Shown here one piece after another: positions 1 through 36,922 of a stretch of DNA of 36,922 nucleotides. Positions within the stretch are counted from its first letter, which is position 1, and every line of letters begins with the position of its first letter. The notes under the pieces are model-generated. The model saw only the letters and a program-made list of their open reading frames with translations, did not search any database and was not told where the DNA came from. The stretch spans positions 1 to 36,922 of the IMG/VR virus record IMGVR_UViG_3300006810_000146, one strand, 5' to 3'. The stretch comes from a virus. The position numbers were made by a program, and so were the translations under genes.

Positions 1-2
1 AT

Positions 3-293
3 GTGGAGATGGACCTGACGATCGCGGTCGAACTGGCCGGCGTTCTCGTCGGTGAGCCGGAAGCGAACGTCGTCATCGGCTGGTCCAACGGCGATCTCGA
101 CATCGTGGAATACGCGATCGATGGCGTCCGTGTGGATGCCTATCGCTGGAACGCGGCGAGCAAGGCCGAGCGCGCCGAGCATCCCGACATCGCGGTTTTC
201 GTGGCGTCCTGCGAGCGCGCCTTTGATGCCGCTGCCCGGCGGGATGCTGCCGACCGCATGGCCGAGGCCGCGTCCGAACGCGCCGCCGCCTGA
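3..293 (+). CDS. Small phage protein of unknown function, possibly 5'-truncated
   Basis: The frame is open from the first bases of the window, so the true 5' end cannot be fixed; GTG at 3 and ATG at 9 are the candidates inside the window. The product of about 95 residues has a hydrophobic, acidic N-terminal half and a C-terminal tail rich in Ala, Glu and Arg that looks helical. I recognise no domain. It is the first of a run of small plus-strand genes, which is typical of a phage early region. Confidence 0.6.
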   Translation: MEMDLTIAVELAGVLVGEPEANVVIGWSNGDLDIVEYAIDGVRVDAYRWNAASKAERAEHPDIAVFVASCERAFDAAARRDAADRMAEAASERAAA

Positions 294-338
294 TCAATCA
301 CCCCGCCAATCGAAACGCACCGAACCCGGAGCCAACAG

Positions 339-599
339 ATGACCGAAGCCCACCCGTCCGTACCTTGGCAGCCAATCAGCACGGCGCCGCGAGGAAAGCC
401 CGTCGTCGTCTGGGACGCAGGTGATGTCTCAGTCGCAGTTCACCAGCCCAGCACCGGAAAATGGTGCGGCCTCGTGGACGGCGGGCTTGTCGGAATGCCG
501 ACAGCCCGAGGCGTCGAGTTCTTCGAGGTCTTCAAGCCTACGCACTGGATGCCGATCCCACTCGGCCCGAACGGCGAAACGCCTTCGTCCGCCGCCTAA
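339..599 (+). CDS. DUF551-like small phage protein
   Basis: The 86-residue product starts with a WQPISTAPRG stretch, continues with VVVWDAG and ends its core with PTHWMPIP. A leading W-x-P-I-S-T-x-P and a closing H-W-M-P-x-P are the hallmarks I know from DUF551 proteins, which are common in tailed phage early regions and have no established function. GGAG lies at a normal distance before the ATG. The gene belongs to the early small-gene cluster, with a 45-nt gap after the gene before it. Confidence 0.75.
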   Translation: MTEAHPSVPWQPISTAPRGKPVVVWDAGDVSVAVHQPSTGKWCGLVDGGLVGMPTARGVEFFEVFKPTHWMPIPLGPNGETPSSAA

Positions 600-656
600 C
601 CCCTCGGGGCCAAGTGCCCCGCCCCTCCCCATCGAACGCCACACGGAGAGACGAAG

Positions 657-830
657 ATGAACGACCAGCAGATGATTGTCGAAGCGCTCACCGCTCTCTG
701 GCTGGCGTGGCTTTCCACCACCCTGAGCGGCACGCGGTGGCTCCTGTTGACGGTCAAGACGACCACGCTGGCCATCGCCGCGCTGAACGGCTTCCACGCC
801 TACGCCCGGTTCATGGGCTGGCCGGTCTGA
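657..830 (+). CDS. Small hydrophobic phage protein (57 aa)
   Basis: This short frame begins ATGAACGACCAGCAG after a GGAGAG ribosome-binding site and runs 57 codons to TGA. The middle is hydrophobic and rich in Trp and Leu (LTALWLAWLS, then RWLLL and LAIAALNG), so one or two short membrane segments are possible. Direction, spacing and ribosome-binding site match its neighbours, which supports a real gene. No family is recognised. Confidence 0.6.
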   Translation: MNDQQMIVEALTALWLAWLSTTLSGTRWLLLTVKTTTLAIAALNGFHAYARFMGWPV

Positions 831-935
831 CCCCCTCGGGGCGCGAATTCCCCGTCCCTTTCAAATTATCGCGCTCGCCTCGCACGCGAAAATTCGAGGC
901 CCAGCAGCCAAGCGCTGCCAACCGGAGGACAGAGC

Positions 936-1217
936 ATGACGACGGAAGCGAAGCACACGCAAGGGCCTTGGATTGCTATCAAGGCACCGCACGGTCCGAT
1001 CGATATCTTCGACGCGAATGACCGTGACGTGGTGACGGTCTACGGCGGAGGTGTCCCCGAGGATCGCGAGGCCAACGCCCGCCTAATCGCAGCCGCACCT
1101 GATCTGCTGGAAGTCGTGGAGGCGTTCGAAGCTTTCTACCCCAGCGGCATCAATCCCGACCTCGACAAGGCTTCGAACAAGGCCCGCGCCGCTCTCGTCA
1201 AGGCACGCGGCCAATGA
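936..1217 (+). CDS. Conserved phage protein with ANARLIAAAPDLLE motif
   Basis: The 93-residue product opens with HTQGPW and carries ANARLIAAAPDLLEVVEAFE in the middle. Both stretches are typical of a widespread family of short phage early proteins of unknown function. A GGAGG sequence precedes the ATG. The stop overlaps the start of the next gene (ATGA), which suggests translational coupling. The only oddity is the dense packing of this operon. Confidence 0.75.
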   Translation: MTTEAKHTQGPWIAIKAPHGPIDIFDANDRDVVTVYGGGVPEDREANARLIAAAPDLLEVVEAFEAFYPSGINPDLDKASNKARAALVKARGQ

Positions 1218-1369
1218 CCTCCCGCACGCAATTCACCGCCTACACCGCCACCGCCCTTGTCGGCTTTGCGCTGATCTTCGGCTCCCTCTCCAGCCTTGAC
1301 GCGCGTCTCGCACAGGAGGCGGTCGAGCGGCAGGAGGCAGGCTACTCCATTCGAGGAATTGACCGATGA
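1214..1369 (+). CDS. Small single-pass membrane or exported protein (51 aa)
   Basis: The ATG overlaps the previous stop and the TGA at 1367-1369 overlaps the next start, so the frame fits the operon exactly. Residues 8-30 form one hydrophobic segment (TAYTATALVGFALIFGSLSS), followed by a charged Gln/Glu-rich tail. It could be an inner-membrane protein or an uncleaved signal anchor. No family is recognised. Support comes from position and coupling, not similarity. Confidence 0.55.
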   Translation: MTSRTQFTAYTATALVGFALIFGSLSSLDARLAQEAVERQEAGYSIRGIDR

Positions 1370-1632
1370 GCATGAAACGCTGGATCGCCCGTAGGCTTGC
1401 GCCCGAAGAATTTCTGACGGCCGAGCGCTACCGGAAGCTTCGCGGCGACATCGCGGATGACCGCTGGTGGCTTGCCAGCGACTTTCCAGAGATCGCTGCC
1501 TTCTGCGAGCGGCTTCTAGCGAATGACGTGAACCACTGGCGAGGTCTGGACGACGAGTATCTGTCGTCCCCTTGGCGATCCGAAATATCGGCATTCCGCG
1601 AGCAGCTACGTGCCGCCAAGGCCCGCTCCTAA
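1366..1632 (+). CDS. Hypothetical phage early protein (88 aa)
   Basis: The start overlaps the preceding stop by ATGA and the stop overlaps the next start by TAATG. The protein is charged and rich in Arg, Trp and Glu, with no membrane segment or metal-binding cysteine pair. Predicted secondary structure by eye is mostly helical. I do not recognise the family. Confidence 0.6.
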   Translation: MSMKRWIARRLAPEEFLTAERYRKLRGDIADDRWWLASDFPEIAAFCERLLANDVNHWRGLDDEYLSSPWRSEISAFREQLRAAKARS

Positions 1633-1760
1633 TGCGCCGCCTCCTCCTGATCCTCCTCGACCGTGACGGCTTCGTCCTGGCGATGGAGCGCGAACACCAG
1701 AAGGCCGTCGCACTCGCGAACGAACTGCGCCGGCAACTCGCCAGCCAAGGAGCGAACTGA
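1632..1760 (+). CDS. Small protein with N-terminal hydrophobic helix (42 aa)
   Basis: I chose ATG 1632 because it overlaps the previous TAA; longer in-frame versions would run deep into the upstream gene. The product begins MRRLLLILLDRDGFVLAMER and continues as an amphipathic, Lys/Arg/Glu/Gln-rich helix. This pattern fits a small membrane-anchored peptide. The stop overlaps the next ATG. Function unknown. Confidence 0.5.
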   Translation: MRRLLLILLDRDGFVLAMEREHQKAVALANELRRQLASQGAN

Positions 1761-2074
1761 TGGACCTGCAAGCCGAGCTTGAGAAGGCCGAAGCCGAGGC
1801 GGCTCGCATCCGCCGCGCAATCGCTGCCGGCCCCTGCCAAGAGTACGGCCACGACTGGAAATCCATTGGCGGCTGCAATGCCGGGTGCGGCTACGAATTC
1901 TGCTGCTGCTCTGTGCCGGTCAGCGTCTGCACGAAGTGCGGCGACTGCGATTACGGCGAGACACCCGAGGCCGACCAGATCCGCGCGGACTGCGAGGAAC
2001 GGTCTGAATTCGAGGCAGCGGCCGATGAGGCCAAGCGCCGGCAACTCGCCAGCATCCGATCAATCGAGCACTGA
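1760..2074 (+). CDS. Cysteine-rich putative zinc-binding protein
   Basis: The 104-residue protein starts with a helical Glu/Ala-rich segment, then holds nine cysteines between about residues 26 and 66, including CGYEFCCC and CTKCGDC, plus a His near the first. The spacing suggests one or two zinc sites. The C terminus is again helical and charged. It probably binds metal and perhaps nucleic acid or protein, but this is inference from the cysteines alone. The start overlaps the previous stop. Confidence 0.6.
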   Translation: MDLQAELEKAEAEAARIRRAIAAGPCQEYGHDWKSIGGCNAGCGYEFCCCSVPVSVCTKCGDCDYGETPEADQIRADCEERSEFEAAADEAKRRQLASIRSIEH

Positions 2075-2084
2075 GGACAAGACG

Positions 2085-2630
2085 ATGACAGACGCGAAGA
2101 CGAAGGAACGGACAGCCGCCGAGATAGTCGCCGCTGGTGTGAAGGAATACGACCTTCGCGCCGCTCTGGAACGCGAAGACGAGCGCGCAGGACGGCATAA
2201 CGCCGTGCGCGGGTTGATGGTCCGCTTGGGCGTCTATCCAGAGTTCTGCGAAGCCGTCGAATCCCCCCAGCCCGCCGCATCCGACGTGCCCCATGACGTG
2301 GTGCGGGCGCTGATCTTCCGCTTGGAATGTCTCGACGAAGAGACGCAGGAGGAGGAAGCGCAGGAATGCGCCCGCGAAGCCATCAAGGTTCTGCGCGCCC
2401 TCGCCACCCCCGCCCCATCCACCTCGACAGAGGAAGCGCTGAGGGACACCGACCGCCTCAACTGGCTGATCGAGACCGGCGCGCACCTGTCGTGGACGAA
2501 AGACAGCGAGATGTGTCGCGTCTGGTTCCCCGAACAGTGGGACGGCAGCGAGGCCCGCGCCGCGACGGAAGACCAATACGCAGACCCCCGGCAGGCCATC
2601 GACGCCGCCCTTTCCGCCCTATCCCGCTGA
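2085..2630 (+). CDS. Hypothetical phage protein (181 aa)
   Basis: I start it at ATG 2085, just after a GAGG ribosome-binding site; in-frame upstream starts would lie inside the previous gene. The N-terminal half is charged and helical. The C-terminal part contains DTDRLNWLIETG, MCRVWFP and DPRQAIDAAL, a layout I know from short phage early proteins of unknown role. No catalytic motif is visible. Confidence 0.65.
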   Translation: MTDAKTKERTAAEIVAAGVKEYDLRAALEREDERAGRHNAVRGLMVRLGVYPEFCEAVESPQPAASDVPHDVVRALIFRLECLDEETQEEEAQECAREAIKVLRALATPAPSTSTEEALRDTDRLNWLIETGAHLSWTKDSEMCRVWFPEQWDGSEARAATEDQYADPRQAIDAALSALSR

Positions 2631-2653
2631 ACGCCAGAGGAAGGAACCCGACC

Positions 2654-2998
2654 ATGGCACATGACCCGCGTAAAGCCCTCGATACCGCGTTCGTCGACAT
2701 GATCCAGGCTCTCCAGTTCGCCCATGCCGACAGCAAGCAGGCGATCTTCCTGAACGACCTGTCGCACGCCGAGCAGCACGCCAACCAGCGCGTCATTGCG
2801 CCGATGACGGCGGATCTGGTCCAGAGCTTCGGCAAGCTCGTCAAGGCGCTGTCTGAGGCCGGCTGCGACGACTTCGTGAGCCTTCTCGACATCATCCACC
2901 CGCTGACGGACGGCATATCTGACGCCCGCGATGGCCTGTGGCGCGAGGCGGAAGACGCAGCCCTGTCCGAGATGCGCGAACGGAGGGCAGCAGCATGA
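2654..2998 (+). CDS. Hypothetical helical phage protein (114 aa)
   Basis: ATG 2654 follows AGGAAGGA. The protein is predicted helical and acidic, with no cysteine cluster, signal peptide or membrane segment. Its stop overlaps the next ATG. It might be a small accessory factor for the downstream recombination genes, but nothing in the sequence shows that. Confidence 0.6.
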   Translation: MAHDPRKALDTAFVDMIQALQFAHADSKQAIFLNDLSHAEQHANQRVIAPMTADLVQSFGKLVKALSEAGCDDFVSLLDIIHPLTDGISDARDGLWREAEDAALSEMRERRAAA

Positions 2999-3288
2999 AG
3001 TTCGCGGGCCAGATGACGAATGCCGAACTAGCCGCCGCGCTGAACGAGACGGCGACGAACATGCACACGATCATGCAGACGGAGAAGACCCTCCTCCGCG
3101 AAGCCGCCTCTCGCCTCCAGGCACCGGCAGTAGCCGACATCGGAATGGCCGAGATCGAAACCGTCGCACGGTCTGACGCGAAGTGCGATGGCCGAGACTT
3201 CGACGGCTTGGGCCGCGCTGACAAGGAACGCTACCGATCCCGTGCTTGGGCTGGGCTTCGCGCTCTCCGCACTGGAGGCTCCGAATGA
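2995..3288 (+). CDS. Hypothetical phage protein upstream of the exonuclease (97 aa)
   Basis: ATG 2995 overlaps the previous stop (ATGA) and was preferred over upstream in-frame codons inside the earlier gene. The N-terminal two thirds look like a long amphipathic helix (MTNAELAAALNETATNMHTI), followed by a basic end. Its stop overlaps the exonuclease start, so the two are probably translationally coupled. Family not recognised. Confidence 0.6.
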   Translation: MKFAGQMTNAELAAALNETATNMHTIMQTEKTLLREAASRLQAPAVADIGMAEIETVARSDAKCDGRDFDGLGRADKERYRSRAWAGLRALRTGGSE

Positions 3289-4238
3289 GCGCCGAGGACA
3301 TCAGCCTCGCCCGCCAGGCGATCGAGCCCGGCATCTATTTTTCGCTTTCCGATACCGAGTATCATGCCGACGGCGCGCTCGGCTCCACGAACATGAAGCA
3401 GTTGCTGCAGTCGGCTCCTGACTTCTGGTGGCAGTCGCCAATGAACCCGGCCCGCGAGCCGGAGAAGGAAACGCCGGCCAAGGTCTTCGGCCGCGCCGTC
3501 CATAAGGCTGTGCTCGAGGGCGCCGATGCATTCCGCGCGATCTACGCGCCGACGGACCATCCGGGCAACGTGAAGGCTGGCAAGGACGAGGTTGCGGCCA
3601 TCCGCGAGGCCGGAATGATCCCGCTGAAGCGCGACGACTTCAACCGCATCCTCGCGGCCTCGGCATTCATCGGCGCCAACCGCCACCTGTCCAACGCCTT
3701 CAAGAACGGCATGCCGGAAGTCTCGGTCTTCTGGGACTGCAACGGCGTGATGATGAAGGCGCGCTTCGACTATCTGAAGCTGAACGCGATCTCGGACCTG
3801 AAGTCGATCCGTAACCGGATGGGCAAGGAATTCACCCGGGCCTGCCGGGACGCCATCGCCAGCTACGAATACATCCTGTCGGCCGAGCATTATATGGAAG
3901 GCCGGCGCCAGATGGCGAAGCTGATCGCCGACGGCGCGGTCTATGGCGACCACGATGCCGAGCGTCTGGCGCGCGTTGCCGCCAACGAGGTCTTCGCCTT
4001 CGTGCTGGTCTTCTGGCAGGCCGAGCAGTCGCCGATCGCGCACGGCTTCAAGCTCTCTCCCGGCAATCCGATGCTCGGCTATGGCCGTCACTGGATCGAG
4101 AAGGCCGTCGATACCTATCGGCGCTTCATGGCCGAGTTCGGCCCCGACACCGCCTGGGTGCTCCAGGAACCCCTTGAAGAACTGGACGAGTCCGAAATGG
4201 CGGGCTGGTGGCAGCACAAACAGACCACAGGAGCTTGA
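3285..4238 (+). CDS. RecE-like PD-(D/E)XK exonuclease
   Basis: The 317-residue product matches the nuclease core of phage RecE/exonuclease VIII-type enzymes (DUF3799-like). These degrade the 5' strand of duplex DNA to give 3' single strands for annealing. Residues seen: H73 in FGRAVHKAVLEG, E145, D162 in ARFDYL, and D171-L-K173, which form the PD-(D/E)XK metal site, then a YEYILSAEHY helix near 194-203. I chose ATG 3285 because it overlaps the previous stop; a start at 3246 would lack this coupling. The next gene encodes a likely annealing partner, as in RecE/RecT pairs. Confidence 0.85.
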   Translation: MSAEDISLARQAIEPGIYFSLSDTEYHADGALGSTNMKQLLQSAPDFWWQSPMNPAREPEKETPAKVFGRAVHKAVLEGADAFRAIYAPTDHPGNVKAGKDEVAAIREAGMIPLKRDDFNRILAASAFIGANRHLSNAFKNGMPEVSVFWDCNGVMMKARFDYLKLNAISDLKSIRNRMGKEFTRACRDAIASYEYILSAEHYMEGRRQMAKLIADGAVYGDHDAERLARVAANEVFAFVLVFWQAEQSPIAHGFKLSPGNPMLGYGRHWIEKAVDTYRRFMAEFGPDTAWVLQEPLEELDESEMAGWWQHKQTTGA

Positions 4239-4243
4239 GGACC

Positions 4244-5554
4244 ATGAACGAGATCGTGACCATCGACGGCGAACTGATCGAGCCGACAACCAGTATGGCG
4301 GTGCAGCTGCAGAAGGGAGAGATCGATCAGATGATCTCGACTGCGAAGGCCTATCCGCGGTCCCTGCAGCGCGTGAAGCAGTCCATCCTGTCCATGGCGA
4401 CCCTCGACGAGGAAAGCGCCGAGGAATGCATGTATGCCCTTCCCCGTGGCGGCAAGCCGATCAAGGGGCCGTCGATCCGCTTTGCCGAGATCCTGAAGCA
4501 GTCCTACGGCAACTGCCGGGCCGCCGCCCGCGTCGTGCATGTCGACAAAACCGAAGGGTATGTCGAGGCCGAAGGCGTCTTCCACGATCTGGAGACTAAC
4601 TCCGCATCGACCTCCCGCGTGCGGCGTCGGATCCTCGACCGGCAGGGCAAGGTCTTCAAGGACGACATGATCATCGTCACCGGCAACGCCGCGTGCTCGA
4701 TTGCCATGCGCAACGCTATCCTGAACGGCGTGCCTAAGCCGCTCTGGCGGAAGGCCTATGACACCGTGCAGGCGACGATCGCTGGCGATGTCACCACCCT
4801 GGTCGAGACCCGCGAGAAGGCGATCAAGGCCATGGCGGCATTCGGCGTGAAGCCGGAGCGCGTGTTCGAAGCCTTGGGCGTAGCTGGCGAGGAAGAGATC
4901 GGCGTCGACCACATCGTGACGCTGCGCGGCATGCACTCGGCGCTGAAGAACGGTGAGGCGACCGTCGAGGAAATGTTCGTCGGCACTGCGAAGCCGAAAT
5001 CCGATCACCAGAAGGTGGAAGACCCGTTGGCGGACGATCCCGCACCGAAGACGCCGAACGCCGCTCCTGATGCAGCCACGGTCGAGGAAACGGCATCGGC
5101 GGATGAGAGCGGCGAGGATGGTGCTGCGGCAGGCAGTGAGGAAGCATCCGAGGGAAGCAGCTACGTGCCGACGACCTATACGGACATGGGCACCGATGCT
5201 GACGCCGGCCAAGACCCAGAGACCGGCGAAGTCGACCCTGCCGACGAGCGCGAGGAGCCTACCGTCTCCGAAGCCGACCGGAAGCGGATCGCCTCCTACG
5301 CCCGCGATCTGTTCACGATCGTCTCGTCCGGTGATGACCAAGGCATTCGGAAGGACCGGCTCGGCAAGTCGCACCAGCGCTGGAAGACGGACATCGAGAA
5401 GATGCCCGAGGAAGCGCAGGAGATGGCGAAGCGGGTGTTCGGATCGGCGCAGGCGATCAATCGCGGGGATACCAGCGTCGAGAGCGCGGCCAGCTTCTAT
5501 GCCGACATGCTCGCGCTGCCGCTGGATACCGTCATGCCGAAGGGAGGCGAGTGA
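4244..5554 (+). CDS. Probable single-strand DNA-annealing/recombination partner
   Basis: The 436-residue protein follows the exonuclease by five bases and starts at ATG 4244 after TTGAGG. Residues 1-250 form a conserved-looking core (LQRVKQSILSMATLDEESAE, GPSIRFAEILKQSYGN, GNAACSIAMRNAIL). A long acidic, Ala/Glu-rich linker spans about 255-345 and a small C-terminal domain follows. I know this core from proteobacterial phages beside RecE-like nucleases. Its position argues for an annealing or recombination mediator role, which I infer rather than see. The acidic linker could tether partners such as host SSB. Confidence 0.6.
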   Translation: MNEIVTIDGELIEPTTSMAVQLQKGEIDQMISTAKAYPRSLQRVKQSILSMATLDEESAEECMYALPRGGKPIKGPSIRFAEILKQSYGNCRAAARVVHVDKTEGYVEAEGVFHDLETNSASTSRVRRRILDRQGKVFKDDMIIVTGNAACSIAMRNAILNGVPKPLWRKAYDTVQATIAGDVTTLVETREKAIKAMAAFGVKPERVFEALGVAGEEEIGVDHIVTLRGMHSALKNGEATVEEMFVGTAKPKSDHQKVEDPLADDPAPKTPNAAPDAATVEETASADESGEDGAAAGSEEASEGSSYVPTTYTDMGTDADAGQDPETGEVDPADEREEPTVSEADRKRIASYARDLFTIVSSGDDQGIRKDRLGKSHQRWKTDIEKMPEEAQEMAKRVFGSAQAINRGDTSVESAASFYADMLALPLDTVMPKGGE

Positions 5555-5555
5555 T

Positions 5556-5759
5556 ATGGGCGAGCAAATCGACCTTGACGAGATCGACCACGCTGAATGG
5601 ATCGACTGCGGGCAGTGCGGTGGCGAAGGCGTCATTGAAGGCGACTGCACGTGCTGGGACGATACCTGCTGCTGCCTCGAACCGGAGCCGCCGGTCTGTG
5701 ACATCTGCAAGGGTGCCGGCGGATGGCGCGCTGCCGAGGGAGGCGAGGCCAATGGCTGA
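5556..5759 (+). CDS. Small double zinc-finger protein (67 aa)
   Basis: The frame starts two bases after the upstream stop behind AGGGAGG. It contains CGQCGGEG near residue 18 and CDICKGAGG near 50, the CxxCxGxG form seen in DnaJ-type zinc fingers, with CTCWDDTCCC between. The protein should fold around one or two zinc ions. Small DnaJ-finger-like proteins are common in phage early operons and have no assigned function. Confidence 0.65.
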   Translation: MGEQIDLDEIDHAEWIDCGQCGGEGVIEGDCTCWDDTCCCLEPEPPVCDICKGAGGWRAAEGGEANG

Positions 5760-5820
5760 CCGGCCGATCTTATTCAGCGGACCGATGGTGCGAGCGATCC
5801 TCGACGGGAGGGGGTGGTAA
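5752..5820 (+). pseudogene. 5' fragment of the gene at 6242-7009, cut off by an HNH gene
   Basis: This 22-codon frame reads MADRPILFSGPMVRAILDG and then stops. It matches the start of the downstream gene (MTERPILFSAPMIRAILSG) at 14 of 19 residues, and both begin at ATGs in the same operon. An HNH endonuclease gene starts at its stop codon. The simplest reading is that a mobile HNH gene arrived here and left a partial copy of its target on the left and a complete, diverged copy on the right. The fragment may be translated but cannot be a functional protein of that family. Confidence 0.7.
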
Positions 5821-6245
5821 TGGCCCGGCTCGTTCGAGAAAGAAACCCGGCATGGAAGGGCGGGCGTCGTCAGCGACGAGATGGGTATTGGCTCATATGG
5901 ACCGAGGCGGGGGAACGTTTGGAGCACCGCGTCGTCATGGCCTCTGTCCTGGGGCGTGAGCTTCGCGACGATGAGATCGTCCACCATCGCGACGGCGATA
6001 AGTCAAATAACGACCCGCGGAACCTTGAGATCATGTCTCAAGCCAAGCACGCGTCCATACACGCCCCGGAGTTGCTGGCCCGCAGAAACGGGCACCGTGG
6101 TCAGTTCAATCCGCGTGCAAAGCTCACCGAAGCCGATGTTGCCGTAATCCGATCCAATGACGCTTCGGGGCGCGCTCTCGCGGCAAGGTTCGGCGTCAAT
6201 CCGTCTACAATCCATCGCATCAGAAACGGGAGCGGCTGGCTATGA
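5820..6245 (+). CDS. HNH homing-type endonuclease with C-terminal HTH
   Basis: The 141-residue protein has an HNH core at about 35-81: EHRVVMASVLGREL, then HH55-56, the N63-N64 pair and H77/H81. This is the HNH_3 type found in phage free-standing homing endonucleases, which nick DNA at a target gene. Residues 97-141 (KLTEADVAVIR then ARFGVNPSTIHRIRNG) form a helix-turn-helix for DNA recognition. It starts by TAATG overlap with the fragment before it and ends overlapping the next gene, whose 5' end is duplicated on its left. Confidence 0.85.
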   Translation: MARLVRERNPAWKGGRRQRRDGYWLIWTEAGERLEHRVVMASVLGRELRDDEIVHHRDGDKSNNDPRNLEIMSQAKHASIHAPELLARRNGHRGQFNPRAKLTEADVAVIRSNDASGRALAARFGVNPSTIHRIRNGSGWL

Positions 6246-7009
6246 CCGAACGACCAATACTTTTCAGCGCTCCCATGATCAGGGCGATTTTATCTGGCTC
6301 AAAAAGCCAGACGCGACGGGTCTTGCAGAACCAACCAGCGGCAGACTGCGACATGACCAGCGCGGAATGGCGCTTCACGTCCGGCTACAAGACGACGAAG
6401 GCGGACCCGCCTTGGATGGAGGCCACCAAGCCGTGGCCGGCCAAAGGCGACGAGATCGGTCGGGAGATCGTCATCGCGCCGCGCCGCGTCCCCTGCCGGC
6501 CCGGTGACCGCCTTTACGTCCGCGAGGCATGGCGCACCGTCGATGTCCTTGATCACGTTGCCCCGTCGAAGCTCAAGGATGGCGAAGCGTTCCCGGTCGA
6601 TTACACGCCGATCCGCTACGAGGCAGATGGCGCCGAGGTGGACTATCACCCGCTGTCCGATCCGCGCTTCGGCAAGCTGCGCCCCGGCATGTTCATGCCG
6701 CGCTGGGCATCGCGCCTGACGCTGGCCGTCACCGAAGTCCGCGTGCAGCGGTTGCAGGAGATCACATGGGAAGACGCTGAGGCAGAGGGCGTCTGGTATT
6801 CCTCGCAGGAGTACCGCGAGCAAGTCTGCATCTGGCGAGATGCGCCATCCGCACTTCGCCGCTTGCGAGTGGAGCACTTCGCGAAGCTTTGGGACGGGCT
6901 CAACGCAGCGCGCGGCTACGGCTGGGACGCAAATCCGTGGGTCGCCGCGATCTGCTTCGAGACGCACCACGCTAACATCGACGCCATGCCGGCGCGGGAG
7001 GCTGCATAG
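6242..7009 (+). CDS. ASCH/PUA-like phage protein
   Basis: The 255-residue product carries the order ILFSAPMIRAILSGSKSQTRRV, PGDRLYVREAW, and MFMPRWASRLTLAVTEVRVQRLQEIT, followed by a HFAKLWDGLN segment. This combination marks a widespread phage family related to ASCH/PUA-fold proteins, which are thought to bind RNA or modified bases. Its biochemical role is not established. The full-length copy lies downstream of the HNH gene, and its first residues are duplicated upstream of that gene. The start overlaps the HNH stop. Confidence 0.7.
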   Translation: MTERPILFSAPMIRAILSGSKSQTRRVLQNQPAADCDMTSAEWRFTSGYKTTKADPPWMEATKPWPAKGDEIGREIVIAPRRVPCRPGDRLYVREAWRTVDVLDHVAPSKLKDGEAFPVDYTPIRYEADGAEVDYHPLSDPRFGKLRPGMFMPRWASRLTLAVTEVRVQRLQEITWEDAEAEGVWYSSQEYREQVCIWRDAPSALRRLRVEHFAKLWDGLNAARGYGWDANPWVAAICFETHHANIDAMPAREAA

Positions 7010-7396
7010 ATGGCCCGCCGCGAATTCACCAAGCCCGTCAAGCGCGAGGCCTTGAAGCGTTCGGGCCTGCGCTGCGAAGGCATCGGCCAGTGGTACGGCC
7101 ACCCTGCCGGCCACCGCTGCAATGCGGATCTCGGCAAGGGCGTGGAGTTCGATCACATCGACCTCGACGCGAACAGCCGGGACAACAGCCTGGCGAACTG
7201 CGCGGCTGTCTGCATTCCATGCCATCGGTTCAAGACGGCGAAGATCGATCAGCCCAAGGCAGCGAAGACGCTGCGCCAGCAGGACAAGGCGCTTGGCATC
7301 CGCAAGCGGCCAACGTTCCCCGGCGGGCGAAACAGCCGGTGGAAGCGCACCGTGTCTGGCGAGGTGATCGACCGCTTCACAGGAGAAGTCCGATGA
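7010..7396 (+). CDS. HNH endonuclease, zinc-stabilised type
   Basis: The 128-residue protein has C22, C37, C68 and C71 placed to hold a structural zinc, and the HNH motif runs from D48-H49 (EFDHIDLDANSRDNS) to H72 (CIPCHRFKT). The basic C-terminal tail probably contacts DNA. Phage HNH proteins of this class may assist DNA packaging or recombination, or act as selfish nucleases; the sequence does not say which. It starts directly after the previous stop and overlaps the next start. Confidence 0.8.
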   Translation: MARREFTKPVKREALKRSGLRCEGIGQWYGHPAGHRCNADLGKGVEFDHIDLDANSRDNSLANCAAVCIPCHRFKTAKIDQPKAAKTLRQQDKALGIRKRPTFPGGRNSRWKRTVSGEVIDRFTGEVR

Positions 7397-7635
7397 CCGG
7401 CCCCGAGATCGACCTCGTCACCCGGCTGCGCAATCTCGCGAACTGGATCCGGCTCATCGCCCGGACGGAGGATCGCAACACCTGTGACGATGCGGCGGCA
7501 CGCATTGCCGAACTGGAAACCGCGCTTCGCGAGATCGCGGAGAGCGACGACATCGACAACGCGCTCGATCCCGCACGCAACAAGCGCGTGGCGATCCAGG
7601 CGCTCGCGGGCAATAATGGGGGCGGTGATGCTTGA
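7393..7635 (+). CDS. Hypothetical helical phage protein (80 aa)
   Basis: ATG 7393 overlaps the HNH stop. The product is charged and helical, with LVTRLRNLANWIRLIA and DDAAARIAELETALREIA stretches. The second resembles the coiled-coil ends of small phage proteins that carry the AARIAELE motif. There is no catalytic signature. The stop lies inside the start of the excisionase-like gene. Confidence 0.6.
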   Translation: MTGPEIDLVTRLRNLANWIRLIARTEDRNTCDDAAARIAELETALREIAESDDIDNALDPARNKRVAIQALAGNNGGGDA

Positions 7636-8050
7636 ACGTCCGATCTCGCTCGATGACGCCGCACGGGCTCTAGGCGTGGACGAGGAGAGCGAGAACCCAT
7701 CCCGCTATGTCCGCGATCTCATCCGTCGCTACGGTGTCCCCTTCACCCGGGTCGGCCGATCTGTAAAGTTGCGTCCTGATCAGTTGCGCCTTCTTGGCGA
7801 GAGAATGGTGGAATGCCCCTCACAATCGAGCCCGACCCGAAATCCGGCATCTACCAAATCCGCGGCACAGTCACTGTCTGGCGAAGTGGTGAGCCTCATA
7901 GCGTTGAAGTCCGGCGCTCCGCGAGGACGCGCGACAAAAACGAAGCTGACGGCATCCGCATCGGCATCGAAAGGAAGATCCGCGAGCAAAACGGCTCCGG
8001 TCGAGAACCCGCTATCTCGTTCAGCGAGGCGGCGCGGCTCTACGAACTGA
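7628..8050 (+). CDS. Excisionase-like HTH protein with long tail overlapping int
   Basis: Residues 1-60 (SLDDAARALGV, then YVRDLIRRYGVPFTRVGRSVKLRPDQL) form a MerR/excisionase-like winged helix, in the right place just before the integrase. Such proteins bend attachment-site DNA and direct excision. The frame then continues about 80 residues as a low-complexity Ser/Ala/Lys/Arg tail, entirely inside the integrase gene in another frame. The overlap from 7813 to 8050 is 238 nt. The tail may be translated or incidental; no stop closes the frame sooner. Confidence 0.65.
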   Translation: MLERPISLDDAARALGVDEESENPSRYVRDLIRRYGVPFTRVGRSVKLRPDQLRLLGERMVECPSQSSPTRNPASTKSAAQSLSGEVVSLIALKSGAPRGRATKTKLTASASASKGRSASKTAPVENPLSRSARRRGSTN

Positions 8051-8880
8051 AGGGAGGCGAGGCGCGGTTCCTTGCGAAGCCGGTCGCTCACCTCGGGCGG
8101 CTTCGGATAGACGATATCGGACAGGCGGAAATCGATGACGCCGCCCTCCGCGCCTACCCAACCGCTGCCACCGCCACCCGCCGCCGGCAGTTCTACGCTC
8201 CCGTCCTCGCCGTGCTGCGCTCCAATGGGCAGAACCCATTCGTGAAGCGTCCCGAGGACAGCGCCAAGCGCACATACTTCTTCCTGCCGAAGCAGGCCAA
8301 CGCGATGGTCGAGACCGTCATGCGCGGCCGCTGGCCGAACCCATGGACCCCTGCCCTCGTCACCTTCCAGTTCGGCCAGGGTGTCCGCGTATCGGAAGCA
8401 CTGGCGATCGACGGCCGGAACGATGTCTCGCTCGATCACCGCTACGCCATCTTGCGTGATCCGAAGAACGGTCTGCAGCGCACCGTCACGCTCATTCCCC
8501 GCGTCGTGGCGGCACTGTCGGCCATCCCGAACATCGGCAGCCCCGGCCCGCTCTTCCTGCGATATGACGGACGCCCGTATGCGCAGCGCGAGAACAGCGG
8601 CAACCCGCTTCGGTTCTGGGGCGCCGCCTGCAAGCGCCTTGAGATGGACGAACGCCTGTTCACGCCGCACACCGCCAGGCATTCGTGGGCGACGTGGTTT
8701 CATGCCCAGACGCACGACGTGGTGCGCCTCAAGGACGAAGGCGGATGGCAGTCGAACGAGTGGCAGCGCTACGTGAAGTTGGGCACGCCGGAGCTCGGAC
8801 AGGATGCGTGGAAGCTCGGATGGCGCTTCAAGAACGAACCGGGAAGAGACTCTGCGGATTTCTTGCGGGAACGGGGCTGA
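7813..8880 (+). CDS. int: Tyrosine-family site-specific integrase
   Basis: The 355-residue protein has an N-terminal arm-binding-like region (about 1-65), a SAM-like core-binding domain (about 66-150) and a catalytic domain. Catalytic residues seen are R192 in GVRVSEAL, K218, H286-x-x-R289 in HTARHSW, W312 in the second His/Trp position and the nucleophile Y320 in WQRYVKL. It recombines attP with attB in the host chromosome. The gene reads toward the attachment site 120 bp downstream, and one putative arm site lies in its last codons. ATG 7813 gives the expected N terminus although it lies inside the excisionase frame. Confidence 0.93.
   Translation: MPLTIEPDPKSGIYQIRGTVTVWRSGEPHSVEVRRSARTRDKNEADGIRIGIERKIREQNGSGREPAISFSEAARLYELKGGEARFLAKPVAHLGRLRIDDIGQAEIDDAALRAYPTAATATRRRQFYAPVLAVLRSNGQNPFVKRPEDSAKRTYFFLPKQANAMVETVMRGRWPNPWTPALVTFQFGQGVRVSEALAIDGRNDVSLDHRYAILRDPKNGLQRTVTLIPRVVAALSAIPNIGSPGPLFLRYDGRPYAQRENSGNPLRFWGAACKRLEMDERLFTPHTARHSWATWFHAQTHDVVRLKDEGGWQSNEWQRYVKLGTPELGQDAWKLGWRFKNEPGRDSADFLRERG
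8853..8867 (+). repeat. Left arm-type repeat of attP
   Basis: TGCGGATTTCTTGCG occurs here within the last codons of int and again, identical over 15 bp, at 9129-9143. The two copies bracket the tRNA-derived core, so they are candidate integrase arm-binding sites. The repeat being inside the coding region would tie the integrase C terminus to the site it uses. Confidence 0.6.
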
Positions 8881-9001
8881 AAACCGCGTATGTTCGCGTC
8901 TGTTCTCGTCACGAGCCGTCAGATGAGATCGTCCGAAAAGATGCCGGAAACCGCGCAACACCCCTTGAACAATAGGCACCCGGCAGATAGGAACCGTCCC
9001 C

Positions 9002-9044
9002 GGAGAGGTGGCCGAGTGGTCGAAGGCGCTCCCCTGCTAAGGGA
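9002..9044 (+). pseudogene. 5' half of tRNA-Ser(GCU), the attachment core
   Basis: The sequence begins GGAGAGGTGGCCGAGTGG and continues through the D arm and the anticodon stem-loop CTCCC-CTGCTAA-GGGA, with anticodon GCT. It then leaves the tRNA pattern: variable arm, T arm and acceptor 3' strand are absent. It cannot make a tRNA alone. Recombination with a host serine tRNA gene would restore a full gene at the integrase side, with this half and its upstream DNA supplied by the phage. TTGAAC at 8965 with TAGGAA 17 nt on is a possible promoter for it. Confidence 0.85.
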
Positions 9045-9117
9045 AGCCATACGAGCCCGCCACTTTCCGATTTCCCTTTTCCGAACAGCATCTTGCATAT
9101 AACCCCGTACACCGCGC

Positions 9118-9143
9118 AATCCGCACTTTGCGGATTTCTTGCG
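9118..9143 (+). repeat. Right arm-type sites: inverted and direct copies
   Basis: AATCCGCA-CTT-TGCGGATT is a perfect 8-bp inverted repeat at 9118-9136. Its right half begins the second copy (9129-9143) of the 15-bp direct repeat found in the int 3' end. Paired, opposed copies on one side and a single copy on the other resemble P and P' arms of phage attachment sites. The hairpin could also act on RNA, but there are no uridines after it. Confidence 0.55.
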
Positions 9144-9159
9144 AAACCGGGAGATTGTG

Positions 9160-9402
9160 ATGCCAGATAGCCCATGGTCCGGCGATGCCGTCCAGCCGCA
9201 CGATGACCCTGCATCACGCTTCGAACTGGAGCATGCCGACACGCGCGAGAAGGCGATTGCCGAGCTCCATCTGATTGCGGAGGTCGCGGATCCGTCAGTC
9301 GCCCGCTCCGACAGCGCCCAGGTCATCGACGAATTGCTCCGTGCGATCGGCTATGCTGACGTCGCAGACGCTTGGAATGCCGTGAACAGAGAGTGGGATT
9401 GA
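9160..9402 (+). CDS. Hypothetical acidic protein (80 aa)
   Basis: I start it at ATG 9160 behind GGGAGA. The protein is acidic and probably helical, with EHADTREKAIAELHLIAEVA and DELLRAIGYADVADAWNAV segments. No domain is recognised. Its TGA overlaps the next ATG, so it is coupled to the thermonuclease-like gene. It is the first gene on the right-hand side of attP. Confidence 0.6.
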   Translation: MPDSPWSGDAVQPHDDPASRFELEHADTREKAIAELHLIAEVADPSVARSDSAQVIDELLRAIGYADVADAWNAVNREWD

Positions 9403-9809
9403 TGCGGACCGCACTCACCATCATCCTGACGATGATGCTCTCGCCTTCCCTCGCCGGCACCATCCCGGTTTGCTCCGGCGGAGATCGGGCGGCGCGCAAG
9501 CTCACCTGCATCGTCGACGGCGACACCGGCTGGGAGCGCGGCGTGAAGTGGCGCGCCCTGAACGTTGACACCCCAGAGATCAGCCAGCCAGAATGCGCAG
9601 CCGAGAAGCGGCTCGGGCTCCAAGCGCGGGATCGGTTGCGGCAGCTGATGGCCGGCGGGTATCGGATCGAGTGGACCGGCGGGCGCGGACGCTATGGGCG
9701 CGAGCTCGCCAACGTCATCCTGTCCGATGGACGGGACGCCGGGCAGGTGCTGATCAAGGAAGGCCTGTCGCAGCCGTGGCCAAATGATGGGAACAGGTGG
9801 TGCCGTTGA
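9402..9809 (+). CDS. Secreted thermonuclease (SNase)-like protein
   Basis: The 135-residue product has a signal peptide (MRTALTIILTMMLSPSLAG) and an SNase-like fold: CIVDGDTG, then WRALNVDTPEIS and GRYGRELANVI. These contain the counterparts of the catalytic R35, E43 and R87 of staphylococcal nuclease, so the enzyme is probably active. It should cleave DNA or RNA in the periplasm or outside the cell. Such a gene could be lysogenic cargo or help scavenge or destroy foreign DNA at the envelope. I chose ATG 9402, which overlaps the previous stop, over a start 30 nt upstream. Confidence 0.85.
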   Translation: MRTALTIILTMMLSPSLAGTIPVCSGGDRAARKLTCIVDGDTGWERGVKWRALNVDTPEISQPECAAEKRLGLQARDRLRQLMAGGYRIEWTGGRGRYGRELANVILSDGRDAGQVLIKEGLSQPWPNDGNRWCR

Positions 9810-9997
9810 GACCTGGAACAGCAATCGGATTAGCGACTTTCATGCTCGCTGGCGCCGTCTCGTGGCGGGGGGACGTACAGATCGCAATATTGATCTGTAT
9901 GCTCGGATGGATCGCCTTCCATCTCCACCGCATAGAGGTAAAGCTGAATCGTCTTCTCGATGAGCGCGGGATCTTTGTTTCGGACCGCGAAGATTGA
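9797..9997 (+). CDS. Small two-helix membrane protein
   Basis: The frame has two hydrophobic segments (AIGLATFMLAGAVSW and IAILICMLGWIAFHL) followed by a charged tail with KLNRLLDERG. No ATG is available; GTG at 9797 or 9800, or TTG 9806 overlapping the previous stop, are possible starts. Size and topology would fit a holin-like or accessory membrane protein, but it stands apart from the lysis genes and on the other strand. Function is not recognised. Confidence 0.5.
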   Translation: MVPLRPGTAIGLATFMLAGAVSWRGDVQIAILICMLGWIAFHLHRIEVKLNRLLDERGIFVSDRED

Positions 9998-10004
9998 TTC
10001 CGCC

Positions 10005-10247
10005 ATGTCGGATGGCCCCCACGATCCACACAAGATCGACACCCTTGGGAAGCTGGCCGAAAACGGCATGGGGCTGGCCTGGTACTGTGGCGCTTGCAAT
10101 CGAAAGCTAGGCCTTGATCTGGACGAGGCGATCCGCCGCTGGGGCCGCTCGCAGGTTTTCATCAGGTGGTCGCCGCCGGTGAAGTGCTCCGGGTGCGGCA
10201 GCCGGGACATCACCATGATCGTGCAGGCGAAGGTGCCGGGGCGGTGA
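10005..10247 (+). CDS. Zinc-ribbon protein (80 aa)
   Basis: ATG 10005 begins a protein with WYCGACNRKL near residue 28 and KCSGCGSRDITM near 60. These two CxxC pairs give a zinc ribbon. Proteins of this size and form are common in rhizobial prophages and are of unknown role. It is the last plus-strand gene before the minus-strand lysis genes. The gap at 10248-10471 holds only the terminator and palindrome listed separately. Confidence 0.6.
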   Translation: MSDGPHDPHKIDTLGKLAENGMGLAWYCGACNRKLGLDLDEAIRRWGRSQVFIRWSPPVKCSGCGSRDITMIVQAKVPGR

Positions 10248-10369
10248 ACGCAAAAGCCGCCGCACTACGCTTCAACGAGTGCGACGGCTCAGCCAACGGG
10301 TGGTCTTGCAAGATTCATCCAGATGGCACGGACCGACTATACCGCAGAGTTCCGGGCCACGGAACGCAG

Positions 10370-10405
10370 AAAAGGCCCGGCTACCCTGGGAAGGGCGGCC
10401 GGGCC
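10370..10405 (-). terminator. Intrinsic terminator at the end of the late operon
   Basis: Read on the minus strand, an 8-bp perfect stem (GGCCCGGC with GCCGGGCC, 10374-10381 and 10398-10405) is followed at once by four T. It lies about 70 bp beyond the last minus-strand gene, so it should end the long late transcript. Confidence 0.65.
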
Positions 10406-10418
10406 GGTATGCGTGATG

Positions 10419-10448
10419 TATCCCATGGCGTGGGCGGGCCATGGGATA
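10419..10448. repeat. Perfect 10-bp inverted repeat between convergent genes
   Basis: TATCCCATGG at 10419-10428 and CCATGGGATA at 10439-10448 are exact inverted copies around a 10-nt spacer. A third, partial copy (CATGGGAT) follows at 10452-10459. There is no T tract, so this looks more like a protein-binding site than a terminator. Its place between the convergent gene blocks gives no further clue. Confidence 0.6.
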
Positions 10449-10471
10449 GTTCATGGGATGCCGCGGGTTGG

Positions 10472-10807
10472 TCAGCGCCGACGGCTCATCTCGTGGCGAA
10501 GCTCCTGCACCTCCTCCTTCAGCGACAGAGTGGCGCGTGACGATTCCCGGATGGCCTCGGTCTGCGCCTTGATCGCGACGCTCTGCTCGGTGATGGCGAT
10601 CGCCTGTCCGGTGACCTCCCCAGACAACTGCCGCACGGCCGCGCTATCGACGAGCGCGCCGGCCACTTCGACGGTGTGGCCATCGTTCTCCTGCGAACGG
10701 GACGGAGCGCGAAGCCCCTTTCGAATTCCGAAGTAGCCCAAGAGGCCGGTGACGAGAATGAGGATGCCGTTGGCCGCCTTCTCGAAGTCGATCACGCTCC
10801 AGTCCAT
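10472..10807 (-). CDS. Lysis-region membrane protein with coiled coil (spanin-like?)
   Basis: The 111-residue protein has one transmembrane helix near 13-29 (GILILVTGLLGYFGIRKG). A long Gln/Glu/Ala-rich helical stretch follows, with repeating TEQSVAIKAQTEAIRESS and LKEEVQELRHEM. One N-terminal membrane anchor plus a periplasmic coiled coil is the architecture of an inner-membrane spanin, but similar small proteins have other roles. It is the last gene of the late operon. No lipoprotein outer partner was identified. Confidence 0.55.
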   Translation of the reverse strand: MDWSVIDFEKAANGILILVTGLLGYFGIRKGLRAPSRSQENDGHTVEVAGALVDSAAVRQLSGEVTGQAIAITEQSVAIKAQTEAIRESSRATLSLKEEVQELRHEMSRRR

Positions 10808-10810
10808 GCA

Positions 10811-11263
10811 CTACCCGCCCCGGATGTCTTTGCCGATGTCGGAGCCCGACCGGACGAGGTTCGCAAGCTCCATGGCGCAGAACGTGCCGTAGGCGACGAC
10901 CGCGGACGGGGCGCCCTGGCCGGTGAGCCATGCGATGAGAAAGCCGAGCGTGAACTGCGACCAGAACACGATGCCGGCGAGCGACGCCCCGAACCGCAGA
11001 TGCGGCGAGAAGCGGAAGCCCTTGAACGTCCCGTTGATCGTCAGAGCCGCCAGTCGCACCACGCCGCATGCGAGCACGATCAGCCCCCAGGTCGCTTCCT
11101 CCGCCCACCGCCCAAGCAGATCAAACGACGGCGACACAGCGAACATATCGGGCGAGGCCTTGAACGCCGCGGCCATGCCGAAGGTCGGCAGCATCATCAC
11201 CCATTCGGTGAAGCGGATCGGGAAATGGTCCGCGATGCCTCGGTAGACGCGAAAGACGATCAT
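10811..11263 (-). CDS. Multi-pass membrane protein of the lysis cluster
   Basis: I chose ATG 11263, which overlaps the stop of the gene before it (ATGA); the longer frame would overlap that gene extensively. The 150-residue product has about four hydrophobic segments, among them WVMMLPTFGMAAAF, WGLIVLACGVVRLAAL and IVFWSQFTLGFLIAWL. I know similar proteins beside endolysins in rhizobial prophages, without a defined role. A holin function is possible. Confidence 0.6.
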   Translation of the reverse strand: MIVFRVYRGIADHFPIRFTEWVMMLPTFGMAAAFKASPDMFAVSPSFDLLGRWAEEATWGLIVLACGVVRLAALTINGTFKGFRFSPHLRFGASLAGIVFWSQFTLGFLIAWLTGQGAPSAVVAYGTFCAMELANLVRSGSDIGKDIRGG

Positions 11264-11505
11264 CGCGGCACCCAGAGCGACCACCGAACGCAACCGCGCC
11301 CGTCCCGCCAGGAGACTTCCAGCCGCCCATGCCGGTCGAGCCGGATGGCCGGCACGGTGCCCGCTCGGTCGCACTCGAGGTCGGCCAAGCGTAGCGGCTG
11401 CCGCGGCGTCGGCGCTGCCGGTACTGGATGACTGGCGAGCGCAAGGATGGCGATGGTCGTTAGTCCCGCCACCATGCCCCAGAACAGCCAGGACAGAACG
11501 CTCAC
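11260..11505 (-). CDS. Small anchored protein of the lysis cluster
   Basis: The 81-residue product begins with one hydrophobic helix (LFWGMVAGLTTIAILALAS) followed by a polar, Arg-rich domain with two cysteines. Start is GTG 11505 overlapping the previous stop. It may be a periplasmic protein anchored by its N terminus. No lipobox is visible, so an outer-membrane spanin is not supported. Family not recognised. Confidence 0.55.
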   Translation of the reverse strand: MSVLSWLFWGMVAGLTTIAILALASHPVPAAPTPRQPLRLADLECDRAGTVPAIRLDRHGRLEVSWRDGRGCVRWSLWVPR

Positions 11506-11858
11506 GGCGTCACCCTGTCGATCTGCCGCTGGATATGCGGGACGACGAGATCGGCGATCCTGCTGTCCGACAGGCCGAGATGCTTCACCGTGTCGGGCAC
11601 CGATGCCCTCACATAAGCGATCGCCGCGCCGGTGGCGTCCGAGGTAACAGCCGGCATCGACCGTGCGCCCCCTGCCCGCGCAATGGCCGTCAGCGCAGCG
11701 TTCTCGAGCGCCGACTGCAGGAGCTTGGCCCGCGCCTCGTCCTTGATCACGTTGTTCGCTTTCAGCCAGGCGATGGCGGCCGGAATGGCAATCGTCGTCA
11801 GGACCGTGGCAAGCAGCGGCAGGACGACGGCGAGCGTGATGTCGATGGCGTTTTCCAT
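11502..11858 (-). CDS. Holin-like membrane protein
   Basis: The 118-residue protein has a long hydrophobic N-terminal segment (LAVVLPLLATVLTTIAIPAAIAW) and then a helical domain ending in a polar tail (VVPHIQRQIDRVTP). It starts at ATG 11858 after GGAGAA and directly follows the endolysin gene, the normal place for a holin. Phage holins with one N-terminal membrane segment are known, but this one could also be a general phage membrane protein. Confidence 0.6.
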   Translation of the reverse strand: MENAIDITLAVVLPLLATVLTTIAIPAAIAWLKANNVIKDEARAKLLQSALENAALTAIARAGGARSMPAVTSDATGAAIAYVRASVPDTVKHLGLSDSRIADLVVPHIQRQIDRVTP

Positions 11859-11878
11859 AAGGGTTCTCCAGTCAGGGA

Positions 11879-12601
11879 TCAGAGACGGGCGGCCTGGACG
11901 TGCATCCAGTCGAAGTCCCGGGCACGGCCGAGCGACAGCCAGCCCGCGTCCTCCCAGCACTTCCAGAAAGGCAGCGCGTCCGCCTGAGAGAGGCGGGGGC
12001 GCGGCGCCTTCCATTTCAGCTGATTGCGGATCGGATCGAAGTCGATCGCGATGCCCCACGAGTGCATCGAATAGGCAGACCCGCCGCGCATCCGGCGCAC
12101 GTTGAGCGAGCCCCCGAACAGGTGGAGGCCGAGGTCTTCGCGCTCGCGGGTGGAGTAGATGCCGGCAAGCCGCTGGAAGACACGCTCGGCCGATTCCGCG
12201 ACCTTCTCGTGCATGGTGATCCGACGGATGCGGACGCTCTTGTCCCACGCCAGAACCATGTCGAACGGGATCTCGACGCGGGTCTGCCGAGTGCCGACGG
12301 CGCCATAGAAGCTCGGAACGTCCCGCTGGCGCGGCCAGCTGTTCTTTACCGCGCCAGGCGCCTCGTCCAGCTCGGTATCGCGATCGGGGAGATCCGCCAT
12401 CGTCGCGGGCGATACGGCCGATGCAGAAGCCCGGAGCGCCTTGACCACCTTCGGGTCGGCCGTGCCGTCTGCCGTCAGGCCGTGCGCCCGCTCGAATGCC
12501 TTGAGTGCGGCCAGCGTGACGGGTCCGATGATGCCGTCGATCGCGCCACACGGAAATCCGTGGGCGGTCAGCCGGCTTTGCAGCCACTGTTCAAAGGTCA
12601 T
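11879..12601 (-). CDS. Endolysin: peptidoglycan-binding domain plus M15-type peptidase
   Basis: The 240-residue enzyme starts with a peptidoglycan-binding-1 domain (about 1-50: GAIDGIIGPVTLAALKAFER). Its catalytic domain carries YSMHSWGIAIDFDP, the S-x-H-x-x-G-x-A-x-D zinc motif of D-Ala-D-Ala carboxypeptidase/M15 enzymes, with the last zinc histidine in DWMHV near the end. It should cut peptide bridges of the host wall at lysis. No signal peptide is present, so it depends on a holin. I chose ATG 12601, which has GGAG six bases upstream; ATG 12622 has none. Confidence 0.88.
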   Translation of the reverse strand: MTFEQWLQSRLTAHGFPCGAIDGIIGPVTLAALKAFERAHGLTADGTADPKVVKALRASASAVSPATMADLPDRDTELDEAPGAVKNSWPRQRDVPSFYGAVGTRQTRVEIPFDMVLAWDKSVRIRRITMHEKVAESAERVFQRLAGIYSTREREDLGLHLFGGSLNVRRMRGGSAYSMHSWGIAIDFDPIRNQLKWKAPRPRLSQADALPFWKCWEDAGWLSLGRARDFDWMHVQAARL

Positions 12602-12623
12602 GACGATCTCCGTTGCGGACATG

Positions 12624-12655
12624 AAAAAGCCCGCCGCGGACGAACCGGAACGGGC
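12624..12655 (-). terminator. Possible terminator between tail and lysis genes
   Basis: On the minus strand, GCCCG and CGGGC arms (12651-12655 and 12629-12633) are followed by five T just before the endolysin start region. The stem is short and the loop large, so this may only attenuate late transcription before the lysis genes. Confidence 0.4.
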
Positions 12656-12673
12656 ATCGTTTTGGGTCGGTTG

Positions 12674-12682
12674 TGATATGAT
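12674..12682 (+). promoter_or_regulatory. Extended -10 promoter candidate for the hairpin RNA
   Basis: TGATATGAT matches the extended -10 form TGnTATnnT. It would start transcription near 12689, at the beginning of the structured region that follows. No good -35 is seen, which is tolerated for extended -10 promoters. Confidence 0.45.
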
Positions 12683-12685
12683 GTG

Positions 12686-12861
12686 CTGTCGCGGTGCTCG
12701 CCCTGCAGGCTGGCCTCCAAGACCGCGACAGGCCCGGCGGCTCTGTTTCCCAAAGACGTGACCGCCGGGCCGCCTTCAATCCGACAACATGAGGCTGCTA
12801 CCGTCGGTCAGTCGCGGCGCTTTGAGACTCCCCGCGACTAGGCCGGGCAGTCACCTGCCCG
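12686..12861 (+). ncRNA. Candidate structured RNA with four consecutive hairpins
   Basis: This gene-free stretch contains four near-contiguous perfect stems. P1 is 10 bp (12686-12695 with 12722-12731), P2 is 10 bp (12731-12740 with 12762-12771), P3 is 8 bp (12810-12817 with 12832-12839), and P4 is 7 bp closed by a TCAC loop (12844-12850 with 12855-12861). P1 and P3 share GTCGCGG/CCGCGAC arms, so they could exchange partners. The strand is not certain; the plus strand is preferred because of the extended -10 before P1. I recognise no known RNA family. No open frame with a ribosome-binding site fits here. Confidence 0.5.
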
Positions 12862-12897
12862 CGATGCGATGCTGTCGGGCCGCCTGTGCGATCTGAA

Positions 12898-13452
12898 CTA
12901 TTCCGGCCAACCCGCCTCGATGTCGATCGCGTCGAGAGCGGCCTGATCCTCGGCTACCGCGATCGCGTCCTTCAGCCCCCAGGCATGCGCCATCACGGCA
13001 CCACGCCACTGACCCATGGCAACCATCGCTCCGGAGACGACGTTGGCGGATGCCTCGAACGTCTCGTCGTTGGCGTCTCGGATGGCGATCATGATCGAAC
13101 CTTGCCCTGCAGCGATGGCACTATCGGCAATGCCCTTCAGCCCGAGCCAATTGATGGCGTCTTCCGTCCCGCGCTGGTCTAGCGTCCGAATCCCCGCCGA
13201 GCCCCCGAAATTGTGCTGGTAGCCATCGGCGATGATCGCTTCGCGACGGCCGTTCACAGCCGCTAACTTGTTCCAGCGTTTCGCATCAACAGGGCTTGGG
13301 TATACCGGCTGCGCGAAAGATCCGTCAGGCTGGCGGGCCGCTCCTTGCCTGGTTCCCTCCGGCACATCCACAATGTTCAGGTCTGGATGCAGTTCAGGGC
13401 GATCTGCCCAGATTTCCTTTACGATATCGTTTTCAATCAGGGCGAAGGCCAT
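12898..13452 (-). CDS. DUF4376-type tail fibre-associated protein
   Basis: The 184-residue protein has a short N-terminal part (ALIENDIVKEIWADRPELHP) typical of tail fibre assembly-like proteins. The C-terminal domain contains NGRREAIIADGYQHNFGG, LDQRGTEDAINWLG and a closing helix. That C-terminal pattern is DUF4376, usually found on or beside phage tail fibre proteins. It probably helps fold or form the fibre tip. It follows the fibre gene by 12 nt on the same strand. Confidence 0.75.
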   Translation of the reverse strand: MAFALIENDIVKEIWADRPELHPDLNIVDVPEGTRQGAARQPDGSFAQPVYPSPVDAKRWNKLAAVNGRREAIIADGYQHNFGGSAGIRTLDQRGTEDAINWLGLKGIADSAIAAGQGSIMIAIRDANDETFEASANVVSGAMVAMGQWRGAVMAHAWGLKDAIAVAEDQAALDAIDIEAGWPE

Positions 13453-13464
13453 GTCGATTGCTCC

Positions 13465-14490
13465 TTACAGCGTGCGAATTATGACGAGGCCTGCCGCACC
13501 GATGCCGCCGTTGCCGCCAGGCCCGGTTCCCCCGCCAGCGCCACAGCCGGGAAGCACGCCGTTATCCGCCGCATTGAAACCAGCCCACGAACCGTTGAAG
13601 GCAGGTGCGCCCCACCCACCGATGTTATTCGCACCACCGATGTTGAAGACGACGCCACCGCCGCGGCCTTCGTAATTGAACTGCCCTCCAACACCGACGC
13701 CACCGGCCGATAGACCATTCGGCCATGTATTGGCGTTCCCGAAAGACCCGCCACCGCCTCCTGTGGCGCTAAGGAGTACGCCGACCGATGATGCTCCGCC
13801 CGTACCCGCGCTGACGGAGACAGTGCCACTGACACCGCCTTCACCGACTGTAACGGCGATTTCCTGTCCGGGGACCACATCGAACGTGCCTTGCGAATAG
13901 CCGCCCCCGCCACCTCCATAGCCGCCCGAAGAATCGAAGCTATACCCGCCGCCTCCGCCGCCGCCCCAAACCAAGCATTCGATGCGATAGATATCATCGG
14001 GCACAGTGTAGGTGTAGATGCCGGGGACCTTGTAGGACGTGACGGCACCAACATTGACCGTTGACGTCAAGAATTCGGCCCACTCCGCGCCGTCGAAGCG
14101 CAGCATCACCATTCGCGTGCCGGTCCAGTAATTCGCGACCAGCCCCGTCACTGGATTGGCAAAAACCCATGCCGCGCCGGTCCAAACCGCGATCTCGCCA
14201 TCGTGGGTAGCAAAGCCACCTGTGCCGGTAGGCAAGACTACGAACCGATCACCGTCATCAGGAGATGCGGGGGGCGCCGACTGCCAGCCGTTGACCGGGA
14301 TGTCGGCGCGACCATTGCCGAGGGAGAGTGCATTGATCGCCTGCTGCAGATCCTGAAACAGGCGATTGTGCAGTTCGCGAAGACCGGTCGCGCCGCATTC
14401 GAAACCCTGATCTTGCTCCGAGACGGTCGGATCGCGCAGATTTTCACTGTTCTCCGCCCATACGGTTGGGAACGGTAGCTCATATGCCAT
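13465..14490 (-). CDS. Tail fibre: DUF2793 domain plus glycine-rich tip
   Basis: In the 341-residue product, residues 60-150 show the DUF2793 pattern (SAPPASPDDGDRFVVLPTG, then DGEIAVWTGAAWVFANPVTG). Residues from about 175 on are very rich in Gly, with runs such as WGGGGGGG and YGGGGGGYSQG and many aromatic spacers. Gly-rich tips that form polyglycine-like sandwiches are used for receptor contact in several phage adhesins. This protein should decide host range. Gly-rich repeats make the region prone to variation by recombination. Confidence 0.8.
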   Translation of the reverse strand: MAYELPFPTVWAENSENLRDPTVSEQDQGFECGATGLRELHNRLFQDLQQAINALSLGNGRADIPVNGWQSAPPASPDDGDRFVVLPTGTGGFATHDGEIAVWTGAAWVFANPVTGLVANYWTGTRMVMLRFDGAEWAEFLTSTVNVGAVTSYKVPGIYTYTVPDDIYRIECLVWGGGGGGGYSFDSSGGYGGGGGGYSQGTFDVVPGQEIAVTVGEGGVSGTVSVSAGTGGASSVGVLLSATGGGGGSFGNANTWPNGLSAGGVGVGGQFNYEGRGGGVVFNIGGANNIGGWGAPAFNGSWAGFNAADNGVLPGCGAGGGTGPGGNGGIGAAGLVIIRTL

Positions 14491-14529
14491 GAGGCACCTC
14501 GTCAGTTGGCATGATGTCGGGAGGCGCCG

Positions 14530-15234
14530 TCAGGCGCAGGCAAAGGGGTCGATGCGTGTCGGGCAGAAGTATCCCGCGTCTTCGCAGTAACCGGCCCAGC
14601 CGGTGCCATAGCCGAAGATCAGCCCGCCGCCCTGGTGGATGTAGGTCGTGATACCCGGCGCGAACGGCAGGACGCGGAAAGCCAGAGGGAGCTCGCGCTC
14701 CTCGGCGTCCGTCAGGCCGCGACCCGGCGCGACGGCGGCCCTGCCATGCCCCATGCTCACGGCATAGGCTGTTGCACCCCAGATGTGGCGGGCAGCGGTC
14801 TGCAGGTCGTCGATGCTGTACCGCTGGAGCGCCTGATATCGGCGCGCCTTGACGTAGCCGCGATAGACATCGTCATCGTTCAGGCAGAGATCGCCGGACC
14901 CGGCGGCATAGCAGCCGTCGAAAACCGCATCCTCACAGTAGCCGACGATTGTCAGGTTCGGGTTCGCGGGCTCGCAGGGATAGCCGAACAGCGGCGGGAT
15001 GACGCAGACGCAGTGGCATCGCGGCCAGCCCATCCGCTCACCGATCAACGTCAACTGGTCGCCGGCCGCGGTGTCGATGTCGAAGAATGACGGGATACTG
15101 TCGATCTCGACCGCGACATCGGCGATCTTCCCGACGTCGTACCGGATCACGCCGAGAAGTCGTGGCGATTCCCGGTACTGTGTCAGTATCCTGTCGAGCG
15201 CATCCTCGACGAAGGCATCACGGTTCAAGGACAT
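14530..15234 (-). CDS. DUF2612 baseplate/tail protein, unusually cysteine-rich
   Basis: The 234-residue protein begins LNRDAFVEDALDRILTQYR and contains FDIDTAAGDQLTLIGERMGWPR, the pattern of DUF2612, a tail protein encoded after the gpJ-like baseplate protein in many proteobacterial myophages (a gpI-like position). It has about a dozen cysteines, including CHCVC and two GYCEDA motifs, which is high for a structural protein and suggests metal binding or disulfides. It overlaps the 3' end of the gpJ-like gene by 17 nt. Confidence 0.75.
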   Translation of the reverse strand: MSLNRDAFVEDALDRILTQYRESPRLLGVIRYDVGKIADVAVEIDSIPSFFDIDTAAGDQLTLIGERMGWPRCHCVCVIPPLFGYPCEPANPNLTIVGYCEDAVFDGCYAAGSGDLCLNDDDVYRGYVKARRYQALQRYSIDDLQTAARHIWGATAYAVSMGHGRAAVAPGRGLTDAEERELPLAFRVLPFAPGITTYIHQGGGLIFGYGTGWAGYCEDAGYFCPTRIDPFACA

Positions 15235-16117
15235 TGATCGTCACGTTCGCCAGGGTGATGAGCGGGATGTCGTCGAAGTCGAAGGCCAGCGGGAGAGATG
15301 CGGGCGTCCCGTCGTTCTTGGCGCCCCTCACAGCGACCACCTCGACGTTCGGCTTGGTGCAGAGCGCCTGGGCGATGGTGTGCCGGGTCAAGGTCACGCC
15401 GTTGCGCGGCCGGGCGGTGCCCGAAAGGTTCAGCACCAGTTCCTCGGCGATCGCCTGCGTCGGGTCGGGCGGGCATCCGCCGGCATCGGCCCACTTGTAG
15501 ATATCCACCTCGAGCGTGGTCGGCACCTCCACCGGGCGCTCGATGTAGATGGTTCGGCAGAAGCCATCGATCTCGGTCTCGACGCGGGTATTCCCGAACG
15601 AGGTGATCCCCGGCACGATGTATCGCCGGGCGACAAGGGCGATTTCCTCGTCGTCACCGCCGAGGGCGACGACCGCGACCGAGTGTGCATCGAGCCCGTT
15701 GTCGTCCGTCGTCGTGCCGTCGTTCGCATAGACCTTCGCCCATGTGACGCTGGTCACACCGATGATGGCGCGGTAGAAGTCCGCGTCTCGGGTGTTGGCT
15801 ACGCCGGCATTGGTGATGGCCTTCGCCAGGTCGGCGTCGGTCTCGCCAGGCTGGCGAGTGATCAGGCGGAGTGCTGCAAGGCGTTCGAGAGAAATGCCCT
15901 CGGACTGGTTCGGGTCGTAGGACTGGTAGGCCGCGAGCGCGACCTCCCACAGCACCCGTTCCCGTTCGGCCCGAAGCGCGTTCATCTGTCCGAACTTCGT
16001 CTGTGACGTCTGGATCAGCCCGGGCCCGAAGATGGAGACGTTCTGCTGCTCGATGTCGTTGAGGATTTCCGCCAGCGTCGGGAGGATGAAGCCGGTCGGC
16101 TGAACGCCTACTGCCAT
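15218..16117 (-). CDS. Baseplate wedge protein, gpJ-like
   Basis: The 299-residue product has the order expected of the baseplate J family: LPTLAEILNDIEQQNVSIFGPG at the start, EGISLERLAALRLITRQPGETDADLAKA in the middle, and a TRHTIAQAL / LPLAFDFDDIPLITLANVTIN end. P2 gpJ-like proteins form the wedges of contractile-tail baseplates. It follows the gpW/gp25-like gene directly, its stop overlapping the next gene. Confidence 0.85.
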   Translation of the reverse strand: MAVGVQPTGFILPTLAEILNDIEQQNVSIFGPGLIQTSQTKFGQMNALRAERERVLWEVALAAYQSYDPNQSEGISLERLAALRLITRQPGETDADLAKAITNAGVANTRDADFYRAIIGVTSVTWAKVYANDGTTTDDNGLDAHSVAVVALGGDDEEIALVARRYIVPGITSFGNTRVETEIDGFCRTIYIERPVEVPTTLEVDIYKWADAGGCPPDPTQAIAEELVLNLSGTARPRNGVTLTRHTIAQALCTKPNVEVVAVRGAKNDGTPASLPLAFDFDDIPLITLANVTINVLEP

Positions 16118-16491
16118 TAGAGGGTCGCCTCTTCATCGTATTCGGTCGCGAGCGTGGCGCGGGTGACGTTGATCCCCCGGAGCGTGCGGTTGAACGAGAG
16201 CGAGAACGCCTCGATGCCGGTCACGCCGTCGGTTTCGATCAGCTCTTTCTTGATCACGCTTTCGGACAACGCAGCATCGAACTGCCGGCCCATGATCTGA
16301 TCGAGCCATGGCACGCCGCATGTCGTGTCGAGGAACCACTCGCCCTGGAACGTCATCACCCGCTGCCGGGCGTGCTGGCCGACCGCTTCGGCGTCATAGA
16401 CGAATTCGAGATCGCCCTCCGGGGTCAGCGCGAGATCATGGATGCCGTCGGCGTTCGGGCGAGAAGCTGGGGCGAGACGGGTGACAGTCAT
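16117..16491 (-). CDS. Baseplate wedge protein, gpW/gp25-like
   Basis: The 124-residue protein contains GIHDLALTPEGDLEFVYDAEAVGQHARQRV and WFLDTTCGVPWLDQIMGR, the layout of gp25/gpW-like wedge proteins that connect sheath and baseplate. The gene overlaps both neighbours by a few bases in the canonical spike-gp25-gpJ order. Confidence 0.82.
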   Translation of the reverse strand: MTVTRLAPASRPNADGIHDLALTPEGDLEFVYDAEAVGQHARQRVMTFQGEWFLDTTCGVPWLDQIMGRQFDAALSESVIKKELIETDGVTGIEAFSLSFNRTLRGINVTRATLATEYDEEATL

Positions 16492-17159
16492 AGCGCCATC
16501 GCCCTCACCTTTGCCGCCAGATCCATCAGTGCCGCGCGGTTCTGCAGCGCGTGGCCGGTGCCGGCCGACGAGCCGTAGGCAATCGCCAGTTGATCCGAAG
16601 CGACGAGCTCCATGAACGTCGCCAGGATGTCGTAGAGGTTGCCCTCGCTGCCTTCGATCTTGAACTTGCCGTCGGCCGAGCCGCGAAGCCCGAACGACCC
16701 ATCCTCGCTGAACCGGATGTGGGTGTTCGCGGGATCGAAGTTCTGGATCGGGCTCGACAGGCTGTCACCGCCGACCACCGTCGCCGTCATGTCGGACAGG
16801 TTGAACGACCGCTCGGATGCCGCATCGTAGGGGCCGCCGTCGAGGTCATATCCCGTGCTGTCGCGCATCTTCGGGGTGAGCCGGACACGGTCGCCGACCT
16901 TCACAGGATGCGTGATGGCGCCGTTGCCGGCCCGCGGGAACTCGATCGGGACTTCCTGCAGCTCTGCCACCTGCGTCGGCACGCCGGCCAGGTTCTTCTT
17001 GTAGAAGGGCCGCACAGTGGCGGTCTGCTTGGCCGGGTCGAACGCGACAATCTCGCCATCCATCGGGCCCCACTGGTCCTCGCGCTCGTTCCTGATGCGC
17101 GTGTCGATCAGATCTTCCAACAGGGTGTTGGTCTTGCCGATATAGCCGTGGCCGCTCAT
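16488..17159 (-). CDS. Baseplate spike protein, Gp138/gpV-like
   Basis: The 223-residue protein has an N-terminal OB-like domain (VAFDPAKQTATVRPFYKKN, then VPIEFPRAGNGAITHPVKVGDRVRL). A repetitive beta part follows (SFNLSDMTATVVGG, FDPANTHIRFSEDGSFGL, GKFKIEG), as in central spikes of contractile tails (phi92 Gp138/P2 gpV type). It would pierce the outer membrane. Its stop overlaps the gpW-like start. No metal-binding PAAR tip motif is seen. Confidence 0.8.
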   Translation of the reverse strand: MSGHGYIGKTNTLLEDLIDTRIRNEREDQWGPMDGEIVAFDPAKQTATVRPFYKKNLAGVPTQVAELQEVPIEFPRAGNGAITHPVKVGDRVRLTPKMRDSTGYDLDGGPYDAASERSFNLSDMTATVVGGDSLSSPIQNFDPANTHIRFSEDGSFGLRGSADGKFKIEGSEGNLYDILATFMELVASDQLAIAYGSSAGTGHALQNRAALMDLAAKVRAMAL

Positions 17160-18064
17160 CGCTTCAGCTTCTCCTTCGCCACGCCCTCGTCGACCTTGCC
17201 GCCGGCCACCCGCTCGCCGTGGATCGACACCTTGAAGTCGCCGTTCCGGTTGTTGCCCTGGAAGTCGCAGGAGCCGACGCGGTACATCCCGCCTTCGGCA
17301 TTCATCTCCAGCGTCTCGCTCTCGATCTGTACCCGGCGGCCGGGCCTGATCTGCGGGTTGAGGAAGGCGTCGGCCTTCACGCCGTTGTCGGTGATGGACG
17401 GCACGCCGATGAGGCCTGTCATGGGCGTCAGGAGCGTGATGCCGCCGAGGAACCCATCACCGGGCACGACTTCGAAAGTTTCGTTTTGCACGGACCAGTG
17501 CAGCTTGTTGCTGCGGCCGATCCGGTCCATCTCTCGCGAGCAATCCCCGCAGGCCGAATAGGGCCGCTTGAACGCAGGGAGATCGTCCAGCCCCTTCACC
17601 TCGCCGCGGGCGATGCCTTCCTTTTCGAACTGCGCCTGCATCTCGTCCACGACCTCGCCGACCTTTGTCCCGGCCGGGAAGGTCTTGTTGATCGTTGCCC
17701 GGCGGATCGCCGCGTCACCATCGCCGCACTGAACGGTGCTGATGATGTCGTCGCCGTCGCGTTTGTGCTCGACGTCCCGAAGGTTGCCCGCGAAGATCAC
17801 GCCGACGTTCGATCCACCCTCGGGCGGGATATATCCGGCCTCAAGGACGATCCCGTCGAATTCCTTGCCCATCGCGTTCCGGGTGCCCTCGGCGAGGTTC
17901 CAGATATCGATCAGCGCGGTATTGGCCGTCGAGGACAGGCTCTTGGAGATGGCGAACTGGACCTGGATTTGCTCGTCCGTCTCGTCGCCCGGGTTGATCG
18001 TGTAGACGACCTTGCCGTTCTTGCGGAGATAGACCCGCGCCTTCCTGAGATAGAACTGGGACAT
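17156..18064 (-). CDS. Baseplate hub protein, gp27/gpD-like
   Basis: The 302-residue product has the pattern of myophage baseplate hubs: an N-terminal beta domain (VRLRKARVYLRKNG-like start, VQFAISKSLSSTANTALIDIWNL), the TVQCGDGDAAIRRATINKTF core with an AGTKVGEVVDEMQAQF stretch, and a C-terminal domain with FLNPQIRPGRRVQIESE. Hub trimers hold the spike and dock the tape measure. It overlaps the spike gene downstream and the plug-like gene upstream. Confidence 0.78.
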   Translation of the reverse strand: MSQFYLRKARVYLRKNGKVVYTINPGDETDEQIQVQFAISKSLSSTANTALIDIWNLAEGTRNAMGKEFDGIVLEAGYIPPEGGSNVGVIFAGNLRDVEHKRDGDDIISTVQCGDGDAAIRRATINKTFPAGTKVGEVVDEMQAQFEKEGIARGEVKGLDDLPAFKRPYSACGDCSREMDRIGRSNKLHWSVQNETFEVVPGDGFLGGITLLTPMTGLIGVPSITDNGVKADAFLNPQIRPGRRVQIESETLEMNAEGGMYRVGSCDFQGNNRNGDFKVSIHGERVAGGKVDEGVAKEKLKR

Positions 18065-18399
18065 CAGCCCCTCGCCGCGATGGCCGTTGCAATGTCCGCG
18101 TCGGTGAAGTGATAGAGCCGCACGACGCCGTTCGGCAGTTCGTCGCGACCGGGCACCGCCGCACCACCTTCCTGCGCCGTGGCGGCCACCAGATGCCCGA
18201 GGCCGAAGTTGAATGCCGCCAGGAGATCGACGCCCAGCACGATCCGGCGCCCGTGCAGGACCGGTTCGTCATCAAGGGACAGATCCAGCGACCACCGATC
18301 CGAGAACGGCGCATAGCGCAGCCGGAACGTCGCCCGACGGTTCAAGAGCACGACGGAGAACTCCTGATCCGCCGCGTCGATCACGGGAAGCTCGATCAT
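18064..18399 (-). CDS. Baseplate plug-like protein (DUF6983-like)
   Basis: The 111-residue, mostly beta protein contains FSVVLLNRRATFRLRYAPFSDRW and GRRIVLGVDLLAAF. This is the pattern I know from small proteins between the gp27-like hub and the gene at 18403 in related myophages, named baseplate plug proteins. It overlaps the hub gene by one base. No catalytic residues are visible. Confidence 0.7.
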   Translation of the reverse strand: MIELPVIDAADQEFSVVLLNRRATFRLRYAPFSDRWSLDLSLDDEPVLHGRRIVLGVDLLAAFNFGLGHLVAATAQEGGAAVPGRDELPNGVVRLYHFTDADIATAIAARG

Positions 18400-18402
18400 G
18401 GT

Positions 18403-19017
18403 CTATGGCCCAAACAGATCGTAAGCGATGGATGAGCCCCGGCCGCTGTCAGCCGAAACCGGAGTGGTGCGCGCATCGCCGCGGTTGACCGTGCCCGATG
18501 CCCGATCGACCGTTGCCGGCCCGGATGCTCGGGAAGCCGCAGGCGTGGCCGCACGGCGCGATTTCGCCCAGCCGGGGTTCTTGCCCCCACCGGATGACGC
18601 TTCGCTTCCCCTGCGCCCGCTCTCGCCACTGGCGGATGCATCGCCGGGCACGGAAGCCGACGAGACGATCAGCACCTTCTGGAACTCGACCTTGCCGCGG
18701 AACACCCGGCTGAACTGCGATGTCCGCTCCGGGGCAATGCGCTTGATCAAGAGATCGGTGTGCACGTCGAAGCCGGAGACGACGGTGAACGGGATGCGCT
18801 CGGCTTGCCACGCCTTCAGCGCCTGCCAGGTCACCGCCGCGTTGTCCGTCACGACGTTCCATGCCAGCCGCTCGGGCTCCATGTGCGCGTGGTCTGTGGC
18901 GACGGCACCGTTTTCGAGCGGGATCTCCGTAATGGACAGCACGCTTTCCGGCTGCTCGGATTCCACGACGGCAATCGGCACCGGCCCGATGGCTCGGGAG
19001 AAGAGGATCGCGCTCAT
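18403..19017 (-). CDS. Baseplate/tail protein with disordered C terminus
   Basis: Residues 1-125 of this 204-residue protein form a folded domain (LSITEIPLENGAVATDHAHMEPERLAWNVVTDN, then FTVVSGFDVHTDLLIKRI and VEFQKVLIVSSASV), the Dit-like baseplate domain seen in related myophages. Residues 126-195 are low-complexity Ser/Gly/Ala/Arg and should be disordered. The tail could thread into the hub or bind the tape measure. It is the first gene of the baseplate block after the tape measure gene. Confidence 0.68.
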   Translation of the reverse strand: MSAILFSRAIGPVPIAVVESEQPESVLSITEIPLENGAVATDHAHMEPERLAWNVVTDNAAVTWQALKAWQAERIPFTVVSGFDVHTDLLIKRIAPERTSQFSRVFRGKVEFQKVLIVSSASVPGDASASGESGRRGSEASSGGGKNPGWAKSRRAATPAASRASGPATVDRASGTVNRGDARTTPVSADSGRGSSIAYDLFGP

Positions 19018-19025
19018 GAACGGTC

Positions 19026-19046
19026 CTGCTCAAGGTTGGGGCGATA
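19026..19046 (+). promoter_or_regulatory. Shared upstream element of plus-strand morons, copy 1
   Basis: CTGCTCAAGGTTG, four bases, then GATA, lies 36 nt before the ATG of the 19075 gene. The same 13-bp block with the same N4-GATA spacing lies before the 22233 gene. It may be a promoter or operator used only by these two inserted genes. Confidence 0.5.
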
Positions 19047-19074
19047 CAGCTCTGGCATGTGAAGGAGGCCCGCC

Positions 19075-19383
19075 ATGTCGGAGCAAAGCCAAATGGATGC
19101 GATCATCGACATCCTTGATCAGCAACAGCGCCAGATTTCAGTTCTCGCGAAACGCTGCGACCGGTTCGAAGCGCATGGGATGGCTATCGCACTGGTGTTC
19201 CAAGCGCTGTCTGGCGCTCTTCAGGTTCGCGGTGCCATCTCGCGAGATGAGCTTGTAGTTTTGATGCAGACATTGATCGAACGCACCGAGCGCATCGGGG
19301 GAAAGCCGCCAGAAGCGATCGAATATCTTCGGGCAATTCAGAAGGGACTGATGCTGGATCAATCACCGGGTACAACGAACTAG
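19075..19383 (+). CDS. Plus-strand moron, small helical protein (102 aa)
   Basis: ATG 19075 follows AAGGAGG and the gene runs against the surrounding late operon. The product looks helical with a coiled-coil start (AIIDILDQQQRQISVLAKRC), then ALVFQALSGALQV and a C-terminal PPEAIEYLRAIQKG. It has its own upstream element. It is probably a lysogenic conversion or regulatory gene inserted between the tape measure and baseplate genes. Family not recognised. Confidence 0.65.
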   Translation: MSEQSQMDAIIDILDQQQRQISVLAKRCDRFEAHGMAIALVFQALSGALQVRGAISRDELVVLMQTLIERTERIGGKPPEAIEYLRAIQKGLMLDQSPGTTN

Positions 19384-19431
19384 CCTCGGCCCAGAGAAGC
19401 CGCACCCAATTCCCATCGGCCATTTTCTCTC

Positions 19432-21135
19432 CTATGGTGCGGCTGCCGATTGTGCGACCTGAGGACGGGATTGCACTGCCGCCTGCCCGATTGCCGCCGA
19501 TGTTGCCCTAGCTGCCGCTGCCGGGGCCTGACTGGCCTGCTGCACCGTCTGGTTGACCGTCGAGTTCACCGTCACCGGGAACTGGCGGTTGTCCTGACGT
19601 GCATCAGTGATGGTCGCATCCACGGGGGCTCGGCCTGCCATTTCGGCTAGGTTGGAATTCATGCCTTCAAGCCGTGCCCGGATAGCATCAAGGCCTGCAG
19701 TCGTGCTCGCGCTCTCACTGAAACCGCCGCCGCTCCAACCGCTCCCGGTTTCGGCTGGCAGTGCGGGGGGGGGCGGCGCCGGCTGGCTCGCACCTGCGGC
19801 AGGCGCCGGGGGTGAAGCGACCGTCGCGGCAGGCGGCGCTGAGGCTGGTATTCCTGAATCAGCGGAGCCGCCTTGTCGCTTCAGTCGCTCGGCCTCGATC
19901 TGCTGGACAGCGATATCGTAGGCGTCATCGAATTCGCGAGGCGCCATGTAGGAATACAAATCCCCGTGGCCTCGCTCCTTGCGGATTTGGGCGACGCGCT
20001 CGCCGATGTTGAACATCTCCGTGCCGGCGTCGAGCACGCCGCTGACTGGATCGGCCAGCGCGCCGCCGACCGCCTTCATGAAATTGTCCCATGAAGACGA
20101 AAGCTGGTCGATCTCGGTCTGTGTGTCCCCCAGCACGCGGTTCAGGTCGTTCATGACCGAGCCGTCGACCTCGGAACTGTTCACCGTGTCGATGAACTTC
20201 TTGTAGCTATCGGCCGAGGTCATCAGCGACTGCATGCCAAGCCGGAATTCCTGATCGGTGAACAGGAGCGGCAGCTTCGTCAGATCGCCCTTGATTGTTT
20301 CGTTGGAGATGCGAACGAACGCATCCACCATGCCTTCGCCAGCATCGCGTGCGGCCTCGAGCTCCGCGCGCAGGTCGACACCGAACTTGCCGAACTTCGT
20401 CGCGGTTTCCTCGGTGAACATCTTGCCGAAGACGTTCTGCAACTGCGTCGCCGCGCCACTCGCCGATCCGGTATCTTCGCGCACCGTCTGCAGCAGGGCG
20501 ATGAGGGTCTTCAACCCTTCCTCGCCAGTGTAGCCTAGAGACGAGAAGGAGTTCGCCAGTTCGGGGATGAACTGTGCCATGTCCCGAAGTTCGAACTGCC
20601 CGGCCTTGCCGCCCGCGACCATGATGTCGAAGGCCTTCTGCAACTCGGAAGACTGGAGCCCGAGCGCGCTGGCAGCTTTCTGCGCAGTGTTAGCGATGTC
20701 CGTCGTCGCCGCGCCGGATGCTTGCGCCGTCGCCATGACAGATGGCAGGAACGCCATAGCCTGTTCAAGGGACATGCCCGACGCGACTAGCGTGTCGAGG
20801 CCCGCAATGGCCTGATCAAGCGGCAGGGCAACATCGAACGCAAGGTTGCGAATGACCTCGCCGGCCTTCGCGGTCTCCTCGGCCGTTGATCCCGCCGTGA
20901 TCCCGATCCGGGTCATCTCGCGTTCGAACCCGGCGAAGTTCCGGAATCCTGCCGTTCCTAGCGCAATGGCAGCCGTGGTAGCAGCACCGACCGCTACGCC
21001 CAATCCCCTCATGCGATCGGTCGAGCCCTTGGCCCGCTTCTCGGTCTTATCGAGCTCGTCGTTGAACTTCTCGACCGGCGCGGTGCTGCCGAGCTTGAAG
21101 CCGAGCAGTGCGATCAATTCCTCAGCGATTGCCAC
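19432..21135 (-). CDS. Tail tape measure protein
   Basis: The 567-residue protein has a coiled N terminus (EKFNDELDKTEKRAKG), then a hydrophobic AVGAATTAAIALGTAGFRNFAGFE stretch and the TP901-like core (MTRIGITAGSTAEETAKAGEVIRNLA, ALPLDQAIAGLDTLVASG, DIANTAQKAASALGL). The C terminus is rich in Pro, Ala and Gln. Tape measures set tail length at about 0.15 nm per residue, so a short tail near 85 nm is expected. It overlaps the frameshift product of the chaperone gene by 14 nt. Confidence 0.9.
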   Translation of the reverse strand: MAIAEELIALLGFKLGSTAPVEKFNDELDKTEKRAKGSTDRMRGLGVAVGAATTAAIALGTAGFRNFAGFEREMTRIGITAGSTAEETAKAGEVIRNLAFDVALPLDQAIAGLDTLVASGMSLEQAMAFLPSVMATAQASGAATTDIANTAQKAASALGLQSSELQKAFDIMVAGGKAGQFELRDMAQFIPELANSFSSLGYTGEEGLKTLIALLQTVREDTGSASGAATQLQNVFGKMFTEETATKFGKFGVDLRAELEAARDAGEGMVDAFVRISNETIKGDLTKLPLLFTDQEFRLGMQSLMTSADSYKKFIDTVNSSEVDGSVMNDLNRVLGDTQTEIDQLSSSWDNFMKAVGGALADPVSGVLDAGTEMFNIGERVAQIRKERGHGDLYSYMAPREFDDAYDIAVQQIEAERLKRQGGSADSGIPASAPPAATVASPPAPAAGASQPAPPPPALPAETGSGWSGGGFSESASTTAGLDAIRARLEGMNSNLAEMAGRAPVDATITDARQDNRQFPVTVNSTVNQTVQQASQAPAAAARATSAAIGQAAVQSRPQVAQSAAAP

Positions 21136-21762
21136 GTTTCGACCTCGCCTGCTGAGATGCTCGCTGCTGTTGCGCGACCCGCAGGTCCAGCGCTTCGTGC
21201 ATGTCGAGAAGCTGTTTCAAGGTGATGCGCTCGCAATCCAGGAAGGTGCAGAGCGGCGGGTCGGCGAGTGCCGGCCGGTAGACGAAATAGTTCAGGTTCG
21301 GCGCGACCTGCTTTACTTCCCGCTCGCTAAGGCCGATCGCAGACCGCTCAAAAGTCCACCGCCCACGCTCTCGGTAAAAAAATCGGCGTAGTTCACCTCC
21401 AGCACGAATTTGGCGACGGGAAAGATCGCAGCCAGGTTGCCGGAGAACTCCTCGTCGAGATTGACCGGTGCATAGCCCGACGGACGCTTGACCGACGCGC
21501 ATGTCACGATGCGATCAATGAGGCCCTTGATTTCCGTCGACCCTGTGCCGCGGAGGATGTCGCCGAGGCCGGCCAGCGCCGCGACTTCGGCCATGACGTC
21601 AGGGGCGCCCGTCTCGCGGTTCGCAATCGCCATGAGGATGGCCGGCACCCGCCCGGTCGCCTGGGTCGCCACGCGCATCAGATCCGCGTAGAGTTCGATC
21701 GCCTCTCCTGCCGGGAGGGGCTCGACCTTGTATAGCTCACTGCCGATCCTGCGTTCCGCCAT
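21122..21762 (-). CDS. Tail assembly chaperone fusion (GT-type) made by -1 frameshift
   Basis: Translation begins at ATG 21762 and reads 129 codons to the T-TTT-TTT site at 21376-21382. After a -1 slip it reads 84 more codons (starting TAC CGA GAG) to a stop at 21122, giving about 213 residues. Lambda G/GT and many tailed phages make the longer chaperone this way before the tape measure gene. The added part contains NLNYFVYRPALADPPLC and a basic helical end. The frame in the -1 register has no good start of its own, which supports the fusion. Confidence 0.8.
21313..21762 (-). CDS. Tail assembly chaperone (G-type)
   Basis: The 149-residue protein (SELYKVEPLPAGEAIELYADLMRVATQ, then AIANRETGAPDVMAEVAALAGLGDIL and GYAPVNLDEEFSGNLAAIFPVAKFVLEVNYADFF) matches tail assembly chaperones of myophages of this type. 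It coats the tape measure during tube assembly. I chose ATG 21762 because a start at 21852 would overlap the plus-strand gene at 21776. Unslipped ribosomes stop at 21313. Confidence 0.8.
   Translation of the reverse strand: MAERRIGSELYKVEPLPAGEAIELYADLMRVATQATGRVPAILMAIANRETGAPDVMAEVAALAGLGDILRGTGSTEIKGLIDRIVTCASVKRPSGYAPVNLDEEFSGNLAAIFPVAKFVLEVNYADFFTESVGGGLLSGLRSALASGK
21376..21382 (-). promoter_or_regulatory. Slippery heptamer for -1 programmed frameshift
   Basis: Seven T in the coding sense (GA-T TTT TTT-ACC) form the X-XXY-YYZ heptamer in the zero frame. Slipping back one base moves ribosomes into the open -1 frame that runs to the tape measure gene. The location near the end of the chaperone gene is typical. 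Confidence 0.85.
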
Positions 21763-21775
21763 GGGAGAATGAACC

Positions 21776-22150
21776 TTGCTCAGAGCCGCTATCGTTGCAG
21801 CATCATTGTTGGGAACAGCACCTGCGATGGCGCAATCAGTGGAGTTTTCCAACGCCTTGCCCTTCGAGATCGGGAAAGCGACGATGGAAGAGGTCGTGAC
21901 AGCCGGCGTGCCCTACACAGTCATCACTGTTGAGCTTCGGAACGGCTCGACACACACTCGGTCGGTCGACATCCACTGCGAGGCAGAGAACGCCGAGGGT
22001 ATGACTTGGGACGTGACGGGATCGGTATCTCAGCTGAGCGCAGGCGAGGTCCGAAGCGCGAGGCTGGTGAAGGAAACAGAAAGCCCCCTGGTCAACCCTA
22101 CGTCTGCCCGGTGTGTCGTCATGGGATTTGAGGGCGCAACGCCGCTTTAA
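21776..22150 (+). CDS. Plus-strand moron: secreted periplasmic protein
   Basis: The 124-residue product starts at TTG 21776 with GGGAGA seven bases upstream. It has a clear signal peptide (LRAAIVAASLLGTAPAMAQ, cleavage after AMA). The mature part is beta-rich and has two Cys (HCEAENAEG and ARCVVMG) that could form a disulfide. It runs opposite to the late genes, as lysogenic cargo does. It might alter the envelope or exclude other phages, but no family is recognised. Confidence 0.7.
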   Translation: MLRAAIVAASLLGTAPAMAQSVEFSNALPFEIGKATMEEVVTAGVPYTVITVELRNGSTHTRSVDIHCEAENAEGMTWDVTGSVSQLSAGEVRSARLVKETESPLVNPTSARCVVMGFEGATPL

Positions 22151-22181
22151 TGAAAAAGCCCGCGCGAGGCAGGCGTCGGTT

Positions 22182-22202
22182 CTGCTCAAGGTTGATGGGA
22201 TA
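22182..22202 (+). promoter_or_regulatory. Shared upstream element of plus-strand morons, copy 2
   Basis: CTGCTCAAGGTTG-N4-GATA is repeated here exactly in block and spacing as at 19026-19046, 38 nt before the ATG of the 22233 gene. The surrounding bases differ, so the conserved positions point to function. Confidence 0.5.
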
Positions 22203-22232
22203 GCGTTCGGCGACTGAAATGGGAGCCGAGAG

Positions 22233-22607
22233 ATGCCCGACGTAAGGACGACGTTTAACTCAAGGGACGGCTTACTCAGGATTGAGGTGGAGGATGACGA
22301 GGGCCACAAAGTGGGCATCCCCCTCTCCGCAGAGACTGCAGCGCGTCTGATTGGAAACCTGCTGGGTATGTTGCCGTTATGCGAGCCGACCGGACGGGAG
22401 GACACGATGATCCTTGGCGATCTTCAGTCTCCGACTGTTCGGACAGGGACCACGCATGAAGGCGAGTTTTTGCTCGACGTGTATCTGTCATCTGACGTCG
22501 CACTCCGGTTTACGCTTGAGGACGGACAATGGGCCGGCGTCTGCCGCGAAGTCTTCGACATGATCAAAACGAAGGCCGAAGGACGGGGCGACAATCCGGT
22601 CCAATGA
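22233..22607 (+). CDS. Plus-strand moron, hypothetical protein (124 aa)
   Basis: The protein is beta-rich at first (VRTTFNSRDGLLRIEVEDDEGHKVGIPLSAETAARLIGNLLG). Its second half is LDVYLSSDVALRFTLEDGQWAGVCREVFDMI. It has no signal peptide or membrane segment. ATG 22233 has a GGAG/GAGAG sequence before it and a terminator just after the stop, so it is a complete single-gene unit. No family is recognised. It is convergent to the repeat array of the neighbouring module. Confidence 0.65.
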   Translation: MPDVRTTFNSRDGLLRIEVEDDEGHKVGIPLSAETAARLIGNLLGMLPLCEPTGREDTMILGDLQSPTVRTGTTHEGEFLLDVYLSSDVALRFTLEDGQWAGVCREVFDMIKTKAEGRGDNPVQ

Positions 22608-22640
22608 AAAGGCCGCCCCGAAGGACGGCCCGATCTTTTT
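22607..22640. terminator. Bidirectional intrinsic terminator
   Basis: GGCCG/CGGCC arms plus two inner pairs close a CGAA loop (22611-22630). Five T follow on the plus strand (22636-22640) and four T on the minus strand (22610-22607). It ends the 22233 gene and would also end a minus-strand transcript running through the phased array. Confidence 0.75.
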
Positions 22641-22648
22641 ACTTCAAA

Positions 22649-22828
22649 CCGGCCGCGACGCGACACGCCTCTGCGCGCCATGCCGAACCCCGCCTAGCCT
22701 GCCATACCAAGCGTTGCCAAACCGCGCCCCGCCGTGCCTAGCCTGCGTTACCAGACCGAGACCCGCCTCGACGTACCGGGACTCACCATCCCCCGCCTAG
22801 CCTGCCCTGCCGTGATCCTCGCCAGCCG
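22649..22828 (-). repeat. Noncoding 5-nt-phased GG array with three 11-bp repeats
   Basis: On the minus strand GG dinucleotides recur every 5 nt. Between 22653 and 22811 I count 33 phase positions: 25 hold GG and the other eight keep one G. The three bases between are variable, the first usually C or T. Three copies of GCAGGCTAGGC (plus-strand coordinates 22692-22702, 22736-22746, 22795-22805) each contain a 4-nt step, the only breaks in phase; they are 44 and 59 nt apart. No open frame with a ribosome-binding site fits. It lies directly 3' of, and on the same strand as, the genes at 22855-24116, so it is probably transcribed with them up to the terminator at 22607. Confidence 0.8.
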
Positions 22829-22854
22829 ATCGGGCGATCAGCTCCGCGCCATTC

Positions 22855-23361
22855 TCAAGCAGCAATATCGTGCTGTTTCGCTGCCTGTTCGAGAAGCGTC
22901 TTGAGCCTCTCCAAGTTTCTCATCGACCCGCCGGCAAATTCCACCGCCGAACCGTATCGCCGAAGCCATGTTTCCATGGCCTGTGCCGCCTGCCGACAAT
23001 GCTCGGCCATATGGCTCGGGTCATTGGCATCGAACAGTTTGTATCCGCCACCGTCGCGGCGGGTGGCAATCGGCGAGATCACGAGTGGTGTTTCCGTTTG
23101 ACGAATCCGAACCGGCTTCGTCTGCCCCACTTCTTCGACCTGGAACGTGACCCGAAGCCCTTTGGCAAACTCACGAGCCTGCCAAAGCTTATGCTCGAAT
23201 GCGGCCTTGTCGGCGTCCCACTCGAACCACCCGTGCGCAGGGTGCAAAGGCCCGACCCGCTCGACTTCCTCAAGGAATATCCGAGGGTTGTAGTTACCGT
23301 TGTGGCGGACGGCGAACTCCTGAATAATTTCTTGCCGCCGCTCTTTGGTGAAGTTCGCCAT
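22855..23361 (-). CDS. Unknown partner of the RAMP-like protein (168 aa)
   Basis: The gene starts by TAATG overlap with the gene before it and ends 27 nt from the phased array. The product opens with a basic helix (NFTKERRQEIIQEFAVRHNG), continues with WFEWDADKAAFEHKLWQAREFA and a beta segment (TFQVEEV), and ends with two helices around AMETWLRRYGSA and LERLKTLLEQAA. It has no Cys cluster, membrane segment or known nuclease motif. Coupling suggests it works with the RAMP-like protein. Similar proteins occur in other phages as far as I can recall, without a function. Confidence 0.65.
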   Translation of the reverse strand: MANFTKERRQEIIQEFAVRHNGNYNPRIFLEEVERVGPLHPAHGWFEWDADKAAFEHKLWQAREFAKGLRVTFQVEEVGQTKPVRIRQTETPLVISPIATRRDGGGYKLFDANDPSHMAEHCRQAAQAMETWLRRYGSAVEFAGGSMRNLERLKTLLEQAAKQHDIAA

Positions 23362-24116
23362 TATGCAGCCCTCCGCTTCGTCTCGGCAGCGTAGAACTCC
23401 ATCAACTCTGCGGTGTCGCTCCCGGCAAAATCGGGATCAGCGAGAGCGGCTTCCTGCGCATCGCGAGCGTGGTACTCGACAAGCTCATTCCACTCGTCAT
23501 CGTCCTCGCCTTCGCCAATGACGCGAAACAGCCCGTAGCCGCCCTTGCCCTTTTCCTGTCGAAAGTCGCCGACGCCGACCAGCACTCCTGCATTACAGAG
23601 CAGCGTCACAACCGAGGTCATGGAAAGCTGCGGCATGATGAACTGGACGTTCAGTTCGGCACCCCACTTCGGAAGGAAGCAGCGAGACCGTACGTCCGGG
23701 GTCCGCGCCATGTCGGCGGAGCGAACCACGTCCATCCGCAAGTGAGGCGTCCCGTAGAGCGCGACCCTGTCGCCGGGCAGGAAAAGAAGGCGTTGCGCCG
23801 AGGTCTTTGTCATCCCCGGCGTTTCCAGCGCCGCCGTTGCCATGGCCGCTTTTACAGCGACGACCTGGAGCCCGAGAGCGGTCGGACCATCATCCATGAT
23901 CTCGGCGCTATCCCGAAACTCTTGGAGCGGATGGTGCTTGATCTCGACGCGCTCGGCACGGGTCTTTTTCTTCGTCCCGACGAGCAGACCCTGCTTGACC
24001 TTGGCGCTCATTCGGTTCTGGAACATCGGCTGTGTACCAACGATCCTGAGCTTAACTGACCCACGCCGCAAAGGCTGGATGGTGATGTCTGCGGTTTCTT
24101 TTTTGGCGGTTGCCAT
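23361..24116 (-). CDS. RAMP-like protein with glycine-rich loop
   Basis: The 251-residue protein has an N-terminal strand-type start (SVKLRIVGTQPMFQNRM) and a middle containing LPGDRVALYGTPHLRMDVVRSADM. Residues 177-197 read GVLVGVGDFRQEKGKGGYG, then FRVIGEG. This Gly-rich loop after a hydrophobic helix resembles the loop of RAMP/ferredoxin-like RNA-binding proteins (Cas7/Cas6 superfamily). An acidic C-terminal helix follows. Binding of RNA or single-stranded DNA is inferred, not shown. ATG 24116 has GGAG upstream; ATG 24131 has none. A possible leader stem stands just before the ribosome-binding site. Confidence 0.6.
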   Translation of the reverse strand: MATAKKETADITIQPLRRGSVKLRIVGTQPMFQNRMSAKVKQGLLVGTKKKTRAERVEIKHHPLQEFRDSAEIMDDGPTALGLQVVAVKAAMATAALETPGMTKTSAQRLLFLPGDRVALYGTPHLRMDVVRSADMARTPDVRSRCFLPKWGAELNVQFIMPQLSMTSVVTLLCNAGVLVGVGDFRQEKGKGGYGLFRVIGEGEDDDEWNELVEYHARDAQEAALADPDFAGSDTAELMEFYAAETKRRAA

Positions 24117-24125
24117 TTGATTTAT

Positions 24126-24196
24126 CTCCATTGGCGCCCGGCCCGCCAAGCCCGGAAACGCACAGGGGTTCGCTTTCGCGAACACCGGGGCCAATG
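24126..24196 (-). promoter_or_regulatory. Leader stem next to the RAMP-like gene's ribosome-binding site
   Basis: In the minus-strand transcript, CATTGGC (24196-24190) can pair with GCCAATG (24135-24129), enclosing a GTTCGC-gaaa-GCGAAC hairpin (24183-24168). The GGAG that serves ATG 24116 overlaps the closing stem's last base. Folding could affect translation of the RAMP-like gene. A GGTGTTCGCG copy just before adds to the symmetry. The rest of 24195-24255 holds nothing I can identify. Confidence 0.45.
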
Positions 24197-24255
24197 AAGC
24201 TGGTGTTCGCGTCTCATCCCCATGGCGGCGGGGAATTCAAATCTTGATTTTGGTG

Positions 24256-24666
24256 TTAAGCGGCGCGTCTCGTGTTTCTGGCGGCCTCGTCGGCCTTCCG
24301 CTTCCGCCCGATCATCCACTCCATGACCTCGGCGATGTCGGAGCCGCAATCCAGCATCTCGTAGGACGAGACAATGCGGATGGCCTCCTCGTCCTCGTCT
24401 GGATTGCCGGTCGGCTCGCGGTGCTTCATTTCGAGGATGAACATCTCGCGCAGCCCGCCGAGCCGGTCCATTTCCTTGGCTATCCACTTTCCGCCGACGC
24501 TATTGGCGTCGCACCTCGGCTGATTGTAGACGCCGCAGAGACCGTCGATCCCGGCGGACAGAGCCGCGATCACGACCTCCAACTCAATCCCCGCCATGTG
24601 CGGGAGGCGCATCGCCTCGGTCGGAAACGACTGCGCCAGTCGGGCCTTCCTCTCCATGTCCGCCAT
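24256..24666 (-). CDS. Unknown protein of the accessory module (136 aa)
   Basis: ATG 24666 overlaps the TGA of the gene before it. The protein is mainly helical, with MAGIELEVVIAALSAGIDGLCG and MDRLGGLREMFILEMKHRE segments and an acidic GNPDEDEEAIRI stretch. Its end (WMIGRKRKADEAARNTRRAA) is strongly basic and could bind nucleic acid. No family is recognised. Transcription with the RAMP-like gene is likely although 139 nt separate the two. Confidence 0.55.
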   Translation of the reverse strand: MADMERKARLAQSFPTEAMRLPHMAGIELEVVIAALSAGIDGLCGVYNQPRCDANSVGGKWIAKEMDRLGGLREMFILEMKHREPTGNPDEDEEAIRIVSSYEMLDCGSDIAEVMEWMIGRKRKADEAARNTRRAA

Positions 24667-24827
24667 CACGCTGCCTCCAGCACGCGAACGGCGCCACCGG
24701 ACAGAACCGGCTTGGGCTTGTCGGCGATAACCAGGGCGGACGACGCATCGCCTTCAATGCGGGCAAAGGCGCTTGCCACGAACGGGTCGCGGGCAATGCG
24801 GGAAAGCTGTATGGTGCGGGTAGCCAT
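24666..24827 (-). CDS. Small first protein of the accessory module (53 aa)
   Basis: The short frame begins ATGGCTACCCGCACC behind AGGAGG and ends in a TGA that overlaps the next ATG. The product is MATRTIQLSRIARDP followed by an Ala-rich, mixed sequence ending VLSGGAVRVLEAA. It is the promoter-proximal gene of the module, transcribed away from the ribbon-helix-helix gene. A role as an antitoxin-like or adaptor peptide is possible, but nothing shows it. Confidence 0.55.
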   Translation of the reverse strand: MATRTIQLSRIARDPFVASAFARIEGDASSALVIADKPKPVLSGGAVRVLEAA

Positions 24828-24909
24828 TCGATGATCCTCCTGAGATCGTCGTTTCGGTCAGGGCCGGTGTGGAAGTTGCTGCTTCCCATCGGCCTGATTT
24901 TTATATATA

Positions 24910-24935
24910 GGTAATTTCAGGAGGCGTCAATTACC
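24910..24935. promoter_or_regulatory. Palindromic operator over the RBS of the RHH gene
   Basis: GGTAATT at 24910-24916 and AATTACC at 24929-24935 are perfect inverted arms around 12 nt. AGGAGG, the only ribosome-binding site for the RHH gene, lies between them at 24919-24924, and an AT-rich TATATA stretch stands at its left. A dimeric RHH protein could bind it and repress both its own gene and the divergent module. In RNA the same arms would form a hairpin with the ribosome-binding site in the loop. Confidence 0.6.
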
Positions 24936-24938
24936 CAT

Positions 24939-25136
24939 ATGCGAAATTCACCCCCTCGCCCTCGCGGGCGACCAGAGACCGTGCCGCATAAGAAGCTCAT
25001 CGCGTTTGACGATGAGACCTTAACGGCTGTCGATGCGTTCACCGCCGATCAAGGTGACAAGCCCAATCGATCCGAAGCGATCCGGCGCCTTTTGCGGGAT
25101 GCCCTGATCAGCCTTGGCTATCTCAAGAACAGTTGA
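24939..25136 (+). CDS. Ribbon-helix-helix (CopG/Arc-type) regulator
   Basis: The 65-residue protein has a basic N-terminal strand (HKKLIAFDDETLTAVDAF) and two helices (ADQGDKPNRSEAIRRLLRDALISLG), the RHH fold of small dimeric repressors. It starts at ATG 24939 just after the palindrome. It is divergent from the accessory module and convergent with the tail tube gene, four bases from its end. The likely role is control of the module's promoter and its own. Confidence 0.75.
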   Translation: MRNSPPRPRGRPETVPHKKLIAFDDETLTAVDAFTADQGDKPNRSEAIRRLLRDALISLGYLKNS

Positions 25137-25139
25137 GCA

Positions 25140-25571
25140 CTATTCGAACCGGACCTCGTTCCACTGCCAGCGACCAGCGAAAATCTGCCATTCTCGCTCA
25201 GTGGCATTGACGCCCGAGGACATCGTCGGCGCTTCCATGATGATGCACTCGGCCGCCGAGCCGCCTTCGTTGCTTTCGGTGTCGCGGACGGAGACCGGGA
25301 ACTTGCGGACCGATCCTGCCGTCATCGAACGCTCGACCGCCCGCAGGTAGGAGTGCGCTGCGGAGGTGTGCTGCAGCTTGAGCGTGATGATCGCGCTCTC
25401 GTCCGCAGAGGTAGAGAAGATCGTCCGTCCGTCGGCGCCGACCATCGGCGTGCCGCGGCTAGCGTTGCGTGCGACCGAGACCGCGTCGTCGCCTTCCCAG
25501 AGCCCGCGAACATCGCGACCATCGAGGGAGACCTGCACGTTCTTCGCACTGTAGGTGGTGATATCAGCCAT
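25140..25571 (-). CDS. Tail tube protein (DUF3277-like)
   Basis: The 143-residue protein starts TTYSAKNVQVSLDGRDVRGL and contains DGRTIFSTSADESAIITLKLQHTSAAHSYL, ending IFAGRWQWNEVRF. This is the DUF3277 type of tail tube found next to DUF3383 sheath proteins in contractile phages. It forms the inner tube through which DNA passes. It sits 10 nt after the sheath gene. Confidence 0.82.
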   Translation of the reverse strand: MADITTYSAKNVQVSLDGRDVRGLWEGDDAVSVARNASRGTPMVGADGRTIFSTSADESAIITLKLQHTSAAHSYLRAVERSMTAGSVRKFPVSVRDTESNEGGSAAECIIMEAPTMSSGVNATEREWQIFAGRWQWNEVRFE

Positions 25572-25581
25572 TTTTCAGCCC

Positions 25582-26751
25582 TCAGGAAAGAACGGTGTAT
25601 GCGGCCTGGGCAAAATGCACGGCGCCGGCATAGCGGAAGGACACCCGGATGGGCGGCGAGATGCGGGCGTTGCGCTGCGACGCCGGAACCGATCGGGCGC
25701 GCGGGATGACCATCTCGTAGGCAGGCGAAACCAGCCCCGTCACATCGTCGATGTCGGCCGCAATGGCACCCGCATCGATCGCGCTGTTCATGACCAACTC
25801 GACCGCAGATCCAAGGAGCGCCATGCCACGGTCATCGAAGGCCACGCGCTTGTTGTTCAGCATGATGTTGAACAGTTCCTCCTCGGTGCGGGCCTTGAGC
25901 CAGTCGCCGAAGTGGATTTCATCGACGAAATCGTTCTGCGACATGACCGAGCCGAACTGGACGTGGTTCTGCCCGCCGATGTCGACGTAGACCGATGCGA
26001 GATGGCCGACGCTTTTGTCCTGGCCGAGGCCGGGGACGAAGCCCGTAACCGCCTGCAGTTCGCCGCCGGTGATGTTGGTTCGGGTGATGCCCCGAAGCTG
26101 CTTGAAAGCCGGCGTGTAGGCGCTCTCCGCCTCATCCAGCACGAAGGAACTCAGCAGAGCCGCCAGAGCGACCGACGGGTATTCGGCCTCTACCTCGTGG
26201 TAGAAGATCGCGGTGCGCTCGTATTCCGAAACCTTCAGCCGGGCCGCGATGTTGGTCGTGTCCGTCGGGCTCTTCATCAACACGTCGTTGCTGTCGATGA
26301 TGGCGATGACGGTATGGGCCTCGGCCCAGGCCGCAATGGCATCGGTGATGCTGGCGGTGTCCCGTAGATCGTCCTCGACCAGAAGGAAGTACCATTCGGC
26401 GTCGGCATCACGGATCGCGTCGAGTTCGTCGGCGAGCAACGCGGCCTTGGCCGGGGCATCGGCACCGGCCGCCACAGCTGTGGCGTCGTAGTAGCCGACC
26501 TTGAAGGCTGCAGGGCGCGGGTTCTGGCCGAACGCGGTCTGGCCGGCCACATAGGCGGCATCGGCCGCATCGAAGTCGGCCGCGACCTCTTCCATGGTCG
26601 TGTAGAGCTTCGTCCTGTTGTCCTCATCGACCGCGCCGGTCACCTCGACCGACTGCAGGAACATCGGCGTTCCGAAGCCACGGCGGGCCACGAAATTGTC
26701 CGTGCGCGTGACAGAGACGTCGACAACGCGGCTGTAGGGAATGACCGCCAC
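25582..26751 (-). CDS. Contractile tail sheath protein (DUF3383-like)
   Basis: The 389-residue protein matches DUF3383 sheath proteins: IPYSRVVDVSVTRTDNFVARRGFG at the N terminus, LYTTMEEVAADFDAADAAYVAGQTAFGQNP, and DVLMKSPTDTTNIAARLK. The C-terminal part has FIEEIHFGDWLKARTEEELFNIML-like handshake segments and an AISPPIRVSFRYAGA end. It contracts to drive the tube through the envelope, which makes this a myovirus-type phage. The tube gene follows immediately. Confidence 0.88.
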   Translation of the reverse strand: MAVIPYSRVVDVSVTRTDNFVARRGFGTPMFLQSVEVTGAVDEDNRTKLYTTMEEVAADFDAADAAYVAGQTAFGQNPRPAAFKVGYYDATAVAAGADAPAKAALLADELDAIRDADAEWYFLLVEDDLRDTASITDAIAAWAEAHTVIAIIDSNDVLMKSPTDTTNIAARLKVSEYERTAIFYHEVEAEYPSVALAALLSSFVLDEAESAYTPAFKQLRGITRTNITGGELQAVTGFVPGLGQDKSVGHLASVYVDIGGQNHVQFGSVMSQNDFVDEIHFGDWLKARTEEELFNIMLNNKRVAFDDRGMALLGSAVELVMNSAIDAGAIAADIDDVTGLVSPAYEMVIPRARSVPASQRNARISPPIRVSFRYAGAVHFAQAAYTVLS

Positions 26752-26805
26752 GGGCGACCTCCTTCAATTGGCCCATCTCAGGGGCTGGCTTGGGAAAGGG
26801 ACTGC

Positions 26806-27285
26806 TTAGAGTCGGGCGAAGTCCGGCTGCTGCTCTTCGATCACACTGATGACGAGCCCATCGCGAACCACGCCGCGGACTTCGACGGTCATGTTCGCCC
26901 GGTTCTGGAATTCGGCGTTTAGGATCTCGGTGGCGTCAGCGATCCGCGAGACTTCGGCCAATTGGAGCGGCAGCAGGCCTTCCATCGCGGTCTGCACCTG
27001 CGCCGCAGTCTTGATCTTGCGCAAGATCGTCTTGCCCGCGCCGCCGTACACGTCGAGTTGGAACCGCCAGTACCAGTCCTGCACTGGCACTTGGCGGATC
27101 ACCCCGGAGGCGTCGGTATAGTCGACATCGCGAGGATGATCGTTTAGCGCATCGTCCATTGCCAGATTGATGACGCCGTAGGGCTCTGCCGGCTCGGGGC
27201 CGCCCTGGTAGCTGTCGATCCACAGAATGCCTGTGGTGGTCGCAATCCAGTTCCGGGTGGCGTCCAGCACCTCGCCCTCGGTCAT
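26806..27285 (-). CDS. Neck/tail terminator protein
   Basis: The 159-residue protein, with WIATTTGILWIDSYQGGPEPAEPYGVINLA, VPVQDWYWRFQLDVYGG and a VRDGLVISVIEEQQPDF end, has the layout of phage neck terminator proteins (LIC_12616 type). These cap the tail tube and join it to the head. It lies between the head-tail genes and the sheath gene, as expected. It overlaps the previous gene by four bases. Confidence 0.72.
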   Translation of the reverse strand: MTEGEVLDATRNWIATTTGILWIDSYQGGPEPAEPYGVINLAMDDALNDHPRDVDYTDASGVIRQVPVQDWYWRFQLDVYGGAGKTILRKIKTAAQVQTAMEGLLPLQLAEVSRIADATEILNAEFQNRANMTVEVRGVVRDGLVISVIEEQQPDFARL

Positions 27286-27623
27286 GACAAAGCGCCGAGA
27301 ATGGCGCTGCTGTAGCCGCCCATCTTCTGCCAGTCGTCTCCAGAGAGGACGCGATAACGATCGTCTCCATCAATGATCCGGTCGTCAGGTTTGATCGGAT
27401 ATGATGTCCAGATGATCGCCTTTGCCTCGTTTCTGGTGCCCTCTGGCAGATCCCTGAATTCTTCTCGCGAGATCAGCGACATCGGCTGGATCGACGCAGC
27501 GATTTCAGTCGTGGTCGTCGCTCCCGGAACCCACTTGCCGTTCACATAGGCGCCTTCCGCATCCCGCTCGTGCGTGACGACGTCGGTCGTGTCGCTGTCG
27601 AATGCGTCGCTCATGTCCAGCAT
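27282..27623 (-). CDS. Head-tail connector protein
   Basis: The 113-residue protein is beta-rich (YVNGKWVPGATTTTEIAASIQPMS, then AIIWTSYPIKPDDRIIDGDDRYRVLSG), similar in pattern to head closure/joining proteins with a small beta barrel. ATG 27623 overlaps the previous stop; ATG 27614 is an alternative. Its position between the HK97 gp10-like and terminator genes supports the assignment. Confidence 0.65.
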   Translation of the reverse strand: MLDMSDAFDSDTTDVVTHERDAEGAYVNGKWVPGATTTTEIAASIQPMSLISREEFRDLPEGTRNEAKAIIWTSYPIKPDDRIIDGDDRYRVLSGDDWQKMGGYSSAILGALS

Positions 27624-28096
27624 CAGTTTTCCACGCTGTAGGTGATCGCCTTCCTCATCCCGCCGATGTTCACCAGCGGATTCGCGAAGCCCTTGAGCTT
27701 GATCGTCAGAGGGCTGTTCGGCGGGCTTTGAAGATTGGTGATCTCTTCTTGGGTATGGCCTTGCGCGAGCACCCCAAGGCGCTGGAGAATAGTGAGCGGC
27801 GAGGCAGATTGTGTGAAGATCGAATGCGCGCCGCTACTCATCATGTTCTGGTATTTCTTGCGGTTCGCCCGCATGGCGTTGGCGAGGAAGGGGCGCGCTG
27901 GGATAGGCCCGCCCCAGCCGCCGCCGGAACGGCCGCCTCTCGTACCGTAGTGGTTCCAGATGCCTTTTTTGATCTCTTCGCCATCGGTTTTGCCGGCGAC
28001 CAGGCCGACCTTGACTTGCGTCGGCCCGCCTTTGAGCTTCTTGGCTATGTCGCCGACGTTGATCCGGGTTGATCGGGTAATGCTGCCGGTGAACAT
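27623..28096 (-). CDS. HK97 gp10-like tail completion protein
   Basis: The 157-residue, basic product has VKVGLVAGKTDGEEIKKGIWNHYGT and GGPIPARPFLANAMRANRKKY. The [I/V]PARPF motif followed by a helix is typical of gp10-like and minor tail proteins that complete the neck. It lies in the canonical adaptor-closure-completion-terminator order. Confidence 0.72.
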   Translation of the reverse strand: MFTGSITRSTRINVGDIAKKLKGGPTQVKVGLVAGKTDGEEIKKGIWNHYGTRGGRSGGGWGGPIPARPFLANAMRANRKKYQNMMSSGAHSIFTQSASPLTILQRLGVLAQGHTQEEITNLQSPPNSPLTIKLKGFANPLVNIGGMRKAITYSVEN

Positions 28097-28494
28097 CAGG
28101 CGACCATCGGCCCGCCGAAATTGGCTCTCCGCAGCGCCAGGAAACGCTTGCCGTATTCGGTGGCGGAAAGGCCCGCCGAGTCGCCCAACGCGCTTCCTGC
28201 CCCCGCTCCTGCTCCGGCGTATGTGACGGAAACCTCGCCGATCGTCTTGCTCTTGATTGGGCCGGTGCTGGTCATGGTTGACTTCTTGCCTGCCGCCCGC
28301 TCGACTGCGCCCTCGGTGACCAGCATATGCGCAGTCAGGAGCATGATGGCGATGGGATAGTCCCGCTCGATCCAGCTTTCGTTCACCACCCCGGCCGCTT
28401 CGGTCAGGACGAGACCGATCAGCGCGTCATCCACCGGATCGAATTCCGGATAGCGGGTGACGAACTGTTCGGTGGTCGGCACAGTGTAGGCCAT
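28096..28494 (-). CDS. Head-tail adaptor (DUF4054-like)
   Basis: The 132-residue protein (TTEQFVTRYPEFDPVDDALIGLVLTEA, then RDYPIAIMLLTAHMLVTEG and SATEYGKRFLALRRANFGGPMV) matches DUF4054, a connector protein between portal and neck in myophages. It overlaps the next gene by one base. A Gly/Ala-rich loop (YAGAGAGAGS) sits in the middle. Confidence 0.78.
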   Translation of the reverse strand: MAYTVPTTEQFVTRYPEFDPVDDALIGLVLTEAAGVVNESWIERDYPIAIMLLTAHMLVTEGAVERAAGKKSTMTSTGPIKSKTIGEVSVTYAGAGAGAGSALGDSAGLSATEYGKRFLALRRANFGGPMVA

Positions 28495-28497
28495 CGG

Positions 28498-28842
28498 TCA
28501 GTCCTCGGCCGAGACGATCAGATCGAAGATCTCGACCTTCGTGGCGCGATCATCGATCGAAAGCCCCTTGGCCTTGCCGTATTCGACAAGCTCGGCCTTG
28601 GTCATGTCCTCGATCGGCTTGTTGGCCGGCAGGACGGAGGGATCGTTGACGACTTCCGGCGCCTGGGGCTTGGGAGTGTCGCCGGCTTCGGTCAGAAGGC
28701 CGAGCTTCACCCATGTCGCGACGGGCTGGCCGCGCTTGATCATCTCCCACCGCGGCACCGCCGCAGTCTTGCCGGGCGCGATCGAGACCGTGCCGACGGT
28801 CAGAGCGGTGTCGTGGTGGTTGGTGATGTTCACGGCGGTCAT
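28498..28842 (-). CDS. Small head-region protein with HeH/SAP-like C terminus
   Basis: I chose ATG 28842, which follows GGAAG near the previous stop, over longer frames through the upstream gene. Of the 114 residues, the N-terminal half is beta-rich (NITNHHDTALTVGTVSIAPG). The C-terminal MTKAELVEYGKAKGLSIDDRATKVEIFDLI is a helix-extended-helix segment like those in HeH/SAP domains, which can bind nucleic acid. Role in head assembly is likely but unproven. Confidence 0.62.
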   Translation of the reverse strand: MTAVNITNHHDTALTVGTVSIAPGKTAAVPRWEMIKRGQPVATWVKLGLLTEAGDTPKPQAPEVVNDPSVLPANKPIEDMTKAELVEYGKAKGLSIDDRATKVEIFDLIVSAED

Positions 28843-28844
28843 GG

Positions 28845-29207
28845 TCAGGCTTCCATTTCGGAGACGGCAGCGGCCTTGTCGGCGTCCGACAGCGCGTTGA
28901 AGGCTTTCGCCTCCTCTTCGCGCATGGACTTGCCGATGGCGTTGCCGTTCGCGTCGTGGATCTTGAACCAACCGGGCGAGGTCTCGCGGGCTTCGTAGGC
29001 GCCGACTTCGGTCTTCGCAGGCTCGTCCGCCTCACCTCCGACCGGCGTGATAACGACGCCCTCAAGCGCCTGCAGGGAGATGAATTCGTCCGTCAGGCCA
29101 CCTTTCACGTCGATGGTGCCTTCCGACTTCGGCCCGACCTCCTCAAGGCCGCCATGCACCTTGAAGGCCTTGGCGCGATGGGTCGGGTTCTTGATGTGAT
29201 ATTCCAT
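28845..29207 (-). CDS. Small head-region protein of unknown function (120 aa)
   Basis: The product has an N-terminal beta part (YHIKNPTHRAKAFKVHGGLEEVGP, EGTIDVKGGLTDEFI), then GWFKIHDANGNAIGKSMREEEAKAFNAL and an acidic helix. Its fold resembles the N-terminal part of the next protein. It follows the capsid gene by 52 nt. I do not know its family. Confidence 0.6.
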   Translation of the reverse strand: MEYHIKNPTHRAKAFKVHGGLEEVGPKSEGTIDVKGGLTDEFISLQALEGVVITPVGGEADEPAKTEVGAYEARETSPGWFKIHDANGNAIGKSMREEEAKAFNALSDADKAAAVSEMEA

Positions 29208-29259
29208 CGCTCAAGCCTCCGGTTTGAGGTGGAGCGGGGCCGAAGCCCCGCCCTGCTGA

Positions 29260-30273
29260 TTAGGCAGTCGCCTTGCGGAGGACTTCCGGGCGCTGGCAGA
29301 AGTAGAGCGGATAGGAATAGACCTCGCCGCGGGTCCAGAAGTTGCGATCCATGTCGCGAATGTTCATCGCGTAGGTGTCGCGGCCCGCCGTGTTGGCGTA
29401 CTCGATGCTCTCCAGCGGCCCCATCGCCTTCTTGAAGATGCCCGTGGCACCGACCGGGAAGAACTTCGCCTCGTCGGTCGGAACCGCGACGGTCGAATTG
29501 TCATCCGTGCCGCGGTAGTTGTGCCAGGTGATCCCGCCGAAGGTGAAGGCGCCGAAGGCCTTGTTCTGCGTCAGGTCGGATGCGGCGTTCCAGTTCAGAT
29601 AGGCCTTCTCGACGTTCGGATGCGAGATCAGGGCGTCGTAGAACTCGTCGCCGGCCAGTGCGTGAACCGTGGTGCCCGGCGTCATGGCACCACGCGCCGC
29701 ACGGGTCATGGCACGGATGACTTCGGCGCACTTGCCGCGGACATCAGTGGTCGCCGTAGCGAGCGCGAAGGAGATCGCAGTCGCTTCCGTCTCGCCGAAC
29801 TCGGTGAAGTAGTTGTAGATCACCGTCGTTCCGTCCGAATCCAGAAGCTTGCCCTGGAGCGCGCCGAGGCGGTGGTGCTCGTGGGTCAGCTCCATGTCCT
29901 GACGGATACGCTGCATCCGGCGCAGGTATTCGGCCTGCACCTGCATGGATTCGCTTTCGGAGCCGAAGGCGCGGATGCCCTGGACTTCCGTGGCGTAGAG
30001 CGTGAAGCCCTTCACGAGGCGCGTGGTGCGCAGCGGAACGGCCGTGCGGGTATCCTTGACCAGTTCGGCAGGCGGAGCGCCCATCGGGGAGGTCGGGATC
30101 AGGACCGTTTCACCGTCGCGACGATCGACCCAGAGGTCGTGCGTGCGAACCGGCATCGCCTCGAAGAGATTGAGGCTGCCGAGCAGCGACGGAACATAGT
30201 CCATCTTGTCGACTGCGCCGCTCAGCGAAGTGGTGCTGAACGCGGAGCCGTTGAAAATGTTCATGTTGGCCAT
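29260..30273 (-). CDS. Major capsid protein (lambda gpE family)
   Basis: The 337-residue protein has the gpE pattern: MDYVPSLLGSLNLFEAMPVRTHDLWVDRR, then VPLRTTRLVKGFTLYATEVQGIRAFG, DMELTHEHHRLGALQGKLLD and a C-terminal AVPTDEAKFFPVGATGIFKKAMGP. It builds the icosahedral shell (HK97 fold). Decoration protein and protease/scaffold genes precede it in lambda-like order. A strong AAGGAG-type sequence stands before the start. Confidence 0.92.
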   Translation of the reverse strand: MANMNIFNGSAFSTTSLSGAVDKMDYVPSLLGSLNLFEAMPVRTHDLWVDRRDGETVLIPTSPMGAPPAELVKDTRTAVPLRTTRLVKGFTLYATEVQGIRAFGSESESMQVQAEYLRRMQRIRQDMELTHEHHRLGALQGKLLDSDGTTVIYNYFTEFGETEATAISFALATATTDVRGKCAEVIRAMTRAARGAMTPGTTVHALAGDEFYDALISHPNVEKAYLNWNAASDLTQNKAFGAFTFGGITWHNYRGTDDNSTVAVPTDEAKFFPVGATGIFKKAMGPLESIEYANTAGRDTYAMNIRDMDRNFWTRGEVYSYPLYFCQRPEVLRKATA

Positions 30274-30285
30274 TTCAGCGGCTCC

Positions 30286-30651
30286 TTATCGAACGATGAT
30301 GCCGAGCGCGGCCAGCGCGGCGTTGGCAGTCGCCTTCGCAGCATCGTTCGCACCGGACTGGTAGATGAGGTGGGCGCCGACGACCTCGGCATCCCGCGTG
30401 ACCACGGTGCGCGTCACCGTGCCGATCGCGCCTTCGTAGAGGACACCGGCGATGGTCTGGGCACCGGTCGCTGCGCCGGGATCGTAGGCAACGAAATTGC
30501 CGTCGGCCGTGAGCTTGCCGAGGATGGTGCCAGCGGCAAGGCCGGGCGTGGTGCCGCCGACCACGGTCACTTCATCGCGCGAGCGATACATGCCGTTGGC
30601 CTCGGAGACGAGGAAGCCCGCGGTGCGGACGCCTTCGGTGAGAATAGCCAT
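30286..30651 (-). CDS. Head decoration protein (gpD-like)
   Basis: The 121-residue protein (TAGFLVSEANGMYRSRDEVTVVGG, LAAGTILGKLTADGNFVAYDPGA, QTIAGVLYEGAIGTVTRTVVTRDAEVVGA) matches the HDPD/gpD family, which cements the expanded capsid. Its place between protease/scaffold and major capsid genes is as in lambda. It is 12 nt from the capsid gene. Confidence 0.88.
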   Translation of the reverse strand: MAILTEGVRTAGFLVSEANGMYRSRDEVTVVGGTTPGLAAGTILGKLTADGNFVAYDPGAATGAQTIAGVLYEGAIGTVTRTVVTRDAEVVGAHLIYQSGANDAAKATANAALAALGIIVR

Positions 30652-30654
30652 CGA

Positions 30655-31191
30655 TCAGGCCTCCTTCTTCATCTTGACGCCGGCAGCGGCGAACACGCTG
30701 TCGCTCCACCCGTCGTTCATGGGTGCGGGCCGACCGTCGGCGAGCGCGGCGGCCACCGGATCACCGCCCTTCTTGGCGTCCTCGGCGAGGATGTCGAAGC
30801 GAGCATCGACGTAGGCAGCCGACTTGCCCTCGACCGCTGCATCGCCGAGCTTGGCGACCACGACGGCCTTGCGGATGTCGGCATCGGACACGCCGGTCGT
30901 CTTCACGTCCTTGGCAATGGCGCCTGCGAGCGCGACGAGATCGCCGCGGTCCTGGACGCGCTTGTCGAGATCGGCGTCGGACAGGATCTTGCCCTTCGCG
31001 TCGTCGAGTTCCGCGTCCTTCTTGGCGATCTCCGCATCCTTGTCGGCCAGCGCCTTGGCGTGGGCCTTCTCGGCATCGGAAAGCTTGGTGGTGGTGTCGC
31101 CGAGCCGCTGCTGCAGCGTGGCGATAACCGTGGCTCCCTGATCGGTCACTTCGATCGGGATGCCATCGACGGTAACCGTCTTCAGGGCCAT
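30655..31191 (-). CDS. Internal-start scaffold protein (Nu3-like)
   Basis: In frame within the protease gene, ATG 31191 (MALKTVTVDGIPIEV) is preceded by AAGGAACCTCCC, a ribosome-binding site at seven bases. The product would be the 178-residue scaffold alone. Lambda C/Nu3 and several phages make scaffold this way, in excess over the protease. This start needs protein evidence. Confidence 0.6.
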   Translation of the reverse strand: MALKTVTVDGIPIEVTDQGATVIATLQQRLGDTTTKLSDAEKAHAKALADKDAEIAKKDAELDDAKGKILSDADLDKRVQDRGDLVALAGAIAKDVKTTGVSDADIRKAVVVAKLGDAAVEGKSAAYVDARFDILAEDAKKGGDPVAAALADGRPAPMNDGWSDSVFAAAGVKMKKEA

Positions 31192-31767
31192 GGGAGGTTC
31201 CTTGTCCTCTACAGTGAGCGGGGCGATGCCCCAGTGGACCGCACCGTCACCGATGCGGCATTCCGATCCGGCTCGCCCGCGCTGGACGATCGCCAGGTGG
31301 TTGGCCCGGATGTTCTTCTGGATGGCGTCGTAGGCCTCGCCTTCGGGCGTGACGCCGTCCTCGAATGAGAGCTCGCAGGAGTAGCCGGCGGAGAGCTCGC
31401 GCTTGCCAGACTGGATCGTCTTGACCGCCGCGGCGTCCTTCACGATGAGCGGGATGCGCAGGCGCTGGCCGTCACGCAGGACCTCGTCGCCGGTCTCGCC
31501 CTTCGCCAGCGATGCCCAGTTGTCGGCTGTCACGGCTTCGGCCGGGTGATCGTCGGTGATCGGGATGTGCGAGAACGACGCCAGGCTGTCGCGATGGAAG
31601 ACCTCTGCCTCCGGCCGGTAGACCCGGACCATCTGCATCTCGGGCTTGCCGACCTCGATGCCGGCGTAGATCTGGATTCCGGTCCGCACGATCCGGGCGT
31701 CGGCCACGAGATAGCCGTCGGCGGTGACGCGAGGCTTTTCGACCTCGGCCGCGTCGATGAACTGCAT
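30655..31767 (-). CDS. DUF2213 prohead protease fused to scaffold
   Basis: The 370-residue product begins MQFIDAAEVEKPRVTADGYL and carries FSHIPITDDHPAEAV (H residues) and GKRELSAGYSCEL (S residue), the pattern of DUF2213, a phage prohead protease of the HK97/herpesvirus assemblin type. From residue 193 on it is a coiled-coil, Lys/Asp/Ala-rich scaffold (LSDAEKAHAKALADKDAEIAKKDAELD). I chose ATG 31767, overlapping the previous stop. The scaffold is cut from the protease during head maturation. Confidence 0.82.
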   Translation of the reverse strand: MQFIDAAEVEKPRVTADGYLVADARIVRTGIQIYAGIEVGKPEMQMVRVYRPEAEVFHRDSLASFSHIPITDDHPAEAVTADNWASLAKGETGDEVLRDGQRLRIPLIVKDAAAVKTIQSGKRELSAGYSCELSFEDGVTPEGEAYDAIQKNIRANHLAIVQRGRAGSECRIGDGAVHWGIAPLTVEDKEPPMALKTVTVDGIPIEVTDQGATVIATLQQRLGDTTTKLSDAEKAHAKALADKDAEIAKKDAELDDAKGKILSDADLDKRVQDRGDLVALAGAIAKDVKTTGVSDADIRKAVVVAKLGDAAVEGKSAAYVDARFDILAEDAKKGGDPVAAALADGRPAPMNDGWSDSVFAAAGVKMKKEA

Positions 31768-31934
31768 CACATGTAATCCTTGGTGCCGTCTTCGCGGACC
31801 GTGTAGGGCCGGATGTCGATGCCGTGGGTGGCGACCCAATCGGCTGCCCGTTTCGGCCAAGGCAGCGGTAGGAACGCGAGCACGTGCACCCACCAGCGGA
31901 CGCGGATGTCCGCGCCAAGCTTCACACAGATCAT
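31767..31934 (-). CDS. Small head-region protein (55 aa)
   Basis: The frame begins ATGATCTGTGTGAAG and ends in a TGA that overlaps the protease start, so it is coupled. The product (MICVKLGADIRVRWWVHVLAFLP and a KDYM end) has one hydrophobic segment, near residues 12-24, and a single N-terminal Cys. It resembles small membrane-active proteins. No ribosome-binding site of strength is seen. Function unknown. Confidence 0.5.
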   Translation of the reverse strand: MICVKLGADIRVRWWVHVLAFLPLPWPKRAADWVATHGIDIRPYTVREDGTKDYM

Positions 31935-31952
31935 GGCCAGAGCCCTCGATTG

Positions 31953-31961
31953 TGGTATTGT
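31953..31961 (+). promoter_or_regulatory. Extended -10 placing the start point at the 31970 ATG
   Basis: TGGTATTGT has the TGnTATnnT extended -10 form. Its expected start point is 31968-31970, on top of the ATG of the small plus-strand gene, so the mRNA would have little or no leader. Confidence 0.5.
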
Positions 31962-31969
31962 CCGCGCCG

Positions 31970-32179
31970 ATGACCGACGAACAGTTCCGTGAACTTCGCC
32001 AGCTCGCGCTTGAGCAGAATGTTCGGATTTCCGAACTCGCCCTCACCGTCCGCACACTTCAGCGGCGGATGGAGGAGATCGTGTCGATGTCCGTTACCCA
32101 GGACATTGCGCACATCGGAGGGCAGGAAGAGCTTGATGCCTTCCTTGCCAGCTATCAGAAGCGCTCGCCGTCCACGTAG
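31970..32179 (+). CDS. Plus-strand moron, small coiled-coil protein (69 aa)
   Basis: The product (MTDEQFRELRQLALEQNVRISELALTVRTLQRRMEEI, then a polar end) is mostly one long amphipathic helix with heptad-like Leu/Ile. There is no ribosome-binding site before ATG 31970, and an extended -10 lies 9-17 nt upstream, so the mRNA may be leaderless. It overlaps the end of the head morphogenesis gene by 25 nt on the opposite strand. Role unknown. Confidence 0.6.
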   Translation: MTDEQFRELRQLALEQNVRISELALTVRTLQRRMEEIVSMSVTQDIAHIGGQEELDAFLASYQKRSPST

Positions 32180-32982
32180 ACGATGCCGCGGGCAACGCAC
32201 CGGCACATGATGGGCTGCCCCGGCGGCAACCCCTGTTCGGCGCCGGTCGGCTTCCCGTATTCGTATTCCTTGCCGTCCAGTTCCTTGTGGCGCGGCCGCA
32301 CGCGCTCATCCCGGCTCGTCATCCAGGTGTAGGACGTGACACCCGCCTGAACGTGCCGCAGCCGGTTCAAGTCCGAGGTCGTCTTTGCGACCTGATCTCT
32401 TGCGATGACCTTCGCCCGGCGATCGGCAACGCCGAACTCATCGGTGAGCCGCTTGCGTAGCTGAGCTGCCGTCTGACCCTGCAGAACCGCGTCGTAGGTG
32501 GCGCGCTCGATCTTCCCGACGGTATCCCTCGCAAGGCTCTGGATAAGCCCCGCGTTCCGACGGTTCGCGTCGATCAGATACTCCGCCAGATCCTCCTGGC
32601 TCACCACCGCGGCGAGATCGATCCCGATGGTAGCCCGCACCGAGGCCATCCACTTCTTGGTGTGCCGCTCGCTCTCCAGCCGGAGGATGCGCCCGACCAT
32701 TCCCTCGGCGATGACACCCAGCCGAACGGCCAGTTGCTTCAGGCTCTCGAATACGAACTCGCCCAGCGCGTCCTGCGTCATCGCTGACCGCTGACGGGCG
32801 ATCTCGGCTTCGGCGGCCGGAAGCACGTCGGAACGCACCGTGGCCGCCAGTGACCGCAGCATGGCGCGGAGAGCGCGAAGGTATTCGGTCTGGGCGCCCC
32901 GGGTGTCGGTTATGGGCGGCAGGGTGATCGCTGGCCGCTTGGTCTTCGTCGCGGCCATGCGGGAGAGGCTGTAGGACTGCAC
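32155..32982 (-). CDS. Head morphogenesis protein (Mu gpF/SPP1 gp7-like)
   Basis: The 275-residue protein ends with VIARDQVAKTTSDLNRLRHVQAG, WMTSRDERVRPRHKELDGKEY and QPIMCRCVARGIV. The T-S-x-D-x-R-V-R-x-x-H and C-R-C motifs are those of the Phage_Mu_F domain found in minor head proteins that work with the portal. I chose GTG 32982, which has AGGAGG seven bases upstream; ATG 32958 has no such site. It follows the portal gene directly. Confidence 0.83.
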   Translation of the reverse strand: MQSYSLSRMAATKTKRPAITLPPITDTRGAQTEYLRALRAMLRSLAATVRSDVLPAAEAEIARQRSAMTQDALGEFVFESLKQLAVRLGVIAEGMVGRILRLESERHTKKWMASVRATIGIDLAAVVSQEDLAEYLIDANRRNAGLIQSLARDTVGKIERATYDAVLQGQTAAQLRKRLTDEFGVADRRAKVIARDQVAKTTSDLNRLRHVQAGVTSYTWMTSRDERVRPRHKELDGKEYEYGKPTGAEQGLPPGQPIMCRCVARGIVYVDGERF

Positions 32983-32984
32983 GG

Positions 32985-34805
32985 TCAGTCCTCCTTGACC
33001 TCTTCCCAGATTTCCGGCCCCAGCACGATCTTGCCGCGATAGGGCTCGACAGTGGTCAGGTCGATCGGCGTCTTCGTCAGCGAGACGTGCGTCTGATAGT
33101 CGGGGAACCCGTGCTCAGCGCCGGCCCGAATGATGTCGGCGTGGCGCCATGCGAGGCGTGACGACGCGAACATGAGCACTGCCGACATTCCGCCAAGCGG
33201 CTCGACCACGCGGGGACCACCCTCGGGGATCACCATCTGGTCCTTGCCGTCGGAGCCATACTCGCTGTCGTTGCCGGCCTTGATCCAGTCCAGCGGCTGC
33301 CGGCTGTAGATGATCGTGACGTGCAGGTCGGGCACGATGTCCGTCATGCCCTGCGACTTCGCCCATGCCGTAATCTCGGCCGCGTTCAGCACGTCCCGGC
33401 GGACATACAGCGTCCGGGGCGCCGCATCGTTCGCCGCCGCCTGCAGCCGGGTGACGGTGGCCGCAGCCGGCGCCTCACGCGCTGCCCGTGCCGCCTCTTC
33501 CGCTGCCGTCGCCTTTTCGCTGAAGTCGATCGCGTCGCCTTCGGCCTCGGCATCGTCCATGGCTGCCTCGAGCCCGGGATACGTGCCGTTCTCGATGAGC
33601 TGATTGACGCGGCCTTTCGCGAGGGCGCTGTCAGGGATCAGTCCGCTGTTCGCGTCGATCTGGAACGCTTGCGCGTGCTTCAGTGCGATCTCCGCATGGT
33701 CCTTCTCGTCGAGTTGGAACAGCTCGGACCAACGGTAATGAACCTCTGGCGGGCGCTTCCCGAGGGCGGACCAGATGATGCACTCATCCAGCACAGACAT
33801 GGCTGGCCGCATCTCCAGTTCCTGCATGGAGCGAATGCGGTTGAAATAGTTCTTCTCGTCGTGCGCACCCGTCGCGTTCATGCCTGCCGGGCTCTGCCCC
33901 AACAGCCGCGTTACCGGGATATCGGCCGCGCCGGCAGCGATCTGCATGAAGCGGTCGATCACGTCCGGCAGCGTGGCGAAGGTGATCTCCTTCTGCTGAT
34001 AATCCTCGTCACCGTCGATGATCAGGGCGTTGTAGAGCCCCTTGATCATCATCGAGGTGGAGACACGCTTCTGCAGCCGGGACTCATAATCCGGGTCGGC
34101 CGCCATCGCGGTCAGGTTCGGGATCTTGATGACGTCGAGCTTGGCCTCGTGGGTCATCTCCGACACGTTCGCCGCGGTCGCCTCGGCATCCTTCAGAGCG
34201 CGGGACACCGCCTCAAGAATGCTGTCACCCCAGGTTGTAGCGACGGTGGTTTCCACGTTCGGCAGCGGCGCCCCGATGAACCGCACCAGCCGCGAGGGAT
34301 GGACGATCACCTGGGCGCCGGTGCCGGTCTGCAGTGTGTAGACCTTGGGCGTGCCGTACCAGGGCGAGGTGACGTCGGTTTCCAGTTCGCCGGCTGCAAG
34401 GCGGGTGCAGGTCAGGACCGGGAGATACCGGAGCCCGCCGTTCTTCAGCCGCTCGGGCCGCAGTTCCTCCGACTGATTGACCGAGCCATCGCCGATGAAC
34501 ATCGCCGCGCCGCCGTACAGCCGCGCCTTGGTCTTGGCCTCCAGCGCCTTGCCGCGGACGTTCAGCCGCTTTTCCTCGGCCTCGATCTTCTCGATCTGGT
34601 CGTTCTCGGCCTGCCAATCACGCCATTCCCGGCACATATCCATGGCGGGAATGTCGATCACCTTCCTCGCGAGCCACGATCCGCGATAGGCCGCTTCCAG
34701 CTCCATCGGGTCCATCGGCGTGAAGGCATAGGTGGCGCCGTGCGCCTTGCCCTTCGTCAGCCCTTGGCCGGTGAAGATGTTGACGATGGAGTCGAGAAAC
34801 CGCAC
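32985..34805 (-). CDS. Portal protein with C-terminal Acb1-like 2H phosphoesterase domain
   Basis: Residues 1 to about 440 are a DUF1073-type portal, the ring through which DNA enters and leaves the head (DMCREWRDWQ, PVTRLLGQSPAGMNATG and DEKNYFNRI). An Ala/Glu-rich linker spans about 430-460. Residues 462-606 hold two H-x-T/S motifs (H495-V-T497 and H573-V-S575), the signature of 2H phosphoesterases, the class of the anti-CBASS enzyme Acb1 that cuts cyclic oligonucleotides. The fusion gives 606 residues. Whether this domain is active in the virion or free is unknown. Confidence 0.82.
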   Translation of the reverse strand: MRFLDSIVNIFTGQGLTKGKAHGATYAFTPMDPMELEAAYRGSWLARKVIDIPAMDMCREWRDWQAENDQIEKIEAEEKRLNVRGKALEAKTKARLYGGAAMFIGDGSVNQSEELRPERLKNGGLRYLPVLTCTRLAAGELETDVTSPWYGTPKVYTLQTGTGAQVIVHPSRLVRFIGAPLPNVETTVATTWGDSILEAVSRALKDAEATAANVSEMTHEAKLDVIKIPNLTAMAADPDYESRLQKRVSTSMMIKGLYNALIIDGDEDYQQKEITFATLPDVIDRFMQIAAGAADIPVTRLLGQSPAGMNATGAHDEKNYFNRIRSMQELEMRPAMSVLDECIIWSALGKRPPEVHYRWSELFQLDEKDHAEIALKHAQAFQIDANSGLIPDSALAKGRVNQLIENGTYPGLEAAMDDAEAEGDAIDFSEKATAAEEAARAAREAPAAATVTRLQAAANDAAPRTLYVRRDVLNAAEITAWAKSQGMTDIVPDLHVTIIYSRQPLDWIKAGNDSEYGSDGKDQMVIPEGGPRVVEPLGGMSAVLMFASSRLAWRHADIIRAGAEHGFPDYQTHVSLTKTPIDLTTVEPYRGKIVLGPEIWEEVKED

Positions 34806-34808
34806 GAA

Positions 34809-36149
34809 CTACCCCCAAGCCCTGATGTCGTAGTTCGATCCGGTGACCATCAATTCCGTGAGCGCCCACACCAGCGCATCGACGCGATCGGGAGAGCCTT
34901 CGCCGAGGTAGCCGTCGCTGGTCATCGAGCACATCTGGTCTTCCAGACGCTCCATACCTGCGACGTGCCTCACCTTGCCTTGTTCGTAGAGAGCGGCAAC
35001 CGGCTCGGCCCGGACGATCTTGCCCCGGCTGGCGACGACCTCGCTGTAGCTGACGCTCCGGTCGATCGTGCGAATGACGTGCTCGACCATGGCGCCGCCG
35101 AAGTTGCGCTCGGCGATGATCCGATCGGCCTTGAACTCGTGATAGGCGGCGACAGAGCGCCGGCCCCAGCCGTCCGGTGAAAGCTTGCAGGTCCGGTCGG
35201 CCATGATGTAGCCGATCCCGTCCACGCCCTTGCCCGCAACGATGATGCCGATGCTGTCGCCTTCGTCCTCGTCGCCTCTGGTGCCGCTGGGATCGATCGA
35301 GACCACGATCCGGCTCATGTCCGGCAGGCGAACGCCCTTGCGCGCCTCGTCGATCATGTCGCGGGTCCACAGGGCCCCCGGCACATCGTCCAGCAGCTCG
35401 GCGTTCAATTCCTGCCGGCCAAGACGGGTGCCGGCGTATTTGTCCTCAATGGCTCGCAGGAAGCTCGGGGCGAGGTTGCCGGCGTTGTCGAACGTCGAAC
35501 CCCGCGTCACCACCGTGCGCTCGTCCTTGGCGATCTCTCGCACGACAGGAAGCGGTTTCGGCGTCGTCGTGATGCAGGTCCGCGGTCGGTCCCCGAGCCG
35601 AAGCCCGAACATCGCCATGTCCCAGGTCTCGCGCAGATACTTCCACGCGGCCAATTCGTCGGCCCAGATCCGCTCGTGCTGCGGCCCGCGAAGGCGCTCC
35701 GGCTCCTCGGCCGAGAACATCGTCGCCACCGCGCCGTTCTGCCAGGTCAGCCGTCGCTTGGAAGGCTCATAGGCCGGGCGGCCAAGAGGTTCGCCGTCGT
35801 CCGTCCGATCACCGGCCCAGCACACGGCCAGAAGGCCACTCTCGCCTTCCACCATGACGTCGCGAGCGTCCGATGCCGTCGGCGCGATGAGACCGACCCG
35901 CTTCACGCCGGCCTTGACCTGTTCGCGCACCCACTCTGCGCCAGTGCGGGTCTTTCCGAAGCCGCGCCCCGCGAGGATCATCCAGTTCTGCCAGTCCCCT
36001 TCCGGTTCGGTCTGGTTCGGCCGGGCGAAGACGCGCCAATCATGGAGAAGCGCCTGGCAATCCTTATCCGTCAGCCCCGCCAGTACCGCTTCCAGTTCCG
36101 CGGGTGGCAGGCTGGCGAGCGAGGAGAGAACGGAGCTTGCTGCGGGCAT
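34809..36149 (-). CDS. terL: Terminase large subunit
   Basis: The 446-residue ATPase/nuclease packages DNA into the prohead. Seen are a Walker A with AGRGFGKT at 60-67, Walker B IWADE ending at D164-E165, and an RNase H-like nuclease with D286 in VVSIDPSG, E347 and D424 in GSPDRVDAL. It overlaps the small subunit gene by 86 nt and lies just before the portal gene, the usual order. The start at ATG 36149 gives the expected N terminus. Confidence 0.92.
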   Translation of the reverse strand: MPAASSVLSSLASLPPAELEAVLAGLTDKDCQALLHDWRVFARPNQTEPEGDWQNWMILAGRGFGKTRTGAEWVREQVKAGVKRVGLIAPTASDARDVMVEGESGLLAVCWAGDRTDDGEPLGRPAYEPSKRRLTWQNGAVATMFSAEEPERLRGPQHERIWADELAAWKYLRETWDMAMFGLRLGDRPRTCITTTPKPLPVVREIAKDERTVVTRGSTFDNAGNLAPSFLRAIEDKYAGTRLGRQELNAELLDDVPGALWTRDMIDEARKGVRLPDMSRIVVSIDPSGTRGDEDEGDSIGIIVAGKGVDGIGYIMADRTCKLSPDGWGRRSVAAYHEFKADRIIAERNFGGAMVEHVIRTIDRSVSYSEVVASRGKIVRAEPVAALYEQGKVRHVAGMERLEDQMCSMTSDGYLGEGSPDRVDALVWALTELMVTGSNYDIRAWG

Positions 36150-36504
36150 CGATTACCGTGACGTCGAGAGAGACTTCCGCCTCGATCCGATCGGTGAACA
36201 GCTTGTGGTATTTTCCGAGAAGCCCCCAGGCGCTCACACGAGCCGCGTGAGAGGCGCCGTCGCCTTCGCGGGTGGCTTCCCTGTGCAAGCCGATGAGCAC
36301 GTCCTGTGCCGTCACCTCGGCCTTGGCGGCCCGTTTATGCGCGCCTTCGGCCACCGCTCGGGCGACCATAGCATTTGATAGCAACCGGGAGCCCTGTCCT
36401 TGGGCTGCTTTTGCACTGTACCCGGCGCGGATCGCTGCCTGGGTGGCGTTCAGGTCTATCAGGTATTCGTCGACGAACCGGCGCTGCTTATCGGTTAGCG
36501 CCAT
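36064..36504 (-). CDS. terS: Terminase small subunit
   Basis: The 146-residue protein (ALTDKQRRFVDEYLIDLNATQAAIRAGYS, then AKAAQGQGSRLLSNAMVARAVAE) is a clear Terminase_2 family member. It recognises the packaging site and loads DNA on the large subunit. The C terminus is Gly/Thr-rich and likely flexible. It overlaps terL by 86 nt. Confidence 0.9.
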   Translation of the reverse strand: MALTDKQRRFVDEYLIDLNATQAAIRAGYSAKAAQGQGSRLLSNAMVARAVAEGAHKRAAKAEVTAQDVLIGLHREATREGDGASHAARVSAWGLLGKYHKLFTDRIEAEVSLDVTVIDARSKLRSLLARQPATRGTGSGTGGADG

Positions 36505-36649
36505 CGTCCTTCCCTTTCAGCTTCGGCGGGTGTGCGACTAAGTGCCTGCCTATCGACGGAACCGCCTTCACCGCACCCTTGATGCCGCCCTTGGCATAGC
36601 CGGCGGCGAGGAGGCGCCTTCTCTGCTGGCATGATTTGCAGCCCGGCAT
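36488..36649 (-). CDS. Small basic CxxC protein upstream of terS (53 aa)
   Basis: The frame starts MPGCKSCQQRRRLLAAGYAKGG and ends KLKGKDDGANR, overlapping the terS start by 17 nt. It is rich in Lys, Arg and Gly and has one CxxC. A weak GGGA stands before the ATG. Small proteins with a similar start occur beside terminases in other phages. It would be the first gene of the late operon. Confidence is limited by its length. Confidence 0.5.
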   Translation of the reverse strand: MPGCKSCQQRRRLLAAGYAKGGIKGAVKAVPSIGRHLVAHPPKLKGKDDGANR

Positions 36650-36669
36650 GGCGCTTATTCCCACAAACC

Positions 36670-36698
36670 GTTATACTGGCCGCCCGATCTTCTGACGA
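36670..36698 (-). promoter_or_regulatory. Candidate late operon promoter
   Basis: On the minus strand TCGTCA (36698-36693) and TATAAC (36675-36670) are spaced by 17 nt, a reasonable sigma-70 layout just before the first late gene. The same -10 on the plus strand reads TATACT (36672-36677), so the two divergent genes may share the region and its control. Confidence 0.5.
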
Positions 36699-36712
36699 AC
36701 CGATACGATGCC

Positions 36713-36895
36713 ATGACAAAAATCGAGTTTCGAGCTGCCTTGAAGGCACTAGGACTGTCCCAGAGCAAGTTCTCCGAGCGCATGGGCGTCAGGCCCAATA
36801 CCGTCTCGACGTGGGCAAGCGGTGCGGCTGCCGTTCCCGGCCCTGTGCGCGCCTATCTGGAACTGGCGCTGGCCGTGCGGTCGCTGCCGGTCTAG
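36713..36895 (+). CDS. Cro/XRE-type small DNA-binding regulator
   Basis: The 60-residue protein has the helix-turn-helix ALGLSQSKFSERMGVRPNTVSTWASG, typical of Cro/C1 family regulators. It has only the DNA-binding domain, so it is Cro-like rather than a cI repressor. It is divergent from the late operon and may control the promoter between them. The rest of the window (36896-36922) holds no feature. Confidence 0.75.
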   Translation: MTKIEFRAALKALGLSQSKFSERMGVRPNTVSTWASGAAAVPGPVRAYLELALAVRSLPV

Positions 36896-36922
36896 CGATT
36901 GACGCACGCCGAGGGAATCGGG

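Follow-up and report, generated by a model that had tools for sequence, protein, structure and literature searches.

What are a RAMP-like gene, a small partner gene and a phased array of short repeats doing side by side in a phage genome? The window analyzed here is the whole 36,922-nt stretch of IMG/VR virus record IMGVR_UViG_3300006810_000146, and a sequence-only reading of it had proposed a nucleic-acid-guided module for inter-phage competition, adding that no described system held this set of parts. The proposal itself is supported by the protein fold, by the co-travel of the parts and by decoded guides that point at rival phages. The addition no longer holds: the set is that of VIPR (Viral Interference Programmable Repeat; PMC13142463, preprint 2026). 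We conclude, with a probability of about 95%, that the locus is a phage-encoded VIPR system whose guides specify sites within the late tail genes of rival myophages. What we observed at this locus, and what the conclusion draws on, is the fold and family of the protein, the linkage of the parts, the array grammar, the target matches and the mismatch to the phage's own genes.

A VIPR system is made of a RAMP protein (Vipr), an accessory protein (vap) and vrRNAs composed of GGY/NN repeats, 9-16 repeats per vrRNA (PMC13142463). The NN dinucleotides pair with dsDNA, with one base skipped, and transcription is repressed; the targets are competing phages and satellites (PMC13142463). Guides of the SUSP1 clade are directed at satellites and many of the P. 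fulva clade at lysogeny regulators. RNA co-purification, the skip rule, repression and phage interference have been reported for these other VIPRs, in experiments done mainly on two related loci (PMC13142463). The preprint describes a tree of seven types and six vap families and mentions staggered arrays; type II (SUSP1/P. fulva) has vap1 as its accessory, and its vrRNAs all bear an invariant structured tail at the 3' end (PMC13142463). The features of the window locus are as follows:

22610..22631, minus strand: intrinsic-terminator-like hairpin with T run, end of operon and array (hairpin scan)
22646..22811, minus strand: GGY/NN pentamer guide array (vrRNA array)
22651..22699, minus strand: guide block 3, NN = TA GG TC AT GC GA GT GC GC
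22700..22743, minus strand: guide block 2, NN = TA AC GG GC TT AA TT AT
22744..22802, minus strand: guide block 1, NN = TA GG AT GA CC AC GA GG TC CT AA
22803..22811, minus strand: array lead, GGCAG GGCA (related arrays mostly begin GGCAC GGCA or similar)
22855..23361, minus strand: partner, 168 aa, candidate VIPR accessory (vap), of a family with the motif HPxHxxFxWDDxxAA
23361..24116, minus strand: vipr, RAMP-superfamily protein, 251 aa
24256-24669 and 24666-24827, minus strand: 137-aa and 53-aa genes, between vipr and the RHH gene
24939..25136, plus strand: divergent RHH repressor-like gene, possible module regulator

The 251-aa protein is a Vipr homologue. A profile built from 86 of its relatives matched a single solved structure, 36pp_D (named "SUSP1 Vipr protein"), at E=6e-27, the next-best and unrelated match being at E=0.03; the protein also matches phrog_4652. 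Among sequenced genomes, the nearest relatives are from Aureimonas, Microvirga and Bradyrhizobium; for sequenced isolates, the nearest one is a prophage of Aureimonas ureilytica DSM 18598 (L206). The RAMP-like character claimed from the sequence is borne out by the AlphaFold model as well (pLDDT 93.7): the 38 Foldseek matches at E<=1e-3 are CRISPR RAMP complexes (Csm3 and relatives), and VIA-align superposes residues about 16-203 of the model on a Csm-type Cas7 with Z 10.1 and 3.8 A over 138 residues. The Gly-rich loop read from the sequence is confirmed and ranks among the most conserved parts of the protein, with G177, G181, G183, R186, G195 and F197 invariant or nearly so in the 86 relatives. 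In the model, the helices at 38-70 are a candidate for the thumb element, which in VIPR interrupts pairing.

Top fold matches to Csm3-type Cas7, together with a shared RRM-type core and glycine-rich loop, might suggest that the phage captured a reduced class 1 CRISPR-Cas effector, a solo Cas7/Csm3. We consider this the least probable of the explanations weighed here. The sequence homology is to Vipr and not to Cas7: identity to Csm3/Cas7 is about 5-15%, and Pfam RAMPs matched 1 of the 86 family members, at E=0.13. PADLOC gave zero matches among the five proteins searched, and neither CRISPR repeats nor a CRISPR array was found beside the gene. The repeat grammar next to it has a period of 5 nt, whereas class 1 CRISPR RAMPs have a spacing of 6 nt.

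The vipr and partner ORFs overlap by 1 nt as TAATG, just as had been read from the sequence. The partner model is confident (pLDDT 95.8), and searches of PDB and BFVD returned no match at E<=0.001, a result that does not by itself make the fold a new one. Comparison with SUSP1 vap1 detected neither sequence nor profile similarity. The partner family is present in 79 of 83 Vipr loci, always on the Vipr strand, and the partner probably serves as the accessory of this system. Searches of Pfam for the module genes and of Rfam for the module and array gave nothing useful.

Generic tools overlooked the array. Tandem Repeats Finder and a generic repeat search did not recognize it, since two of every five bases vary. 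A simple dynamic programme that parses pentamers in which GGY is fixed and NN is free scored 55.6 on the array strand and 12.5 on the opposite strand of the window, while 60 first-order Markov windows of equal length reached at most 13.5. Thus, the phased array is real. Counted on the DNA, it consists of three guide blocks, with 11, 8 and 9 units. Every block opens with GGCTA and closes with a 4-nt unit (CGCA, GGCA or GGCC), at which the phase moves by one. A tenth unit (CG) of guide 3 was considered and dropped, as the block end parses as the 4-nt GGCC step; its best match thereby went from 17/20 to 17/18. A structured 3' tail on each block, like that of SUSP1 vrRNAs, was looked for and not found; a hairpin is present only after the last block, as the terminator. 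In five loci of other lineages (L031, L042, L057, L061 and L074) the blocks are separated by GGCGGTC rather than GGCA-GGC, and the separator seems to be lineage-specific.

Several units of the window array are degenerate (GTC, CGC, GCA or GGG in place of GGY), and more of them are so than in the arrays of L002 or L019. The array is also short. Could it be the remnant of a decaying or silenced VIPR, with intact protein genes, an eroding array and inefficient guiding? We regard this as unlikely, though as the strongest of the competing explanations. The ORFs are intact, all blocks keep their phase and their GGCA/CGCA/GGCC ends, and GTC/GAC units occur in related arrays too. Moreover, all three blocks still match plausible rival targets, as described below.

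An association of vipr, partner and array should be visible in other genomes. Searching IMG/VR with the 251-aa protein yielded 80 Vipr loci. In 76 of them an array shares the strand of the gene, and in 0 it is on the opposite strand; two of the four without an array are cut by a contig end just past the gene or partner. The reverse search of IMG/VR was blind to protein, its query being eight GGC triplets with two free bases between them. It returned 120 stretches, 72 of them strong arrays, and 59 of these 72 have a Vipr-family gene on the array strand (13 do not). The relatives carry an array and do not appear as array-less virion proteins. With this and the RAMP fold, neither of the two refuting conditions named along with the proposal came true. 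The array lies behind the partner, between both genes or in front of them, and this variability is more easily reconciled with a transcribed RNA than with a cis-acting site of fixed position. Strong GGC-NN arrays with no same-strand Vipr detected include those of L084, L105, L109, L149, L167, L172, L175 and L195; some arrays of this kind are close to contig ends, and others may have a divergent Vipr or stand alone.

Not all of the proposed module survived this comparison. Four minus-strand genes and the array had been grouped together, and of these the parts that recur with one another are vipr, partner and array alone. Within the Vipr loci searched, relatives of the 137-aa and 53-aa genes turned up in an identical twin contig and nowhere else, and both genes may be unrelated cargo; a four-gene module was rejected. 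The terminator had been called bidirectional, and the hairpin with its T run stands on the minus strand but was not listed by the scan on the plus strand; by eye, a GC-rich hairpin and T run also follow several related arrays. As for the palindrome-controlled RHH regulator, the gene matches phrog_4738 (transcriptional repressor) at E=5e-9, and the palindrome, judged by eye, is an imperfect GGTAATT/AATTACC inverted repeat at 24910-24935, just upstream of the gene. At four more loci (L008, L009, L015 and L018), vipr likewise has a similar divergent RHH gene upstream, and this makes the gene a possible regulator of the module.

To decode the guides, we applied the VIPR rule, in which NN pairs with the target and one base is skipped between dinucleotides. 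A search of IMG/VR placed the 18-base core of guide 1 in 5 contigs, each time at the same position of a tape-measure-type gene (codons YGIDPTDGSL; TMP_3 for the two genes tested), whereas the same guide with its units reversed was found in 1 contig. The front TA, which lay outside the search core, also matches in all five contigs, and the full match in their tape-measure genes is 20-21/22; in L262 it is 21/22. The last unit, AA, is matched as a Lys codon in L262 and L269-L271. The match runs from the first to the last unit of the block, with no visible continuation past the 4-nt step, so that each block is probably one guide.

Guides 2 and 3 both point to a DUF3383 sheath-like gene. The 16 bases of guide 2 match exactly in 42 IMG/VR contigs, mostly of low-GC phages, where the matches are probably due to chance. 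One 16/16 match is in the GC-rich contig L221, within a sheath-like gene 57% identical to the window's own homologue; it is this position, and this position only, that makes the guide 2 target credible. L221 was retrieved by guide 2 alone and has two further sites: one for guide 1, at 19/22, within its tape-measure gene, and one for guide 3, at 17/18, within the same sheath-like gene. Guide 3 also reaches 17/18 in the sheath-like genes of L261, L262, L276 and L282. A contig with perfect matches to all three guides was not found.

As a control, we assembled 30 phage loci picked by sheath homology and not by guide match, leaving out L221 and the window twins. On this set, guide 1 matched 21/22 at a skip of 1 and 16-17 at skips of 0, 2 and 3, and none of 400 unit-order shuffles reached 21. 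Guide 3 matched 17/18 at a skip of 1 and 13-14 at other skips, and 1 of 1000 shuffles reached 17. Relative to length, guides 1 and 3 (the window copies being those of L204) matched more closely on this set than any other decoded guide. Because the loci of this control belong to related phages, the target sites are not independent events. Within these limits, the published 1-nt skip rule was tested here independently, by computation, and it holds.

Other searches were less informative. Guide 1 gave two matches in 199 family genomes, one in a tape-measure-like gene (L294) and one in an unrelated gene (L293). A set of 1089 decoded guides showed no clear excess at any skip rule in about 2 Mb of VIPR flanks, which were the wrong database for this purpose. 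An Aureimonas guide gave 4 matches at 2 mismatches in the 199 genomes against 2 for its reversed control, which is uninformative. The last guide before position 9616 of L208 (Microvirga zambiensis), of 9 units, matches 17/18 at L287:809 with a 1-nt skip (codons DIRNYYDRI), and judging from this match the site is a possible natural target of that guide.

The guide matches are in codon register: NN falls on codon positions 1 and 2 and the skipped base on the wobble position. Synonymous third-position changes would consequently give a rival no escape. The phage itself would be spared, since its own sheath-like gene is mismatched at both orthologous sites (11/16 for guide 2 and 14/18 for guide 3). 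Its own tape-measure gene matches a different family, PhageMin_Tail, and a search of the whole window for own sites gave no good one (best 15/22, 11/16 and 14/20). These results bear on another explanation, in which the array RNA is not a set of guides but a decoy or scaffold for the RAMP protein, or a set of control elements for the phage's own genes. The conserved repeat scaffold and the position of the array, adjoining the RAMP gene on the same strand, would suit a decoy or scaffold. However, the NN bases are non-random and decode above shuffles, at a 1-nt skip only, to sites in rival tail genes, and own-gene control lacks a good site in the genome. We judge this explanation very improbable.

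For the VIPR reading, we envisage the following mechanism. Transcription would take in vipr, vap and the array that follows them, up to the terminator, and the 4-nt steps would be the sites at which the array RNA is processed. Vipr, a minimal Cas7-like RAMP, would then coat one block of GGY/NN guide RNA. By analogy with the described systems, GGY would be the scaffold held by the protein, NN would pair with dsDNA at one dinucleotide per three target bases, and the bound complex would block transcription of the target. The targets would be genes of phages in the same broad myophage group, the tape measure gene for guide 1 and the DUF3383 sheath-like gene for guides 2 and 3, and rivals would be expected to suffer accordingly.

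Like SUSP1 VIPR (Escherichia phage, type II), the window system is phage-encoded and has a Vipr homologue, guides built of GGY/NN pentamers, an accessory gene immediately after vipr, and 1-nt-skip matches of its guides to competing phage elements. It differs in several respects: (i) the window Vipr has 251 aa as opposed to 195, its C-terminal part from about residue 207 being a helical extension; (ii) the partner is without detected sequence similarity to vap1; (iii) the guides are head-to-tail with the 4-nt step only, whereas SUSP1 has units of about 100 nt, each with a structured tail; and (iv) late tail genes are targeted rather than the satellites of the SUSP1 clade. These differences could mark a VIPR variant in which head-to-tail guides separated only by a 4-nt GGCA, with an accessory unrelated to SUSP1 vap1, correspond to the first two codon positions of conserved motifs in tail proteins and silence late tail genes across a whole group of relatives while sparing the phage's own diverged genes. 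This fuller description is tentative, and we would sooner expect parts of it to need revision than the whole to stand. The variant may be one of the types in the preprint, which mentions staggered arrays and vap2-6 (PMC13142463); hence, we claim no new type.

As a class of RNA-guided system, VIPR has been recognized only very recently, in a single preprint, and the window adds a member from a distant lineage, with relatives in Hyphomicrobiales. Its natural targets make biological sense: the guides read codon positions 1 and 2 in tail genes of related competitors and mismatch the phage itself. Inter-phage warfare thus becomes an idea that can be tested directly beyond E. coli and Pseudomonas. 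The analysis also gives a probable function to hypothetical genes of phrog_4652, among them the ones found in mycobacteriophages of Cheoctovirus. In phrog_4652/phrog_15946, vipr homologues (E 6e-6 to 8e-11) are found in mycobacteriophage Pippy (gp48/gp49) and the Gordonia phages ODay and UmaThurman; as in the window, a GGC-NN array is nearby on the same strand and partner homologues come after them, but the genes are annotated as hypothetical, are about 28-33% identical and occupy another genome position. In Pippy the array is at L081:5650-5860 (about 34.5-34.7 kb into the record), immediately upstream of gp48/gp49, and these two genes and their counterparts in Cheoctovirus relatives, likewise annotated as hypothetical, are Vipr and partner relatives. 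Finally, the Vipr of GU169904.1 (H61), labelled Staphylococcus phage SA1, is 98.4% identical to that of SUSP1 and enterobacterial phages, which suggests that this record is mislabelled or contaminated.

Follow-up and report, generated by a model that had tools for sequence, protein, structure and literature searches.

A phage-borne VIPR whose guides address tail genes is, with high confidence, the best overall explanation of a minus-strand locus in the window analysed here, a 36.9-kb virus record (36,922 nt) of a temperate phage with a contractile tail; the sheath and tape-measure genes of related phages would be silenced by it and the carrier itself spared. Judging by sequence comparison, the three-guide GGY-NN array shares its direction with vipr and an accessory gene, and all of them are inserted between tail genes of this phage; the sheath and tape-measure genes of VIPR-less related phages can be read, in sense orientation, from the NN pairs. 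It is probable that the window phage silences competing viruses in this way. By its features the locus belongs to an already known kind, VIPR, and its new part is the decoded natural targets.

VIPR has recently been described as an RNA-guided, RAMP-based, phage-borne system in a 2026 preprint (PMC13142463), the only report of it in the literature searched. According to the text of the preprint, each VIPR RNA (vrRNA) carries 9-16 GGY-NN (YNNGG) repeats, in which GGY alternates with hypervariable NN, and the RAMP (Cas7-like) protein binds the GGY repeats. Double-stranded DNA is read through the NN with one base passed over, in most cases the codon wobble, and competing elements are silenced (PMC13142463). 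Binding of vrRNA by Vipr, the one-base skip and repression of transcription on either strand are presented there as experimentally shown for other VIPRs (PMC13142463). The window locus confirms this non-contiguous code independently, from natural sequence alone and in a different lineage.

Structure of the array

The GGY-NN pentamer array (vrRNA array) runs on the minus strand from 22811 down to 22649 and comprises 33 units, 25 with GG, eight with a single G and none without G. A first reading of the letters (the sequence-only reading) had described GG every 5 nt on this strand in these very proportions, and was exact to the base; its limits of 22649-22828 were right at the start, while the end at 22828 took in part of a hairpin leader (22800-22856). 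The array is divided into blocks of 59 nt (11x5+4), 44 nt (8x5+4) and 49 nt (9x5+4), each closed by a 4-nt unit, and the first two lengths had been given correctly. The 11, 8 and 9 pentamers per block compare with the 9-16 repeats of VIPR, the 8 being just under that range. Three phase slips, each inside an 11-bp repeat, had also been noted: the repeat, GCAGGCTAGGC, does occur three times (22795-22805, 22736-22746 and 22692-22702) and nowhere else in the window, but the third block is closed by an extra 4-nt unit, GGCC, at 22654-22651, bringing the 4-nt units to four.

In the order of reading, the minus strand holds the slip unit GGCA (22803..22806), the same word that closes blocks in related arrays, followed by guide 1 (22748..22802), the unit CGCA (22744..22747) at the border to guide 2 (22704..22743), a second GGCA (22700..22703) at the border to guide 3 (22655..22699), and the terminal GGCC (22651..22654); related arrays likewise end in a slip word and then a hairpin. 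Guides abut via the 4-nt unit, and no structured 3' tail is present for any guide in the array.

The shuffling check proposed by the earlier reading upheld the 5-nt phasing. The array has a phase-tracking score of 12.5, which none of 5000 dinucleotide-preserving local shuffles reached (mean 3.2, maximum 9); whole-window shuffles (n=200) gave at most 5.75, below half of that value, and the plus strand scored 5. The GG autocorrelation peaks at lags 5, 10 and 15 with 17, 15 and 14 pairs, against 3-10 at other lags. As had been proposed, the tract is non-coding, bounded by the vap stop codon (22855) and the terminator (22610-22631), and it is not a normal palindromic CRISPR: palindromic direct repeats with unique contiguous spacers are absent, the repeats are 5 nt and the 11-mer is the only longer one. 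Rfam gave no match on the array or the leader.

Vipr, the accessory gene and the leader

The vipr gene (23361..24116, minus strand) encodes a 251-aa protein with a predicted RAMP (Csm3/Cas7) fold. In a Foldseek search of the PDB with its AlphaFold model (pLDDT 86), all 20 top matches were CRISPR RAMP subunits or complexes (best E 4.4e-5), and the closest structures were Csm3 and other CRISPR RAMP subunits (VIA Z 9.2, rmsd 3.7 over 152 aa). The profile of the 251-aa family also matched the Vipr of SUSP1, whose gene was located in this analysis at L100 28474-29061 with GGY-NN tracts on its flanks (probability 95.5, E 1.5e-8, the G-loop GVGDFRQEKGKG included). The model, the fold search and the SUSP1 profile thus agree on a RAMP-fold Vipr with a G-loop and a single RRM-type domain, as in VIPR.

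The adjacent accessory gene known from VIPR is represented by a vap-like gene of 168 aa (22855..23361, minus strand), which overlaps the vipr stop and is a conserved neighbour of vipr, found beside it in 69 of the 90 related loci with enough flank. Its protein model (pLDDT 94) shows the order helix-helix-helix-strand-strand followed by long helices, which is winged-helix-like; it gave no significant match in the PDB and no homology to SUSP1 vap1 detectable by sequence.

The structured leader (22800..22856, minus strand), a covarying hairpin followed by GGCGAGGATCACGGC, stands directly before the array. Two-sided compensatory changes occur in 8 of the 11 hairpin pairs (7 sequences), and the leader model R1 gives 73 bits here and picks up L084 as well (51.6 bits), a locus left out of model building. 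In L083 the leader occurs twice (11420-11478 and 11681-11736), the second copy within the array region, and with this double copy the leader may serve in processing, as an element that recurs between groups of guides. An intrinsic terminator (22610..22631, minus strand; 9-pair stem, TTCG loop, T tract) follows the array. The order of the cassette on the minus strand is therefore vipr, vap-like gene, hairpin leader, array, terminator. PADLOC, Pfam and NCBIfam recognised no other cas gene among the proteins scanned, which are part of the ORFs of the window.

Phage context and insertion

The window phage has genes for an integrase, terminase, portal, major head protein, sheath, tape measure and baseplate. 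Comparison with L158, a relative of the window phage with a 97% identical baseplate hub and without vipr, places the VIPR cassette in extra DNA between the tube and tail-chaperone genes (21853..25139); in L158 the matches to these two genes are only ~33 nt apart, at 11584 (end of the tube match) and 11617 (start of the chaperone match). A divergent gene for a ribbon-helix-helix protein (24939..25136, plus strand) borders the inserted cassette on its upstream side and is a possible cassette regulator; its Pfam RHH_1 match (E 1.3e-3) is just under the curated cut-off. Despite the near-identical hub, the tape measure of the window (19432-21135) differs in type from that of L158.

Decoding of the guides

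The NN were read with the one-base skip of VIPR (NN-x-NN), in 3-nt steps on DNA. Guide 1 (NN = TA GG AT GA CC AC GA GG TC CT AA) was searched exactly in a viral collection as a pattern of nine NN at skip 1. Five contigs were found (L101-L105), all in tape-measure genes and all at the codons for YGIDPTDGSL; the tenth NN (TA), outside the search pattern, fits in 5/5 of them, giving 20/20 core bases in each. Two unrelated 18-base patterns, taken from guides of the related arrays L017 and L082, had no exact hit in the same collection.

Further support comes from L158, the longer piece of L111, which was fetched via guide 2 (NN = TA AC GG GC TT AA TT AT), guides 1 and 3 having played no part in the fetching. 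At skip 1, guide 1 matches 19/20 bases in its tape-measure gene, and guide 2 (16/16, codons for YTGAFKFI) and guide 3 (NN = TA GG TC AT GC GA GT GC GC; 17/18, codons for YGSMEEVAA) match its sheath gene. All three matches lie on the coding (sense) strand with the skipped base at the codon wobble. Only 11-15 bases match at skips 0, 2, 3 and 4, and among permutations of the NN order 0/1000 per guide reach the observed value for each of the three guides. The natural targets of all three guides thus fit skip 1 only, in agreement with the one-base-skip (xNN) reading of VIPR.

Other relatives carry the same sites. Guide 3 matches 17/18 at one site in five sheath genes (L158, L155, L156, L163 and L164), the single mismatched base being identical in all targets sampled, and guide 1 matches the tape-measure genes of L163 (19/20) and of L155, L160 and L166 (18/20), its last NN fitting only L163. 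None of these target phages carries vipr; the targets, as in VIPR, lie in competing phages, here in the sheath and tape-measure genes of vipr-less relatives. The comparison of variable bases with other phage genomes, suggested by the earlier reading, led to tail genes of related phages. Its variable triplets gave way to a code of NN, since C or T predominates at the third base of GGY.

Complementarity sets in with the first NN behind a 4-nt unit and extends up to the following unit or stops just short of it, as at CGCA and the second GGCA. Because the limits of the matches coincide exactly with the slips, these slips, real phase shifts as had been seen, are better taken as guide boundaries than as irregularities. 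The 11-mer reads as the boundary word plus the shared first codon TA.

The own copies of the targets differ. The sheath gene of the window (25582..26751, minus strand; PHROG_205 tail sheath, E 1e-75) is diverged at both guide sites, encoding YTTMEEVAA at the guide 3 site (14/18) and YTPAFKQL at the guide 2 site, and the guide 1 site is not present in the tape measure of the window phage. This site was seen only in the L158 type of tape measure, the window type being without it.

In 397 Aureimonas-order genomes, guide 1 had a single hit, a tape-measure gene, and guide 3 had four, one of them a sheath gene in an Aureimonas ureilytica genome (L175); the other three look like chance, the reversed-pattern control giving two. 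A Rhizobiales setting fits the guide 3 site in this genome. The target phages, which are metagenomic or prophage contigs, would share a host with the window phage, as their relatedness suggests.

Some hits were set aside. Guide 2 is short, and its 42 viral hits, many of them in unrelated marine phages, are for the most part due to chance or to a conserved motif abundant in marine phages; only the relative L111 was used. Two identical antisense hits of guide 3 on an unrelated ORF were also regarded as chance. When ~370 guides of all arrays were searched against 1 Mb of related loci, no excess appeared at any skip; with 1.8 Mb there was a modest skip-1 excess led by the window guides, partly circular because some loci had been fetched with these guides. 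Actinophage guides against Fruitloop, Tweety and Bxb1 remained at chance level, and among the arrays scanned decoding success was confined to that of the window.

Related loci

Relatives of the 251-aa protein were found in viral contigs (80), in bacterial genome contigs (18), including Aureimonas, Methylobacterium, Bradyrhizobium and Microvirga, and in 29 GenBank phage records. Most of the ~100 related loci have the same layout, with a same-strand GG array of 5-nt step, up to 1.4 kb long, shortly downstream of vipr. A strict downstream array is present in 69 of the 90 loci with enough flank. Steps 4, 6 and 7 almost always score at chance level in these loci, with single exceptions such as L044 and L064 (step 6). 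The search for GG tracts beside homologues of the 23361-24116 protein, which the sequence-only reading had asked for, thus found relatives with the tract beside both proteins. Loci with both proteins and no tract, which would have counted against it, amount to at most 2 (L008 and L048) of 16 further loci checked by a permissive, uncalibrated scan.

Related arrays show mostly C or T at position 3 of the pentamer and variable positions 4-5, and their 4-nt units, GGCA, GGCG, GGCT or GGCC by lineage, recur after ~8-14 pentamers. The near-identical arrays of L004 and L005 differ less often at NN than at Y, and another pair differs at NN only; this shared-block comparison supports no general conclusion. 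The same Vipr family, annotated as hypothetical, occurs with long slip-type arrays in Gordonia phages UmaThurman and ODay and Mycobacterium phage Donkeykong (L177 3090-3400; L178 2031-2345; L179 3132-3300). The array overlaps the annotated gp40 (UmaThurman) and gp48 (Donkeykong), which are probably not real genes; the vipr of Donkeykong is gp49. An upstream array is seen in about ten loci, and second arrays distant from or upstream of vipr lie at L057 5792-6342, L062 1-242 and L089 552-733. In a Microvirga genome contig, L086 18857-18928 matches the Pseudomonas sRNA P10 of Rfam (42.6 bits).

Against this background the window array, short where others reach 1.4 kb, might be taken for a decayed, non-functional one, with a G missing from 8 of its 33 units and a share of GG units below that of most other arrays. 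Such decay is improbable: its three guides still fit the tail genes of one relative, neither gene is disrupted, the leader and the terminator are in place, and the same phage, with identical vipr and vap, occurs in another metagenome (L002).

Proposed mechanism

A functional VIPR would work as follows. The array would be transcribed from an operon together with vipr and vap and cut into guides at the slips, each slip ending one guide and starting the next. Each Vipr subunit would bind one GGY and present the NN to the template DNA strand for base pairing, a 5-nt RNA step thereby reading a 3-nt DNA step. In a relative that co-infects the cell or already resides in it, the complex would then block transcription of the sheath and tape-measure genes, and a co-infecting relative, with these genes blocked, would be unable to build tails. 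The carrier would be spared through divergence, the codons of its sheath being different at the two sites and the guide 1 site being missing from its tape measure.

The guides might instead serve RNA targeting or DNA destruction, for type III RAMPs, the nearest to Vipr in fold, bind RNA targets. This is a far less credible use of the array, since all three guides are of coding sense and would pair with the template DNA strand, being unable to pair with mRNA; the cassette proteins scanned matched no nuclease family, and the SUSP1 VIPR is described in the preprint as binding double-stranded DNA and silencing without a nuclease (PMC13142463). Repetitive DNA for a DNA-binding filament (packaging, replication or nucleoid-like), with dinucleotides devoid of guide meaning, would account for the 5-nt phasing and the nearby filament-type protein but is in the main refuted, and can practically be dismissed, as the dinucleotides decode to relatives' genes at one skip length and their permutations do not. 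Under VIPR, the guide-like RNA, the scaffold of a Cas7-type filament and the DNA recognition code, offered as separate options by the earlier reading, come together as one, given the Csm3/Cas7 fold of the neighbouring protein, the relatives with the tract beside both proteins and the NN that decode to tail genes.

More broadly, we lean slightly towards a lineage of VIPRs with tail-less, stacked guides delimited by 4-nt slips and with a structured leader RNA, which temperate contractile-tail phages would use against tail genes of their closest VIPR-less relatives, self being spared by codon divergence; this would amount to an RNA-guided superinfection control of virion assembly. The sheath and tape measure of sibling phages add a target class unnamed in the text of PMC13142463, and the locus suggests a way of sparing self. 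With slips as guide boundaries, a parsing key becomes available for many long tail-less arrays in related phages. The Vipr family is present in culturable actinophages and is therefore open to experiments in standard laboratory hosts.

Comparison with known systems

Class 1 CRISPR-Cas systems, with their Csm3/Cas7 backbones, share with the window locus the RAMP fold and the principle of one protein subunit for each fixed RNA step. They differ in a 6-nt step with five read bases, against 5 nt with two here, and the window has no palindromic repeat-spacer array and no cas gene among the proteins scanned.

The likeness to the type II VIPR of SUSP1 is closer, extending to a phage-borne RAMP protein with a G-loop, an accessory gene, a GGY-NN pentamer RNA, the one-base-skip code with the skip at the codon wobble, and targets in competing elements. 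In the window, Vipr has 251 aa compared with 195 aa in SUSP1, the accessory protein is not recognisably vap1, and the targets are structural tail genes of relatives, whereas the SUSP1 target is a satellite. Three guides stand head to tail here with a 4-nt unit between them and no tails, while a structured 3' tail per vrRNA belongs to type II VIPR, other array forms existing in other types (PMC13142463). In terms of the types named in the text of the preprint, the missing 3' tails exclude the type II layout and not VIPR. Staggered arrays of overlapping vrRNAs are mentioned in the text for some VIPR types (PMC13142463, fig. S18), and the window array, with its phase shift from one guide to the next and without separate tails, probably represents this staggered layout.
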